The translations under genes were made by a program, and so were the position numbers. From positions 1 through 64,000 of the forward strand of contig NZ_BJOC01000019.1 in the NCBI RefSeq assembly GCF_006540005.1: a stretch of 64,000 nucleotides of DNA. The letters are read 5' to 3'. The first letter of the stretch is position 1. Each line of letters opens with the position of its first letter. The notes beneath the pieces are model-generated. The model saw only the letters and a list, made by a program, of their open reading frames with translations. It was not told the DNA's origin and searched no databases. This stretch comes from Halomonas halmophila (GTDB lineage: Bacteria > Pseudomonadota > Gammaproteobacteria > Pseudomonadales > Halomonadaceae). Of the stretch, positions 1 through 64,000 are shown piece after piece.

Positions 1-94
1 TTCCTTCTTCCTTCTTCCTTCTTCCTTCTTCCTTCTTCCTTCTTCCTTCTTCCTTCTTCCTTCTTCCTTCTTCCTTCTTCCTTCTTCCTTCTTC
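1..94. repeat. Heptanucleotide (TTCCTTC)n tandem array, truncated by window edge
   Basis: About 13 perfect copies of TTCCTTC run from the first base to the stop codon of the ppnN gene; no interruption is visible. The plus strand is pure pyrimidine and the minus strand pure purine (GAAGGAA units), and the array is a mirror repeat. The array continues beyond the window, so its true length is unknown. Being homopurine/homopyrimidine and mirror-symmetric, it could adopt triplex (H-DNA) structure and vary in copy number by slippage; both are inferences. It lies in the 3' untranslated region of ppnN. Confidence 0.95.
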
Positions 95-1454
95 AGCCCA
101 ACGTATAACAGGGCTCGTATTCGCCGGCGAGCTTCATGCGTCCCTGAGCGACGAAAGAGGTCAGCAACTCGTCCAGGCGTGCCATCAGCTGCGGTTCGGC
201 GTTGAGGCGGAAGGGGCCGTGGGACTCGATGCGGCGGATGCCGCGCTCCTTGACGTTGCCGGCGACGATCCCCGAGAAGGCGCGGCGCAGATTGGCCGCG
301 AGTTCGTGAACCGGTTGCTCGCGATGCAGGGCGAGGGCGGCCATGGAAGCGTGGTCCGGCTCGAAGGGTTCCTGGAAGTCGCGGTCGACATTGAGACGCC
401 AGTTGAAGTAGAAAGCATCCTGCCGGTTGCGGCGATAGGCGGTGACCTCATTGATGCCGGCCCGCATGGTGCGCGCGACCTCCACCGGGTCGTCGATGAT
501 GATGCGATACAGATTGCGCACGGATTCGCCGAGGGTATAGACGAGAAACTCGTCGATGCGTTTGAAGTAATCCGCGGAGTCGGGCGGGCCGGTGAAAATG
601 ACGGGCAACTCCATGTCGTCGTTGTCCGGGTGCAGCAGGATGCCCAGCAGGTAGAGGATCTCCTCGGCCGTGCCGACCCCGCCGGGAAAGACGATGATGC
701 CGTGGCCCAGGCGCACGAAGGCTTCCAGGCGCTTCTCGATGTCCGGCATCACCACCAGCTCGTTGACGATCGGATTGGGAGCCTCGGCGGCAATGATACC
801 GGGCTCCGAGACGCCCAGGTAGCGTCCCTCGCTGCGGCGCTGCTTGGCATGCGCCACATTGGCACCCTTCATCGGCCCCTTCATGGCACCCGGGCCACAA
901 CCGGTACAGATGTCCAGCTCGCGCAGTCCCAGGTGGTAGCCCACGTGCTTGGTGTAATCGTACTCTTCGCGCGAGATCGAGTGGCCGCCCCAGCAGACCA
1001 CCAGGCTGGGGTCACTGCTGGGTTTGAGGGTGCCGGCCTTGCGCAGTATGTGGAAGACCGCATTGGTGGTGCCTTCGGCCGTGGCGAGGTCGAACCGCTG
1101 GCGGGTCTGGATCTCGTTGTAGACATAGACGATATCCCTCAGCACCGATGACAGGTGTTCGCGAATACCGCGAATCATGCGACCGTCGACGAATGCCTCG
1201 GCAGGCGCATTCGAGAGCTGCAGGCGCACACCACGGTCCTGCTGGATGACCTCGATATCGAAATCCGGATAGGTCTCCATCAGGGCCAGGCCGTCATCGG
1301 TCGGGTTGCCCGAGTTCAATACGGCCAGGGCACAGCTGCGCAGCAGGTCATGCAGGCCGCTGCGTGAGGTATCGTGCAGGCGATTGACCTCCTGCTGAGA
1401 GAGAATTTCCAGGCTGCCTTCCGGCGAAATGGTACTGGAGATGGTGTCGGCCAT
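93..1454 (-). CDS. ppnN: Pyrimidine/purine nucleotide 5'-monophosphate nucleosidase PpnN
   Basis: A 453-residue protein, matching the length of E. coli PpnN (YgdH, 454). It belongs to the LOG/lysine-decarboxylase-like family and carries the hallmark PGGVGTAEE loop about 60 % along, preceded by a GCGPGAMKGPMKG segment. The family cleaves nucleoside 5'-monophosphates to free base and ribose 5-phosphate in the cytosol, and the E. coli enzyme is controlled by (p)ppGpp. An N-terminal extension of about 140 residues before the Rossmann core fits the PpnN architecture. The stop codon directly touches the heptamer array, so repeat-length change should not affect the protein. It is divergent from the LysR gene that follows. 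Confident family call; regulation by ppGpp is by analogy. Confidence 0.93.
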   Translation of the reverse strand: MADTISSTISPEGSLEILSQQEVNRLHDTSRSGLHDLLRSCALAVLNSGNPTDDGLALMETYPDFDIEVIQQDRGVRLQLSNAPAEAFVDGRMIRGIREHLSSVLRDIVYVYNEIQTRQRFDLATAEGTTNAVFHILRKAGTLKPSSDPSLVVCWGGHSISREEYDYTKHVGYHLGLRELDICTGCGPGAMKGPMKGANVAHAKQRRSEGRYLGVSEPGIIAAEAPNPIVNELVVMPDIEKRLEAFVRLGHGIIVFPGGVGTAEEILYLLGILLHPDNDDMELPVIFTGPPDSADYFKRIDEFLVYTLGESVRNLYRIIIDDPVEVARTMRAGINEVTAYRRNRQDAFYFNWRLNVDRDFQEPFEPDHASMAALALHREQPVHELAANLRRAFSGIVAGNVKERGIRRIESHGPFRLNAEPQLMARLDELLTSFVAQGRMKLAGEYEPCYTLG

Positions 1455-1642
1455 GCAGGGCTTCCGTGTCGCAGAACAAAGGGGTTGTCGCCTCGCTCGC
1501 TACCGACTGGTGATTACCGGACTCGATCGAAGCGAGAGTTTTCGATGCTACCACGGCCCCCTGGCCCGTGCAGCGCTGCGGCGATCGCGTCGAGCTGATA
1601 GAATCCATAAAGCCGGATTCCTGTACAGCGATGTCATGCGCC

Positions 1643-2539
1643 ATGTTCAATGCCCAATACTTCCGCACTTTCATCACGCTGGTCGAGACCGGTAGTTTCA
1701 CGCGTACCGCGCGTCGCCTGGAAATGACCCAGCCCGGGGTCAGTCAGCATGTTCGCAAGCTCGAACAGTATCTGGGGCGCTCCCTGCTGGAGCGGCAGGG
1801 CCGGCGTTTCGCATTGACCGAGGCGGGGCGCCGGGCCTATGACTATGCCCTCAAGCTGTTCGCCGAGCATGAGCAGTTCCGGCACTCCCTGGATGACGAG
1901 AGCCTGGACAGCGGCGAATGCCGACTTGCCTCGCCGGGTAGCGTCGGCCTGATGCTGTACCCGTTCATTCTCGGTCAGCAGCAGATGTATACCGGCCTGA
2001 CGGTGAGCTATAGCTTTGCCTTCAACAACGAGATTGTCTCCGATGTCATTGCCGGTCGCCATGACCTGGGCATCGTCACCGAAGCGGTACGCCATCCGGA
2101 CATCGATTGCGTGCACTGGCATCAGGAGCCGCTGTGCCTGGTGGTGCCGGCCGACTTTACCGGCAGCGGGCTCACCGACCTGATGGGCATCGGCTTCATT
2201 GCCTATGCCGACGGGGTCTATCACGCGGATAGCCTGCTGCGTGGCAATTTTCCCGGCGAATTCCGCTCCATGAGCCACTTTCCGCGTCAGGGCTTCACCA
2301 ACGAGGTCTCCATGGTGCTGGATGCGGTGGCGCGTGGCCTGGGATTCACGGTGGTGTCGCGGCTGGTACTCGAGACCTCGCCCTGGCGTCGCCAGGTCAA
2401 GGAATTCCCGTTGGCGCAGTCGGTGGACGAGAACCTCCACCTGGTGACGCGACGCGGTAGTCGCATGCCCAGGCGTTACACGCGATTGCTCGATGCCTTC
2501 CGTGAACATCGCCATCAGGAACGCTACGGTCACGGCTGA
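1643..2539 (+). CDS. LysR-family transcriptional regulator
   Basis: A 298-residue LysR-type regulator. The N-terminal winged helix-turn-helix is clear in residues 1-60 (FRTFITLVETGSFTRTARRL, then TQPGVSQHVRKLE). A periplasmic-binding-protein-like effector domain follows. The start at 1643 (MFNAQYF) is chosen because it puts the helix-turn-helix at the usual distance from the N-terminus; in-frame ATGs at 1631 and 1568 are also open but add residues not typical of the family. It is divergent from ppnN (188-bp gap) and convergent with gcvP. LysR regulators often control a neighbouring divergent gene, but no operator was identified and the target and effector are unknown. Confidence 0.85.
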   Translation: MFNAQYFRTFITLVETGSFTRTARRLEMTQPGVSQHVRKLEQYLGRSLLERQGRRFALTEAGRRAYDYALKLFAEHEQFRHSLDDESLDSGECRLASPGSVGLMLYPFILGQQQMYTGLTVSYSFAFNNEIVSDVIAGRHDLGIVTEAVRHPDIDCVHWHQEPLCLVVPADFTGSGLTDLMGIGFIAYADGVYHADSLLRGNFPGEFRSMSHFPRQGFTNEVSMVLDAVARGLGFTVVSRLVLETSPWRRQVKEFPLAQSVDENLHLVTRRGSRMPRRYTRLLDAFREHRHQERYGHG

Positions 2540-2584
2540 AGGCCGCCCGGCCCCGACAGACGAGGCCAGGCGGGAGGGTGGCGT

Positions 2585-5479
<2,895 letters not shown>

Positions 5480-5546
5480 GACTTACCTTTTGTGACGTTC
5501 GGCACGCGAACCTTGTCCTCGGGTGCCGATGACGAGAGGGGGGCAG

Positions 5547-5565
5547 GCCCGGTCGTCCACCGGGC
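5547..5565 (-). other. Intercistronic GC-rich hairpin between gcvH and gcvP
   Basis: A 6-bp inverted repeat GCCCGG/CCGGGC with a 7-nt loop lies in the 101-bp gap between gcvH and gcvP. No T-tract follows on the minus strand, so it is more likely an mRNA-stability or partial attenuation element than a terminator. Function not demonstrated. Confidence 0.4.
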
Positions 5566-5580
5566 TGCAGGGAAAGCGAC

Positions 5581-5973
5581 TTATTCTTCGGCGGCGGCGA
5601 TGGCCTGGTAGGCATCGGCGTCGAGCAGATCCTCGAGCTCGGATGCGTCCTCGAGGCGGAGCTTCATGATCCAGGCATCTTCATAGGGCGACTCATTGAT
5701 CGACTCCGGAGCATCCTCCAGCGACTTGTTGACCGCCACGACTTCACCGGAGACCGGCGCATACAGGTCGGAGGCGGCCTTTACCGATTCGACCACGCCG
5801 AATTCGTCACCCTTGGCCAGCGAGGCCCCCACTTCGGGCAGTTCGACGAAGACGACGTCGCCCAGGGATTGCTGGGCATGATCGGTGACGCCGATGGTCA
5901 CGGTGCCATCACCATTATCCAGGATCCATTCATGGCTGTCGGCGTAGCGTAGATTGGCAGGGATAGCGCTCAT
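5581..5973 (-). CDS. gcvH: Glycine cleavage system H protein
   Basis: A 130-residue lipoyl-carrier protein (E. coli GcvH: 129). The lipoylated lysine is K65 in [19 protein letters not shown], exactly the family position, and the N-terminal RYADSHEW and [10 protein letters not shown] segments are conserved. It shuttles the aminomethyl and dihydrolipoyl intermediates between GcvP, GcvT and lipoamide dehydrogenase. An AGGA ribosome binding site sits about 7 bases before the ATG. It is the first gene of the minus-strand gcvH-gcvP unit and is divergent from the symporter-gcvT unit across 580 bp of non-coding DNA. Confidence 0.97.
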
Positions 5974-6553
5974 GCTGGTTTCCTATATGAAATATGTTGA
6001 TTGAATTGCTGCAGATCCTAACGCCATCACGGCCGTTTGGCGAGCCTGAAGGCGTTCGAGGGTGGCTGGATATCCTCTTTTACTGCCCATCATAGAAAAC
6101 CCCGCGGGAATTGCCTATGCAGAAGGGCGGAAGAATTTGCCGTTCCGGGTCGAACCACCTGATGGGAGCTGGCGGTGAGCCGCTGTGGGATCTCGGTCGA
6201 CCTGCCTGGCTGCCGGAGGCTCGCGCGCCTCGGGGGCAAGAGGCTTGTCGACGGGTCAGGGGCTGGCTTAGAGTATACCTTGTTTCTTATAGGAAACACC
6301 GGTCTCGGCGGCATGCGCACTGCGCCGATGGCGAGATCAGGACGATGCGGTGCTCAGGAAGGTCAGTGGCTATACTTTGTCCTGTCTGGATGCAGAATCC
6401 CGATATTTTCCCATACGGGGCTGGAGCGCCAACGGAAGGATTCGCTATGGTAGGCGCGTTCGTACCATCGCGGTTCAAGCCGCCATGTCAGGCCATGCAT
6501 CGGGACATGACAATACCCCGAGTGCATAACAAAAAATCTGAGGGAGACGTAAC
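5974..6553. other. 580-bp divergent non-coding region between gcvH and symporter-gcvT
   Basis: The longest non-coding stretch in the window. It must hold promoters for both the gcvH-gcvP and the symporter-gcvT units. Weak -10-like sequences (TATACT near 6371; TATACC near 6275) are visible but without good -35 partners. Reading frames inside it (for example 6111-6566) have no family resemblance, lack good ribosome binding sites and run into the symporter start. I searched by eye for glycine-riboswitch signatures on both strands and found none convincing. Long transcribed leaders or a small RNA remain possible. Confidence 0.6.
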
Positions 6554-7933
6554 GTGGAAACCTTGACCAATATACTGACGTCGATCGAGAGCGTCGTCTG
6601 GGGCCCCTTGATGCTGCTGTTGCTGCTGGGGGTCGGCCTCTATCTGCAACTGGGGCTCAAACTGTTGCCCATCCGCAAGCTGGGCATGGGCTTCAAGTTG
6701 TTGTGGGGCGGGCGCACGACGCCCGCGGATGACCGCAAGGACGGTGAGGTCTCGCCGTTCAATGCCCTGATGACGTCGCTGTCGGCGACCATCGGTACCG
6801 GCAACATCGCTGGCGTTGCGACCGCCATCTTCCTGGGCGGCCCGGGTGCCGTGTTCTGGATGTGGATCACGGCGCTGGTTGGCATGGCCACCAAGTTTGC
6901 CGAGGCCGTGCTCGCCGTGCGGTATCGCGAGGTCGACGAGGCCGGTGATCACGTCGGTGGCCCCATGTATTACATCCGCAATGGCCTGGGCAAGAAGTGG
7001 GGCTGGCTCGGCATGGCCTTTGCGCTGTTCGGCGCCGTGGCAGCCTTCGGCATCGGCAACACCGTTCAGTCCAACTCGGTTGCCGACGGCCTCGGCGAGT
7101 CCCTGGGCATTCCCCACTGGGTCACCGGGCTGGTGATCATGGTACTGGCCGGTGCGGTCATCCTGGGCGGGATCAAGCGTATCGCCAAGGTTGCCGGCAA
7201 GCTGGTGCCCGTCATGGCCGTGGCCTACATCGTCTGTGGTCTGCTGGTGCTGTTCATCAATGCCGACCAGATCGGTACGGCGCTCGGCATGATCTTCACC
7301 CATGCCTTCACGCCGATTTCCGCTGCAGGTGGTTTCGCTGGCGCGGCGGTCGCCAAGGCCATCCAGTTCGGCGTGGCACGTGGTGTCTTCTCCAACGAGG
7401 CGGGCCTGGGCAGCGCACCCATCGCGCATGCAGCGGCGCAGACCAAGAATCCGGTGCGTCAGGGCCTGATCGCCATGCTCGGCACCTTCATCGACACCAT
7501 CGTGGTCTGCACCATCACGGCGCTGGCCATCCTGACGACCGCCTGGACGTCCGGCGAGACAGGGGCCGCCCTGACGGCGATGTCGTTCAATGAGGCACTG
7601 CCCGGCGTCGGTCAGTATGTGGTCTCCTTCGCGCTCGCCGTCTTCGCCTTCACCACCATCCTTGGCTGGGCCTTCTATGGCGAGAAGTGCTTCGAGTTCC
7701 TGTTCGGTGTAGGCGCCATCAAGTTCTATCGAGTGGTCTACATCCTGGCGATCTTCGTCGGCTCGGTGCTGCCGCTGGGCTTCGTGTGGCTGCTGGCCAG
7801 TGTCTTCAACGCCATGATGGCGATTCCCAACCTGATCGCTCTGGCGCTGCTGTCACCCGTGGTCTTCAAGCTCAGTCGTGACTACTTCGACGGCAAGGAA
7901 GTCCTGCCGGGCGAGGATCTCGACAAGTCATGA
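6554..7933 (+). CDS. Alanine or glycine:cation symporter family protein (AGCS)
   Basis: A 459-residue polytopic inner-membrane protein of the AGCS (AlsT/AgcS/DagA) family, which couples uptake of alanine or glycine to Na+ or H+. Family signatures are visible: SLSATIGTGNIAGVATAIFLGGPGAVFWMW near residue 75-105, and FSNEAGLGSAPIAHAAA near residue 280-295. About ten to eleven hydrophobic segments are evident. The start is GTG at 6554 with AGGGAG 8 bases upstream. It is followed after 66 bp by gcvT on the same strand, which argues that glycine is a physiological substrate feeding the cleavage system. Substrate preference (Ala versus Gly) cannot be read from the sequence. Confidence 0.9.
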   Translation: METLTNILTSIESVVWGPLMLLLLLGVGLYLQLGLKLLPIRKLGMGFKLLWGGRTTPADDRKDGEVSPFNALMTSLSATIGTGNIAGVATAIFLGGPGAVFWMWITALVGMATKFAEAVLAVRYREVDEAGDHVGGPMYYIRNGLGKKWGWLGMAFALFGAVAAFGIGNTVQSNSVADGLGESLGIPHWVTGLVIMVLAGAVILGGIKRIAKVAGKLVPVMAVAYIVCGLLVLFINADQIGTALGMIFTHAFTPISAAGGFAGAAVAKAIQFGVARGVFSNEAGLGSAPIAHAAAQTKNPVRQGLIAMLGTFIDTIVVCTITALAILTTAWTSGETGAALTAMSFNEALPGVGQYVVSFALAVFAFTTILGWAFYGEKCFEFLFGVGAIKFYRVVYILAIFVGSVLPLGFVWLLASVFNAMMAIPNLIALALLSPVVFKLSRDYFDGKEVLPGEDLDKS

Positions 7934-7943
7934 TGACGACGAC

Positions 7944-7973
7944 ATGGCCGGCTCGAAGCCGGCCATCTTCTTT
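7944..7973 (+). terminator. Stem-loop with imperfect T-tract between symporter and gcvT
   Basis: A perfect 9-bp inverted repeat ATGGCCGGC/GCCGGCCAT with a 5-nt loop, followed by CTTCTTT. The T-tract is interrupted, so partial termination or read-through into gcvT is likely; it would lower gcvT expression relative to the symporter. Inferred from structure only. Confidence 0.5.
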
Positions 7974-7999
7974 GCGTCACGATAAGGGTTTGCCAGGCG

Positions 8000-9109
8000 A
8001 TGAACGAACAACGCAAGACTCCGCTCCATGACCTGCATGTGGAACTGGGGGCCCGGATGGTGCCCTTTGCCGGCTATTCGATGCCGGTGCAGTTTCCCCT
8101 GGGGGTCAAGAAGGAGCATGAACACACACGCCAGGCCTGTGGCCTGTTCGATGTCTCCCATATGGGGCAGGTGGTATTGCGCGGCCCGAACCCGGCCGAG
8201 GCCCTGGAGACCCTGGTGCCGTCCGATCTGGTCGGCCTCGCCGAGGGTGCCCAGCGTTACGGCCTCCTGACCGGCGAGCAGGGCGGCATCCTGGATGATC
8301 TGATGATCGTCAATGGCGGCGAGCATCTCTATCTGGTCGTCAATGCTGCCTGCAAGGACCAGGATATCGCTCACCTGAAGCACGGCCTGGCGGATCATGA
8401 CATCGAGGTGCTGGACCGTGGACTGCTCGCGCTCCAGGGGCCGCAGGCGGTTGCTGTCATGCAGCGGCACTGCCCGGCGGCCTGTGAGCTGGTGTTCATG
8501 CAGCATGCCCGCTGCATGATCGATGATATCGAGGTCTGGGTCAGCCGCAGTGGCTATACCGGGGAAGATGGCTTCGAGCTCTCGGTTCCTGCGGATGCCA
8601 CCGAGACGCTTGCGAGGCGCCTGCTGAGCGAGCCGGAAGTCGAGGCCATCGGGCTGGGCGCACGCGATTCGTTGCGGCTCGAGGCCGGTCTTTGCCTTTA
8701 CGGCCATGATCTGGACACCTCGACCACGCCGGTGGAAGCCGGGCTCATCTGGGCCATCGGCAAACCGCGCCGGCGTGGGGGAGAACGTCCCGGTGGCTTC
8801 CCCGGTGCCGATATCATCCTCCACCAGGTGGCCGAGAAGGATCATCGGCGCAAACGCGTTGGCCTGCTGGGTGAGGGCCGGGCTCCGGTCCGCGAAGGGG
8901 CCGAACTCTTCGATGATCAGGGGCAGCCGATCGGCGTCGTCTGTTCGGGTGGTTTCGGGCCGAGTGTCGGTCGACCGGTGGCCATGGGCTACGTGGCCAT
9001 CGGACAGGCCGAGCCGGGGCAGGTGGTGCAAGCGCAGGTCCGCGGCAAGCGCCTGCCGATGACCGTGACGCGCATGCCCTTCGTGACTCCGGGGTATCAT
9101 CGAGGCTGA
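8000..9109 (+). CDS. gcvT: Aminomethyltransferase, T protein of glycine cleavage system
   Basis: A 369-residue GcvT (E. coli: 364). It transfers the methylene group from the H-protein lipoyl arm to tetrahydrofolate and releases ammonia. Seen: N-terminal TPLHDLHVELGARMVPFAGY, folate-binding residues in LFDVSHMGQ, the SGYTGEDGFEL motif, and the RDSLRLEAGLCLYGHDL segment near residue 220, all family hallmarks. It lies 66 bp downstream of the symporter and is followed by a strong intrinsic terminator. A paralogous fold, YgfZ, is encoded at 19806-20843; the two are distinguished by the YgfZ-specific KGCYTGQE motif, which is absent here. Confidence 0.97.
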   Translation: MNEQRKTPLHDLHVELGARMVPFAGYSMPVQFPLGVKKEHEHTRQACGLFDVSHMGQVVLRGPNPAEALETLVPSDLVGLAEGAQRYGLLTGEQGGILDDLMIVNGGEHLYLVVNAACKDQDIAHLKHGLADHDIEVLDRGLLALQGPQAVAVMQRHCPAACELVFMQHARCMIDDIEVWVSRSGYTGEDGFELSVPADATETLARRLLSEPEVEAIGLGARDSLRLEAGLCLYGHDLDTSTTPVEAGLIWAIGKPRRRGGERPGGFPGADIILHQVAEKDHRRKRVGLLGEGRAPVREGAELFDDQGQPIGVVCSGGFGPSVGRPVAMGYVAIGQAEPGQVVQAQVRGKRLPMTVTRMPFVTPGYHRG

Positions 9110-9110
9110 T

Positions 9111-9123
9111 TTATACCGTTATC
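9111..9123. repeat. 13-bp intergenic motif, copy 1 of 3
   Basis: TTATACCGTTATC, starting two bases after the gcvT stop codon. Identical 13-mers occur at 23786-23798 and 32735-32747, all in non-coding gaps and all on the plus strand. Flanking bases differ, so the conserved unit is the 13-mer itself. Its reverse complement ends in GGTATAA, resembling a -10 box. Function unknown. Confidence 0.8.
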
Positions 9124-9148
9124 ATGTCTTTGGTGGGAAAACCAGCAA

Positions 9149-9173
9149 CGACTGCCTTCGGGCGGTCGTTTTT
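9149..9173 (+). terminator. Intrinsic terminator of the symporter-gcvT unit
   Basis: An 8-bp stem CGACTGCC/GGCGGTCG (one G-U pair) with a TTCG tetraloop, followed at once by five T residues. A textbook rho-independent terminator, 40 bp after gcvT. Confidence 0.93.
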
Positions 9174-9210
9174 CGTCAGTGGGGCGCCAAGGGGCTGACG
9201 CCTAAGGTAC

Positions 9211-9834
9211 CTACAGACGAATGGCGCGAAAGGTCAGGCTGATGCGCAACCCCCTGTGGCGCCGGTCGGGCAGGCAGTGCTCGAGCAGTGACTGGACCCC
9301 CGCGCCCATCAGCAGGAGGCTGTCATCCGGCTGATCGACGTTGAAGGCGCTCGCTCGCCGGTCCTTCCAACGAAAGCGCAAGGGCCTGTCACTGCCCAGG
9401 CTGACGGCGGCAATGACGGGCGTCGGGCCGAGCTCGGGCTCATTGTCACTGTGCCAGCCCATGCGATGCTGCCCATGTGCGTAACGATTGATCAGTACGC
9501 TGTTGAAGTCGGTTCGAATGCCTTCCTGCTCCAGCCTTGCCTCGAGTGCTCGGCGAATCGCCGTGACCCAGGGGTGCCAGGCCACCGGAGCAAACTCCTG
9601 GCCCGAGTAGCGATAACGGGCATCGCCCATCCACACCTGATGGCGCGGTATGGGGTGCTCGCGCCCGAAGAGTCGCAGCCCGGGCTGCTGCCAGTCGAGC
9701 TCGGCATCCAGGCATGTCAGTGCCCGGGCGGCTTCATGCTGGCCCAGCAACCCGGGGTATCGGGTCAGGGGCGGCGAGTCCAGCAGTGGCATTCCACCAT
9801 GCGCAGGGTCGAGGAGAGACATGATCGACAGCAT
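9211..9834 (-). CDS. alkB: AlkB-like alpha-ketoglutarate-dependent dioxygenase
   Basis: A 207-residue Fe(II)/2-oxoglutarate dioxygenase of the AlkB family (ALKBH2/3-like size). The metal ligands are H128 and D130 in MGWHSDNE and probably H186 in LLEHCLPD; the 2-oxoglutarate-binding arginines are in RRHRGLRISLTFR near the C-terminus. The N-x-L-x-N-x-Y segment NSVLINRYAHG just before the HxD is conserved. These enzymes oxidatively remove alkyl groups from DNA or RNA bases. Start at 9834 is preferred over an upstream frame because AGGCGG lies about 8 bases before it and because it starts downstream of the PAP2 stop codon. Whether it is a true DNA-repair AlkB or acts on another substrate is undetermined. 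Confidence 0.88.
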   Translation of the reverse strand: MLSIMSLLDPAHGGMPLLDSPPLTRYPGLLGQHEAARALTCLDAELDWQQPGLRLFGREHPIPRHQVWMGDARYRYSGQEFAPVAWHPWVTAIRRALEARLEQEGIRTDFNSVLINRYAHGQHRMGWHSDNEPELGPTPVIAAVSLGSDRPLRFRWKDRRASAFNVDQPDDSLLLMGAGVQSLLEHCLPDRRHRGLRISLTFRAIRL

Positions 9835-9871
9835 GCCATCCGCCTGGGTGGCGCGGCCAGTCGTTGGCCTG

Positions 9872-10420
9872 TCAGCCCTGACCGGTGAGGCCCAGGCTGG
9901 CGAGGGCGAAGGCATAGCCGATGAAGCCGCCGGCGACCACATCACTGATGTAGTGCAGGCCGAGGCCGACCCGGGAAATGGCGATCAGGATCACGATCGG
10001 CAGCAACCAGGGAGCCAGCCAGGCGCTATGCGTGAGGGTCAGGGCGAGAAACATCACGGCGTGCATGGTATGCCCGCTGGGGAAACTGTAACGATCCCGG
10101 GCCGGCTCGTTGCAGGCAATGGTCTGAAAGGTGATGAAAGGTCGCTCGCGGCACAGGCGTGTCTTGACCAGGCGGTAGAAGACGATCGCCACCAGTGCGG
10201 TGACGCTGTATTGCAGCATCAGCCGCCAGGCCGCGGACCCTTCATGAATCAGCGGTTGTGCGGCAATCAGGACCACCCACAAGGGCCAGTCGCCGGCGCG
10301 GCTGGCCAGACGCAGGCTGGCCAGCCAGCGGCGATGGATGCTGAAGCCGGCCATCCACTGGCATAGTTGCCATTCGAGCAGGTCGAGTCGTTCAAACACG
10401 GCAGTGCTGCGTATTTTCAT
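9872..10420 (-). CDS. PAP2-family membrane phosphatase
   Basis: A 182-residue type-2 phosphatidic acid phosphatase-like membrane protein. All three catalytic motifs are present: KTRLCRERPF (C1), FPSGHTMH (C2) and SRVGLGLHYISDV (C3), and there are about five hydrophobic segments. Such enzymes dephosphorylate phosphatidate, undecaprenyl pyrophosphate or lipid A phosphates at the periplasmic face. The start at 10420 (MKIRSTAVF) has a strong GGGAGG Shine-Dalgarno about 8 bases upstream. Its 5' end overlaps the 3' end of the glycosyltransferase by 29 bp, suggesting co-transcription and perhaps a shared role in lipid or glycolipid metabolism. Exact substrate unknown. Confidence 0.88.
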   Translation of the reverse strand: MKIRSTAVFERLDLLEWQLCQWMAGFSIHRRWLASLRLASRAGDWPLWVVLIAAQPLIHEGSAAWRLMLQYSVTALVAIVFYRLVKTRLCRERPFITFQTIACNEPARDRYSFPSGHTMHAVMFLALTLTHSAWLAPWLLPIVILIAISRVGLGLHYISDVVAGGFIGYAFALASLGLTGQG

Positions 10421-11549
10421 CACTTGCCTCCCGAGCGAGGTAGAGCGCGGCGAGAAAATCATCGCTGATCGCCGACCAGCGGTACTGCAAAGCACGCTCG
10501 CGTGCGGCCCGTCCGAGACGTGCATATCGTGCCGGTTGCTGGCTGAGTGTCACCGCGGCATCGCGAAAGCCGTCTTCGTTGCCGACGGTCAGATTGATGC
10601 CATTGACGTCGTTGTCGATGAGTTCGCTCCCGGCGGCATGGCGGAAGGCGACCACGGCCAGGCCGCTGGCCATGGCCTCGAGCACCACATTGCCCCAGGT
10701 TTCGGATAGCGAGGGAAAGATGAAGATGTCGGCGCTGGCATAATGCTGTGCCAGGCTCCGGGCATCGATGAAACCGGTGAAGAGGACGTCCGGCAGGGCC
10801 TTTTGCAGGCTGTCGCGCCCTGGGCCATCCCCCACTACCACGATGCGCATTTCCGGGCGCGCGGCCAGCATGGCGGAGAAGGTGTCACGCAGCAAGTCGA
10901 GGTTCTTTTCCGGCGCCAGACGGCCCACATACAGGGCCACGGGGCGGTGCTCATCGCTGCCCCAGTGCTCGCGCAGTTCGGGGCGGCGATGGGTCGGCGA
11001 GAACACATCGCCGTGAATGCCTCGGGCCATGACGCTGACCCGCTCGAAGCCTCTGTCCGTCAGCTCCCCGGCCTGCTGGTGGGTTGGAACGAGCGTGGCG
11101 GAACAACGGTTGTGGAAGTGACGCAGACGACGAATGACCAGCGGTTCCAGCCAGCCGATACCGTAATCCCGGCAGTAATGATCGAAGTTGGTGTGCCAGC
11201 CGCTGACCACCGGGATCGTCAGGCCTTCGGCGATGCGCAGTGCCGACCAGCCCAGGGGCCCCTCGGTGGCGACATAGATGACATCGGGCCGCTCGGCTTG
11301 CCAGAACTGCTTCAGGCGACGATCCGCCGGCAGGCCCAGGCGGACATCCCGATAACCGGGCATGGAAAAGCCCCTGACCTGCAGCTCGGCGCTCATGCCT
11401 TCGGCGCGATACGCGTCGCCGGCGGGAGCCGGCCGCACCAGCTGCAGTGCCGTGTCACGCTGCAGGAGTTCGCGACTCAACTGATGGAGCGTATGGGCGA
11501 CACCGTTGATATCCGGTGACCAGGTTTCGCTGACCAGGCAGATACGCAT
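10392..11549 (-). CDS. Glycosyltransferase family 4 (GT-B) protein
   Basis: A 385-residue GT-B glycosyltransferase. The N-terminal half has MRICLVSETWSPDINGVA and a VVSGWHTNFDHY acceptor-side segment. The C-terminal half holds the donor site: ALYVGRLAPEKNLDLL, and the E-x7-E motif within FPSLSETWGNVVLEAMASG. The closest named relatives are GDP-mannose-dependent alpha-mannosyltransferases and MgtA/PimB-like lipid glycosyltransferases. The start at 11549 is chosen from the conserved MRICLV opening and a GAGGA site just upstream. The overlap with the PAP2 gene suggests that the two act on the same glycolipid pathway; sugar donor and acceptor are not determinable here. Confidence 0.85.
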   Translation of the reverse strand: MRICLVSETWSPDINGVAHTLHQLSRELLQRDTALQLVRPAPAGDAYRAEGMSAELQVRGFSMPGYRDVRLGLPADRRLKQFWQAERPDVIYVATEGPLGWSALRIAEGLTIPVVSGWHTNFDHYCRDYGIGWLEPLVIRRLRHFHNRCSATLVPTHQQAGELTDRGFERVSVMARGIHGDVFSPTHRRPELREHWGSDEHRPVALYVGRLAPEKNLDLLRDTFSAMLAARPEMRIVVVGDGPGRDSLQKALPDVLFTGFIDARSLAQHYASADIFIFPSLSETWGNVVLEAMASGLAVVAFRHAAGSELIDNDVNGINLTVGNEDGFRDAAVTLSQQPARYARLGRAARERALQYRWSAISDDFLAALYLAREASDENTQHCRV

Positions 11550-11655
11550 GTCGATCCTCGTGCCGTCCGGTGCCGGTGCGGCACCTTTCGGCACAGAGGT
11601 TGCGCTTCATCGATGACAGTCGTGCGACAGGGTAGTGAACGAGTGATGACACCCG

Positions 11656-12582
11656 TTAACGCAGTACCCTGGCGGGGTCCATCGGCTTGCCGCCGTGACG
11701 CATGTCGAACAACAGTTCATGGTCGCCGCTGTTGGTCTGGCCCGGTTCGCAGAGGGGAGTTCCCTGGGTGACATCCTGGCCGCTGTCGACCAGCAGACGA
11801 CGGCAGCGGGCGTAGACGCTCTGCAAATTGTCCGGGTGGTGAATGATCACGACCTTGCCCAGTTGTCGCATCTCGCTGGCGAAGCGAACCTGACCATCGG
11901 CCACGGCCCGGGGGCTTTCATCTGACGGGGTGGTCAGCAGCATGGGCTGCAGGGTGCCGTGTTCATCCTTGCCGAAGTGACGGGCGATGGTGTAATCCTC
12001 GAGTGGCCAGGGCCAGCTTCTGGTCTTCGCTGACTGGCTGTCGGAAGCCGGCTGACGGGATGGGCTGGCGGGCGCGGGGTCGGGCGCCTGGCTCGAGCTC
12101 GTATCATGCCCGACGTCGATGGGCAACTGGATCAAGCGGCCGACTTCGAGGTCGGTTGGCTCGACTCCCTGGTTGGCCGCCACCACGGCTTGCGGGCTTA
12201 CACCGAAGCGTCGCGCTACCGACGAGAAGGTGTCACCGGGGCGAATCTGATAGCGGTAGGGTCCGCCGGAGGGCGCGCGTTCCCGGTGACCGGGAACCAG
12301 TACGCGTTGACCCACGGCCAGGCCACGTGGGTCGATACCGGGGTTGAAGCGCTGCAGCCTGACCAGGGGCACACCGGCCCGCTGGGCGATCTGGCCCAGC
12401 GTATCGCCGCGACGAATGGAGACCCAGTCACCGGCGATGCTCTGCTGCGCCTGGTGCTGGTTCGCGGAGCTGTCTCCCCGGGGGCTATCGGGCTGAGCGG
12501 CACAGCCGCCCAGCATGACGGTCAGGAGTATCAGGCTGAGTCCAGAGCGGCATCCTTTGCCTGCCACAGCGTATTGAGCCAT
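11656..12582 (-). CDS. Lipoprotein with two LysM domains and a degenerate LytM (M23) domain, NlpD-like
   Basis: A 308-residue lipoprotein: the lipobox LGGC near residue 25 follows a hydrophobic signal. LysM domains cover roughly residues 54-97 (SIRRGDTLGQIAQRAG) and 108-152 (YQIRPGDTFSSVARRFG), then a Pro/Ser-rich linker, then a C-terminal M23-like fold from about 190. The M23 zinc ligands appear lost: the usual HxGxD region reads TTPSDESPRAVADGQV, and HxH is replaced by DMRHGG. This pattern fits NlpD/EnvC-type activators of murein amidases rather than a peptidase. The start codon lies 52 bp inside the 3' end of the upstream acyltransferase gene. Role in cell separation is inferred. Confidence 0.83.
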   Translation of the reverse strand: MAQYAVAGKGCRSGLSLILLTVMLGGCAAQPDSPRGDSSANQHQAQQSIAGDWVSIRRGDTLGQIAQRAGVPLVRLQRFNPGIDPRGLAVGQRVLVPGHRERAPSGGPYRYQIRPGDTFSSVARRFGVSPQAVVAANQGVEPTDLEVGRLIQLPIDVGHDTSSSQAPDPAPASPSRQPASDSQSAKTRSWPWPLEDYTIARHFGKDEHGTLQPMLLTTPSDESPRAVADGQVRFASEMRQLGKVVIIHHPDNLQSVYARCRRLLVDSGQDVTQGTPLCEPGQTNSGDHELLFDMRHGGKPMDPARVLR

Positions 12583-13400
12583 GAGTGAAAGCGTTCCTTG
12601 TATTTCGAGTCTTGATGGTAATTGCCGGCCTGCATCCAGTCGGGCACTGCCATGTGGCGTGCCTGCAGGCGGATGGTGCCTTCTTGGCCGCAGAGAAAGC
12701 GCCAGAAACTGGGGGCGGGGTCGTCATAACTCAGGGTGACATCGAGAATGCCGCCGAGCCGGTCGCCCAGCAGGCCGACCACCTGGGCGATGCCGCCGGC
12801 TCTCGGCGGCAGCAGGTGGCGATAGGGGCTTTGACGCGCCGCGTGCTTGGCGGGGGTGAAGCGCGTCCCCTCGACGAAATTATAGATGGCGATGGGGCGT
12901 TCGCGGGCATGGCGACACATGCGTTCCGTGGCTTCCTGGTCGCGGCGCGCCAGATGCGGGCGCTTTTCGCGCTGTTCACGGGTCAGGCGACGCAGCATGG
13001 GGAATTCCAGTGCCCAGAAGGCCAGGCCGACCACCGGTATCCAGATCAACTGGCGCTTGACGAAGAAATGCGGCATCGGAATGCGACGGTGCAGCACCAT
13101 CAGCAGGGCGAAGATGTCGGTCCAACTGCGATGGTTCGATAAAACCAGCCACCAGTCATCGGATCTGAGGTCATCGGGCAGACTCGCCTCGATGCGTGGT
13201 GACAGCCACAGGCGCATCCACCACAGATTGACATCCAGCCACCAGCGCGCGATGGCATTGAGTCCCATGAGCACGCCGCGTCGCAGGGGGCGGCCCGGCG
13301 TGATCACCTTGACCAGAGTGAGCGCAATCAGCGGCACTCCCCAGAACAGGGTGTTGAGCGTCAGCACCAGCAGGCTGACGATCCCTTTCAGGGTCGACAT
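12531..13400 (-). CDS. 1-acyl-sn-glycerol-3-phosphate acyltransferase-like protein (PlsC/YihG family)
   Basis: A 289-residue membrane acyltransferase with the HX4D catalytic motif NHRSWTD near residue 90 and the acceptor-binding motif FVEGTRFTPAK near residue 175. The N-terminus carries one or two hydrophobic segments (LVLTLNTLFWGVPLIALTL). The FVEGTRF variant and length place it with the YihG/YihG-like acyltransferases that adjust phospholipid acyl chains. An AGGAGAT site precedes the ATG. Its 3' end overlaps the LytM lipoprotein gene by 52 bp, so both are probably on one transcript. Substrate specificity unproven. Confidence 0.88.
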   Translation of the reverse strand: MSTLKGIVSLLVLTLNTLFWGVPLIALTLVKVITPGRPLRRGVLMGLNAIARWWLDVNLWWMRLWLSPRIEASLPDDLRSDDWWLVLSNHRSWTDIFALLMVLHRRIPMPHFFVKRQLIWIPVVGLAFWALEFPMLRRLTREQREKRPHLARRDQEATERMCRHARERPIAIYNFVEGTRFTPAKHAARQSPYRHLLPPRAGGIAQVVGLLGDRLGGILDVTLSYDDPAPSFWRFLCGQEGTIRLQARHMAVPDWMQAGNYHQDSKYKERFHSWLNTLWQAKDAALDSA

Positions 13401-13475
13401 GCCGATCTCCTTGATGGTTCTTTCCTTGACGAGGTGCCTCGATGGCTCCTGCCTGACGTCATGCTAATGGATCAG

Positions 13476-13499
13476 CCGGGGTGTGCCCAGTCACCCCGG
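13476..13499 (-). other. GC-rich hairpin after acetoacetyl-CoA synthetase gene
   Basis: Perfect 8-bp inverted repeat CCGGGGTG/CACCCCGG with an 8-nt loop, 14 bp beyond the stop codon of the acetoacetyl-CoA synthetase gene. No T-tract follows on the minus strand, so termination is uncertain; it may stabilise the 3' end. Confidence 0.4.
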
Positions 13500-13512
13500 T
13501 CCCGTCAGGCTG

Positions 13513-15462
13513 TCACTCGCGCAGTTCGGGCAGGTCCTCGAAGAGTGCCAGGGCCTCCGGATTGGCCAGGGCCTCGCGATTGCGCACCGGTTCACCGTGG
13601 ACCACATTGCGCACCGCCAGCTCGACCAGCTTGCCCGAGAGGGTGCGCGGGAGATCGGCAACCTGGAGGATGCGCTGTGGGACATGACGGGGTGTGGTGT
13701 GGCCACGGATGGTGGCCTTGATGCGTTGGCGCAGGTCGTCATCCAGTGTCCGGCCATCGCGCAGCCTGACAAAGAGCACGATGCGCATGTCATCGCCCCA
13801 GGTCTGGCCAATGCACAGCGACTCCAGGACCTCTTCGACCTTTTCGACCTGACGGTAGATCTCGGCAGTGCCGATCCGTACGCCCCCCGGATTGAGGACG
13901 GCATCGGAGCGGCCGTGAATGATCAGGCCGTCTTGCGCGGTGATCTCGGCATAGTCGCCATGTGCCCAGGTATTGGCGAAGGTCGCGAAGTAGGCATCGT
14001 GATAGCGCTCGCCATCCGGGTCATTCCAGAAACCGATCGGCATGGCGGGGAAGGGCGCGGTGCAGACGAGTTCACCTTTTTCGCCCCGCAGCGGTCGGCC
14101 GTTATCGTCGAAGACATCGACGGCCATGCCGAGCCCGCGGCATTGCAGCTGACCGCGGTACACAGGCCGGATCGGACAGCCCAGCGCGAAGCAGGAAACA
14201 ATGTCGGTGCCCCCCGAAATGGAGGCCAGCAGCAGGTCCTGCTTGATGTCGCGATAGACATAGTCGAAGGATTCGTGGGTCAGCGCCGAGCCCGTCGAGA
14301 GAATGGCACGCAAGGCACCGAGGTCATGGTCACGACCCGGCAGCATGCCTTCCTTCTCGCAGGCCGCGATGTAACGGGCACTGGTCCCGAAGACGCTGAT
14401 GCCTTCCTGTTCGGCAATCCGCCACAACACACTCGGGTCAGGCGCGAAGGCGGCGCCGTCGAACAGCACCAGGGTCGTGCCATTGGCGAGCCCGGAGACC
14501 AGCCAGTTCCACATCATCCAGCCACAGGTGGTGTAGTAGAAGAGCCGATCCGAGGTGTCGAGGTCGGTATGCAGGCGGTGTTCCTTGAGGTGCTGCAGGA
14601 GGGTGCCGCCGGCGCTGTGGACGATGCACTTGGGCGTGCCGGTGGTGCCGGAGGAGTACAGGATGTAGAGGGGGTGGTCGAACGGCTGGGCACGAAAGTC
14701 GATGTCCCGGGCCTCGTTGTCCAGATAGTCCTCCCATGCCACGGCACGTGGCAGGCCTTCCAGGGAGGGGGCGTCCTCGAGAAACGGAAAGACCACCAGG
14801 TGGGTCAGGTCGTCGAGGGAGCGCACGATGTCGGCGAGACGTGACCGGGTGTCGATGGCCTTGCCGTTCCAGGTGTAGCCGTCCGCTGCGATCAGCACCT
14901 TGGGGCCGATCTGGCCGAAGCGGTCGAGCACGCCCTGGTGACCGAAGTCCGGGGAGCAGGAAGACCACACGGCCCCGAGGCTGGCGGCTGCCAGCATGCC
15001 GATCACCGCGTGTTCGCTGTTGGGCACGAAACCGGCTACCCGGTCACCGGCTTCGACGCCGTCTTCCTGCAATGCCCGGGCCAGTCTGGCGACCTGCTGA
15101 TAGAGCTCGACGTGGCTGAGCTCCCGGCGTCGTCCGCGTTCGTCGTGAATGATCAGGGCAGGGGCATCGTCGCGCCTGCGCAGCAGATTGGCGGCGAAGT
15201 TCAGGCGGGCCTGTGGAAACCATCGCGCGCCAGGCATGGCCCCGGCATTGTCGAGTACCGATTCGCCCTTTTGTTCGCTGATGATGTCGAATTCGTCCCA
15301 GAGCAGTGACCAGAAGGCCTCGGGGTGTTCGATGCTCCAGGCATGGAGGTCCGCATAGTCCGTCAGGCGTATACCCGCCGTTGCTTCGATGCGACGCATC
15401 AGGGCGGCCATCTGAGTGGCTTCAATGGTCTCGGGGGCAGGTTGCCAGAGTGGAGCGTTCAT
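13513..15462 (-). CDS. Acetoacetate--CoA ligase
   Basis: A 649-residue ANL-superfamily adenylating enzyme, the size of acetoacetyl-CoA synthetases (about 650). The AMP/phosphate loop is YSSGTTGTPKCIVHSAGG near residue 270. The C-terminal hinge and lysine region reads DLPRTLSGKLVELAVRNVVHG. The N-terminal ACAS region has WSIEHPEAFWSLLWDEFD, and the acetoacetyl-type ARWFPQARLNFAANLL segment. It activates acetoacetate with ATP and CoA, feeding ketone bodies or PHB breakdown products to central metabolism. 3-hydroxybutyrate dehydrogenase is encoded 2.8 kb away, which supports the call. It is the first gene of the minus-strand block ending at alkB, although a 112-bp gap with a hairpin separates it from the acyltransferase. 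Confidence 0.92.
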   Translation of the reverse strand: MNAPLWQPAPETIEATQMAALMRRIEATAGIRLTDYADLHAWSIEHPEAFWSLLWDEFDIISEQKGESVLDNAGAMPGARWFPQARLNFAANLLRRRDDAPALIIHDERGRRRELSHVELYQQVARLARALQEDGVEAGDRVAGFVPNSEHAVIGMLAAASLGAVWSSCSPDFGHQGVLDRFGQIGPKVLIAADGYTWNGKAIDTRSRLADIVRSLDDLTHLVVFPFLEDAPSLEGLPRAVAWEDYLDNEARDIDFRAQPFDHPLYILYSSGTTGTPKCIVHSAGGTLLQHLKEHRLHTDLDTSDRLFYYTTCGWMMWNWLVSGLANGTTLVLFDGAAFAPDPSVLWRIAEQEGISVFGTSARYIAACEKEGMLPGRDHDLGALRAILSTGSALTHESFDYVYRDIKQDLLLASISGGTDIVSCFALGCPIRPVYRGQLQCRGLGMAVDVFDDNGRPLRGEKGELVCTAPFPAMPIGFWNDPDGERYHDAYFATFANTWAHGDYAEITAQDGLIIHGRSDAVLNPGGVRIGTAEIYRQVEKVEEVLESLCIGQTWGDDMRIVLFVRLRDGRTLDDDLRQRIKATIRGHTTPRHVPQRILQVADLPRTLSGKLVELAVRNVVHGEPVRNREALANPEALALFEDLPELRE

Positions 15463-15813
15463 GGTGTGGATCTCCAGGTCCGTATCCAGGATTATCGCGG
15501 CGCCTTGCAGTGACCGATGTGGCGGGTGGGCCCATCGGGGTCCGGCTGTGCTGCCAGTGTAACGTTTTCGCGCCGTACGTCACCCTCTCGGCGGGCCGTC
15601 ACACAGCCGGCACCACTACGCAGCGGAATCTACAGGCAGGTTTCGCGGGGTCGGACAATCGGCCTGTGTCGAAAAACTGACCATTTCGTGACAGGCGGGC
15701 AGGCTGCCTGGCCTGAACGGTTTTCTACCAGGGTGGTTCACAGCGTTATCCACAGAATCTGTGGATGATCGCCACTGAGTCGGTAGAGGGCCTAGAGCCG
15801 GCGATGGAGCGCC
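15463..15813. other. 351-bp non-coding region carrying paired DnaA-box-like sequences
   Basis: No gene is evident. The notable content is an inverted pair of DnaA-box-like 9-mers at 15746-15768. The rest should contain the promoter of the minus-strand acetoacetyl-CoA synthetase gene and the 3' end of the DUF1338-type transcript. No clear promoter or T-tract terminator was recognised. Confidence 0.6.
15746..15768. promoter_or_regulatory. Inverted pair of DnaA-box-like 9-mers
   Basis: A consensus DnaA box TTATCCACA (15746-15754) faces TGTGGATGA (15760-15768), whose complement TCATCCACA differs from the consensus at one base. The centre is a perfect 8-bp inverted repeat ATCCACAG/CTGTGGAT with a 3-bp spacer. 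Such sites bind DnaA at oriC, promoters or titration loci. No other oriC features (AT-rich unwinding element, dnaA or dnaN genes) are nearby, so this is not an origin call. Confidence 0.5.
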
Positions 15814-16575
15814 TCAGCCCAGTTCGCACAAGGCATGCTGGGGCAACAGCAATTCGACGCCGCGCTCCTGATTGGTGTTGACCCGCTGCTGGATGAGCGC
15901 CAGGCCGCCCAGGGGGACATCATGGCGGTCTCCGCCGGCGAAGAACAGGCGTTGAGGACGCCCCTGGTAGAAGCGATAGTCGAGCAGTGGCGAAACGGGA
16001 AAGACTCCATGGCGGCGGTCGGCATTGCCGACGTAGCCGAGCCGGGCAAGCTCGCGGTCGAACGCTTCGAGAGAGCCTTCCAACTGGTGGCAATCGAAAC
16101 CGGTATGGTGAACGCGGGTGCCCATGATGGCCAGCCAGCCGGCCAGCGGATCTGCCTGCTCCAGCAGCCGATACTCGTCCCAGGCGGGCATGGGCCAGGG
16201 GCGTCCGCCAATGGGCAGGGAGCCGTGGCCGGGGGCAGCGCGATCGACGAGTCGTTGCATCAGATCGCGCGGGCGGCGGGCCAGGGTGGCCACCTGAAAC
16301 TCTGCCAGCACCAGCCAGGTGTCGTGTGGCATGTCGGTTGCCAGCAGGGTCAACAAGAGGCCGCGTTCCGGCATGGCATAGCGATACCTGGGTCGGTAGC
16401 CGTGCTCGGCCAGGCGCGGCATCATCGCCTTGGCCGACCAAGGGCCCTGGCTCAATGTCAGCAGCGTGAGATATTCAGCCCTGATCGTCTCGGGCCAGAT
16501 CTTGAGTTCCGCGATATCCGGCTGACGATTTGCATGGTCCAGCCATAGTGCCTGGACGAGGGTGTCCCGTTGCAT
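15814..16575 (-). CDS. Divergent DUF1338 (VOC-like) family protein
   Basis: A 253-residue protein resembling short DUF1338 proteins, relatives of the 2-oxoadipate dioxygenase/decarboxylase HglS. Supporting segments are LVQALWLDHANRQP at the N-terminus, AEFQVATLARRP near residue 95, and WDEYRLLEQADPLAGWLAIMG followed by VHHTGFD around residues 132-160. Active family members use a His of an NDHIALRT segment as a metal ligand; the equivalent here reads AEYLTLLT (Y35), so that ligand looks lost, while H156/H157 remain. It may therefore be inactive or have a changed chemistry. GGGGA precedes the ATG. It follows grxA on the minus strand but a terminator separates them. Family call is moderate, by eye. 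Confidence 0.55.
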   Translation of the reverse strand: MQRDTLVQALWLDHANRQPDIAELKIWPETIRAEYLTLLTLSQGPWSAKAMMPRLAEHGYRPRYRYAMPERGLLLTLLATDMPHDTWLVLAEFQVATLARRPRDLMQRLVDRAAPGHGSLPIGGRPWPMPAWDEYRLLEQADPLAGWLAIMGTRVHHTGFDCHQLEGSLEAFDRELARLGYVGNADRRHGVFPVSPLLDYRFYQGRPQRLFFAGGDRHDVPLGGLALIQQRVNTNQERGVELLLPQHALCELG

Positions 16576-16696
16576 CCGTGATCCCCAGTGTCGACGCCCT
16601 GTGCCGATTTTCCTTTTGTCATATTATAAACGGGCGGGGTGTGGGCGGATTCAACGAGGCGCGGTTCGGTGTGGTGCAGTGAAGGTGGCGAAGAAC

Positions 16697-16717
16697 AAAA
16701 AACCGCCCGCAGGCGGT
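16697..16717 (-). terminator. Intrinsic terminator of grxA
   Basis: On the minus strand a 6-bp stem ACCGCC/GGCGGT with a 4-nt loop is followed by a run of at least five T residues, about 30 bp after the grxA stop. On the plus strand only CTTTTC follows, so it is chiefly a minus-strand terminator. Confidence 0.9.
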
Positions 16718-16745
16718 CTTTTCGGGAGCTGGCCGGCCGCAGGGC

Positions 16746-17018
16746 TCATTGAGCGGCCTCGGACAACAGTTGGTGATCGGTCACATACTGGTTGAATTCG
16801 GTAAAGCCGCCGATGTGCGTCTGGTCGGCGAAGATCTGGGGTACCGTGTGCACCGGCTTGCCGATGGTCTTGGCCATGTCGGCCTTGCTGATGCCTTCCT
16901 CGACGATGTCCACGTAACGATAGCCTTCGATGGCACCGGCGTTTTGCAACTGTTCGGCGAGTGCCTCGGCGCGCACGCAGAAAGGGCAGGCGGGGCGGCC
17001 GAAAATGACGATGAACAT
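16746..17018 (-). CDS. grxA: Glutaredoxin 1 (GrxA type)
   Basis: A 90-residue dithiol glutaredoxin. The redox motif is C11-P-F-C14 (E. coli GrxA: CPYC). The TVPQIF cis-proline segment and the GG-containing HIGGFTEFNQYV glutathione-binding segment are present, and residues IVIFGRPACPFCVRAEALAE match the E. coli GrxA opening closely. It reduces protein disulfides and glutathionylated proteins, and in E. coli supplies electrons to ribonucleotide reductase. An AAGGAGAT site lies just before the ATG. It appears monocistronic with its own terminator. Confidence 0.95.
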   Translation of the reverse strand: MFIVIFGRPACPFCVRAEALAEQLQNAGAIEGYRYVDIVEEGISKADMAKTIGKPVHTVPQIFADQTHIGGFTEFNQYVTDHQLLSEAAQ

Positions 17019-17189
17019 CGGGTATCTCCTTGTGATGGGGATGCCGCAGGGGCGTGAAGACAGGCGGTGTAAGCACTGTGATTCTGACCGAGCGCGACGC
17101 CCGTGGCCAATAGAGGTCCCAAAGCGCTGCCATTGTCATTGACTATCCGGTGGGGCCGGGACGCTGTTGGCCCGGTCCGGCGGGCCTGC

Positions 17190-18011
17190 CTACCAGTCGG
17201 CCAGCTCACTGGCGTCGGCACGCCGCAGCAGCTCGCCGAGGTCATCGTGCAGCCCCGGGCTGGTGACCAGCAGGTTCTCGCCATAGAGATCCTCGGGGAT
17301 GCCGCCGGGCCCGGGATACAGATGGCTGGCGCGGGCACCGGCTTCCCGGGCGATCAGCAGCCCGGCAGCGAAATCCCAGGGGGCAACGCTTTCGTAATAG
17401 GCGTCGAGACGGCCACAGGCGACATCGCACAGGTCCAGTGCCGCCGAGCCATTGCGGCGGATGTCCTGGCAATGGGTGAGCACTGCCATCAGCCGGCGCA
17501 TGAGGGGCGGACGGCTGTCATGCCGGTAGGGAAACCCGGTGCCCACCAGGGCGCGGTTCAGGCGGCTGGAGCGGCTGGCCTGGATGGTCTTGCCGTTGCG
17601 GCGGGCGCCGCGGCCCGACAGGGCCGTGAAGGTCTCGTCGAGGAAGGGCGCGTGCACCACGCCCAGGTGCAGGTGCCCGCCGCTGGCCCAGCCGATGGAG
17701 ACCGCTACATGGCGAAGGCCGTGGGCAAAGTTCACGGTGCCGTCGATGGGGTCGACGATCCACAGCGCACTGGGGGCTTCCAGGCTTTCGCGGTCGGGGG
17801 CGAGCTCTTCGCTGAGTCGATGCTCGTCGGGGAAGGCTTCCTCGAGGCGTTGCCGGATATAGGTATCGACATCCACGTCGGCATCGGTGACCAGCTCCTG
17901 GCCATCCTTGTAGCGCTGCTGAAAATCCTGGCCGGTACGTGCATCGAGAATCATGCGGCCCGCCTGGCGAGCAATGTCCTCGGCGATTTCCAGTCGTTGT
18001 TCCGGTGTCAT
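17190..18011 (-). CDS. Inositol monophosphatase family protein
   Basis: A 273-residue Mg2+-dependent sugar/inositol phosphatase. The metal-binding motifs are LSEELAPD (second Glu) near residue 70, WIVDPIDGTVNFAHG near residue 90 and APWDFAAGLLI near residue 220, all intact. Family members include SuhB, which dephosphorylates inositol 1-phosphate and also acts in transcription antitermination, and histidinol-phosphatase-like enzymes; this one cannot be assigned further. The true start is 18011 (MTPEQRLE) with GAGGA upstream; the frame stays open for another kilobase upstream but only as antisense of bdhA. Divergent from bdhA. Confidence 0.9.
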   Translation of the reverse strand: MTPEQRLEIAEDIARQAGRMILDARTGQDFQQRYKDGQELVTDADVDVDTYIRQRLEEAFPDEHRLSEELAPDRESLEAPSALWIVDPIDGTVNFAHGLRHVAVSIGWASGGHLHLGVVHAPFLDETFTALSGRGARRNGKTIQASRSSRLNRALVGTGFPYRHDSRPPLMRRLMAVLTHCQDIRRNGSAALDLCDVACGRLDAYYESVAPWDFAAGLLIAREAGARASHLYPGPGGIPEDLYGENLLVTSPGLHDDLGELLRRADASELADW

Positions 18012-18257
18012 GATGATTCCTCGGCATGGTTGAAGCGACTCCGCCCAGTGTCCGGCATCCGCCTTCCGGTGTCGATTCCTCGGACTGTCGGCGGATAGGC
18101 ATGGCGACCGGCTTCCCTTATGCTGAAGGCGTCTCATCTTCCGGTTGTGATAAATCCCTACAAGGGAAGCGCTGAATAAATCGCCGAGCATAGTAAAGCG
18201 CAACACCGCGATTTGCATGCGCAGGCATTTAAGCAATGTTTCCCCAAGGAGTCGAGA

Positions 18258-19028
18258 ATGAACGACCAGACTCAACGCCCGCGTGTCGCCCTGGTGACGG
18301 GTACCGGCAGCGGCATCGGCGAGGCCGTGATGCGCCACTTCTGTGAGCAGGGACTCCAGGTCCTGGCGGTGGACTTTCAGGTGGAAGCTCGCCAGGCCGC
18401 GGAGCATGCCGGTGCGGCCTTCTTTCAGGCCGATCTGACCGATGGCGAGGCCTGTCGCGCGGCCGTTCAGGATGCTGTCCAGCGCTTCGGTCATCTGGAC
18501 ATACTCGTCAACAATGCCGGTATCCAGCATGTCTCGCCCATCGAGACGTTCGCGGAAGACAAGTGGCGCCATATCATCGACCTGATGCTGACGGCTCCCT
18601 TCCTGCTGACCCAGGCGGCATGGCCGCACATGCGGGCCGCCGGCTGGGGGCGGATCGTCAATATTGCCTCGGTGCATGCCCAGGTGGCCTCCCCGGGCAA
18701 GGCGGCCTATGTCAGTGCCAAGCACGGCATGATCGGCCTGACCAAGACGGCAGCCCTCGAGGGCGGCAGCCAGGGCATCACCGCCAATGCGCTGTGCCCG
18801 GCCTATGTGAAGACGCCGCTGGTGGACAACCAGATTGCTGACCAGGCGCGCATGCATGACATGCAGGAGCAGCAGGTCATCGAACAGATCATGCTCAAGA
18901 ATGCCGCCGTCAAGCGCCTCATCGATCCGGATGAGGTGGCCTCGCTGGTCGGCTACCTGGCTTCCGACGCGGCTGGCGCCGTGACCGGGGCAAGCTGGAA
19001 CATCGACCTGGGCTGGACCGCCCAATAG
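18258..19028 (+). CDS. bdhA: 3-hydroxybutyrate dehydrogenase
   Basis: A 256-residue short-chain dehydrogenase. The NAD loop is TGTGSGIG, the NNAG motif is in LVNNAGIQHVSPIETF, and the catalytic Ser/Tyr/Lys are in NIASVHAQ and YVSAKHG. The HVSPIE, NALCPAYVKTPLVDNQI and following Gln/His-rich loop are typical of D-3-hydroxybutyrate dehydrogenases (about 260 residues). It interconverts 3-hydroxybutyrate and acetoacetate, and pairs functionally with the acetoacetate-CoA ligase at 13513-15462 for PHB-monomer use. AAGGAG lies 7 bases before the ATG at 18258. The TatD-like gene starts one base after its stop, so they are probably co-transcribed. Confidence 0.92.
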   Translation: MNDQTQRPRVALVTGTGSGIGEAVMRHFCEQGLQVLAVDFQVEARQAAEHAGAAFFQADLTDGEACRAAVQDAVQRFGHLDILVNNAGIQHVSPIETFAEDKWRHIIDLMLTAPFLLTQAAWPHMRAAGWGRIVNIASVHAQVASPGKAAYVSAKHGMIGLTKTAALEGGSQGITANALCPAYVKTPLVDNQIADQARMHDMQEQQVIEQIMLKNAAVKRLIDPDEVASLVGYLASDAAGAVTGASWNIDLGWTAQ

Positions 19029-19029
19029 C

Positions 19030-19800
19030 ATGTCGCGCCTCGTCGACGCCCATTGTCATCTCGACTTCAGTGTCTTTGCCGCTGATCGGGCCGGTGTTTT
19101 CGAGAGAGCCAGGGAGGCCGGCGTCGAGAGCTTCTTGGTGCCCGGCACGACGCGGGCCCGCTGGCCGGATGTCGTGGCCATGGGGGCGCGGGAAGATGTC
19201 GCGGTATGTCTCGGCCTGCATCCGTGTTTCATGGACGCCCATGATGATCTGGGTGACATCGCGGCGCTGAGCGAATGGCTCGACCGCCATCCCGAAGTGG
19301 TGGCGATAGGCGAATGCGGGCTGGATGCTCGCTTCGCGGACAGCTGGCACGCCCAGTGGTCCCTGCTCGAGGCCCAGCTGCGTCTGGCCAGGGCGCGTCG
19401 CCTGCCGCTGGTGCTGCACTGCGTGCATGCCAATGATGTGCTCGCCCGGCGCCTGCGTCAGCTGGCACCCCCGGCGGGTGGTCTGATTCATGGCTTTGCG
19501 GGGTCACCCGAACAGGCGATGGCTTTCTATCGGCTCGGCTTCGTGCTGGGGCTGGGCGGCGCCACGACCTATCCCCGGGCGCAGCGCCTGCGGCGCACGG
19601 TGGCCGCCTTGCCCGATGACGGCTATGTGCTGGAGACCGACAGCCCCGACATGCCGCTGGCCGGGCATCAGGGCGAACGCAACGAGCCGGCACGGGTCGC
19701 CGAGGTCTGCCGGATCGTGGCCGAGCTGCGAGAGCAGACGGAGTCGCGGGTGGCGGCGGACAGTACTGCCACGGCCTGCCGCCTGTTCGCTCTGGACTGA
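19030..19800 (+). CDS. TatD-family metal-dependent hydrolase
   Basis: A 256-residue TIM-barrel hydrolase. Metal ligands are visible: DAHCHLDF near the N-terminus, IGECGLD near residue 95, LVLHCVHA near residue 135, GLIHGFAGS, and the late LETDSPDMPL aspartate. The family contains 3'-5' exonucleases and D-aminoacyl-tRNA-deacylase-like hydrolases (TatD, YcfH, YjjV); length and LHPCF segment resemble YjjV. It begins one base after bdhA (TAG-C-ATG), with the ribosome binding site inside bdhA, so translation is probably coupled. It is convergent with ygfZ, five bases away. Confidence 0.9.
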   Translation: MSRLVDAHCHLDFSVFAADRAGVFERAREAGVESFLVPGTTRARWPDVVAMGAREDVAVCLGLHPCFMDAHDDLGDIAALSEWLDRHPEVVAIGECGLDARFADSWHAQWSLLEAQLRLARARRLPLVLHCVHANDVLARRLRQLAPPAGGLIHGFAGSPEQAMAFYRLGFVLGLGGATTYPRAQRLRRTVAALPDDGYVLETDSPDMPLAGHQGERNEPARVAEVCRIVAELREQTESRVAADSTATACRLFALD

Positions 19801-19805
19801 GTGGC

Positions 19806-20843
19806 CTATAGCGCGCCCGCCAACTGCTCGGGATCCAGTCGTTCAATGGGGTAGGGCAGTTTCAGCAGCTTGAGTTGCTGGCCATCCACGCTGAGCGGCT
19901 CGGCCGGCTCGCGGGTGCTCATCACCGCCAGTATCTCGGCCTGGCCGTAGGCGTCGAGTTCGGCGCTGACGACTTCCCCGAGGCGCTTGTCACGGGCATC
20001 GACAATGCCGCTTCCGGGGGTGGGCAGCTGTCCGCCCTCCAGTTGGGCCCGCATCAGGCGCTTCTTGACCTGGCCGCGGAAGTGCGCCCGCGCCACGACT
20101 TCTTGGCCGGTGTAGCAGCCCTTCTTGAAGCTGATGCCGCCCAGCGCTTCCCAATTGAGCATCTGGGGCAGGTAGGTGTCGCCCTGACTGGCGTCGAGCC
20201 AGGCAAGCCCGGCCTGGATGTCCTGCAGCCGCCAGGTGGCGCTGTCGACCGCCGTCACCTTGTCGGCCAGGCGCGACCACAGGCTACCAGCCTGGTCCTC
20301 GGGCACGCTGATCAACAGCCTCGGCGTGGGCCCCGGGTGGCCGAGCAGCTGGCCGGCGTCGTGGGCCGCCTGATGCCAGGGGCCGGGCGCCGTGATGCCG
20401 ATCAGGGCCTCGGCGACCGCCGGTGCCTCGCGCCCGAACAGGCCGATCAGGGCGAGATCCTGGCGATCGGTGAGCTCGACCTTGTAGAAGGGGGCGAACT
20501 TGGCCAGGTGCTGGCGCAGGGAGTCGACCAGCTCATGGTGCATCAGCAGTCGATAGTGGCCTGTATCGACGCGCCAGATCTGTACATTGGCGAGGATCCG
20601 CCCCTTGGGCGTGCAGAAGCAGCCCAGCGGCGCGAAGCCGCCATCCACCAGGGACATCTGGGCGCTGGTCTGGCCCTGGAGAAAGCGTTCGGCGCCTTCG
20701 CCCGTCACATCGAGCATGCCGAGATGCGCCAGCGGCGTCATCACCGGTCCCTCGAGGGCCTGGCGGGCCGCTTCGGGGGTGTCGAAGACGATGCGTGTCT
20801 CGTTCTCGCGGCGACCGCCGGTCTGCGCGATCCAGTCAGTCAT
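19806..20843 (-). CDS. ygfZ: tRNA-modifying protein YgfZ (folate-binding, GcvT paralogue)
   Basis: A 345-residue GcvT-like protein with the diagnostic KGCYTGQEVVARAHFRG motif around residue 240; the Cys of this motif is essential in E. coli. YgfZ assists synthesis or repair of Fe-S clusters in enzymes such as MiaB in a folate-dependent way. The N-terminal LDVTGEGAERFLQGQTSAQM segment is also typical. It is a single minus-strand gene, convergent with the TatD-like gene and divergent from the small HMA-like gene. Confidence 0.93.
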   Translation of the reverse strand: MTDWIAQTGGRRENETRIVFDTPEAARQALEGPVMTPLAHLGMLDVTGEGAERFLQGQTSAQMSLVDGGFAPLGCFCTPKGRILANVQIWRVDTGHYRLLMHHELVDSLRQHLAKFAPFYKVELTDRQDLALIGLFGREAPAVAEALIGITAPGPWHQAAHDAGQLLGHPGPTPRLLISVPEDQAGSLWSRLADKVTAVDSATWRLQDIQAGLAWLDASQGDTYLPQMLNWEALGGISFKKGCYTGQEVVARAHFRGQVKKRLMRAQLEGGQLPTPGSGIVDARDKRLGEVVSAELDAYGQAEILAVMSTREPAEPLSVDGQQLKLLKLPYPIERLDPEQLAGAL

Positions 20844-20958
20844 GTCGGATCCTTATGCTCTGCCTTGCCGGATTGGCGTTCACGGGACTCTGTCTGATAG
20901 TCAAATGAGGGTGACATGGCCGGAATACAAGTGTCGTGACGGTGTCAGCGGGCCATCA

Positions 20959-20967
20959 TGCTAGAAT
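20959..20967 (+). promoter_or_regulatory. Candidate extended -10 promoter for the HMA-like/osmC pair
   Basis: TGCTAGAAT, a TGn-extended -10 element, lies 64 bp before the ATG of the small HMA-like gene. No recognisable -35 hexamer is positioned upstream, as is usual for extended -10 promoters. Prediction only. Confidence 0.4.
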
Positions 20968-21030
20968 TGGAAACTTGATGAGGGTGGCCGAGTCCATCGT
21001 GTCGCACAGAGGATCAATGGAGCTGCTGGC

Positions 21031-21228
21031 ATGGCGCAGGTATCGCTGAATTTCCAGGGGGTCGACAATGCCGACCAGGTCAATCGTATCACCACGGCGC
21101 TGATGATGATGGATGGTGTCGAAAGCGCCGAGGTGGGGCGTCATGGTGCCGAGGTGGATGGCAAGGTGCCCCGGCAGGCGCTGATCGAGACCATCCAGTC
21201 CCTGGGGCTGGATATCGAGGTGAACTGA
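21031..21228 (+). CDS. Small heavy-metal-associated (HMA)-like domain protein lacking CXXC
   Basis: A 65-residue protein with the beta-alpha-beta-beta-alpha-beta pattern of HMA/copper-chaperone domains: LNFQGVDNADQ, then ITTALMMMDGVESAEV, then AEVDGKVPRQALIETIQSLGLDIEV. The MTCxxC metal-binding loop of true chaperones is replaced by VDNADQ (N13 and Q16 where cysteines would be), so it should not bind Cu+ through thiolates. GGAG lies about 8 bases before the ATG. Its TGA is immediately followed by the ATG of osmC (no gap), indicating tight translational coupling. Function unknown; a partner or regulatory domain for the OsmC protein is a guess. Confidence 0.7.
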   Translation: MAQVSLNFQGVDNADQVNRITTALMMMDGVESAEVGRHGAEVDGKVPRQALIETIQSLGLDIEVN

Positions 21229-21633
21229 ATGAGCATACAATTGCGCAGCGAGCGCGACGGCAAGTTGCGTCAGCGAGCCATGATCGAGTCCTTCGAGGAT
21301 CTGCTCGTTGATGTGCCCGAGGCCTATGGCGGGGATGGACAGGCGCCGGATCCGCATGATTATTTCGACCTGTCGCTGGGTGCCTGCAAGGCTATCACGG
21401 CCCAGATGTATGCGCGTCGCAAGCAATGGCCGCTGGAAGGCGTCGAGGTTAGGATCGTGCGCGACGAGCAGGACGAGCCGCGTGGCGTCTATTGCCTGGA
21501 GGTCATCATGACCTTTCTGGGAGACCTGGATGACGCCCAGCGCGAGCGACTCGAGGAAATCAGTCACAAGTGCCCGATACATCGTCTGATGACGACCTCC
21601 GAGGTCCGCATCAACACCCGTCAGCCGTCCTGA
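21229..21633 (+). CDS. OsmC/Ohr-family peroxiredoxin-like protein
   Basis: A 134-residue OsmC-family protein. The two catalytic cysteines are present: C53 in [16 protein letters not shown] and C115 in ISHKCPIHR. The family reduces organic hydroperoxides or hydrogen peroxide using these cysteines. The short length and [12 protein letters not shown] region place it with the general OsmC/YhfA group rather than Ohr proper. It starts directly after the stop of the HMA-like gene. uvrB follows after 79 bp on the same strand, but with its own ribosome binding site. Confidence 0.88.
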
Positions 21634-21712
21634 TGCCGGCAGAGACGGCGCCGATCACCAGCTTTCGTCACGGCCGTCGTTGCTGTCGGCCGGGCCACAG
21701 CAGGGAGAACCC

Positions 21713-23734
<2,022 letters not shown>

Positions 23735-24025
23735 GTGACAATGCGGCGTAGAGGCGTTGCCTTGTGCCGAGAACAGACTCGTTTCTTATACCGTTATCCA
23801 GCATCGAATCGAACACCCGCCGACCGAAGCGTGAGCCTTGACCAGTTCAGCCAACCTGATGCAGGAGTCGCGGCACTCGGCAAGCCCAGGGCAACTCGAG
23901 CTGCCGCCGGGCGCTCGGGTGCGCTATGATGGTCGACCTGGTAGCCCGCCGCCGGCCAGGACCGAGTTTCGGAGCCCTGGTCGGAAAAGAAGCGGGACGT
24001 CGATCCACCAAGGAGCTCGCTGCTC
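23735..24025. other. 291-bp non-coding region upstream of fumA, containing 13-bp motif copy 2
   Basis: No gene is evident. It holds the second 13-bp motif and a -10-like TATGAT (23925-23930) about 95 bp before the fumarase start, without a good -35. No intrinsic terminator for uvrB was recognised. Confidence 0.55.
23786..23798. repeat. 13-bp intergenic motif, copy 2 of 3
   Basis: TTATACCGTTATC, 52 bp after the uvrB stop codon and 228 bp before fumA. Identical to copies at 9111 and 32735. See the finding on this motif. Confidence 0.8.
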
Positions 24026-25531
24026 ATGACCGTGATTCGCCAGGACGACCTCATCCAGAGCGTCGCCGATGCCCTCCAGTATATCTCTTATTACCACCCC
24101 AAGGATTTCATCGATGCCATGGCCGAGGCCTACGAGCGAGAGGAAAATCCCGCCGCCCGCGATGCCATCGCCCAGATTCTGATCAACTCCCGCATGTGCG
24201 CCATCGGCCACCGTCCGATCTGCCAGGACACCGGTATCGTCACGGTCTTCGTGCATGTCGGCATGAATGTGCGTTTCGAGACCGACATGAGTCTCGATGA
24301 CATGGTCAATGAAGGCGTGCGCCGCGCCTATCTGCTGCCCGACAACGTGCTTCGCGCCTCCGTGCTGTCCGATCCCGATGGCAAGCGTCAGAACACCCGC
24401 GACAACACCCCGGCGGTGATTCATCACAAACTGGTCCCCGGCGACAGGGTCGAGGTCCATGTGGCGGCCAAGGGGGGCGGCAGCGAAGCCAAATCGAAGT
24501 TCGCCATGCTCAACCCCTCGGACAATGTGGTCGACTGGGTCCTCGATCAGCTGCCGAAGATGGGCGCTGGCTGGTGCCCGCCGGGCATGCTGGGCATCGG
24601 TATCGGTGGCACGGCCGAAAAAGCCATGGAACTGGCCAAGGAATCGCTGCTGGACCCCATCGACATCCAGGATCTGCAGGCACGCGGTGCGGCAAACCGG
24701 GCGGAAGAGCTGCGTCTCGAACTCTATGACAGGGTCAATCGTACCGGCATCGGCGCCCAGGGGCTTGGTGGTCTGACCACCGTGCTGGATATCAAGGTCA
24801 AGGATTACCCGACCCATGCGGCCAACAAGCCGGTGGCCATCATCCCCAACTGCGCGGCCACTCGCCACGCTCACTTCACGCTGGATGGCTCCGGCCCGGC
24901 GGCATTGCCGGCCCCGAAGCTCGAGGACTGGCCGCAAATCACCCGTGAAACCGGCGATAACGTCAAGCGGGTCGACCTGGACGCCATTACCGCCGAGGAA
25001 ATCCGCAGCTGGCAGCCGGGGGACACCCTGTTGCTCAACGGCAAGCTGTTGACCGGCCGGGATGCGGCGCACAAGCGCATGGTCGAGATGATCGGCAAGG
25101 GTGAATCGCTGCCCGTGGATCTCAAGGGGCGCTTCATTTATTACGTCGGGCCGGTGGACCCGGTCGGCGATGAGGTGGTCGGACCCGCCGGCCCGACCAC
25201 TGCCACCCGCATGGACAAGTTCACCCGCACCATGCTCGAGGAGACGGGGCTGCTGGGCATGGTCGGCAAGGCCGAGCGCGGCGAGGCGGCCATCGAGGCC
25301 ATTCGCGACAATCGCGCCGTCTACCTGATGGCCGTGGGCGGTTCCGCCTACCTTGTCGCCCAGGCCATCAAGCAGGCTCGGGTGGTCGGCTTCGAGGATC
25401 TCGGCATGGAAGCCATCTACGAGTTCGAGGTCGAGGACATGCCGGTCACCGTGGCCGTGGACAGTGCCGGCACCTCGGTGCATCAGACCGGCCCGGCCCA
25501 GTGGAAGGAAATCATCGCCGAGCGCGTCTGA
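24026..25531 (+). CDS. fumA: Class I fumarate hydratase, single-subunit 4Fe-4S type
   Basis: A 501-residue class I (iron-sulfur) fumarase. It hydrates fumarate to malate in the citric acid cycle. Probable cluster-ligating cysteines are C66 (RPICQDTG), C184 (AGWCPPGM) and C276 (IPNCAATRH). The alpha-domain contains GGGSEAKSKFAML and the beta-domain QPGDTLLLNGKLLTGRDAAHKRM and YVGPVDPVGDEVVGPAGPTTA, so both domains are fused in one chain. An AAGGAGCTC site lies upstream of the ATG. Fe-S fumarases are oxidation-sensitive, and oxidative-stress genes lie nearby, but no shared regulation is shown. A long stem-loop follows the gene. Confidence 0.95.
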   Translation: MTVIRQDDLIQSVADALQYISYYHPKDFIDAMAEAYEREENPAARDAIAQILINSRMCAIGHRPICQDTGIVTVFVHVGMNVRFETDMSLDDMVNEGVRRAYLLPDNVLRASVLSDPDGKRQNTRDNTPAVIHHKLVPGDRVEVHVAAKGGGSEAKSKFAMLNPSDNVVDWVLDQLPKMGAGWCPPGMLGIGIGGTAEKAMELAKESLLDPIDIQDLQARGAANRAEELRLELYDRVNRTGIGAQGLGGLTTVLDIKVKDYPTHAANKPVAIIPNCAATRHAHFTLDGSGPAALPAPKLEDWPQITRETGDNVKRVDLDAITAEEIRSWQPGDTLLLNGKLLTGRDAAHKRMVEMIGKGESLPVDLKGRFIYYVGPVDPVGDEVVGPAGPTTATRMDKFTRTMLEETGLLGMVGKAERGEAAIEAIRDNRAVYLMAVGGSAYLVAQAIKQARVVGFEDLGMEAIYEFEVEDMPVTVAVDSAGTSVHQTGPAQWKEIIAERV

Positions 25532-25559
25532 AGGCAGTGAAGCGTTCCGGCCGATTGAC

Positions 25560-25586
25560 GACGCCCCTGCCTCTGGCGGGGGCGTC
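25560..25586 (+). other. Strong stem-loop downstream of fumA without T-tract
   Basis: A 12-bp stem (GACGCCCC-T-GCC pairing with GGC-G-GGGGCGTC, one T-G pair) with a 3-nt loop, about 28 bp after the fumA stop. No run of T follows, so it is not a canonical terminator; a 3'-end protecting or rho-related role is possible. Confidence 0.6.
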
Positions 25587-25652
25587 GGCGTTACCGGTAT
25601 GCTGGCCCGCATTCCTTATTTGCCGACGCTTTCATCTCCAAGGAAACAGTGC

Positions 25653-27071
25653 ATGGCATCCTGGCTCTTCGGCCTGCTGATACTGGTGATTCACGTGCTC
25701 GGCGTCCTGTCGGCGGTCCAGGCCTTGATGTCGAGCCGCACTTCCCAGGGGGCCATCGCCTGGATGATCTCCCTGGTGACTATTCCCTATCTGGCCGTGC
25801 CACTTTACTGGGTTTTCGGGCGGCCGCGCTTCTATGGTTATGTATCTGCCCGGGGCGAGCGGGATACCGTCCTGCGGCGGGTCCTGGCACGCTACCGCAA
25901 TCTGGTCGAGCCCTATCTGGCCGGCGCCAAGCAAGCGGACGTCAAGGCCGTGGAAAAGCTGGCCATGATGCCCTTGACAAGTGGCAACAGTACCCGGTTG
26001 CTGGTCGATGGCAGGGCAACCTTCGACAGCCTGTTCGCGGGAATCGAACGGGCCGAGGAATATATCGTCGTTCAGTTCTTCATCGTCCGCGAGGATGCCC
26101 TGGGGCGCGAACTCAAGCAGCATCTGCAGGATGCCGCCCAGCGCGATGTGCGCGTCTACTTTCTCTACGACGAGATCGGCTGCCACCAGCTATCCGAGCG
26201 TTACCTGAATGACCTGCGCGAGGCCGGGGTGCTGGTCACTGCCTTTCATTCTTCCAAGGGCTTTCGTCACCGCTTTCAGTTGAATTTTCGCAATCATCGC
26301 AAGGTGATGGTCGTCGACGGTCGGGAAGGCTGGATCGGTGGTTCGAATGTCGGCGTCGAGTATCTGGGCGAGAGCCCTCGGCACGGACACTGGCGAGACA
26401 CCCATCTGCATCTGATCGGTCCCAGCGTGCTGGGTCTGCAGGAAGCCTTCTGGGAGGACTGGCACTGGGCTACCGGCGAGGTGATCAGCCTCTCCTGGGA
26501 ACCCTGGATCCATCCGGATGAATCGCGCAATGTGGTCATCGTGCCTTCCGGGCCGGCCGATCCCCAGGAGACGGCCAGCCTGCTGGTACAGCACGCCATT
26601 CATAGTGCCCATGAGCGGCTCTGGGTCACCAGCCCCTACTTCGTGCCCGACCACAGCGTGCAGGATGCCCTGCGTCTGGCGGCCATGCGGGGCGTCGACG
26701 TGCGTATCATGATCCCCGAGCGACCCGATCACCTGCTGGTCTTCCTGTCGGCCTTTTCCTTCCTGCCGGACATGCTGCGTGCCGGGGTCAAGGTCTATCG
26801 CTACCAGCCGGGGTTTCTCCACCAGAAGGTCATCCTCATCGATGACGTGGCGGCCAGTGTCGGCACCGTCAACCTGGACAACCGTTCCTTCCGTCTGAAC
26901 TTCGAGATCACGGCCTTCGTGCCGGATCGACGCTTTGCCGCCGATGTTCACGACATGCTGGAGCGTGACTTCCAGGCATGTCGCGAGGTCACCCTGGAGG
27001 AGATCCAGTCACGGGCGATGTGGCGTAAACTCTTGTCACGCGCCGCCTATCTGCTGGCGCCGGTGCAATGA
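25653..27071 (+). CDS. cls: Cardiolipin synthase
   Basis: A 472-residue phospholipase-D superfamily membrane enzyme (E. coli ClsA: 486). Two N-terminal transmembrane segments are seen (FGLLILVIHVLGVLSAVQAL and WMISLVTIPYLAVPLYWVFG). Two HKD active sites follow: HRKVMVVDGREGWIGGSN near residue 220 and HQKVILIDDVAASVGTVN near residue 390. It condenses two phosphatidylglycerols to cardiolipin, a lipid prominent in osmoadaptation. Start at 25653 (MASWLFG) is chosen for AAGGAAA upstream and placement of the first membrane helix; the frame is open farther upstream but only as fumA antisense-like sequence in another frame. Confidence 0.94.
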   Translation: MASWLFGLLILVIHVLGVLSAVQALMSSRTSQGAIAWMISLVTIPYLAVPLYWVFGRPRFYGYVSARGERDTVLRRVLARYRNLVEPYLAGAKQADVKAVEKLAMMPLTSGNSTRLLVDGRATFDSLFAGIERAEEYIVVQFFIVREDALGRELKQHLQDAAQRDVRVYFLYDEIGCHQLSERYLNDLREAGVLVTAFHSSKGFRHRFQLNFRNHRKVMVVDGREGWIGGSNVGVEYLGESPRHGHWRDTHLHLIGPSVLGLQEAFWEDWHWATGEVISLSWEPWIHPDESRNVVIVPSGPADPQETASLLVQHAIHSAHERLWVTSPYFVPDHSVQDALRLAAMRGVDVRIMIPERPDHLLVFLSAFSFLPDMLRAGVKVYRYQPGFLHQKVILIDDVAASVGTVNLDNRSFRLNFEITAFVPDRRFAADVHDMLERDFQACREVTLEEIQSRAMWRKLLSRAAYLLAPVQ

Positions 27072-27128
27072 TCGGCTTGGGCAGAATCCATGGCTGCGGT
27101 ACATTACGGCCTCGACAAGGCGGTTACA

Positions 27129-27147
27129 TGGCTCCTTGAGGGAGCCA
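27129..27147 (+). other. Weak hairpin after cls
   Basis: A 7-bp inverted repeat TGGCTCC/GGAGCCA with a 5-nt loop, 57 bp after cls, followed by CTTCATG. It lacks a T-tract; possible weak terminator or an element in the leader of the following LysR gene. Confidence 0.4.
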
Positions 27148-27175
27148 CTTCATGCACTCATGAGTCGGAGCTCCG

Positions 27176-28093
27176 GTGAACCTCGAAACCAAGTGGCTGG
27201 AAGACTTCGTGGCCCTGGCCAACACGCGCAGTTTCTCTGCATCGGCGCGTCAGCGCCATGTCACCCAGCCGGCTTTCAGCCGGCGCATCCGGGCCCTCGA
27301 GCAGGCGGTGGGCATCACCCTGGTGGACCGCTCGACGACGCCCGTCGGGCTGACCCCGGAAGGCCAGTTGTTCCTGGTCACCGCGCGCAGCATGGTCGAG
27401 CAGCTCAATGAGAGCCTGGGGCATCTGCGCGGGCTGTCCATGGCCAACGAAGCCCTGGATATCGTCGCCGCGCATTCGCTGGCGCTGAGCTTCTATCCGC
27501 AGTGGATCTCGCGACTGCAGAAGGGCGTGGGCGAGCTGCCGACGCGGCTGGCGGCGATGAACGTGGGGGACGCCATCCATGTGCTGCGCGAGGGCAACTG
27601 CGACCTGATGCTGGCCTACTATGATCCCTATGCCAGCATGCAGCTCGACCCGGAAGTCTTTCCGTCCTTTGCCATCGGCCAGGTCAAGATGCTGCCCGTG
27701 AGTGTGCCGGATGAGCGCGGGCGCCCCCGCTTTTCGCTGGAAAACGGCGATGCCATTCCCCATCTTGCCTATACCCAGGGCGCCTTCCTGGGGCGTAGCG
27801 TACGCATGCTGTTGAAGAACGACCCGCTGCGCATGCGCCTGCGCACGGTCTACGAGACCGCCATGGCCGAGGGGCTCAAGGGCATGGCCCTGCAGGGCGT
27901 GGGAGTCGCCTGGATCCCGGATTTCTGCATTCGTCAGGAGCTCGATGACGGGCGGCTGGTTCGCGCCGGTGAGGCGAAGAACGACGTGCCGCTGGAAATC
28001 CGCCTGTATCGCTGCTCGCTGGTGCACAAGCCCGGCGTCGAGAAGCTATGGCGGCAGATGATGAAACTGCCGCGCGACTTTCTGGAGGCGTGA
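27176..28093 (+). CDS. LysR-family regulator, HypT (YjiE)-like
   Basis: A 305-residue LysR-type regulator closely resembling E. coli HypT in its opening (NLETKWLEDFVALANTRSFS, TQPAFSRRIRALEQAVGI) and in the effector domain (IVAAHSLALSFYPQW; GVGVAWIPDFCIRQEL). HypT activates genes after hypochlorite stress by methionine oxidation; whether this protein senses HOCl is inference. GTG at 27176 is the start, with CGGAG six bases before it. It is convergent with the NadM-Nudix gene. A paralogue is encoded at 58211-59140. Confidence 0.85.
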   Translation: MNLETKWLEDFVALANTRSFSASARQRHVTQPAFSRRIRALEQAVGITLVDRSTTPVGLTPEGQLFLVTARSMVEQLNESLGHLRGLSMANEALDIVAAHSLALSFYPQWISRLQKGVGELPTRLAAMNVGDAIHVLREGNCDLMLAYYDPYASMQLDPEVFPSFAIGQVKMLPVSVPDERGRPRFSLENGDAIPHLAYTQGAFLGRSVRMLLKNDPLRMRLRTVYETAMAEGLKGMALQGVGVAWIPDFCIRQELDDGRLVRAGEAKNDVPLEIRLYRCSLVHKPGVEKLWRQMMKLPRDFLEA

Positions 28094-28107
28094 GGCCGGA
28101 TTGCACT

Positions 28108-29202
28108 TCAGGGGCTGCTGAAGTCGGCGGGCAGGCCGAGGAAGTTCTGGATGATGAAGAAGTGGTCCTCGAAGAGGCCATCGGGCTCGAGGTCGGCGAG
28201 CGGCACCCAGCGCGCATGATCGCCGCCCTGGACGGGCTTGAGGCGGGGCAGTTGCTGATCCGGGCGCAGGGCGAAATAGAAGGCCTCGGCCAGGGTCCGA
28301 CCACGCCAGCTGCGATGGGGTTCATCGAAGAGCCGCTGACCGCGCAGCGAGCCCTTGAGCACCGGCTCCGGGACTTTCAGGCGTACCCGTTCGCGCAGTT
28401 CACGCAGGCAGGCATCCAGCAGGCGCTCCTGGGAATTGATGAAACCGCCGGGCAGGGCATAGAGTCCCTTGCCCGGCGCGGCGGTGCGCTTGACCAGCAG
28501 GATGTGTCCGGACTGCACGACGACGGCGTTGACGGTCACGAAGATGGGCGGGTAGGGGGCCTGGGCCCAGGCCTGGCGATACTGGTCGAGCAGTCCCTGC
28601 TCCTCGACCAGCTGGGCGTAGGCTTCGGTCTCCAGGAACCCCTGAATGCCGTCGATCACGCCGGGCGGCAGTTCGTGAGCGGCTCCGGCACTGGTATAGT
28701 CGGCGGCCGCCAGAGGCGAGCGGAACAGGCGTTCGCGAATCTGGCTGGCGGAAATGCCCTCGACCATGGGCACGCTCACCGACTCCCACTGCGGAAACAG
28801 CGACAGATAATAGCTGGACTGGCCGCGACTGGCGCCGATCAGGCCGATACGCGGCAGGCGGGCATGGCGCGGTGAGGTGAGGTCGCGCACCTTGCGTTGC
28901 ACATCGCGCACCCAGACATCATTGTTGTAGAGCGCATCCAGCAGCGGTTCGATCTCGAGGCGCTGGTTGTCGTCCTCGTCGAAGGCACTGCGCAGCATGC
29001 GGCGACGCTCGTCGAAACGCCAGGGATTGCGCAGTGAGCGCGCCTGCCAGGCCGAGCCCACCAGCACGATGACCTGCCGGGCCCGCTTGAGGGCCTGATG
29101 GATGACCGCCAGATGCCCGAGGTGAGTCGGCTGGAAACGACCGATGAAGACCAGACAATCGAAATCGGGGTCGTGTGATTCGGCGTCCGGCATGTCGCTC
29201 AT
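28108..29202 (-). CDS. nadM: Bifunctional NMN adenylyltransferase/Nudix-domain protein with altered Nudix box
   Basis: A 364-residue two-domain protein. The N-terminal nucleotidyltransferase (about residues 15-165) has GRFQPTHLGH (21-30) and ISASQIRERL, as in NadM-type NMN adenylyltransferases, which make NAD. The C-terminal Nudix domain (about 215-355) has the box G253-x5-E259-x7-R267-E268-L, but continues R-E271-R272-V-R274-L, so one catalytic Glu and the Gly of REUXEEXGU are replaced by Arg. ADP-ribose pyrophosphatase activity, seen in related NadM-Nudix proteins, may therefore be reduced or lost. Start at 29202 is supported by CGGAG upstream. Divergent from yihY. Confidence 0.88.
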   Translation of the reverse strand: MSDMPDAESHDPDFDCLVFIGRFQPTHLGHLAVIHQALKRARQVIVLVGSAWQARSLRNPWRFDERRRMLRSAFDEDDNQRLEIEPLLDALYNNDVWVRDVQRKVRDLTSPRHARLPRIGLIGASRGQSSYYLSLFPQWESVSVPMVEGISASQIRERLFRSPLAAADYTSAGAAHELPPGVIDGIQGFLETEAYAQLVEEQGLLDQYRQAWAQAPYPPIFVTVNAVVVQSGHILLVKRTAAPGKGLYALPGGFINSQERLLDACLRELRERVRLKVPEPVLKGSLRGQRLFDEPHRSWRGRTLAEAFYFALRPDQQLPRLKPVQGGDHARWVPLADLEPDGLFEDHFFIIQNFLGLPADFSSP

Positions 29203-29329
29203 CGTGTCGCTCCGGGCAATGAAAGGACCATTATGGTGGCCTGCCGGATGCCACGCAATGCGCATCCCCCTGCACCTCACCGGTGGCCTCCGGTATGCTG
29301 TCAAGCGACAAGGAATGTGAGGAGCTGAC

Positions 29330-30418
29330 GTGATCAAGCAAAGCGTGATGAGTGCCTGGACCCGGTTGAGGGATTTCGTGGTCTTCTGGTGGCAGGTGGT
29401 GCGCGATGCCGTGAAACTCTGGCTGGACCGCAATGCGTTCAGTTATGCCGGTTCACTGGCATTCTATACCCTGTTTTCCCTGGCCCCCACAGTGATCATC
29501 GCCGTCACCGTGATCGGCGTGGTGCTGGGTGAAGAGGCCGCCCAGGGGCAGATCGTCGCCCAGCTCGAGGGCACCATGGGGGCGAGTGCGGCCGAGCTGG
29601 TGCAGAACGCGGTGACCCAGTCACGCATCCAGGAGTCGGGAGTATTACCCACCCTGCTGGGTGTCGGAGCCCTGCTGGTGGGTGCCACCACCGTCTTCGG
29701 ACAGATGCAGTTTTCCCTGAATACCCTCTGGGGCGTGGCTGCGCGACCCAGCACCAACAGCCTGTGGATCTTCATCAAGAATCGCATGCTGTCGCTGACC
29801 GTGGTGCTCTCGATCGGCTTCATCCTGTTGGTCTCCCTGGCCCTCGGCGTGATGGTCAAGGCGATGCTCAAGGCGGCAGACGGACTCCTGCCCTTTGTCG
29901 GCCTGTTGACCAACGGCGCGGAATTCCTGGTCTCGCTGGCTCTGGTCACGGCGCTGTTCGCCACCATCTTCAAGGTGCTGCCCGATGTCGTGCTGCGCTG
30001 GCGGGATGTCATGGTCGGTGCCGTGGTGACGGCCCTGTTGTTCGCGGTGGGGCGGACGGCGATCGCCATCTATCTGACCTATACAGCGACGGCTTCGACC
30101 TACGGCGCGGCCGGTTCGGTGGTGATCATCCTGCTGTGGGTCTACTACTCTTCCCTGATCCTGCTGTTCGGGGCCGCCTTCACCAAGTGCCATCTGGTCG
30201 GCCGGGGCAAGGCCGTCGTGCCGCGCAACAGTGCCGTACTGGTCAAGCATGAGCTGCTCGATGAAGCAGCCGGCAAGGCCGGCAAGGGGGTCAGGGTGCC
30301 CGACTGGCTGAAGAAACGGGGCAGGTCGCGCTCAGCGACCGACGCGGACCCGGCAGCAGAGACGCACCAGCCGGAGACGGCGGAGGATGCCGAGAACGAG
30401 GCGTCCGACCAGCGCTGA
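29330..30418 (+). CDS. YihY/BrkB family inner-membrane protein
   Basis: A 362-residue polytopic membrane protein with about six hydrophobic helices and the family signature NAFSYAGSLAFYTLFSLAPT near residue 35-55, and TYGAAGSVVIILLWVYYSSLILLFG near residue 265. The family was once annotated as ribonuclease BN, which is incorrect; its function is unresolved. A hydrophilic, charged tail of about 60 residues ends in an acidic Glu/Asp-rich stretch. GTG at 29330 is the likely start with GAGGAG upstream. acyP follows after 60 bp and may be co-transcribed. Confidence 0.88.
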   Translation: MIKQSVMSAWTRLRDFVVFWWQVVRDAVKLWLDRNAFSYAGSLAFYTLFSLAPTVIIAVTVIGVVLGEEAAQGQIVAQLEGTMGASAAELVQNAVTQSRIQESGVLPTLLGVGALLVGATTVFGQMQFSLNTLWGVAARPSTNSLWIFIKNRMLSLTVVLSIGFILLVSLALGVMVKAMLKAADGLLPFVGLLTNGAEFLVSLALVTALFATIFKVLPDVVLRWRDVMVGAVVTALLFAVGRTAIAIYLTYTATASTYGAAGSVVIILLWVYYSSLILLFGAAFTKCHLVGRGKAVVPRNSAVLVKHELLDEAAGKAGKGVRVPDWLKKRGRSRSATDADPAAETHQPETAEDAENEASDQR

Positions 30419-30478
30419 GCCGGCGCCTCGACGCAACCCAGGCCCGGGCCTGCCGGGCCGTGTCCGGGAGGAACCCAG

Positions 30479-30754
30479 ATGGGACAACAGCAATGCATGA
30501 AGGCCATCATCAGTGGCCGGGTACAGGGTGTCTGCTTTCGACGCTCGACCCAGCAGCAGGCCGAGGCACTGGGCATTGTCGGTTACGCACGCAATCTGGC
30601 CGATGGCCGTGTGGAAGTCCTGATGTGCGGTGAGGCCGAGCGGCTCGCAGCACTCCGCGAATGGCTGGGGCATGGGCCGCCCGGCGCCGAGGTGACCCAT
30701 GTGGAATGCCAGGATGTCGAGTTGGCGCCGCCCGATGGCTTCACCACCGGGTGA
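30479..30754 (+). CDS. acyP: Acylphosphatase
   Basis: A 91-residue acylphosphatase. The active-site Arg and phosphate loop are in ISGRVQGVCFRRST, and the catalytic Asn is in GYARNLADGRVEV; the C-terminal Gly-Phe region PDGFTTG is slightly degenerate relative to the usual F-x-I/R ending. It hydrolyses acyl phosphates such as carbamoyl or acetyl phosphate. Preceded by GGGAGGA. Convergent with the nucleoside hydrolase gene. Confidence 0.93.
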   Translation: MGQQQCMKAIISGRVQGVCFRRSTQQQAEALGIVGYARNLADGRVEVLMCGEAERLAALREWLGHGPPGAEVTHVECQDVELAPPDGFTTG

Positions 30755-30768
30755 CGAGGGCCCGGGTC

Positions 30769-31710
30769 TCAGGCAAGGGTGTCCGTGATCCATTCGACCA
30801 CGGCATCACCGTCGACGCCCAGGCAGACATCCGCCAGTGGTGTCCGCGACCAGCGCTCTTCGATGAAGCCACGTCCCTGGGGAGCAAACAGCGTCTGCCC
30901 CTCGGCCAGGCCCAAGGTGGCGACGCCGAGATGGCCACGCTGGGTGGTGAAAAGCTCCGGGCGCACCAACCAGGCCAGGGCGCAGCTGTCGTGCGGGCAG
31001 CAGCCATCGATGTCCAGCATCTGCTGATAGAAGTCACGGTAGAAGGCGTAGCTCCCGGCCAGCACCTGGCCTAGCCGGCCCTGGCCGGCCTCGATACGTG
31101 CCATCTGGTCCGGCCCGAGAACGCAGCGGTGGGTCACGTCCAGACCGACCATGACCAGCGGCCAGCCTGCCGTCAGGACTCGGGCGGCTGCGTGCGGGTC
31201 ATTGAAGATGTTGGCCTCGGCGACCGGCGTGACGTTGCCGCCTTCCCGGATGGACCCGCCCATGACGATGACCTGCTTGACCTTGTCGATCAGCGCCGGG
31301 TCCAGCTGCAGGGCCGCGGCCAGGTTGCCCAGCGGGCCCACGGCCACCAGCGAGACTTCCCCGGGGCGCGCATTGACGGTGTCGACGATGAACTGCGCGG
31401 CACTGCGCGGGTCGGCCCGGCCCTGCACCTCGGGCAGCGCGATATTACCCAGGCCGTTGTCGCCATGGATATGCGTCGGAGCCGGATGGCGTGGCTTGAC
31501 CAGCGGGGCCGCAGCACCCTGGGCCACCGGGATCTGACGATCGGCCAGCTCGGCCAGCAGCAGGGCGTTATGGGTGGCGGTCGTGATGTTGACGTTGCCG
31601 AAGGTAGTGGTCATGCCCAGCAGGTCGATGTCGGGGTGCGCCAGCGCGATGGCAATCGCCTGGGCGTCGTCCACGCCGGGGTCGGTATCGAAGATGATCG
31701 GGTGTGCCAT
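30769..31710 (-). CDS. Ribonucleoside hydrolase (IunH/RihC family)
   Basis: A 313-residue nucleoside hydrolase. The Ca2+-binding Asp cluster is FDTDPGVDDAQAI at the N-terminus; other family segments are TTFGNVNI, HGDNGLGN, VMGGSIREGGNVTPVAEANIFNDPHAA, and the late HDSCALAWL. It cleaves purine and/or pyrimidine ribonucleosides to base and ribose; specificity (RihA, B or C type) is not decided by sequence alone. It follows a ribokinase gene by 21 bp on the same strand, which is a logical pathway: released ribose is phosphorylated to ribose 5-phosphate. GGAGCC precedes the ATG. Confidence 0.93.
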   Translation of the reverse strand: MAHPIIFDTDPGVDDAQAIAIALAHPDIDLLGMTTTFGNVNITTATHNALLLAELADRQIPVAQGAAAPLVKPRHPAPTHIHGDNGLGNIALPEVQGRADPRSAAQFIVDTVNARPGEVSLVAVGPLGNLAAALQLDPALIDKVKQVIVMGGSIREGGNVTPVAEANIFNDPHAAARVLTAGWPLVMVGLDVTHRCVLGPDQMARIEAGQGRLGQVLAGSYAFYRDFYQQMLDIDGCCPHDSCALAWLVRPELFTTQRGHLGVATLGLAEGQTLFAPQGRGFIEERWSRTPLADVCLGVDGDAVVEWITDTLA

Positions 31711-31731
31711 GATGGCTCCTGGTCGGGTGTG

Positions 31732-32631
31732 TCAGGTGTGGCGGGCCAGCTCGGCGTCGACATCCGCTCGTTCGGGGATGCTCTCGGTGGCGCCGAGGCG
31801 TTGAACCCCGAGGGCGGCGGCCGTGGCCGCCCGCTTCAGGCAGCTCTCGGCGGAGTCGCCGGCCTGGCGGGCGGCCAGGTAGTAGCCGATGAAGGTATCG
31901 CCTGCGGCGGTGGTATCCCGGGGTGTGACCGGCAGGGGCGCTTGAAAGACCCGTTTGTCGGCGCACTGATACCAGGCGCCTTCACCGCCGAGTGTCAGCA
32001 CGGTTTCGCTTTCCGGCAGCTGGCGTGACAGGGCATCCAGCAGCTCGCTGGCCTCCGAGCCGGCCGGCATGCCGGTCAGGGCCTCGGCCTCGCCGCGGTT
32101 GACGAATAACAGCTGACAGTAGTGCAAGGGCAGTGCCGTGATGTCCAGGGTCATGGGCGCCGGATTGAAGGCGATCCTGAGCCCCCGGGCATGCGCCAGC
32201 TCGAGGGCCTCGGCGAGACCGCTGCACTCGTTCTGGACCAGTAGCCAGTCTTCGGCCCGGGTAGCCTCGAAGAGGGCGGCGAGATTGTCCGCATCGAAGC
32301 CGTGATTGGCTCCGGGGAAGAGCAGGATGGCGTTCTCGCCTTCATCATCCACCTGAATGATGGCATGACCGCTGGGGCCATCCACCAGCTGGACGCTGGC
32401 GGTATCGACCCCGGAAGCCTGCAGTAGCTCCCTGGCCCAGCCGTCCTGACGACCCAGGCATCCCCAGTGGCAAACTCGACCGCCGGCGCGAGCCATGGCG
32501 ATCGACTGGTTGGCTCCCTTGCCGCCCAGGCCGATGCGGTAATCCCGGCCTGACAGGGTCTCGCCGGGGCGGACCAGGTGGGGGACGCGGTAGAAATGGT
32601 CGAGGTTGATCGAGCCGAGATTGTACAGCAT
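31732..32631 (-). CDS. rbsK: Ribokinase-like PfkB-family sugar kinase
   Basis: A 299-residue PfkB-family kinase. The N-terminal signature GLGGKGANQSIAMARAGG and the C-terminal PfkB motif DTTAAGDTFIGYYLAA, with the catalytic Asp in AAGD, are intact; FNPAP and LTLGGEGA segments are also typical. It phosphorylates ribose, probably that liberated by the adjacent nucleoside hydrolase; no ribose transporter is nearby. Start at 32631 (MLYNLGSINLDHF) is preferred over an upstream frame because it matches the ribokinase N-terminus. The 13-bp motif copy 3 lies about 105 bp upstream and may be part of its promoter. Confidence 0.88.
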   Translation of the reverse strand: MLYNLGSINLDHFYRVPHLVRPGETLSGRDYRIGLGGKGANQSIAMARAGGRVCHWGCLGRQDGWARELLQASGVDTASVQLVDGPSGHAIIQVDDEGENAILLFPGANHGFDADNLAALFEATRAEDWLLVQNECSGLAEALELAHARGLRIAFNPAPMTLDITALPLHYCQLLFVNRGEAEALTGMPAGSEASELLDALSRQLPESETVLTLGGEGAWYQCADKRVFQAPLPVTPRDTTAAGDTFIGYYLAARQAGDSAESCLKRAATAAALGVQRLGATESIPERADVDAELARHT

Positions 32632-32734
32632 GCCGTTTTCCGAATTGGTGTCAGTGACGGATCGAGGGTTCCGGGCCAGAGTATCCAAGGGGTGGCGGAG
32701 TAGCGCAAGCGAGTCGGGTGTCGATAGCTTCGCT

Positions 32735-32747
32735 TTATACCGTTATC
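32735..32747. repeat. 13-bp intergenic motif, copy 3 of 3
   Basis: TTATACCGTTATC in the 164-bp gap between rbsK and the 2-hydroxyacid dehydrogenase gene. On the minus strand it reads GATAACGG followed by TATAAAG, compatible with a -10 element for rbsK. Identical copies are at 9111 and 23786. Confidence 0.8.
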
Positions 32748-32795
32748 TTTTACAAGCAAGACTCAGATCATGAGGCTCCCCAAAGTTATCAGCTT

Positions 32796-33743
32796 TCAGG
32801 AAACCGAATCGCCAGCCTGCCAAGCATCCAGATTGTCGGCCGTCAGTTCGACAATTCGTTGCCTGGCCTGCGGGGAAATCCACGCATTGTGGGGGGTCAC
32901 CATCAGGTTCAAGGGTTCCGCGAGAGCCTCCAGGAGGGGATGGCCATCTCTGGGGGGTTCGACGGGCAAGACGTCAACGCCGAGTCCCCCAAGCCGTCCT
33001 TGTCGCAGGGCATTCAGGCAGGCCTGTTCATCGATGACTCCGCCACGTGCGCAATTGATCAACAGCGTCGAGGGTTGCAGGCGTTCGAGCATGGCTTCAT
33101 CGACCAGGTGGCGAGTGGCATCGGTGAGCGGGCAGTGCAGGCTGAGGACATCGGCCTCGGGCGCAAGCTGGGCGAGGCTCGGGCGCGAATCACTGGCCTC
33201 GCTGCCGGGTCGCGCGGCATAGCTGACGCGCATGCCGAATCCCTGGGCCAGGCGTCCGACGCGACTGCCGAGTTCTCCCTGACCCACGATCACCAGGTGG
33301 CGGTCCTCGACTTCCATGGTGCGGTGATCCATCAGGCAGAAGAAGGGGCTGTCATTCCAGCGTCCGGCGGCGACATCCTTCTGATAGAGCGGCAAGCGGG
33401 CGGCCAGTGCCAGCATCATCAGCATGGTGTGCTGGGCCACGCTGGCTGTACCATATGCGGCCACGTTGCGCACCTCGATGCCCAGGCGCCGTGCCGTCTG
33501 CATGTCGATATTGTTGGTCCCGGTCGCCAAGACGCAGATCAGACGTAGGCCGGGTAGGGCTTCCAGGGTCTCGGCCGTCAGGACGACCTTGTTGACGATG
33601 GCCACCTCGGCGTCCGCGAGTCGTTGCGCCGCCTGCTCGGCGTGGGTGAAGTCATGGCAGGTGAGTCGGGTGACGCGGTCCTCGATGGGCGAGAGGTCGA
33701 CATCCGGGCCCAGGCTGGCGGCATCGAGCACGACGGCTTGCAT
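32796..33743 (-). CDS. D-2-hydroxyacid dehydrogenase (hydroxypyruvate/glyoxylate reductase type)
   Basis: A 315-residue NAD(P)-dependent D-isomer 2-hydroxyacid dehydrogenase. The nucleotide loop is IVGQGELGSRVGRLAQGFG near residue 150. The catalytic Arg is in NCARGGVID, Glu in VLPVEPP and His in TPHNAW. The N-terminal ATGTNNIDMQTARRLGIEV segment is close to HprA-type glycerate dehydrogenases, which would fit glycine/serine-linked metabolism, but substrate is not provable here. GAGGA precedes the ATG. It is separated from rbsK by 164 bp and divergent from the FmdB gene. Confidence 0.9.
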   Translation of the reverse strand: MQAVVLDAASLGPDVDLSPIEDRVTRLTCHDFTHAEQAAQRLADAEVAIVNKVVLTAETLEALPGLRLICVLATGTNNIDMQTARRLGIEVRNVAAYGTASVAQHTMLMMLALAARLPLYQKDVAAGRWNDSPFFCLMDHRTMEVEDRHLVIVGQGELGSRVGRLAQGFGMRVSYAARPGSEASDSRPSLAQLAPEADVLSLHCPLTDATRHLVDEAMLERLQPSTLLINCARGGVIDEQACLNALRQGRLGGLGVDVLPVEPPRDGHPLLEALAEPLNLMVTPHNAWISPQARQRIVELTADNLDAWQAGDSVS

Positions 33744-33830
33744 GGCAGAATCCTCATCGGTGGCGCCGCGAGTCGCGGCGGGTCAACATTCGGGCACCCG
33801 CAGGGCTGGGCCTGAAGGCCTCGGCCAGGC

Positions 33831-33836
33831 TATAAT
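33831..33836 (+). promoter_or_regulatory. Candidate -10 box upstream of FmdB-aspS
   Basis: A perfect TATAAT 130 bp before the FmdB-type start codon in a 222-bp gap. No convincing -35 hexamer lies at 16-18 bp spacing, so this is a tentative promoter for the FmdB-aspS unit. Confidence 0.4.
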
Positions 33837-33965
33837 ATGGCCCCTTTGTGCCAGCCTTGGAATGGCATCGGGCTGCCCCCATCTAGCTGGCAAGACTACA
33901 TCGCGACAGCGCCAGGTTGCACCGTCGCGCCCTCATGGGATTTCGTCATCGGGAGAATCACGACA

Positions 33966-34226
33966 ATGCCCATCTACGAATATGCGTGCAAGGCCTGCGG
34001 CCATCGTCTGGAAAAGCTTCAGAGGCTCTCGGCCGAGCCCTTGACGGACTGTCCGGCCTGCAGCCAGCCGGCGCTCGATCGTCTGGTATCGGCGGCGGGC
34101 TTCCGCCTGGCGGGGGGCGGCTGGTACGAAACGGATTTCAAGACCGGCAGCAAGAAGAATCTGGCCGGCAGCAGCGAGGGCGCCAAGGCCCCGGAAATAT
34201 CGGGCAAGGACGGCACGGCGGCCTGA
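33966..34226 (+). CDS. FmdB-family zinc-ribbon protein
   Basis: An 86-residue protein starting MPIYEYACKACGH with a second CPAC knuckle, giving a C2C2 zinc ribbon typical of FmdB/putative regulatory proteins. The remainder is a glycine-rich AGGGWYETDFK segment and a flexible Lys/Ser/Ala tail. Start at 33966 has GGGAGA upstream and matches the universal MPIYEY opening; the longer frame is non-homologous. The gene immediately precedes aspS, a common arrangement in proteobacteria, so a translation-linked role is suspected though unproven. Confidence 0.9.
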   Translation: MPIYEYACKACGHRLEKLQRLSAEPLTDCPACSQPALDRLVSAAGFRLAGGGWYETDFKTGSKKNLAGSSEGAKAPEISGKDGTAA

Positions 34227-34236
34227 TTCCATTGCG

Positions 34237-34263
34237 GCTTGCCGGCCGGCGATGACGGCAAGC
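34237..34263 (+). other. Hairpin between FmdB gene and aspS
   Basis: Perfect 8-bp inverted repeat GCTTGCCG/CGGCAAGC with an 11-nt loop, 10 bp after the FmdB stop. It has no T-tract and could modulate processing or read-through into aspS. Confidence 0.45.
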
Positions 34264-34334
34264 TCGACGAGCGCAGACAGCTTCCGGACATTGCCCAGTA
34301 AACTTCACGGATCACGAAACAGACAGGATACGAC

Positions 34335-36116
34335 ATGCGCAGCCATTATTGCGGCCAGTTGAACGAGACCATGGTGGACCAGACGGTCACCCTGTGCGGT
34401 TGGGTGCATCGCCGCCGTGACCACGGCGGGGTAATCTTCCTCGACATGCGCGACCGCGATGGCATCGCCCAGGTTGTGGTCGACCCGGATACCGCCGAGG
34501 CCTTTGCCAACGCCGATCGTGCTCGCAGCGAGTATGTGCTGCGCATCAGCGGGCGCATTCGCCTGCGTCCGGAAGGCACGCAGAATGCCAACATGCCGAC
34601 CGGCATGATCGAGGTGCTGGCTCGAGACGTGGAAGTCCTCAACACGGCGGTCACGCCGCCTTTCCAGCTCGACGAACACGGCAAGGTCGGCGAAGAGGTG
34701 CGCCTCAAGCATCGTTACATCGATCTGCGCCGCCCCGACATGATCGACAAGCTGCGTCTGCGTTCGCGGATTTCGCATACCGTGCGTGCCTACCTCGAGA
34801 ACCAGGGCTTCCTCGACATCGAGACGCCCATCCTGACCCGGGCGACCCCGGAAGGCGCACGGGATTATCTGGTGCCCAGCCGGACGCATGCCGGTAACTT
34901 CTTCGCGCTGCCCCAGTCGCCGCAGTTGTTCAAGCAGCTGCTGATGGTGTCCGGTTTCGATCGCTATTATCAGATTGCCAAATGCTTCCGCGACGAGGAT
35001 CTGCGCGCCGATCGTCAGCCGGAATTCACGCAGATCGATATCGAGGCTTCCTTCGTCGAGGAAGACGATATCATGGCCATCACCGAGGACATGATTCGTC
35101 AGCTGTTCCAGCAGGTGCTCGACGTCGAGCTGCCCGAATTTCCGCGCATGCCCTATGCCGAGGCCATGCAGCGCTATGGTTCCGACAAGCCGGACCTGCG
35201 CATCCCGCTGGAGCTGGTCGACGTCGATGACCTGATGAAGGACGTCGACTTCAAGGTCTTTTCCGGCCCGGCCAATGCCGATGACGGCCGCGTGGCGGCA
35301 CTCAGGGTCAAGGGCGGGTCCTCCTTGACGCGCAAGGAGATCGACGCCTACACCGATTTCGTCGGCATCTACGGGGCACGCGGTCTGGCCTGGATCAAGG
35401 TCAACGACCGTGCCAGTGGCATCGATGGCCTGCAGTCGCCGATCGTCAAGTTCATGGATGGCGTGGTGGAGCCCCTGCTCGACCGCGTGGGGGCCGAGGA
35501 TGGCGACATCATCTTCTTCGGCGCCGACAAGGCGCGCATCGTCAACGAGGCACTGGGGGCGCTGCGCGTACGCCTGGGCGAGGACCTCGACCTGTACACG
35601 GCCGACTGGTCACCGCTGTGGGTCGTCGACTTCCCTATGTTCGAGGCCGATGATGAGGGCCGCCTGCAGGCGCTGCACCATCCGTTCACGGCGCCGTCCT
35701 GCGATGCCGAGACCCTCAGACAGCAACCGGACCAGGCGCTATCGCGCGCCTACGACATGGTGCTCAACGGCACGGAACTGGGCGGTGGCTCGATCCGTAT
35801 CCACGACCAGGCCATGCAGCAGACGGTGCTCGAGACACTGGGCATCGGCGAAGAAGAAGCGCGCGAGAAGTTCGGCTTCCTGCTGGATGCCCTGCAGTAC
35901 GGGGCGCCGCCCCACGGCGGACTGGCCTTCGGTCTGGATCGCCTGGTCATGTTGATGGGGGGCGCGCGAACCATTCGCGAAGTCATCGCCTTCCCCAAGA
36001 CCCAGAGTGCGGCTTGCCTGATGACCGACGCTCCCGGGGATGTCAGCGGCCAGCAGCTCAAGGAGTTGAACATCCGCCTGCGTCACAAGGCCAAGGCGGA
36101 CAACGCCGGCGAATAA
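34335..36116 (+). CDS. aspS: Aspartyl-tRNA synthetase
   Basis: A 593-residue class II AspRS (E. coli: 590). N-terminal OB-fold anticodon-binding domain ([20 protein letters not shown]); catalytic domain with motif 2 [16 protein letters not shown] near residue 220, the bacterial GAD insertion domain around 280-420, and motif 3 [12 protein letters not shown] near residue 535. It charges tRNA-Asp. Whether it is discriminating or also charges tRNA-Asn cannot be settled without knowing about gatCAB and asnS elsewhere. It is followed by yebC, the usual neighbour. Confidence 0.98.
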
Positions 36117-36142
36117 CGGCCCCGATGCCCGACGTCACGCGA

Positions 36143-36165
36143 ACCGGCGCCCAGGAGGCGCCGGT
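36143..36165 (+). other. Hairpin between aspS and yebC
   Basis: Perfect 9-bp GC-rich inverted repeat ACCGGCGCC/GGCGCCGGT with a 5-nt loop, followed by CGTGTTTGC. It may act as a weak terminator or attenuator inside the aspS-yebC transcript. Confidence 0.5.
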
Positions 36166-36203
36166 CGTGTTTGCAAGCCCCAAGTTTTGCAGCAAGGAGT
36201 CTT

Positions 36204-36962
36204 ATGGCGGGACACAGCAAATGGGCGAATATCAAGCACCGCAAGGCGGCCCAGGACGCCAGGCGCGGCAAGATCTTCAACAAGCTGATTCGTGAGCTCA
36301 GCGTCGCGGCGCGTCATGGCGGTGGCGACCCGGCGGACAATCCGCGCCTGCGCGCCGCCATCGACAAGGCCCTGTCCAACAACATGACCAAGGACACCAT
36401 TCAGCGTGCCGTGGACCGTGGTGCGGGCAATGTCGATGGCGACGCCATGGAGGAAGTCGTCTACGAGGGCTATGGTCCCGAGGGCGTGGCGGTGATGGTC
36501 GAAGCCATGACCGACAATCGCAATCGCACCGTCTCCGAGGTACGCCACGCCTTCAACAAGCAGGGCGGCAACCTCGGCACCACCGGCTCGGTAGCCTTCA
36601 TGTTCCACCGCCAGGGGCGCTTGACCCTGCCGGAAGATACCAGCGAAGAAGCTGCCATGGAGGCCACTCTGGACGCCGAGCCGGAGGAAATCGAGACGCT
36701 CGACGACGGCCGCCTGGAGGTCGTGACCTCACCGGACAGTTTCGGGACCATCAAGGATGCCCTGGTCGAGGCGGGCATGGAGCCCTCGGCCAGTGACGTG
36801 GGCCTGTTTCCCGACAACTATACCCGCATTGCCGATGCCGACCTCGGACGACGCATCATCAAGCTGGTGGACCGCCTGGAGGACCTGGATGATGTGCAGA
36901 ATGTTTTCACCAATGCCGACTTTGATGATGCCATCCTCGAGTCATTGCACGATGAAGGCTGA
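36204..36962 (+). CDS. yebC: YebC/TACO1-family translation/transcription regulatory protein
   Basis: A 252-residue YebC-family protein beginning MAGHSKWANIKHRKAAQDA, the universal family opening. EVYEGYGPEG-type (VVYEGYGPEGVAVMVE) and NRNRTVSEVRHAFNKQGGNLG segments are conserved. The family was described as DNA-binding regulators (PmpR) and more recently as translation factors related to mitochondrial TACO1. AAGGAG lies about 6 bases before the ATG at 36204. It sits between aspS and ruvC as in many gammaproteobacteria. Confidence 0.96.
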   Translation: MAGHSKWANIKHRKAAQDARRGKIFNKLIRELSVAARHGGGDPADNPRLRAAIDKALSNNMTKDTIQRAVDRGAGNVDGDAMEEVVYEGYGPEGVAVMVEAMTDNRNRTVSEVRHAFNKQGGNLGTTGSVAFMFHRQGRLTLPEDTSEEAAMEATLDAEPEEIETLDDGRLEVVTSPDSFGTIKDALVEAGMEPSASDVGLFPDNYTRIADADLGRRIIKLVDRLEDLDDVQNVFTNADFDDAILESLHDEG

Positions 36963-37037
36963 GCCCGTGTCGTCATTCACGGACGATGCCATGCCAGGCT
37001 ACCGCCGGCGGACCGTGGCCCAGCGGGGCGTGCTCGC

Positions 37038-37580
37038 ATGCTGATTTTGGGCATCGACCCTGGGTCGCGGATCACCGGCTATGGCGTGCTGGATGTCACC
37101 ACGTCGCAACCGCTGTATGTCGCCAGCGGCTGCATCCGCACCCGCGGCGAGGACCTGGCACAGCGTCTGGCGCAGATCTACGCCGGCATCAGCGAACTGA
37201 TCGGCATGCACGCCCCCGGGGAATTCGCCATCGAGCAGGTGTTTCTGTCGAAAAACGCCGACTCGGCCCTGAAACTGGGGCAGGCCAGGGGCACGGCGAT
37301 TGTCTGTGCCGCCAACCATGGCTTGCCGGTCAGTGAATATGCGGCTCGCCAGATCAAGCAGGCAGTGACCGGCAAGGGCGGTGCCGACAAGGCGCAGGTC
37401 CAGCACATGGTCACCGCCGTGCTCGGGCTGGAGGGTGCCCCTCAAGCCGATGCCGCCGACGCTCTGGCCATTGCCCTGACGCACGCCCACGCCCGTCTGG
37501 GACTGATCCAGCAGGGGCGTTATGGCGGTGGTCGGGGACGTGGCAGGGGAAGTTCCTGGCGGGATTTTCGGCCCTCCTGA
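37038..37580 (+). CDS. ruvC: Holliday junction resolvase RuvC
   Basis: A 180-residue endonuclease (E. coli: 173). Catalytic acidic residues are seen: D7 in [11 protein letters not shown], the Glu in [11 protein letters not shown] near residue 67, and two Asp in [14 protein letters not shown] near residue 140. It cuts Holliday junctions brought by RuvAB. The C-terminal tail is Gly/Arg-rich ([18 protein letters not shown]). ruvA follows after 146 bp, a larger gap than in E. coli. Confidence 0.97.
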
Positions 37581-37726
37581 TGTCGCCCTGCGGCGACGCG
37601 GCAACAGCTTGTCGAACACCGTTCAGAGAGGCTGGCAAGCTGTCCTGGCGACCAGTATAGTGGGCCGGCAAGGTGGCATGCTCCGCCATGCCCCGGGCTT
37701 TTGATGACCAAGGATGTTGATACACC

Positions 37727-38338
37727 ATGATCGGACGCCTGAGAGGCACACTGCTGGAAAAACAGCCCCCCTGGCTGGTGGTCGACGTCGGCGGCGTCGG
37801 CTATGAACTGGAAGCCTCGATGACCACGCTGCTGGCATTGCCGGAGTCCGGGGAAGAGCTCGCGCTGTACACCCATCTCAGCGTACGCGATGACGCTCAC
37901 CTGCTGTACGGCTTTGCCCGGGAACAGGAGCGTTCGCTGTTTCGGGCCCTGATCAAGGTCAATGGCATCGGGCCCAAGCTGGCATTGGCGATTCTCTCCG
38001 GCATGGATGAAGACGCCTTCATTCGTTGCGTGATGGATGACGACATCAAGTCGCTGACCCGCCTGCCGGGTGTCGGCCGCAAGACGGCCGAGCGGCTCGT
38101 CATCGAGATGCGTGACCGCTTTCCGCACTGGCAGGCTGACCCTCAGGGCGCCGTCGAAAGCGTCGGCGCCACGCCGAGTCAGCCTGCCGCCAAGGAGCCT
38201 CTGGCGGATGCCGAGGCCGCACTGATCAGCCTGGGGTACAAGTCGACGGAAGCCAGCCGCATGCTGTCGGGTCTCGAAGGCGAGGGCAGCACCGAGGCGA
38301 TCATCAAGGCGGCGCTGGTGCGCCGCATGGCGGGTTGA
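37727..38338 (+). CDS. ruvA: Holliday junction DNA helicase subunit RuvA
   Basis: A 203-residue RuvA. Domain I (residues 1-65) starts MIGRLRGTLLEKQPPWLVVDVGGVGYE; domain II has tandem helix-hairpin-helix motifs (LIKVNGIGPKLALAILSGM and LTRLPGVGRKTAERLVIEMRD); domain III, which contacts RuvB, is at the C-terminus (DAEAALISLGYKSTEASRML). It binds the four-way junction as tetramers and loads RuvB. It forms a unit with ruvB, 62 bp downstream. Confidence 0.98.
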   Translation: MIGRLRGTLLEKQPPWLVVDVGGVGYELEASMTTLLALPESGEELALYTHLSVRDDAHLLYGFAREQERSLFRALIKVNGIGPKLALAILSGMDEDAFIRCVMDDDIKSLTRLPGVGRKTAERLVIEMRDRFPHWQADPQGAVESVGATPSQPAAKEPLADAEAALISLGYKSTEASRMLSGLEGEGSTEAIIKAALVRRMAG

Positions 38339-38400
38339 AGCATGCCGCGCGGGGAGGCTGTAGCGACACGCCCATCGACGTTGCCTGAGGAAGAGGGCCC

Positions 38401-39423
<1,023 letters not shown>

Positions 39424-39451
39424 CCGATCTGCCAAGACCGAGAGGATTGCC

Positions 39452-40141
39452 GTGAACGACGCCATGTCCATTCCCCACCTGATCATGAACGCCAGTGGCG
39501 TAGTACAGGCCGTCATGCTGCTATTGCTGATCGGCTCTCTGCTCTCCTGGGTGGTGATCTTTCAACGCACCTTCGTGATGCGGCGCGCCCGCAAGGCGCA
39601 TCGTGAATTCGAGAACCGGTTCTGGTCCGGGGTCGACCTCAACGAGCTGTATCGCGAGACCCCGGCGGAGCAGGAAACCCAGGGAACCGAGCACCTGTTC
39701 CGCGCCGGTTTCCGTGAGTTCAATCGCCTGCTGCCCAAGACGCGCAGCCCCCAGGCCATCCTGGACGGCGTTCAGCGCAGCATGCGCGTGGCCTGGTCAC
39801 GGGAAGAGGATCGCTTGAATCTGCACCTGGTGTTCCTCGCCACAGTGGCCTCGTCGAGCCCCTATATCGGCCTGTTCGGCACTGTCTGGGGTATCATGGG
39901 TTCCTTCCAGTCGCTCTCGATGGCCCAGCAAGCCACGCTGTCGACAGTCGCGCCCTGGATTGCCGAGGCCCTGATCGCCACGGCCATGGGCCTGTTCGCG
40001 GCCATTCCGGCGGTGATCTTCTACAACCGGCTGTCCGCGGAATCTTCCCGGCTGCTGGGCAAGTACGAGGATTTCGCCGAGGAATTCCATTCAATTCTGC
40101 ACCGCAACCTCCAGGGTCGCGGCGAATCCGGCGAAGGCTGA
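39452..40141 (+). CDS. tolQ: Tol-Pal system protein TolQ
   Basis: A 229-residue inner-membrane protein (E. coli: 230) of the TolQ/ExbB/MotA family. The first helix is [21 protein letters not shown] near residue 15-35; the conserved core is [19 protein letters not shown] and the third helix [26 protein letters not shown]. With TolR it forms the proton-driven motor energising TolA. GTG at 39452 is the preferred start, with AGAGG six bases upstream; ATG at 39464 is the alternative. No ybgC gene precedes it, unlike many relatives. Confidence 0.96.
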
Positions 40142-40153
40142 GGGAGAGGCGTC

Positions 40154-40594
<441 letters not shown>

Positions 40595-40603
40595 GGAAGC
40601 ATC

Positions 40604-41707
40604 ATGGCCAGACAGCAACGACGCGTAGGCTATGGAATACCGGCGCTGCTCGCCATCGGGCTGCACCTGGGCCTGCTGGTGATCAGCGTGCTGCGCTTTC
40701 CCTCGGCGGAAAGCGAGCCGCCTACCCAGTCGATCGTCCAGGCGACCCTGGTCAGCACCCGGACGACGACCGATCAGGCACAGCAGGCCAGCCAGCCCGA
40801 GGCTTCCTCGCCGGCCGACCAGGCCGCGGAACAACCGGCCACGGCCGAGGCCGACGACGCCGAAGCACAGCGCCAGGAGGCAGCGGAAGCCGACCGTCAG
40901 GCCGAAGCCCAAGCAGAGGCTGAAGCCGCAAGGGAGCGCGCCGCCGCACTGGAAGCCGCGCGCGCCGCTGCGGAAGAGGCACAACGGCGCAAGGCGGAGG
41001 CCGAGGCCGCAGCCGAACGCCGCCAGGAGGCCGAACGCCAGCGCCAGGCCGAGGCAGAGGCCCGCCGCCAACGCGAGGCAGAAGAGGCAGCGCGTCGTCA
41101 ACGCGAGGCCGAGCGCCAGGCCGAGGCAGAGGCCCGCCGCCAGCGCGAGGCGGAAGAGGAAGCGCGTCGTCAACGCGAGGCCGAGCGCCAGGCCGAGGAA
41201 GAGGCCCGCCGCCAGCGCGAGGCGGAAGAGGCAGCGCGTCGTCAACGCGAGGCCGAGCGCCAGGCTGAGGAAGAGGCCCGACGCCAGCGCGAGGCCGAGG
41301 AGAAGCGGCGCCAGCAAGCCGCCGCACAGCGGGCGGCCGAAGCCGCCCAGAGCAGCCTGGAGCGCGCTATAGCAGGCGAGGCGCAAGCCGCCGCCAATGC
41401 CGAGCAGGCTCGCGAGGCCGCCAATGGCTTTATCAACCTGGTTCGCCGCTCGGTCGAACAAGCCTGGGTGATTCCTCCCAATGTGAGCGACAATACCGGT
41501 GCACTGGTGGCGATTCGCCTGGGCCCCTCCGGCGCAGTCTTTTCCGCCAGCATCGCCCGCAGCAGTGGCAACTCTGCCTTCGACCGTGCCGCCGTACAGG
41601 CGGTGGAGTCAGCCGCACCCTTCACTGAACTGCGTGAATTGCCGGCAGGGATTCAGCAGGAATATCGTGAGTTCAATCTCAACTTCCGTCCGGGGGACAT
41701 CCGCTGA
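40604..41707 (+). CDS. tolA: Cell envelope integrity protein TolA
   Basis: A 367-residue TolA. A single transmembrane helix near residue 10-28 ([19 protein letters not shown]) anchors it. A long Ala/Glu/Arg/Gln-rich helical domain spans about residues 60-265, and the C-terminal globular domain III ([44 protein letters not shown]) is intact. It links TolQR to TolB-Pal across the periplasm. Domain II contains three near-identical 24-residue repeats, matched by 72-bp DNA repeats, so its length may vary between strains. The stop overlaps the tolB start by one base (TGATG). Confidence 0.96.
41057..41310 (+). repeat. 72-bp tandem repeats within tolA domain II
   Basis: Three full units start at 41057, 41129 and 41201, with a partial fourth from 41273. 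Each encodes the 24-residue pattern [20 protein letters not shown] plus QAEA/QAEE. Differences between units are few, indicating recent duplication or gene conversion. The period of 24 residues keeps the helical register. Confidence 0.9.
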
Positions 41708-42996
41708 TGAGAGTCTTGTTAACGAGCTGCCTGGCTGCGCTGGTGCTGCTCTGTGCACCACTGGCCCAGGCCGAATTGACCATCGATATCACGCGTGGCA
41801 ACGAAGAGGCCACGCCCATCGCCGTGGTGCCCTTCGCTGAAGACGGGGCCGAGCTGCCGCAGGACATCGCCCAGATCGTCGCCGATGATCTGCGTCGCAG
41901 CGGTTATTTCGCGCCGTTGGAGCGCCAGAACATGTTCGCCCAGCCTTCCAGCAGTGATGAGGTGACCTATGGTGACTGGCAGGCACTGGATACCCGCTAC
42001 CTGGTCGTGGGCCGGGTGTCCCAAGAGGGCGGCAACATCAGCATTCGTTATGAACTCATGGATGTCTCGGGCGAATCACGAATGTTGGGCGAGACGGTGA
42101 CCACCAAGCTGAACCAGCTTCGTGCTGCGGCACATTATATCAGTGACCAGGTCTTCGAGGCGATTACCGACATTCGTGGCGCCTTCTCGACGCGCATCGC
42201 CTATGTCACTTCGGAGGGGGTCGGCGACAACATCCAGTACCGCCTGATGGTGGCCGATGCCGATGGTCACAACAGCCATCAGGCCCTGACGTCGAATGAA
42301 CCCATCATGTCGCCTGCCTGGTCGCCGGATGGCAACAAGCTTGCCTATGTCTCCTTCGAGGGCGGCCGTCCCGGTATCTATGTACAGGAAGTCAGCAGTG
42401 GCCGACGCGTCAAGCTGACCTCTTTCGAGGGCCTGAACAGTGCCCCCGCCTGGTCGCCGGATGGCCGTCGGCTGGCCATGACCTTGTCACGGGATGGGCA
42501 GCCCGAGATTTACACCATGGATATCGCCACCCGTGATCTGACGCGCATCACTAGTGCGCCGAGCATCGAGACAGAGCCTGCCTGGGCACCGGATGGTCAG
42601 AGCCTGATTTATACCTCGGATCGCAGCGGGGGCCCGCAGATTTATCGCCAGAACCTCAATGGCGGATCCCCCGAACGACTGACCTATACCGGCAACTACA
42701 ACGCACGCGCACAGTTTGCGCCGGATGGTGAGTCCCTGTTCCTGATCCACAAGGGCAATAATGGCTATCAGGTGGCGCGACAGGATCTCGATAGTGGTCG
42801 CCTTGTCGAGCTCAGCGATGCCCGACAGGCCGAATCACCGAGTGTTGCTCCGAATGGCACCATGGTAATCTTCGCCACCCAGCAGGGAAGTCGTGGTGTG
42901 CTGGGGGCTGTATCCGCGGACGGACGCGCTTCGTTCCGACTGCCCGCGGCCCAGGGTGATGTACGCGAACCCGCGTGGTCCCCGTTTCTGAACTGA
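41707..42996 (+). CDS. tolB: Tol-Pal system beta-propeller protein TolB
   Basis: A 429-residue periplasmic protein (E. coli: 430). A Sec signal peptide ([19 protein letters not shown]) ends near residue 21; the N-terminal domain has VVPFAEDG; the C-terminal six-bladed propeller shows repeated WSPDGN/WSPDGR/WAPDGQ motifs and [10 protein letters not shown]. It binds Pal and is released by TolA. Translation is coupled to tolA by TGATG overlap. Confidence 0.97.
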
Positions 42997-43024
42997 TCGA
43001 ACCAGTAGCGCAAGGAGTCCTACG

Positions 43025-43573
43025 ATGCAACTCAAGCCCTATGCCCGGTCTCTGGCCGTTGCCTTTTCTCTGGCCTTCGTGGCCGGTTGTTCCAGCACAG
43101 GTGGTACCCAGGAAGGTTCAATGTCCGGGAGTGGCTCAGGCAGTGGTACCGGTGGTACCAGCGGGGTCGGCACCGGCCAGGTGAGTGGTACCGGCAATGG
43201 CAGCGGCCTCAATGGTGGTGCCGGTCAGATGGCTGGCTCGCGCATTCCCGAGACACGCACCATCTATTTCGCCTACGACAGCGATTCCATTCGACCTGAA
43301 TTCCAGTCGGTGCTCAACGCCCATGCCAGCTTTCTGCGCAACAACAGCAGTGCCAGTGTCGTGCTCCAGGGACACACGGACGAGCGCGGTACCCGTGAAT
43401 ACAACCTGGCGCTGGGCGAGCGTCGTGCCGGGGCCGTCGAAGAGTTCCTGAGCGTGCAGGGGGTTTCTCCATCGCAGGTGGAAGTGGTCAGCTACGGTGA
43501 AGAACGGCCCGCCGCTCGGGGTAGCAACGAAAGAGCCTATGCCCAGAATCGTCGCGTGGTTTTTGCCTACTGA
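43025..43573 (+). CDS. pal: Peptidoglycan-associated lipoprotein Pal
   Basis: A 182-residue outer-membrane lipoprotein. The lipobox is VAGC with C22 as the lipidated residue. Between about residues 28 and 72 lies a linker almost wholly of Gly, Ser and Thr. The OmpA-like peptidoglycan-binding domain follows (IYFAYDSDSIRPEF; LQGHTDERGTREYNLALGER; VSYGEERPAARGSNE). It anchors the outer membrane to peptidoglycan. AAGGAG precedes the ATG. The Gly-rich linker is longer and simpler than in E. coli Pal. Confidence 0.97.
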   Translation: MQLKPYARSLAVAFSLAFVAGCSSTGGTQEGSMSGSGSGSGTGGTSGVGTGQVSGTGNGSGLNGGAGQMAGSRIPETRTIYFAYDSDSIRPEFQSVLNAHASFLRNNSSASVVLQGHTDERGTREYNLALGERRAGAVEEFLSVQGVSPSQVEVVSYGEERPAARGSNERAYAQNRRVVFAY

Positions 43574-43610
43574 TCAGCCCGGGCGAGCCGTCTCCCGGCC
43601 AGAACAGCTT

Positions 43611-43640
43611 CACCACGGCCTGAAACCTCGCGCCGTGGTG
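43611..43640 (+). other. Hairpin between pal and cpoB
   Basis: Perfect 9-bp inverted repeat CACCACGGC/GCCGTGGTG with a 12-nt loop in the 120-bp gap between pal and cpoB. No T-tract; could stabilise the highly expressed pal message. Confidence 0.5.
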
Positions 43641-43693
43641 ATGGCGGTTCGGGAACGACACCGGCCACGCAAACACGCAAAGAGGGATACGTG

Positions 43694-44467
43694 ATGAAGG
43701 GCATCCAACGACTCTGCGCCATCGGTCTATTCAGCATGCCGATGGGCATCATCCCGGCCGCCGTTGCCCAGCAACCTTCGGTCACCGATCTGTCCGGCGG
43801 TGGCGGCAGCACTTTTTACGATCAAACAGCCACCCGCGCGCAAGCCGGTGGTGATCTGTTGCTGTTCAACCGCCTGCAGCAGAACCAGGAAGAGTTGCGG
43901 CGACTCAGGGGCCAGGTCGAGGAACTGCGTCACCAGCTGGAGCGACTGCGCCAACAGACGCGCCAGCAGTACATGGACATCGACTCCAGGCTGAGCTCGC
44001 TGTCCTCCGTCGGTCCGGAAAGCAGTGCCCCGTCGTCTTCGGCCTCGTCCGACACGGCATCATCCGAGAGTGACGCGGCAACGGACAGCAGCGCCGGACG
44101 TGAAGCCTACCAGGCCGCCTTCGCCAAGGTGCAGAACCGCGATTTCGGTGCCGCCAAACAAGCCTTCGAGGCCTTCATCGCGGATTACCCGCAGAGCGAG
44201 CTTGCCGCCAATGCCCACTACTGGCTGGGCGAACTGCATTCTGCCGAATCCGACCTCGAAGCCGCCGCCGGAGCCTTCAGGAAGGTGATCGATGCCTTCC
44301 CCGACAGCAACAAGGTGCCGGACGCCCTCTACAAGCTGGGGCTGCTCAAGGCACGCCAGGGGGACGTCGATGCCAGTAACGAGCTGCTTGATCAGGTCCA
44401 GTCACAATACCCGGACAGCAATGCCGCCAGCCTTGCCGAAGACTTCCAGCAGCAGTCGGGCAGTTGA
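43694..44467 (+). CDS. cpoB: Cell division coordinator CpoB (YbgF)
   Basis: A 257-residue periplasmic protein. A signal peptide ends near residue 25 (AAVAQQ). An N-terminal trimerising coiled coil follows (LLLFNRLQQNQEELRRLRGQ onward), then a Ser-rich linker and a C-terminal TPR domain from about residue 135 (YQAAFAKVQNRDFGAAKQAF; NAHYWLGELHSAESDL). It links PBP1B function with the Tol machine. ATG at 43694 is preferred over GTG at 43691 because AGAGGG lies seven bases before it. Confidence 0.94.
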   Translation: MKGIQRLCAIGLFSMPMGIIPAAVAQQPSVTDLSGGGGSTFYDQTATRAQAGGDLLLFNRLQQNQEELRRLRGQVEELRHQLERLRQQTRQQYMDIDSRLSSLSSVGPESSAPSSSASSDTASSESDAATDSSAGREAYQAAFAKVQNRDFGAAKQAFEAFIADYPQSELAANAHYWLGELHSAESDLEAAAGAFRKVIDAFPDSNKVPDALYKLGLLKARQGDVDASNELLDQVQSQYPDSNAASLAEDFQQQSGS

Positions 44468-44488
44468 TATTCGATCGGGAGAGACACC

Positions 44489-45256
44489 ATGGTTGCCTGC
44501 AAGATCGACTATGCGCCACCCCCGGACCTCCTGGCCGGCCGCGTCATCCTGGTAACCGGGGCCGGAGACGGTATCGGGCGCAGTGCCGCCCTGAGCTATG
44601 CGCGACACGGTGCCACCGTGATTCTGCTGGGGCGTACCACCGCTAAGCTCGAATCCGTCTACGACGAGATCGAAGCGGCGGGCGGTGCCCAGCCGGCGAT
44701 CTTTCCGCTCAACCTGGAAGGCGCGACGCTCAAGGACTATCAGGACATGGCGGTTACCCTGAACAATGCCTTCGGGCGTCTCGATGGCATACTGCACAAT
44801 GCCGGTCTGCTGGGGCGCATCACGCCCTTCGAGCAATATGACCCGGCACTCTGGGAGCAGGTCATGCAGGTCAACGTCAACGGTCCGCTGTGGATGACCC
44901 AGGCGTTGCTGCCCTTGCTGCGCGCCTCGCCGGACGCCTCGGTGATCTTTACCTCCTCGAGTGTCGGCCGCAAGGGACGCGCCTACTGGGGGGCCTACTC
45001 GGTGTCCAAGTTCGCCACCGAAGGCTTCGTCCAGTTGCTGGCCGACGAGGTGGAGCATGAAGGCGGACTGCGTATCAACAGTCTCAACCCGGGGGCCACC
45101 CGCACCGCCATGCGCAAGTCGGCCTATCCCGGTGAGGATCCCATGACCCTGCGCACGCCGGAAGCCATCATGCCCACCTATCTGTGGCTGATGGGGCCGG
45201 ACAGTCATGGCCATAACGGCGAGGCCTTCGACGCACAACCACCACGCCGGACCTGA
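44489..45256 (+). CDS. yciK: YciK-family short-chain oxidoreductase
   Basis: A 255-residue SDR protein. NAD(P) loop VTGAGDGIGRSAA near residue 24, NAGLLG near residue 105, catalytic Ser in FTSSSVGRKGR and Tyr/Lys in YWGAYSVSKFA. The family opening YAPPPDLLAGRVILVTG and C-terminal LNPGATRTAMRKSAYPGEDP match YciK. Its substrate is unknown. In pseudomonads yciK lies next to mupP and ubiG, as here, though here it is convergent with them. GGGAGA precedes the ATG. Confidence 0.92.
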   Translation: MVACKIDYAPPPDLLAGRVILVTGAGDGIGRSAALSYARHGATVILLGRTTAKLESVYDEIEAAGGAQPAIFPLNLEGATLKDYQDMAVTLNNAFGRLDGILHNAGLLGRITPFEQYDPALWEQVMQVNVNGPLWMTQALLPLLRASPDASVIFTSSSVGRKGRAYWGAYSVSKFATEGFVQLLADEVEHEGGLRINSLNPGATRTAMRKSAYPGEDPMTLRTPEAIMPTYLWLMGPDSHGHNGEAFDAQPPRRT

Positions 45257-45273
45257 GGGCCCGGCTGCTTCGT

Positions 45274-45951
45274 TCAGGACGACAACTCGTCCACCGTCAG
45301 TTCCCGCACCAGGTCAGCGGCGCTATCCAGGCACAGGTCCGCCGCCCACCGTCGGTGGTCATCAGCACTGTCCATGTAGCCATAGCCGACGGCCACGGCC
45401 AGCATTCCCGCGGCATGAGCGGCCTGAACATCCCTTTGGTGATCACCGATGTACCAGCAGTCCCCGGGAGCCACGGCCAGCCGGCGCGCGGCTTCCTGCA
45501 GAGGCGCCGGGTCAGGCTTCCTGACCGGCAGATCATCCGCGCACAACAGCACATCCGGCTCGAGCCCCAGGGCCAGGACCAGTGGCTCGGCATAGGCGCG
45601 CGGCTTGTTGGTGACAATCCCCCAGGGACGTCCGGCACTCACCCAGCGTTCCAGCAGTTCGCGCAGTGGCGGAAAGACCTCGCTCTCGACCGCGACGCCC
45701 TCGCTGTAGCGATCGAGCAGATACTGTCGCGCCTGATCATGCTCGGCATGCTCGCGCTCCAGGCCGAGCGCCAGTTGCACCAGGGCACTACCACCATTGG
45801 AGACCTGGGCCCGGATTGTCGGGTAGGGCAGGGCCTCCAAGCCGTGATGCGCTCTCAGGGCATTGGTGGCGCGCGCCAGGTCCGGGGCCGTGTCGACCAG
45901 GGTGCCATCCAGGTCGAACAGCAGTGCCTGCGGACAGGGCCAGCCGCTCAT
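45274..45951 (-). CDS. mupP: HAD phosphatase, probably N-acetylmuramic acid 6-phosphate phosphatase MupP
   Basis: A 225-residue HAD hydrolase. Motif [15 protein letters not shown] at the N-terminus, motif II VTNKP, motif III lysine in VRKPDPAPL, motif [14 protein letters not shown]. Such proteins are often called phosphoglycolate phosphatase (Gph); the ubiG-mupP-yciK neighbourhood of Pseudomonas, where MupP acts in cell-wall recycling toward UDP-MurNAc, makes MupP the better guess. The start overlaps the ubiG stop by 4 bp (ATGA), so the two are translationally coupled. Confidence 0.78.
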
Positions 45952-46676
45952 GAGGATGCCTCACGCCGACAGTGCATCAGGTAATTGACAGAGACATCAC
46001 GCGGCGCCAGGCGATAGCGACGCCACACCGGCTGATAGACGAGACCGCTCTGTTCGCACACCTCCAGCCCCGCCTCGCGGGACCAGGCAGCCAGCTCGGA
46101 AGGGCGGATGAAGCGGGCATAATCATGGGTACCCCGCGGCAGCATGCCCAGCACGTACTCGGCGCCGATGATGGCCAGGGCATAGGCCTTGGGGTGGCGA
46201 TTGATGGTCGAGAAGAAGACCTGCCCGCCCGGCTTGACCAGGCGGGCACATGCCCGCACCACCGAGGCCGGATCGGGTACGTGTTCGAGCATTTCCAGGC
46301 AGGTCACCACGTCGAAGGAGGCCGGTTGCTGCTCCGCCAACTGCTCGACACTGAGGCACCGGTAATCGATCTCGACGCCCGATTGCTGTGCATGCTGCCG
46401 GGCCACGCCCAGCGGTGCCTCGCCGAGGTCGATGCCGGTGACATGGCCTCCGCGATGGGCCATGGCTTCGGCGAGAATACCGCCACCGCAACCCACATCG
46501 AGAATGTCGCGACCCGCGAGGCCGGCCCGGGTATCGATGAAGTCGAGGCGCAGCGGGTTGATGTCATGCAGTGGCTTGAACTCACCGCCGGTATCCCACC
46601 AGCGGTCGGCCAGGGTTTCGAACTTGGCGATTTCGGACGCATCGACATTGTCGCTGCGGGAGTGACGTGCCGTCAT
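45948..46676 (-). CDS. ubiG: Ubiquinone biosynthesis O-methyltransferase UbiG
   Basis: A 242-residue SAM-dependent methyltransferase (E. coli: 240). SAM motif [15 protein letters not shown] near residue 60; family openings [19 protein letters not shown] and INPLRLDFI; later [17 protein letters not shown] and [17 protein letters not shown]. It performs both O-methylation steps of ubiquinone synthesis. Start at 46676 ([12 protein letters not shown]) has GGAGAG just upstream. Divergent from galU; coupled to mupP. Confidence 0.96.
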
Positions 46677-46816
46677 GGCTCTCTCCATCAGAGGTGGCGA
46701 ATTCGCCCCGGTGGCGAACTCGGGCGCATTCGGTATCATGGGGCCATGATACCCGTTCCGGGGAACCCATTCACAATGGCGCTTCACATTCATTCGATCT
46801 CGACAGGGACTCCTTC

Positions 46817-47710
46817 ATGATTCGCAAGGCTGTATTGCCCGTCGCCGGTTTCGGCACCCGTTGTCTGCCTGCCTCCAAGGCGATCCCCAAGGAAATGATC
46901 ACCATCGTCGACCGACCGGTGATTCAGTATGTCGTGCAGGAGGCCGTCGAAGCCGGTATCCGCGATATCGTGCTGGTCACCCATGGCAGCAAGGGCGCCA
47001 TCGAGAACCACTTCGATAAGCACTTCGAGCTGGAAGCAGGGCTCGAGGCCAAGGGCAAGTGGGAGCTGCTGGAAGAGTTGCGCGCCATCGTGCCGCCGGA
47101 CGTCAACATCATCAGCATACGCCAGTCGGAGCCGCTGGGGCTCGGACACGCCGTGCTGTGCGCTCGGCCGATTATTGGTGACAACGAGCCTTTTGCCGTC
47201 CTGCTGCCGGATGTCCTCGTGGACGGCAGCGATCTGGAGGGTGCCAACGACCTCGCCGGCATGCTCGCCTCCTACGAGACGCGTCAGCGTAGCCAGTTGA
47301 TGGTCGAGTCAGTGCCTCATGACATGGTGCACAAGTACGGTATCGTCGCTCCCGAAGGGGCGCCCCCGGCAGCAGGTGAGGCCGGTGCGCTAAGCGGAGT
47401 CGTCGAGAAGCCCGCCCAGGAAGAAGCACCGTCGGACCTGGCCGTGATCGGACGCTATGTGCTGCCCGGGCGCATCTTTCCGTTGCTCGCCGAAACCCCG
47501 CCGGGCGCCGGCGACGAAATCCAGCTGACCGATGCCATAGAACGCCTGCGCGATGCAGAAGGGGTCGATGCCTGGCGGATGCGTGGCCGAACCTATGATT
47601 GCGGACACCAGCTCGGCTACCTGGAAGCCATCCTCGCCTATGGTCGCCGACACGCTCGCTACGGCGAAGGCTTCCGCGAGCTCATCGGTCGTTACGCCGG
47701 CGAGGAGTAA
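46817..47710 (+). CDS. galU: UTP--glucose-1-phosphate uridylyltransferase
   Basis: A 297-residue GalU (E. coli: 302). Nucleotide loop PVAGFGTRCLPASKAIPKEM near the N-terminus, substrate segment LGLGHAVLCARPIIGD and lysine in VVEKPAQEEAPSDLAVIGRY are intact. It makes UDP-glucose for envelope polysaccharides. Start at 46817 (MIRKAVLPVAG) matches the family. A UDP-glucose-dehydrogenase-like gene starts three bases after its stop, so they are one transcript, but that partner lacks key catalytic residues. Confidence 0.96.
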   Translation: MIRKAVLPVAGFGTRCLPASKAIPKEMITIVDRPVIQYVVQEAVEAGIRDIVLVTHGSKGAIENHFDKHFELEAGLEAKGKWELLEELRAIVPPDVNIISIRQSEPLGLGHAVLCARPIIGDNEPFAVLLPDVLVDGSDLEGANDLAGMLASYETRQRSQLMVESVPHDMVHKYGIVAPEGAPPAAGEAGALSGVVEKPAQEEAPSDLAVIGRYVLPGRIFPLLAETPPGAGDEIQLTDAIERLRDAEGVDAWRMRGRTYDCGHQLGYLEAILAYGRRHARYGEGFRELIGRYAGEE

Positions 47711-47713
47711 GTC

Positions 47714-49006
47714 ATGCGTGTCGTTATCATCGGCAGCGAACTGGCGGCCGCGACTGCCGCGGCAGCACTCGCCTGGGTGGGGCATGAGGTCACCTGGCGT
47801 CCTCATGCCTCCCTGGACTGGGCCCGTCTTGCGACCAGCGCCTGGCTGACCAGCGAGCCACAACTCGAGGCGCACCTCCAGGAGGGCCGTGACCAGGGCA
47901 GGCTGACGGTTCTTGATGCCGATCAGACGCCCGATCAGGCGGCCGCCTTCGATGTGGTCTGGCTGTCCCTGTCCCCGGAACAGCGGGCCGAAGCGGGTGA
48001 ACTGATCGCCGAGCACAGCCGCTGGCTGTCGGACACGGCCGTGCTGGTCAACAACTCGACCTTTCCGGTAGGCGAGACCGAGGCCCTGGCGTCACAGCTG
48101 GGCGCGGGTCGCAGTGCCGTGACGCTTGTCGACCTGCTGGAGGAGGGGCGCGCCTGGGACACATTTACGCGCCCCTCGCGCTGGCTGCTGGGCTGCGACG
48201 ATGATTACGCCGAGCAACGGGTCCGTGAACTGCTGCGTGCCTTCAATCGACGGCGCGAGGTCTTTCAGCGCATGCCCCGGCGTGCCGCCGAACTCAGTAA
48301 GCTGGCCATCAACGGCATGCTGGCGACGCGCATCAGCTACATGAACGAGATCGCCGGGCTGGCCGATACCCTGGGGGTGGATGTCGAGTATGTGCGTCAG
48401 GGCATGGGCGCCGATACGCGTATCGGCTATGAATATCTGTATCCCGGGTGCGGCTTCGGTGGCCCCAGCTTTTCCCGGGACCTCATGCGGCTGGCGGATG
48501 TGCAGTCGGCCAGTGGCCGACACTCGGCCCTGCTCGATCAGGTCCTGGACATCAACGAGCACAAGAAGGAAACGTTGTTCCGCAAGCTCTGGGCACATTA
48601 TCACGGCTGCCTGGAAGGCCGTACGGTGGCGATCTGGGGGGCAGCCTTCAAGCCGGGTACGGCGCGCATTGATCATGCCCCGGTGTTGACCCTGCTGCGG
48701 GCACTCTGGGCCCAGGGTGTGCATGTCAGGCTGCATGACCCGGCCGCCGTATCGGCGCTGCAGGAGCGACTGGGGGCCCATCCGTTATTGCGCTGTTTCG
48801 ACGCCGATCCATTCGAGGCCACCGAGGGCGCCGATGCCCTGATGCTGGTCACCGAATGGAAGGCCTACTGGAACCCGGACTGGCAACGCCTGGCCTCACA
48901 GCTCGACGGCCGCCTGCTGCTGGACGGGCGCAATATCTATGACCCCGACTATGTGGCGGCCATGGGGCTGCATTATCGCGGGATCGGTCGGCGTGCCGAC
49001 CCCTGA
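47714..49006 (+). CDS. UDP-glucose/GDP-mannose dehydrogenase-family protein lacking catalytic Cys
   Basis: A 430-residue member of the UDP-glucose dehydrogenase family in full length and order: N-terminal Rossmann domain, central helical domain (AELSKLAINGMLATRISYMNEIAG, K196 and N200 retained), and C-terminal UDP-binding domain (WGAAFKPGTARIDHAP). Two deviations are direct. The NAD loop, GxGYVG in active enzymes, reads G7-S-E-L-A-A. The active-site GGSCFPKD/GGYCLPKD reads GGPSFSRD, with Ser252 for Cys; a Cys lies at 246. Oxidation to UDP-glucuronate would need that Cys, so activity is doubtful. A regulatory or sugar-nucleotide-binding role is conceivable. It directly follows galU. Confidence 0.8.
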   Translation: MRVVIIGSELAAATAAAALAWVGHEVTWRPHASLDWARLATSAWLTSEPQLEAHLQEGRDQGRLTVLDADQTPDQAAAFDVVWLSLSPEQRAEAGELIAEHSRWLSDTAVLVNNSTFPVGETEALASQLGAGRSAVTLVDLLEEGRAWDTFTRPSRWLLGCDDDYAEQRVRELLRAFNRRREVFQRMPRRAAELSKLAINGMLATRISYMNEIAGLADTLGVDVEYVRQGMGADTRIGYEYLYPGCGFGGPSFSRDLMRLADVQSASGRHSALLDQVLDINEHKKETLFRKLWAHYHGCLEGRTVAIWGAAFKPGTARIDHAPVLTLLRALWAQGVHVRLHDPAAVSALQERLGAHPLLRCFDADPFEATEGADALMLVTEWKAYWNPDWQRLASQLDGRLLLDGRNIYDPDYVAAMGLHYRGIGRRADP

Positions 49007-49585
49007 TCAGCCGCCGGCATCGGCATGCTGGCGGGCAACGAAATCCCAGTTGATCACCTTCCACACCGCTTTCAGATAGGCCCGGTGGTCAGGCGTCTGT
49101 CGAGAATGAGCACCGGGCCCCGAGGCCTCGATCGCCAGCAGCGGGAAATGGTCACTGGCCAGGGGACATGGGCTATCGATAACGGTCAATTCACCGTTGA
49201 CGTCCTGAACCAGCCAGCTCCAGGCGGATGTCCGGTTATCGCGTGCAGCGGCCTTCATGGCGCGCTCGAACTGCGCGAATGAGCCGAAACCTGCCTCGAT
49301 GGCCCTGGCCATGGCGCCCGCGGGCTTGCCGCCGCGAGGAGCCAGACAATGCCAGTAGAAGGTCAGGCTCCATGCCTCGGCTGCCAGCGAGAAGGTCTCG
49401 CCGGATGTGCGCTGAAGCAAGTCCTCGAGAGACGCATCCGCCAATGGCGAGTCGGCCACCAGGGTGTTGAGACGCTCCAGGCAGTGCCGGTGGCGGCCGT
49501 CGTAGCGCTCACTGATCCAGTCGACCGACAGCTGGGGCTCCAGGGCATGTTTCTCGTAGGGCAGGGCAGGCGGTAGAAAGGCCAT
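49007..49585 (-). CDS. Fe/Mn superoxide dismutase-family protein lacking all metal ligands
   Basis: A 192-residue protein collinear with SodB (193): PALPYEKHALEP, LTFYWHCLAPRGG, GSFAQFERAMKAAA and the closing VNWDFVA are conserved. Against E. coli SodB (Met counted) the four metal ligands H27, H74, D157 and H161 correspond to R27, L74, E153 and P157, and Tyr35 of the second sphere is C35. It therefore cannot be a normal SOD. The reading frame is intact with GGGGAG before the ATG at 49585, so it is not an obvious pseudogene. It ends back to back with the Ugd-like gene. Function unknown. Confidence 0.85.
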   Translation of the reverse strand: MAFLPPALPYEKHALEPQLSVDWISERYDGRHRHCLERLNTLVADSPLADASLEDLLQRTSGETFSLAAEAWSLTFYWHCLAPRGGKPAGAMARAIEAGFGSFAQFERAMKAAARDNRTSAWSWLVQDVNGELTVIDSPCPLASDHFPLLAIEASGPGAHSRQTPDHRAYLKAVWKVINWDFVARQHADAGG

Positions 49586-49797
49586 GGAAGACTCCCCTGA
49601 GTCGCTGGGTGGCAGTTTGGGTCGGACGATATCGCCAGAGGATGGCATTGTATCGGCCTTGCCCGTTCGCTACGACGGTAAAAAACTTTACACTATTCAA
49701 CATGCTGTGACTGTTCGGTGGCGGCATCCTATCAAGCTGGCCCCTGATGCCTGGCTGTCGGCCCCCGAAACCCGTTTCATCGCCCAAGGAGATCATC

Positions 49798-50607
49798 ATG
49801 GCAGAGCGCCCGGAAGACAGCCGGTACCAACGACCGATCGTACCGGACCCGGATGCCAGCCTGGCGGGCCACCGTCCCGCCAGCGCCCCCAGGGTGCGTC
49901 TCTGGCCGCTGTGGTGCCTGACGCTGTTGCTGTTGATCATGCTGACGGGGCTGGCCGTTGCGGGCTGGTGGTATCATCAGGATGTCCAGCAACGCCTGAC
50001 ACAATTGCAGGGCGAGCTTTCCAATGTGCATGCCCGCTTCGATGCCGAGCAGGGGCGTGGCGAGGCCCTGGACTCCCTGCAACAACGGGTCGCGGACGTC
50101 GAGGACGACCAGGCCGCGGTGGGCCAGCGTATCGAACAGCGCCTCTCCGAATGGGCAGAGCAACGCCTCGTGCCCGTGGCAGAAGGCCTCGACGAGGCCT
50201 CCCGCAATCTGGCCCGTCTCGAAAAGGAGGCCGAGGTGCGCGACAAGACGTTGTCGGCCGTTCGCAGTTCGCTGGATGCGCTGGAGCAGGCCGGTGAAGA
50301 GAGCCGCGCCGCCCTCGAGGAGCGTCTCGTGAGTCTCGAGAACACCCTGGAAGCGAACGAGTCTCGGCTGTCGGAGTCCAAAGCGCGCGTCCAATCTCGC
50401 CTTGCGTCGATCAGCGATGACCTGGAAGCCACTCAGGAGCGTCTGTCGGGCATGCAGGACGACATTGCAGCCCATGACAGTTCGCGAGAAGATACCAAGT
50501 CTCAGGTCGAAGACTTGTCTTCGCGCCTGAATGAAATGCAGACGGAGCTGCGAGACCTGCGTCAGGCGCAACTGGCGTTGAGCGCTCAGCTGGAATCCTT
50601 GCGCTAG
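49798..50607 (+). CDS. Membrane-anchored coiled-coil protein of unknown function
   Basis: A 269-residue protein: a hydrophilic Pro-rich N-terminus (about 34 residues), one transmembrane helix (WPLWCLTLLLLIMLTGLAVAGWW, about 35-57), then a predominantly heptad-patterned, Glu/Arg/Leu-rich region to the end (for example LDSLQQRVADVEDDQAAV and ESRLSESKARVQSRLASI). Topology is probably N-in with the coiled coil in the periplasm. No enzyme motif is seen. AAGGAG precedes the ATG at 49798. tamA starts 32 bp downstream on the same strand, so a structural role in the envelope, perhaps linked to TamAB, is a hypothesis. Confidence 0.8.
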   Translation: MAERPEDSRYQRPIVPDPDASLAGHRPASAPRVRLWPLWCLTLLLLIMLTGLAVAGWWYHQDVQQRLTQLQGELSNVHARFDAEQGRGEALDSLQQRVADVEDDQAAVGQRIEQRLSEWAEQRLVPVAEGLDEASRNLARLEKEAEVRDKTLSAVRSSLDALEQAGEESRAALEERLVSLENTLEANESRLSESKARVQSRLASISDDLEATQERLSGMQDDIAAHDSSREDTKSQVEDLSSRLNEMQTELRDLRQAQLALSAQLESLR

Positions 50608-50639
50608 TCGCGAGACGTCGGTCAGGAAATCTGCGTATT

Positions 50640-52496
50640 ATGGATAATCGTCAGTTCATGCGCCTGGGCAGCGGAGCACTGTGTCTGGTCGCGGCCATGC
50701 CAAGCTTGGCACTGGATGCCTCGATCAGCGGTGTGGAAGACGAGCTTGCCAGCAACATCGAGGTCTATCTCGATGGACTCGATGCCTCTCAATATCAGGC
50801 CGAACGCCTGGAAGAGGAGGTGCGTCGCCTGGTCGGCGAGGCCCTGCGCCCTTTCGGCTACTATGAACCCGACATGACCCTGAGCTTCGATGACCCGGCA
50901 TCTCCTTCCCATGTCAGCCTGGACGTCGACAAGGGAAAGCCGGTGCGCATCGAACGCCTCGATTTCGTGCTGGAGGGAGCCGCCGCCGAGGACCCGCTGT
51001 TCACCGACGCCATCGAGGCCTATCCCCAGGAGAAAGGCGATATCCTGCGCCATGCCCCTTATGACAGCCTGCGCAGCAAGCTCTCGGGGCTGGCGATGCA
51101 GCGTGGCTACTTCGACTGGGGGTTCCGCCAGAGACGCCTGGAAGTGCGTCCCTGGGCACATAGTGCCTACTTGTCGCTGGGCCTCGACAGTGGGCCTCGC
51201 TACCATTTCGGCGAGGTCCATTTCAGCGGTCAGCACATCGAATCCGAGCGGCTGAGAAATCTGGTGCCCTTCGAACCGGGTAGCCCGTATCTCGCCGGGC
51301 AGGTGGCCCGCTTGAATCAGAATCTGGGCCAGACTCAGTGGTTCGGCTCCGTCAGTGTTCGACCGCGCCTGGATGCCGGTCCCGAGACCCTCGCCATCCA
51401 GGATACGGGGCCCGGCTGGTGGTATGCGCTGGATGTGGAAGGCATCCCTGAACCAACGGCGCAACCCGCCATCCTCGATGCCCGGGCACTCGGCGCCGCC
51501 GGGGCACTCACTGAACCCGAGGTCCCTCGGGTACCGATCGATGTGCAGCTCACACCGGCAGACCGCCACCAGTTCGAGACCGGTATTGGCTTTTCCACCG
51601 ACGTTGGACCACGAGCTCGCCTTACCTGGAATCAACCCTGGGTCAATCGTTATGGCCACAGCTGGAATCACGATCTGTATATTTCCAGTCCCGAGCAGAA
51701 GTTCACCGGCGTCTACTCCATGCCGCTCGAAGACCCCTTGAATGACAGCTATGAGCTGCAATACGGCCTGCGCAACAAGGACCAGGATGACACCCAGTCC
51801 ACGGAAGCCAGTGTCGAATTCGGGCGTCGATGGAAGTTCGAGAACGGCTGGGAGCAGTACCTCTATGTCCGCTCGACCTTTGAAGACTTCACCCAGGCGG
51901 GCGTCTCCAATCAAGTATTGCTGGTGTACCCCGGAGTACAGTGGTCGCGTACCCGCACCCGCAACCCGACCTTTCCAACCTGGGGCGATCGGCAGCAATT
52001 GACGGTACAGTATGCCAATCAGGCCTGGGGCTCGGAAGCCGACTTCCTTCGCGTCAATGCCGACACCCATTGGATCCGCATGCTCGGCGACAGTAATCGT
52101 TTCGTGGGGCGGCTTGGCATGGGCAGTGTCACCACCGATGACTTCGACGATATTCCCCCGTCATTGCGCTTTTTCGCCGGCGGTGACAACAGCGTGCGCG
52201 GCTATTCCTACGAGAGCCTGGCACCCAGGGACGACGAGGGCCGCCTGGAGGGCGGCGCACAACGTTTCGTGGCGAGCGTCGAAGCACAGCGCAAGATTGC
52301 CGACAAGTGGTGGCTGGCCACTTTCGTGGACGCCGGGGACGCCTTTTCCGACTGGTGGCCGGATCAATTGAATACCGGTGCCGGTCTAGGCATCAGGTGG
52401 ATCTCGCCGGTCGGGCCGATTCGTTTCGATGTCGCCCATCCCTTCGATCACGATGACAGCTTTCGCATCCACTTTTCCATCGGACCGGAATTCTGA
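50640..52496 (+). CDS. tamA: Translocation and assembly module subunit TamA
   Basis: A 618-residue Omp85-superfamily outer-membrane protein (E. coli TamA: 577). A signal peptide ends near residue 25 (PSLALDA). POTRA domains cover about 27-270 (ISGVEDELASNIEVYL; GYYEPDMTLSFDD; FGEVHFSGQHIESERL), and the barrel follows with the conserved RFFAGGDNSVRGYSYESL loop near residue 520 and a C-terminal Phe. With TamB it moves autotransporters and phospholipids to the outer membrane. The ATG closely follows a weak AGGAAAT-like site. tamB starts 11 bp downstream. Confidence 0.95.
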   Translation: MDNRQFMRLGSGALCLVAAMPSLALDASISGVEDELASNIEVYLDGLDASQYQAERLEEEVRRLVGEALRPFGYYEPDMTLSFDDPASPSHVSLDVDKGKPVRIERLDFVLEGAAAEDPLFTDAIEAYPQEKGDILRHAPYDSLRSKLSGLAMQRGYFDWGFRQRRLEVRPWAHSAYLSLGLDSGPRYHFGEVHFSGQHIESERLRNLVPFEPGSPYLAGQVARLNQNLGQTQWFGSVSVRPRLDAGPETLAIQDTGPGWWYALDVEGIPEPTAQPAILDARALGAAGALTEPEVPRVPIDVQLTPADRHQFETGIGFSTDVGPRARLTWNQPWVNRYGHSWNHDLYISSPEQKFTGVYSMPLEDPLNDSYELQYGLRNKDQDDTQSTEASVEFGRRWKFENGWEQYLYVRSTFEDFTQAGVSNQVLLVYPGVQWSRTRTRNPTFPTWGDRQQLTVQYANQAWGSEADFLRVNADTHWIRMLGDSNRFVGRLGMGSVTTDDFDDIPPSLRFFAGGDNSVRGYSYESLAPRDDEGRLEGGAQRFVASVEAQRKIADKWWLATFVDAGDAFSDWWPDQLNTGAGLGIRWISPVGPIRFDVAHPFDHDDSFRIHFSIGPEF

Positions 52497-52507
52497 GAGG
52501 CCGCCAC

Positions 52508-55500
52508 GTGAGACTCCGTCGCTTGACCTGGGCGCTGACCCGCCTGTTGTTGCTGATCCCGCTGTGGCTATTCGGGCTGCTCTTGTTGGTGCTGGGCCTG
52601 GTACTGTCACCCTGGGGCACCGGACTGCTCCTCGATCAAGGCAAACGCATGGGGCTCTACGACTTTGCCAGTGTCGAAGGCGCGCCACTGGATACACTCA
52701 TTGTCGAGGAGCTGAGTCTCGAGGCTGGCCCGGCCCAGGTGGCCGTTCAGCGGCTGGAACTGGCCTGGGCCGAGGATTGCCTGCTGGACGGGCGCCTGTG
52801 TATCGATCGACTGGATGTCACGGGCGCACGCATTCGTCTCTCGGCCAGCGACGCGCCGCCTCCTGAGCAACAACCGACCGACGGCGAGGGCGGCATGCCG
52901 GGTCCCATTCAGTTGCCATTTCCCATCGAGCTACGCGAACTGGCACTGGATGATGTGGCGGTGCGGCTGGCCGATGGCACACAACTAGCTTGGTCGTCCT
53001 TTTCCACCGGGGCGGTTGCCCAGTCTGATACGCTCGAGTTCAAACCAACACGACTGGATGGTCTGCGCCTGACCCTGCCGCTGTCGGTCGGCAACCAACT
53101 GGTGCTCAGCGAAGGCGAGCATGAAGGCCCCATTCTGACCGCTGCCGCCATTGATGCCACGATCGCCGTGAATTCGCCGTTGCCCGCCGAGGCAGCGCCC
53201 GAGGCCGCGGGAATGGCCAACCAGTCGTTGGCAGACAAACCGCGTATCGAGCTGCCGGATATCACCCTGCCCATCAATGTGGAGGTGCCGCAACTCAAGG
53301 TCACCGATACGGCCGTGGAAGGCGCCTTTGCCTATCACCTCGAGGAGTTGCTGCTGAGCGTCACGGCTCGGGGACAGGACATCACCATCGAGCCGCTGCG
53401 GGTGGCGAGTTCGGCCGCGGATGCCCGCCTCCAGGCCAAAGTCACCCTGAGCGGCGACTACCCGCTGAACGCCCGCCTCGAAAGCGATCTTTACCTGCCG
53501 CAGCGCATGCCGGCGCTTGACGGCGAGCGTATCGAACTCGCCGTAAGCGGCGACATGGCCGACCTGCAGATAGACCTGACCACGACCGGGCCCATCGAGA
53601 CACGCTTCAGCGCCACACTCGATGCCCTCGACCCGACACTGCCGTTTCAGGCGTCACTGCAAAGCCCCGGCTTGCAATGGCCACTGCCGGGCATGCAAGC
53701 GGCTACCCCATCGGCCACCCCGCAAGCTGATGCCAACACCAACAACGACCAGGGAGAGAGCGGCACCGACGCATCCAACGCGGATGCGCAAGCGGCGGGG
53801 ACGACCGAACCCTGGCGGGTGGAATCTCTCCGCCTCGAAGCTGAAGGCAGCCTGATCGATTACCGCACCCGGCTTTCGCTGGCGGCACAGGGCCCGCAGG
53901 TACCGCGTACCCGGGTGAAGCTGAGCGGGCGTGGCGATCTGGCGCATTTCATCTGGGAACCATTGGCCCTGCACATGAATGACGCCCGCGTGACGAGCGA
54001 AGGTCGCATCGACTGGGCCGAAGGTCTGGCGGTGGAAGCCAGCCTGGCGCTTCAAGACGTCAACCCCGAACCTTTCGTCGAGGGGCTGAGCGGTAACCTC
54101 GACGGTAATGCCGATGTATCCTTTCGCCAGGATACCGATGGCTGGCAGGTAACGGTGCCGGCCCTGAACATCGATGGCACCCTGGCCGATTATCCATTGC
54201 AACTGGATGCGCAACTCTCGGGTAACAGCCGGATGAGCTGGGACATTCAGACCCTCGATTTTCGCCAGGGCAAGAATCGACTCTCTGCCAACGGCACGCT
54301 ATCTCCCGAACGCCTGAATGTGACTGCCGAGCTCGACATGCCGGCCTTGAAGAGCCTCTATCCGAAGCTTGGCGGCGCCTTGTCCGGCAACCTCGAGGCC
54401 TCGGGAAGCCTCGAGGTCCCCCAGTTGGAAATGGCCCTCGATGGTCGCAATCTGGCTTTTGCTGACAATCAACTGAAAGACTTGAGCCTTGAGGGTAATG
54501 TCGCCGGCCTCGAGGACCCGCGCCTGGATGTGACACTCAATGCCAAGGGTCTCGACGCCGCAGGCCAGGTGTTCGACAGCGTCGACCTGAACCTCGACGG
54601 GCGGCTGTCACAACACCGTCTGACGCTGGGCGTGAGTGGTCCGGAGGAGGGTCTGCTGTCTTCTCTGAACCTGGCGCTTCAAGGCGGACTGGATCAACAG
54701 GCACAACGCTATCAGGGCCGCCTGACACCCCTCGAGGCCAGTACCGAGTACGGCGAGCTGGCCCTCGATGATGCCCTGGTGGTCGAGGCCGACCTGGCCA
54801 GCAGCGCGATCACCGCGCAGCCATTCTGCCTGCGCCGTCGCGAGGGCGGTGCGGTCTGCCTCGAAGAGCCGCTCGACGCCTCGGCCGACAACGGCAATGC
54901 CGTGCTGACCATCAATGAGCTGCCCATGGACCTGATCAATGACGCCATGCCCGCCGGTTGGCAAATGGCGGGCGAGACCCAGGCCAGGGTGACGGCCCAG
55001 TGGTCCCGCGGTGGCAGTGCCTGGCAGGCCGCAGCCAATCTGGAGAGTAACCTGGATATCACCGGTCAGGATGCCTACGGCCAGGCCTGGTCGGTTCCCG
55101 GTACCGATCTCTCGCTCGAGCTACAAGCCGATCAGACGCGCGCCGATGTCAACATGGCCCTGACACTCGGCGATAGCGGCGCCATCAGCCTTGACCTGGG
55201 GATTGACGATCCCATGGGCGCCGGCAACTTGTCCGGCATATTCAATGTCGAGGATCTTCGACTCAACCCCTACCGACCGCTGGTCGCCGACATCAAGACC
55301 CTCGAAGGGGCGCTCGGCGGGCGCATCGAGATCGGTGGCGATCGTCAGCAACCCAGACTCGATGGCAACCTGGAACTGGGCGGGCTCCAGGCCGTCGGCC
55401 TGGGGCTGCCGCTTTCCGTGACCGATGGGCGCCTGAACATCGATCTCAATGGCGACCGCGCCCTGCTCGACGGCTTCTTGGCCAGCGAGAAGGGTAGACT

Positions 55501-56566
55501 GGAGATGGAAGGCAGTGCCAGCTGGCCGTCCGCCGATGCCTGGCAGGCAGGCATCGAACTCACCGGCGTCGAGGAGCCCTTGCAGGCCTCGTTGTCCGGG
55601 TTCGGCCGCCTGCGTCTGGCACCGGACCTCAGCATCAGTGCCAACCCGAAACGCCTGCGTATCCGCGGTGATGTCGGCATTCCCTGGGCCCGACTCGAGG
55701 TCGGTGAGGTACCGGCCTCGGCACAGTCGGCCAGCCCCGATGAAGTCATCGTCACTCGGGAGGAAGTCGAAGCCAGAAAAGCCGCCCGGGCAACCGGCGA
55801 ATCGACGGCCGAAGCCATGACCGAGGCCGGCATGGCCATGGACATGCGCATCACCCTGTCGCTCGGCCCGGATATGCGGCTCTCGGCCTATGGGCTGCAG
55901 ACCGGTCTGGCCGGCAAACTGGAAGTTCGCCAGGAAGGGGGGCCGTTGCAGGTCTTCGGTAACGTCAACCTCGTGGATGGTCGCTTCCGGGCTTTTGGCC
56001 AGGACCTGATCATCCGCGAGGGTATCCTGTATTTCAGTGGCCCACCTGGAAAGCCCCTGCTGGATTTCGAGGCCATCCGCAACCCGGACAGCACACAAGG
56101 GGACGTCATTGCCGGTATCCAGGTTTCCGGGCCGGCATCGAGCCCACGCTTGCAGATCTTCTCCGACCCCCCCATGGATGAGTCCCGGGCGCTGTCCTAT
56201 GTGTTGCGTGGGCGCGCACCGGATGCCAGCGGCGGCGCCGACGGCGCCTTGACCTCGGCACTGATCGGCTTGAGCCTGGGCCAGGCTGGAGGAGCCGTGG
56301 GGGCCATCGGTGAGGCATTCGGCATTCAGGATCTTCAGCTGGACGCCGCCGGCAGCGGCGAAGATAGCCAGGTGGTGGTCCGAGGCAACCTCACCGACCG
56401 CTTGAGCGTCGGTTACGGCGTCGGGGTCTTCTCGCCCATCGCCGAGCTGAGCCTACGCTACAAGCTTTGGCGCAACCTCTATGTGGAAGCGGTCTCCGGT
56501 GCCTCCCAGGCGGTGGACCTGATCTATACCTTCAGTCTGCCGGGCGATCCGCCGGACCTGGAATAG
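52508..56566 (+). CDS. tamB: Translocation and assembly module subunit TamB (AsmA-like, DUF490)
   Basis: A 1352-residue AsmA-like protein (E. coli: 1259). One N-terminal membrane helix (LLLLIPLWLFGLLLLVLGL) anchors it in the inner membrane. A long repetitive beta-rich region forms the predicted hydrophobic groove, and the conserved DUF490 domain fills the C-terminal 350 residues (NLVDGRFRAFGQDLIIREGI; VQVSGPASSPRLQIFSDP-like). GTG at 52508 is the start, overlapping no other gene; GAGAGG lies just upstream. A Gln/Asn/Asp-rich insert near residue 400 is specific. It forms the TamAB bridge. Confidence 0.95.
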   Translation: MRLRRLTWALTRLLLLIPLWLFGLLLLVLGLVLSPWGTGLLLDQGKRMGLYDFASVEGAPLDTLIVEELSLEAGPAQVAVQRLELAWAEDCLLDGRLCIDRLDVTGARIRLSASDAPPPEQQPTDGEGGMPGPIQLPFPIELRELALDDVAVRLADGTQLAWSSFSTGAVAQSDTLEFKPTRLDGLRLTLPLSVGNQLVLSEGEHEGPILTAAAIDATIAVNSPLPAEAAPEAAGMANQSLADKPRIELPDITLPINVEVPQLKVTDTAVEGAFAYHLEELLLSVTARGQDITIEPLRVASSAADARLQAKVTLSGDYPLNARLESDLYLPQRMPALDGERIELAVSGDMADLQIDLTTTGPIETRFSATLDALDPTLPFQASLQSPGLQWPLPGMQAATPSATPQADANTNNDQGESGTDASNADAQAAGTTEPWRVESLRLEAEGSLIDYRTRLSLAAQGPQVPRTRVKLSGRGDLAHFIWEPLALHMNDARVTSEGRIDWAEGLAVEASLALQDVNPEPFVEGLSGNLDGNADVSFRQDTDGWQVTVPALNIDGTLADYPLQLDAQLSGNSRMSWDIQTLDFRQGKNRLSANGTLSPERLNVTAELDMPALKSLYPKLGGALSGNLEASGSLEVPQLEMALDGRNLAFADNQLKDLSLEGNVAGLEDPRLDVTLNAKGLDAAGQVFDSVDLNLDGRLSQHRLTLGVSGPEEGLLSSLNLALQGGLDQQAQRYQGRLTPLEASTEYGELALDDALVVEADLASSAITAQPFCLRRREGGAVCLEEPLDASADNGNAVLTINELPMDLINDAMPAGWQMAGETQARVTAQWSRGGSAWQAAANLESNLDITGQDAYGQAWSVPGTDLSLELQADQTRADVNMALTLGDSGAISLDLGIDDPMGAGNLSGIFNVEDLRLNPYRPLVADIKTLEGALGGRIEIGGDRQQPRLDGNLELGGLQAVGLGLPLSVTDGRLNIDLNGDRALLDGFLASEKGRLEMEGSASWPSADAWQAGIELTGVEEPLQASLSGFGRLRLAPDLSISANPKRLRIRGDVGIPWARLEVGEVPASAQSASPDEVIVTREEVEARKAARATGESTAEAMTEAGMAMDMRITLSLGPDMRLSAYGLQTGLAGKLEVRQEGGPLQVFGNVNLVDGRFRAFGQDLIIREGILYFSGPPGKPLLDFEAIRNPDSTQGDVIAGIQVSGPASSPRLQIFSDPPMDESRALSYVLRGRAPDASGGADGALTSALIGLSLGQAGGAVGAIGEAFGIQDLQLDAAGSGEDSQVVVRGNLTDRLSVGYGVGVFSPIAELSLRYKLWRNLYVEAVSGASQAVDLIYTFSLPGDPPDLE

Positions 56567-56611
56567 GTCCCGTCGGGCAAGCCATATTCACGCAACTACG
56601 AGGAAAGCGTC

Positions 56612-57229
56612 ATGAACGTACAGGCTGCAAGCGCGCCGCCGGGGCGTAGCACACCACTGGAAATTTCCGGCCGGCACCGGGTGACCGGGCGCAGCATGCT
56701 GCCGCCCTGGCCGGAGGGCATGCAGGAAATCGTGGTCGGTCTGGGGTGTTTCTGGGGGGCCGAGCGGCTGTTCTGGGAATTGCCCGGCGTGCATGTCACG
56801 GCCGTGGGCTATGCCGGGGGCGTCACGCCCAACCCGACCTATGAAGAGACCTGCACCGGTCGAACCGGCCACGCCGAGGTGGTGCGGATCGTCTTCGAGG
56901 CCGAGGTGATCTCGCTGGAGACGCTACTGCGCTATTTCTGGGAGGCCCACGATCCGACCCAGGGCGATCGTCAGGGTAACGATATCGGCCCCCAGTATCG
57001 CTCGATCATCCTGACCCTCGATGAAAATCAGCAGGAACGGGCCCGACACAGCCGCGAGGCCTACGCCAGGGCGCTGGCGGAGCAGGGCAGGGGCCCGATT
57101 ACCACCGAGATACTGCCGCTTGAGGTGTTCTACTATGCCGAAGAATATCATCAGCAATACCTCGACAAGAATCCCGGCGGTTATTGTGGCCTCAAGGGTA
57201 CCGGGGTGAGCTGCCCGATCAACGCATGA
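56612..57229 (+). CDS. msrA: Peptide-methionine (S)-S-oxide reductase MsrA
   Basis: A 205-residue MsrA. The catalytic C46 is in [15 protein letters not shown]; family segments [40 protein letters not shown] and the C-terminal [11 protein letters not shown] with resolving cysteines are intact. It repairs methionine-S-sulfoxide in proteins. GAGGAAAG precedes the ATG. Its last 11 bp overlap the 3' end of the convergent YheT-type gene. An oxidative-damage repair gene next to a HypT-like regulator is suggestive but unproven as a regulon. Confidence 0.97.
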
Positions 57230-58214
57230 CGGTGGCCCAGTGATCGAGCTGCTGTGCGACGCGGCGCGCCAGCCAGCTGGCGAGTCGCCCGTCCCGCCAC
57301 TCGACATAGCCCACATGACCGCCATGGCCGGCCCGTTCGAGGCGGACCCCGGTGCCCAATGACAAGCGGTCGTAGAGGCCGGGCGGCATGAAGGGATCAT
57401 CAGCGGCGTGCAGGATCAGGGTCGGCAGCTCGATCCGGTCCAGCAGGGGGCCGGCCGAGGCGCGCCGGTAATAGTCCTCGGCCCCCGTGAAGCCGTGCAA
57501 GGGGGCCGTCACCACATCGTCGTAGGCCCGCAGGGTCGCAAGGTCCCCGAGATCGTCAGGCTGCAGATCCAGCGGTAACTCCCCGTCTGCCAGTCGCGGC
57601 ATCACCTTGTCTTTCAGCGCATCGAGCAGGTGGCGTTGGTAGATCCTCGCCATGCCGTGCTCCAGGGTATCGGCGCAGGCGGCCAGATCCACCGGCGGTG
57701 CCACTGCCATGGCGCCCCGCAGCTGAAGCCGGTCGTCGGCTTCCTCGGCCACCAGCTTGAGCAGCATGTTGGCGCCGAGCGACACGCCCAGTGCCGCTAT
57801 GGTGGCGTGCGGATAGCGATGGCGTAGTGTCGCGAGCAGATAGCGAGCATCCGCGGTGTCGCCACTGTGATAGGCACGCGGTAGCCGGTTCGGCCACTGC
57901 CCGCAGCCACGGAAGTGCATCAGCACAGCCCGCCAGCCCGATTGTTCGGCGCTGGCCATGACATGACGCGCATAGGGTGAGTCCACCGAGCCTTCCAGAC
58001 CGTGAAACATCACCAGCAGCGGGGCCCGCTCGCTGGTCGCGGACCGGCCGCACCAGGCGAGTTCGACGAAGTCGCCATCGGGCAGTTCGAGAGTCTCCCG
58101 GGTCATGTCCGGCGCAGGCCGTGGCAGCACACGCGGTAACAGCGTCTGCAGATGCGCATTGGCCAGACCGGGCACCGGGCGGAAGTCGGCGGGGAAGTCA
58201 CCTGCCTGGATCAC
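57219..58214 (-). CDS. YheT-type alpha/beta-fold hydrolase
   Basis: A 331-residue alpha/beta hydrolase of the UPF0017/YheT family. The family opening is [19 protein letters not shown]; oxyanion region [15 protein letters not shown]; nucleophile elbow [14 protein letters not shown] with the catalytic Ser; late acid [11 protein letters not shown]; His in [12 protein letters not shown]. Substrate is unknown. The start is GTG at 58214: it overlaps the stop of the upstream LysR gene as GTGA, a classic coupling arrangement, and gives the family length. Convergent with msrA, overlapping by 11 bp. Confidence 0.9.
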
Positions 58215-59140
58215 GTGCCGACGTCCCGCTTCGACATGACGCTGCCGTCCAGATCCTGCCACAGGGCATCGACGGCAGACTGGGCGACATGGCGACGATA
58301 GAGTCGGATGTCCAGGGGCAGGCACCAGGACGTGTTGCCGGCCAGCACCAGCCTACCCGAGGTCAGCGCTTGCGTGACGCTGCGTTCCGGCAACCAGCCG
58401 ATGCCATAGCCCAGCCCGACCAGCTCGCGGATATTGCCGCTCTGGATGCTTTCGTTGAGCACATTGAAGGTGGGGGCAGCCCCACGTGCGTCCAGATGGC
58501 GGCGAAGCGCGGCATTGACCATGGAGCGCGGATGATAGGCAATCAGCGGCAGAGGCTGATGGCTCGGCGGGTCCAGCGCAAAACGCGGAGCACCATCCTG
58601 GGTTGGCAACGATACCGGTACCAGGCGTTCCGTACCCAGTCGACGATAATCGAAGTCCGCGGTATCGAATTCCATTGGCACCTCATCCACCGGCCAGTAG
58701 CACATCACCAGGTCACACTCATCGCGACCCAGCGCCTGGAAGTAATCCGGCGTCAACCAGCCGGTGGCGCGCAGGTAGGGCGTAATATCCGGAGGGCGCG
58801 ACCAGCCGGCCAGCCACTCCGGCAGAAAGTTGGCCAGCAGGCTCTGGGACGCGGCCAGCCGCATGCCAGCGGCCTGGTTCTCGGCCAGACTGCCCAGGCG
58901 CTGACGCGTCTCCGCGACCTGACGCGTGACTTCCTGGCAGAGACGCAGGAACTCCTCACCCTCGGGTGTCAGCGACAACGGTAATGTCTGGCGATTGACG
59001 AGAATGGCGCCCATATCATCCTCGAGCAACTTGATGCGTCGCGAGAAGGTCGGCTGGGTGACATTCTGCTCTTCCGCCGCCCGCGAGAAGTGCCGCGTCC
59101 GGGCCAGGGCAATGAAATCTTCCAACCAGCGTATTTCCAT
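58211..59140 (-). CDS. LysR-family regulator, HypT-like paralogue
   Basis: A 309-residue LysR regulator, with helix-turn-helix IRWLEDFIALARTRHFSRAA and TQPTFSRRIKLLEDDMG. The effector domain has LAASQSLLANFLPEWL and GLGYGIGWLPERSVTQAL, matching the HypT/QseD group and the protein at 27176. It is coupled to the YheT gene by 4-bp overlap, so it may regulate it or a distant target. The neighbouring msrA suggests an oxidative-stress context; the inducer is unknown. Confidence 0.85.
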   Translation of the reverse strand: MEIRWLEDFIALARTRHFSRAAEEQNVTQPTFSRRIKLLEDDMGAILVNRQTLPLSLTPEGEEFLRLCQEVTRQVAETRQRLGSLAENQAAGMRLAASQSLLANFLPEWLAGWSRPPDITPYLRATGWLTPDYFQALGRDECDLVMCYWPVDEVPMEFDTADFDYRRLGTERLVPVSLPTQDGAPRFALDPPSHQPLPLIAYHPRSMVNAALRRHLDARGAAPTFNVLNESIQSGNIRELVGLGYGIGWLPERSVTQALTSGRLVLAGNTSWCLPLDIRLYRRHVAQSAVDALWQDLDGSVMSKRDVGT

Positions 59141-59231
59141 GACAGCTCTCTTGCCGCGGCTCCTCGGATGGGATCAGCCACCAGGCAACCACTGCATCGA
59201 TAGATGACGAAGCGCACGCCGCAACGCAAGA

Positions 59232-59251
59232 GAGCCCGGATTATCGGGCTC
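59232..59251 (-). terminator. Putative terminator after the peptide transporter operon
   Basis: A 7-bp inverted repeat GAGCCCG/CGGGCTC with a 6-nt loop, about 50 bp after dppF on the minus strand. A further outer pair GCCGCA/TGCGGC can extend the structure. The following sequence is TCTTGCGTT, so the T-tract is poor. Confidence 0.55.
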
Positions 59252-59301
59252 CCTGCGGCACGCGTTACGAATGGAGGCATTATGCCAGCAAATCAGCACA
59301 C

Positions 59302-60342
59302 TCAGCCAATGCGCCCTTCCTCGACCGCATGACAGGCTACCTGGCCCCCGTCATCCGTGGCGATCAGGGCGGGAATCTCCTGGCGACAGCGTTCATCGGC
59401 ATGCGGACAGCGCCCGTGGAAGACACAGCCCGAAGGCAGGTTGACCGGCGTCGGCACCTCGCCTTCGAGGCGAATATGCTGCGGGCGGTCATCCTCGAGT
59501 CGCGGAATGGCCGACATCAGAGCCTGGGTATAGGGATGGCGGGGGCGGGAGAAAAGCGTCGCGGTAGGCGCCACCTCGCAGACCCGGCCCAGATACATCA
59601 CCGCGACCCGGGTACCGAAATGCTCGACCACGGCCAGGTCGTGAGTGATGAACAGATAGGTCAGGTTGCTGCGTTGTTGCGCTTCCATCAGCAGGTTGAG
59701 CACCTGGGCCTGAATCGACACATCCAGCGCCGAGATCGGCTCGTCGGCGACGATGAATTCCGGATCCACGGCCAGTGCCCGGGCGATGGCGATGCGCTGG
59801 CGTTGACCACCGGAGAACTCGTGGCCGTAGCGCGGCCCCCAGTCGGCACTGATACCGACAGACGTCATCACCTCGCTGACCTTGTCCTTGACGGCCTGGT
59901 TGGACCAGTCCGGATGATGCAGCCGGATCGGCTCTTCCAGCGTCTGCTGAATGGTCATGCGAGGGTTCAACGACGCATAGGGGTTCTGGAAGATCATCTG
60001 CATGCGGCGACGATAGGGCAGCAGCTGTTTGGTGCTCAGGTTGTCGATGCGTTCCCCGTCATAGTGAACCTCGCCCGCCGAGGGCGTGATCAGACCCATG
60101 ACGGTACGCGCCACCGTGGACTTGCCGCAGCCGGACTCGCCGACGACGCACAGGGCTTCGCCACGTTGAATGTCCAGGTCCACGCCATTGATGGCGTGCA
60201 CGTGTTCCTGGTGGCGCACCAGCTTGCCGCCCTTGAACTGTAGTTGTTCGAGAAAATCCCCGGAAAGCGAGAAGCGTTTCTCGATCCCCTTGAGGGTCAA
60301 CAGCGGCCGTGAAGCTTCCGGGCTTGTCGCGGTCGAATTCAT
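59302..60342 (-). CDS. dppF: Peptide ABC transporter ATP-binding protein (DppF/OppF type)
   Basis: A 346-residue ATPase. Walker A VVGESGCGKSTVA near residue 70, signature HEFSGGQRQRIAIARAL near residue 185, Walker B FIVADEPISALD, switch His in FITHD. The C-terminal oligopeptide-transporter domain with a Cys cluster (GCVFHGRCPHADERC) may bind a 4Fe-4S cluster, as in Dpp/Opp subunits. The ATG overlaps the dppD stop by one base (TGATG) with GAGGAG upstream. Last gene of the operon. Confidence 0.92.
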   Translation of the reverse strand: MNSTATSPEASRPLLTLKGIEKRFSLSGDFLEQLQFKGGKLVRHQEHVHAINGVDLDIQRGEALCVVGESGCGKSTVARTVMGLITPSAGEVHYDGERIDNLSTKQLLPYRRRMQMIFQNPYASLNPRMTIQQTLEEPIRLHHPDWSNQAVKDKVSEVMTSVGISADWGPRYGHEFSGGQRQRIAIARALAVDPEFIVADEPISALDVSIQAQVLNLLMEAQQRSNLTYLFITHDLAVVEHFGTRVAVMYLGRVCEVAPTATLFSRPRHPYTQALMSAIPRLEDDRPQHIRLEGEVPTPVNLPSGCVFHGRCPHADERCRQEIPALIATDDGGQVACHAVEEGRIG

Positions 60343-61361
60343 CAGTCTTGCTCCTCGGCCGGAATGCGTTCGCTTTCGATCATCTCCGCCACCATGTGGC
60401 AGGCGGCCTGACAGTTGCCGGAGGTCACGAATGCCGGCACTTCCTCGTGACAGGCCGAACGATGGCTGCCGTCGGGCCGCTCGACGAAGCCACAACGCGG
60501 ATGAAAGGCACAGCCGCTCGGCAGCTTGGAAAGTGACGGCATGCTGCCGGGAATCTGGTTGAGCCGCTCGCCCGGGGTGGCCATTTGCGGCAGGGCATTG
60601 ATCAGCCCCTGGGTATAGGGGTGTTGCGGATCATTGATGATCTCCCGGGTCGGTCCCTGCTCGATGACGCGACCGGCATACATGACCAGCATGCGCTGGG
60701 TGACCTGGCTGACCACCCCCAGATCATGGGTGATCAGGATCAGACCGACATTGTGGGTCTCGCAGAGCTCGAGCAGCAGCGCCATGATCTCGGCCTGAAT
60801 GGTCACATCCAGCGCCGTGGTAGGTTCATCGGCGATGATGATGTCCGGGTCGAGCAGCAAGGCGATGGCAATGATCACCCGCTGTCGCATACCGCCGGAC
60901 AGCTCGTGCGGATACTGGTCCAGTCGCGCTTCGGGCGAGGGGATCTGGACCTGCTGGAGCCGGTTGATCGAAATGGTGCGCGCCTGACGGGTACTGATGC
61001 GGCGATGTGCCTTGAGGCACTCGACCATCTGTTCACCGATGGTCAGCACCGGATTGAGGGTCATCATCGGGTCCTGGAAGATCATCGACATGCGATGACC
61101 GCGCACCTTGCGCAACTTGCGATCGCTGAGGCCGATGAGTTCCTGACCATCGAACTCGATGCTGCCGCCGGCGATATAGCCCGGCTGGGCGATCAGGTTG
61201 AGCAGCGTGAAGGCCGCCACCGACTTGCCGGCACCGGACTCGCCGACGATGCCCAGTCGCTCGCCGCGATCCAGGCTGAAGCAGACATCGCGCAGGGCCC
61301 GGACATCGCCGCCACGCAGCGCGAAACGCACATCGAGGTGGTTAACGTCGAGTAGAGACAT
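60342..61361 (-). CDS. dppD: Peptide ABC transporter ATP-binding protein (DppD/OppD type)
   Basis: A 339-residue ATPase. Walker [14 protein letters not shown], signature [18 protein letters not shown], Walker [13 protein letters not shown], and switch His in [11 protein letters not shown]. The C-terminal Cys-bearing segment ([12 protein letters not shown]) is present. It starts at 61361 ([11 protein letters not shown]); the frame stays open farther upstream only as antisense to dppC. Five bases separate it from dppC, and it overlaps dppF by one. Confidence 0.92.
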
Positions 61362-61366
61362 GAGAT

Positions 61367-62308
61367 TCAGCCCTTGTAGAGTCGCGGATTGAGCACGTCG
61401 CGCAGCCAGTCGCCCAACAGGTTGATCACCAGCACCAGTACCACCAGCACCAGGCCGGGAATCAGGGTGATCCACCAGGAGCCGGACTGCAGGTAGTCGA
61501 AACCGGATTTGATCAGCGAGCCCAGCGAGGGCTGGGTCTCGGGCATGCCGAGGCCGAGGAACGATAGGGCGGCTTCCGAGATGATGGCGTTGGCCACCTG
61601 CACCGTGGAGATGACGAAGATCGGCGACAGGGTATTGGGCAGAATGTGGCGGAACATGATGCGCCGACTCGGCAGCCCCATGACCCGCGCCGCATCGACA
61701 TACTCCTTGCCTTTCTCGGCGAGCACCGAGGCCCGCACGGTGCGCGCATATTGTGGCCACTCGGCCAGGCCGATGATCAACACCAGCAAGGGGACGGCAT
61801 AGTCGCTGAAGGTGGCGCCGCCGAAGATGGCCTTGAACAGGGCACCCACGATGATGGCGACCATCAGGGTCGAGAACGACAACTGGATATCGGCCAGGCG
61901 CATCAGGAAGGCATCGACACGGCCCCCCAGATAGCCGGCCAGCAGGCCGAAGCAGACCCCCAGTGTCGCCTGCATGGCGACGGCGCCGAAGCCGATGATC
62001 AGCGAGACCCGCAGGCCATAGAGAATCGTCGACAACAGGTCACGGCCCTGGGCATCGGTGCCCATGAGGTACATGGGGTCGCTGCCATCCACCCAGAAGG
62101 GCGGCAGTTCTGAAGCCAGAATATTGATCTGCGCCAGATCGTAAGGGTTCATCGGCGCCAGCCAGGGAGCCAGCAAGGCGGCGCCGACCAGCAGAATGAA
62201 TACCAGCAGGCTGACCTGGGCAATCAGATCGCGCTTGAAGCTGTAGAGCAGATAGGAGTCGCGAAAGCGTTCCCAACGGCTCGTCTGTCGAGTCGTCAGC
62301 GTGGTCAT
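61367..62308 (-). CDS. dppC: Peptide ABC transporter permease (DppC/OppC type)
   Basis: A 313-residue permease with six predicted helices. The N-terminal OppC domain includes a first helix near residue 30-50 (IAQVSLLVFILLVGAALLAPWL), MGTDAQGRDLLSTILYG, and the EAA loop segment EYVDAARVMGLPSRRIMFRHILPN. It forms the channel with DppB. The start at 62308 overlaps the dppB stop (ATGA). Confidence 0.92.
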   Translation of the reverse strand: MTTLTTRQTSRWERFRDSYLLYSFKRDLIAQVSLLVFILLVGAALLAPWLAPMNPYDLAQINILASELPPFWVDGSDPMYLMGTDAQGRDLLSTILYGLRVSLIIGFGAVAMQATLGVCFGLLAGYLGGRVDAFLMRLADIQLSFSTLMVAIIVGALFKAIFGGATFSDYAVPLLVLIIGLAEWPQYARTVRASVLAEKGKEYVDAARVMGLPSRRIMFRHILPNTLSPIFVISTVQVANAIISEAALSFLGLGMPETQPSLGSLIKSGFDYLQSGSWWITLIPGLVLVVLVLVINLLGDWLRDVLNPRLYKG

Positions 62309-63351
62309 GCGGGTTTCCCTGTCAGCTTGACGGTGGGATTGATCAGGCCATAGATCAGATCGACCAGGGTGTTGGTGATCACGAAGATCAGCCCGACGAT
62401 CATCAGATAGGTCACGATCAGCGGTATGTCGGAGCGCTCGATGGCATCCAGGAACATCAGCCCCATGCCGGGCCACTGAAACACCGTCTCGGTCAGGATG
62501 GTGTATGCCACCAGGGTGCCGATCTGCACACCACCCACGGTGATCACCGGCAACATGGTGTTCTTGAGCGCATGCAGGAAGTAGATACGCCGTGGGGAAA
62601 TACCCTTGGCGCGGGCGAACTTGACGTAATCGGACTGCAGTACCTCGAGCATTTCGGCACGGATCAGGCGGATGAACAGCGGCAGCATGATCGAGGCCAG
62701 CGAGATGGCGGGCAGCACCAGGTAACTCAGTCCCTCGAGAGAGGCGAAATTGGTCTCCCAGGTGCCGAACACCGGTATCGGGTTGCCGCGACCGTAGGCC
62801 GGCATGCCGCCCTGTGTACTGACCAGTTCATTGAGCCAGCTGCCCCAGCCGGTATCCGTCGGAAAGGGCGACCAGGAGACACCAATGGCGAAGATCTGGA
62901 TCAGCACGATGGCGGTGAGAAACACCGGAATCGAAATGCCGACGATCGAGGCGCCCATGAAAAAGCGTGACAGCCAGGCACGTGGCTTGATGGCACTGTA
63001 GACCCCGATGGGCACCGACAGCACGATGATCAGGAAGGTCGTCGCGGCCACCAGCTCCAGCGTCGCCGGCAGGTGGCGCATGATGACCTGAGTGGTCGGC
63101 TCATTGAAGATATACGAATAGCCGAAATCGAACTGGGCGGCGTTGGCGACAAAACGCATGTATTGCACCGCGAAGGGATCATTGAGACCCAGCTCTTCAC
63201 GCAGGGCTTCGCGCTCGCTCTCCGGCACGGACTGGCCGACCATCTGTTGGATGGGGTCACCCAGGTTGTCCTGGATGGCGAAGGAGATCAGGCTGATGAC
63301 GAACATCACCAGCAGCGCATGAAAAAGGCGCTTGATCAGAAAAGCGATCAT
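62305..63351 (-). CDS. dppB: Peptide ABC transporter permease (DppB/OppB type)
   Basis: A 348-residue permease. First helix FLIKRLFHALLVMFVISLISF, periplasmic loop with DPIQQMVG, EAA loop DYVKFARAKGISPRRIYFLHALKN, closing helix VTYLMIVGLIFVITNTLVDLIYG. The loop between helices 3 and 4 (SPFPTDTGWGSWLNELVSTQ) is longer than in E. coli DppB. Start at 63351 (MIAFLIKRLF). Preceded by a perfect hairpin in the intergenic gap after the binding-protein gene. Confidence 0.92.
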   Translation of the reverse strand: MIAFLIKRLFHALLVMFVISLISFAIQDNLGDPIQQMVGQSVPESEREALREELGLNDPFAVQYMRFVANAAQFDFGYSYIFNEPTTQVIMRHLPATLELVAATTFLIIVLSVPIGVYSAIKPRAWLSRFFMGASIVGISIPVFLTAIVLIQIFAIGVSWSPFPTDTGWGSWLNELVSTQGGMPAYGRGNPIPVFGTWETNFASLEGLSYLVLPAISLASIMLPLFIRLIRAEMLEVLQSDYVKFARAKGISPRRIYFLHALKNTMLPVITVGGVQIGTLVAYTILTETVFQWPGMGLMFLDAIERSDIPLIVTYLMIVGLIFVITNTLVDLIYGLINPTVKLTGKPA

Positions 63352-63405
63352 GAGTGGCGTTCCATTATCTTGGAGGCCTGAGCCTGAGAAGCCGGGCACG
63401 CGATA

Positions 63406-63430
63406 ATACGTCCCTCGGAGAGGGACGTAT
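63406..63430 (-). other. Perfect intercistronic stem-loop between binding-protein gene and dppB
   Basis: An 11-bp perfect inverted repeat ATACGTCCCTC/GAGGGACGTAT with a 3-nt loop, in the 142-bp gap. No T-tract follows on the minus strand. In many ABC-transporter operons such a hairpin protects the upstream binding-protein mRNA, giving more binding protein than permease; that role is inferred here. Confidence 0.75.
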
Positions 63431-63493
63431 CACGCCTGGAGTGTTGAATCCCCGGTCCTGTCCTGGTTGGCTCAGGCACCGGCTGGAGGGTGG

Positions 63494-64000
63494 TTACTCT
63501 TCATCCTCGATGACGAGATCGCCCAAATAGGGGAAGTTCATCACGTTGACGACCGGCTCGATGTTGACATTGGTGTCACTGGCCCAGGCGAGATCCTGCC
63601 AATGCAGCGGGATGAAGGCAGCCTCGTCGTACAGCGTCTGTTCCATCTGCTGCAGCATTTCAGCGCGTTTCGCCTGATCGAGTTCGAGGTTGGCCTCAGA
63701 GACCAGCTTGTCGACCTCCGGGTTGCAGTAATTGCCGGCGTTGTACTGACCAGCGCCAGTCTCGGCATCCGGGCAGGCAGTGAGGTACTGGTGAAAATTG
63801 GCCGAGTCCTCGGTATCCGCATGCCAGCCGATCATCATCATGTCGGCGGCCCGATCGTCATACTCGCCCCAGTACTGAGCCTTGGGCAGCGTCTTGAGGT
63901 CCACCTTGACATTGATGCGCGCCAGCATGGCCGCGACCGCCTGGGCGATCTTGGCATCGTTCACGTAACGGTTGTTGGGCGCCATCATGCTGATCGTGAA
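63494..64000 (-). CDS. dppA: Peptide ABC transporter substrate-binding protein, C-terminal part
   Basis: The 3' part of a SBP_bac_5 (family 5) extracellular solute-binding protein; at least 168 residues are present and the frame stays open to the window edge (FTIS before MMAPNN). Family features: NDAKIAQAVAAMLARINVKV, GWHADTEDSANFHQYL and the terminal AFIPLHWQ segment. A Cys pair (TACPDAETG and NYCNPEV) may form a disulfide, as in dipeptide-binding proteins. First gene of the transporter operon. Incomplete; substrate (peptide, heme, nickel) not decided. Confidence 0.85.
   Translation of the reverse strand, partial: FTISMMAPNNRYVNDAKIAQAVAAMLARINVKVDLKTLPKAQYWGEYDDRAADMMMIGWHADTEDSANFHQYLTACPDAETGAGQYNAGNYCNPEVDKLVSEANLELDQAKRAEMLQQMEQTLYDEAAFIPLHWQDLAWASDTNVNIEPVVNVMNFPYLGDLVIEDEE

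Follow-up and report, generated by a model that had tools for sequence, protein, structure and literature searches.

We report that a SodB-type gene of Halomonas halmophila, here called SODL, encodes a full-length homologue of the iron superoxide dismutases (SODs) in which all four metal ligands are replaced, and we propose, with slightly better than even confidence, that it is a SodB which was converted in place to a pseudoenzyme and kept for a role that needs no metal and probably consists in binding a partner. The gene was found in a stretch of 64,000 nucleotides (positions 1 to 64,000 of contig NZ_BJOC01000019.1, hereafter the window). Its ligands are lost, it occupies a slot common to the canonical sodB of relatives, it is under purifying selection, and another SOD is present in the same genome.

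The iron-type Fe/Mn SODs, such as E. coli SodB (PF00081 and PF02777; SodFM2 in excerpts of PMC10172142 and of PMC13008324, the latter on the metal preference of Fe/Mn SODs), have the same fold and length as SODL. Their four ligands are called universally conserved in excerpts of PMC10172142, a survey of 3,058 genomes. In MnSOD the outer-sphere Tyr and Gln matter for catalysis, which is disturbed by their mutation, and a Glu of the opposite subunit holds a ligand His in the dimer (both from excerpts of PMC5836015), and a His-Tyr pair is another of the usual SOD dimer contacts (PMC8278866, excerpt).

SODL, its metal site and its predicted fold

The features of the window used below are as follows.

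47714..49006, plus strand: ugd-like gene for a UDP-sugar dehydrogenase, convergent with SODL, marker of one edge of the sodB slot
49007..49585, minus strand: SODL, SodB-type gene of 192 amino acids, four metal ligands all replaced
49591..49598, minus strand: probable ribosome binding site of SODL, AGGGGAGT, purine-rich, 5 bases upstream of the ATG
49680..49709, no strand assigned: conserved intergenic block AAAAAACTTTACACTATTCAACATGCTG, common in alignment to the relative G033 and to four others whose sodB is canonical or eroded
49798..50607, plus strand: gene for a coiled-coil protein that has a hydrophobic N-terminal stretch, divergent from SODL
50640..52496, plus strand: tamA, second marker of the sodB slot

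SODL is read on the minus strand (49585..49007) from an ATG to a single terminal stop, and the plus-strand frame over 49007..49585 contains stops. At 49004-49009 the stop codon of ugd directly adjoins that of SODL, with zero bases between them, whereas the spacing of ugd and sodB in relatives is usually a few dozen bases or more. The intergenic block is perhaps, as a guess, the promoter of the divergent coiled-coil and tamAB genes; a consensus promoter and terminator scan of 48900-49900 gave one weak match within ugd and no terminator, and did not report the block. The coiled-coil protein gives nothing beyond weak coiled-coil matches against Pfam and NCBIfam and is possibly a partner of the TAM system; its gene adjoins tamA-tamB in most family genomes examined, even where sodB is gone.

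Both Fe/Mn-SOD domains are matched by SODL above their gathering scores (Sod_Fe_N, PF00081, 8.4e-9, 36.2 bits, cut-off 27; Sod_Fe_C, PF02777, 6.7e-15, 55.4 bits, cut-off 20.9), which places it in the fold family, and its score of 144.9 bits against the NCBIfam superoxide dismutase [Fe] equivalog NF007832 is under the curated cut-off of 348. The best solved relative is E. coli SodB (1e-39), which aligns over residues 3-186. AlphaFold, supplied with a four-row alignment, returned five models with pLDDT from 87.7 down to 53.6, and the first of these (mean pLDDT 87.7, pTM 0.86) was superimposed by Foldseek on E. coli SodB 1isa with a TM of 0.90 and 38% identity by structure alignment, so that SODL is predicted to keep the SOD fold. 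The second structure match is the Q69E variant of E. coli SodB, the altered site of which is the Gln70 position in the numbering used here. The sole segment of at least three residues with pLDDT below 50 is 157-164.

Residues were called from an alignment of SODL to E. coli SodB and relatives, with codon coordinates counted from the start of the ORF.

49505..49507, minus strand: codon 27, ligand His27 of E. coli SodB to Arg
49481..49483, minus strand: codon 35, gateway Tyr to Cys
49376..49378, minus strand: codon 70, Gln to Glu
49364..49366, minus strand: codon 74, ligand His74 to Leu
49127..49129, minus strand: codon 153, ligand Asp157 to Glu
49115..49117, minus strand: codon 157, ligand His161 to Pro, first residue of the low-confidence loop 157-164 of the AlphaFold model

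Where an active Fe/Mn SOD has three His and one Asp, SODL has R, L, E and P, and where it has the second-sphere Tyr and Gln, SODL has Cys35 and Glu70; the changes beyond those listed in the original prediction are, in E. coli numbers, H31R, Q70E, W159S, E160G and Y164H. On these residues SODL would be without dismutase activity. The original prediction, made from the sequence alone and naming no strand, had described the same four replacements (H27/H74/D157/H161 to R27/L74/E153/P157) and the change of Tyr35 to Cys, in a full-length SodB-like protein of 192 residues with an undisrupted frame and a good ribosome binding site. Each of these points is borne out by the alignment, the single terminal stop and the purine-rich motif upstream, and the Pfam alignment and fold modelling that it had proposed as checks gave the matches described above. 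A chance ORF or an assembly error is ruled out by the full-length homology, the common gene order and the relatives with comparable losses and intact frames.

Loss of the site across the family

Of 275 family genomes searched, 271 gave a match, and one SodB-type gene was extracted from each of 148; many genomes of genus g23 beyond the 148 have only a MnSOD-like match. We called a gene canonical if it has the ligands His, His, Asp and His (HHDH) with Tyr35 and W159-E160, eroded if it has HHDH otherwise, and ligand-less if at least one ligand is lost. On this basis there are 96 canonical genes, 16 eroded genes, which keep the ligands and have lost Tyr35, and 36 ligand-less genes, and in genus g20 all 18 of 18 species are ligand-less. 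Tyr35 is gone from every ligand-less and every eroded gene (36/36 and 16/16), with no case among the 148 of ligand loss with Tyr35 retained, which suggests an order in which Tyr35 is lost first and the ligands later. The eroded SodBs, for example L034, L037, L038 and L041, have Tyr35 changed in 16 of 16 and Gln70 changed to Glu in 8 of 16; from their residues these proteins may be metal-bound with altered redox behaviour. The SodB of G169 (L043) keeps the ligands and Tyr35, yet carries H31Q and Q70E, a different first step of change.

Among the 36 ligand-less genes, 34 have Leu, Met or Phe at position 74 and two have His, and at position 27 there are 21 with Leu, 14 with Arg and one with His. 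These residues, a pattern that we noticed post hoc, look as if they fill an emptied metal pocket. Within g20 conservation is 0.71 in helix 1 and 0.70 in the old ligand loop, as against 0.58 for the whole protein, and new residues, among them R21, A22, L26, L27, S29 and R164, are fixed in at least 17 of the 18 species. Conservation in the clade G078-G106 is lowest in the old ligand loop (0.23), and since this loop is also of low confidence in the SODL model, the ligand-less clades may not share one function or mechanism. The old ligand loop is shortened in L053 and L056 (G069 and G081), which also have a short acidic insert before the first strand of the C-terminal domain. G033 has R31, C35, E70, L74 and a Glu at the Asp157 position in common with SODL, so by these shared residues the ancestor of G033 and the window genome (G000) was probably already without the metal site.

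It could be argued that SODL is still a metalloprotein, with a new metal site or a new chemistry in the old pocket built from residues such as Cys35, Glu70 and Glu153. Indeed Cys35 and Glu70 occur often among the ligand-less genes (in 13 and 20 of the 36) and are already seen in eroded genes, where all ligands are kept (3 and 8 of 16). However, by inspection there is no set of ligand-type residues common to the clades, and position 27 is occupied mostly by Leu or Arg and position 74 by Leu, and we consider a surviving metal chemistry very improbable on the sequences.

The sodB slot

The order of genes is ubiG, galU and ugd, followed by SODL in the opposite direction and then by the coiled-coil gene, tamA and tamB, and it is common to the canonical sodB of relatives. 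In 53 of 62 loci ugd, the SOD and tamA are found together, and of the other nine one is at a contig end, one has extra DNA between and seven are without the neighbourhood. In the full set of 148, 68 of the 96 canonical genes have a slot neighbour, as do all 16 eroded and 35 of the 36 ligand-less genes, which leaves 28 canonical genes and the ligand-less gene of G211 outside the slot. Canonical sodB genes outside the usual slot include L142, L145, L146 and L152.

The slot can also be empty. A look-up in 12 genomes showed no SOD within the stretch from ugd through the coiled-coil gene to tamA in any of the eight g23 genomes checked; G128 of genus g10 was also without a SOD, and the remaining three were without the neighbourhood. 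In G034, G091, G093, G099 and G211 ugd is likewise followed by the coiled-coil gene and then tamA, and the slot contains no SOD. In genus g1, 60 near-complete genomes have a canonical SodB, which is in the slot in 36 and elsewhere in 24, and all four checked of these 24 have an empty slot. The slot gene can therefore be lost, which makes its retention elsewhere meaningful, yet deletion is also the natural end of decay.

Judged by gene order, SODL is the sodB of its slot changed in place and not an extra copy; neither this nor the intermediate states in relatives were visible to the original prediction. An origin of SODL as an extra copy by duplication is disfavoured, as it sits in the sodB slot and as the genome's second SOD is a distant protein of MnSOD type (26% identity). 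Synonymous divergence gives no support to a recent replacement of in-slot canonical sodB by horizontal transfer, its median over 110 cross-genus pairs from 17 canonical in-slot genomes being 1.99 for sodB and 1.82 for ugd, both near saturation.

The second SOD

The genome of the window, which is 99.98% complete, encodes one other Fe/Mn SOD, the MnSOD-type protein just mentioned, which has HHDH ligands, and no match to PF00080 for a Cu/Zn SOD was found in it. Presumably it is this canonical MnSOD, encoded elsewhere in the genome, that removes superoxide. Counted as matches, a second SOD is found in 52 of 52 non-canonical genomes and in 79 of 96 canonical genomes, the 17 single-match genomes being all canonical. 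Second sequences were read in 44 genomes, including 40 of the 52 non-canonical ones (32 ligand-less, 8 eroded and 1 canonical genomes, and 3 without an extracted SodB-type gene), and 44 of 44 are HHDH. A link between catalytic loss and a second SOD gives a Fisher p of 6e-4, but with one to two informative independent pairs it is not established.

The two SODs of Halomonas elongata are described in excerpts of PMC9006882 as showing no regulation by salt. In the window genome a Fur-box-like sequence, AATATTGATAATCATTTTG, lies about 108 bases before the MnSOD gene (L004, G000:C10) and has 4 mismatches to the consensus. Before the other 43 second SODs a Fur-like box has at least 5 mismatches each, and there is no general rule. 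If the site is a true one, the sole SOD that by sequence is left to the window genome would be tied to iron supply.

Yeast mitoribosomal mS42 and mS43 are SOD-like proteins in a structural role. They form a heterodimer (excerpts of PMC8998825), and by analogy SODL could be a heterodimer partner or decoy for MnSOD, tuning or stabilising the active enzyme, as would suit the second SOD match in every non-canonical genome and the HHDH ligands of all those read. However, the two contacts described for SOD dimers, from Glu to ligand His (PMC5836015, excerpt) and between His and Tyr (in part of PMC8278866), are both replaced in SODL, and most canonical-SodB genomes (79/96) have a second SOD too. The heterodimer partner of a real SOD, which the original prediction had put forward as one possible role, is thus left without its usual contact residues E160, H161, H31 and Y164, and we think such a pairing unlikely.

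How many losses

A quick tree built on five flank proteins of 54 genomes, in which seven forks are open, requires five changes for the ligand-less state, namely in g20, in the window genome with G033, in G069 with G070, in the clade G078-G106 and in G112. For the same genomes (53 rows) the gene tree of SodB itself requires two such changes, with 24 of 25 ligand-less genes joined (support 93, not starred), and when 58 columns around the metal site are taken out it requires two or three. The gene-tree grouping weakens the claim of five separate losses, although fast long branches, of which the tree program warns, could explain it. By the SodB gene tree, a grouping of the window pair with its flank-tree sisters is not rejected (p 0.146, 0.292, 0.071), whereas that of G069 and G070 with theirs is rejected (p 0.002; 0.023 without the site). 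As synonymous divergence gives in-slot canonical sodB about the same age as ugd, we favour vertical descent with several losses, of which two is a safe minimum.

Should the losses be independent, which is what the flank genes indicate, the simplest form of our proposal would be that SodB in this family has an older, metal-independent second role, the age of which we infer. Specifically, Halomonadaceae SodB may have had a metal-independent job before catalytic loss, several lineages may have shed the site once MnSOD covered dismutation, and helix 1 and the old ligand loop of g20 may be a re-tooled interface. We put this fuller account forward tentatively, as something well short of an even chance.

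Selection and retention

We estimated dN/dS by pairwise codon likelihood with our own script and left out pairs with dS over about 2, among them G000-G048, G033-G048, G069-G070, G060-G064, G078-G103 and the gph of G000-G033; NG86 medians mix deep pairs. Between SODL and its G033 counterpart dN/dS is 0.249 (dS 1.92; 2dlnL 32.8 versus dN/dS = 1), a rough value from a distant single sister, and the flanking genes of the same pair have 0.060 (ugd), 0.031 (galU), 0.078 (tamA) and 0.046 (ubiG). Three canonical pairs gave 0.061-0.090, three eroded pairs 0.095-0.205, seven g20 pairs 0.097-0.224 and five usable pairs from other ligand-less clades 0.098-0.409. Ligand-less genes are under purifying selection, which is clear but about three times weaker than that on canonical sodB.

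The frames agree in this respect. Full-length frames are found in 35 of 36 ligand-less genes, the exception being the truncated gene of G095, a 76%-complete draft. By comparison, when neutral point mutation was simulated (600 runs each), 13-17% of frames were still open after 0.1 changes per site, about 2% after 0.25 and 0-0.3% after 0.5. All 81 g1 genomes with a completeness of 90% or more have a SodB-type gene (60 canonical, 6 eroded, 15 ligand-less), and 21 of the 81 have only a non-canonical SodB, in the slot in all 21. A pseudogene would have a broken frame or a dN/dS of about 1, and the original prediction had named a value near 1 as the sign of decay; SODL has an intact frame and a dN/dS of 0.249, and a simple pseudogene is disfavoured by the dN/dS values, the 35 full-length frames and the neutral simulation.

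The main rival to our proposal is a more gradual form of decay, in which MnSOD makes sodB unneeded and the gene is a redundant relic on a slow path to deletion, with a residual constraint, for example against harmful misfolding, holding dN/dS below 1. This would be consistent with the coexistence in the family of canonical, eroded, ligand-less, truncated (G095) and absent states, with the raised dN/dS, with the empty slot in all eight g23 and all four g1 genomes checked, the latter with sodB elsewhere, and with the higher frequency of a second SOD match in non-canonical genomes. However, dN/dS is clearly below 1 also inside g20, where every species is ligand-less, the number of full-length frames goes against the neutral expectation, new residues have become fixed in g20, and the second-SOD link is not significant after kinship is considered. 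We regard a slowly decaying relic as possible but less likely.

A pseudoenzyme is a homologue of an enzyme that is without the catalytic residues, is kept by selection and has a non-catalytic role. SODL has the first two properties, the second by a dN/dS taken from one distant sister at dS 1.92, and would have the third under our proposal. Of the originally predicted pseudoenzyme with a new role, the pseudoenzyme part stands on the sequences, with four ligands gone and selection acting, and the new role is a fair supposition.

Discussion

We hypothesise that SODL is the sodB of its slot turned in place to a metal-free pseudoenzyme, and that superoxide removal would have been handed over to the second, canonical MnSOD. 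Lineages on this path would lose Tyr35 from SodB, often with Gln70, and then the ligands, while the fold is kept. SODL would be kept for a task which needs the SOD fold without the metal, most likely the binding of a partner as a scaffold or regulatory subunit.

Several known systems bear comparison with SODL. The iron-type SODs are the nearest, as their sodB slot is common to the relatives of SODL and the orthologues in close relatives are canonical by sequence. The Cu/Zn SOD fold is unrelated to the Fe/Mn SOD fold. Nevertheless, the Cu/Zn pseudodismutases of leporipoxviruses are described in excerpts of PMC10211241 as inert SOD homologues kept for protein binding, although these, unlike SODL, are viral and of the Cu/Zn kind. 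In plants PAP9/FSD2 and PAP4/FSD3 of the plastid RNA polymerase are SOD-fold proteins within a larger complex and match the SODL model in fold, but PAP9 retains its four ligands and binds metal (excerpts of PMC8278866). The mS42/mS43 heterodimer is bound to the 3' end of the small-subunit rRNA (PMC9892005, in part) and is eukaryotic and ribosomal, and SODL is not known to be part of such a complex. In open-access literature on pseudo-SODs and Halomonas SODs we found no report of a ligand-less bacterial SodB.

Fe/Mn-SOD ligands that are described as universally conserved (excerpts of PMC10172142) are thus lost in 36 of 148 SodB-type genes of this family, and in 35 of the 36 at the native locus. 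As SODL is above both Pfam cut-offs, genes of this kind could be taken for functional SODs in automatic annotation. The canonical, half-eroded, ligand-less and deleted states in relatives amount to a natural experiment in the passage from enzyme to pseudoenzyme, and this series makes an overlooked non-catalytic role of SodB testable in the family.
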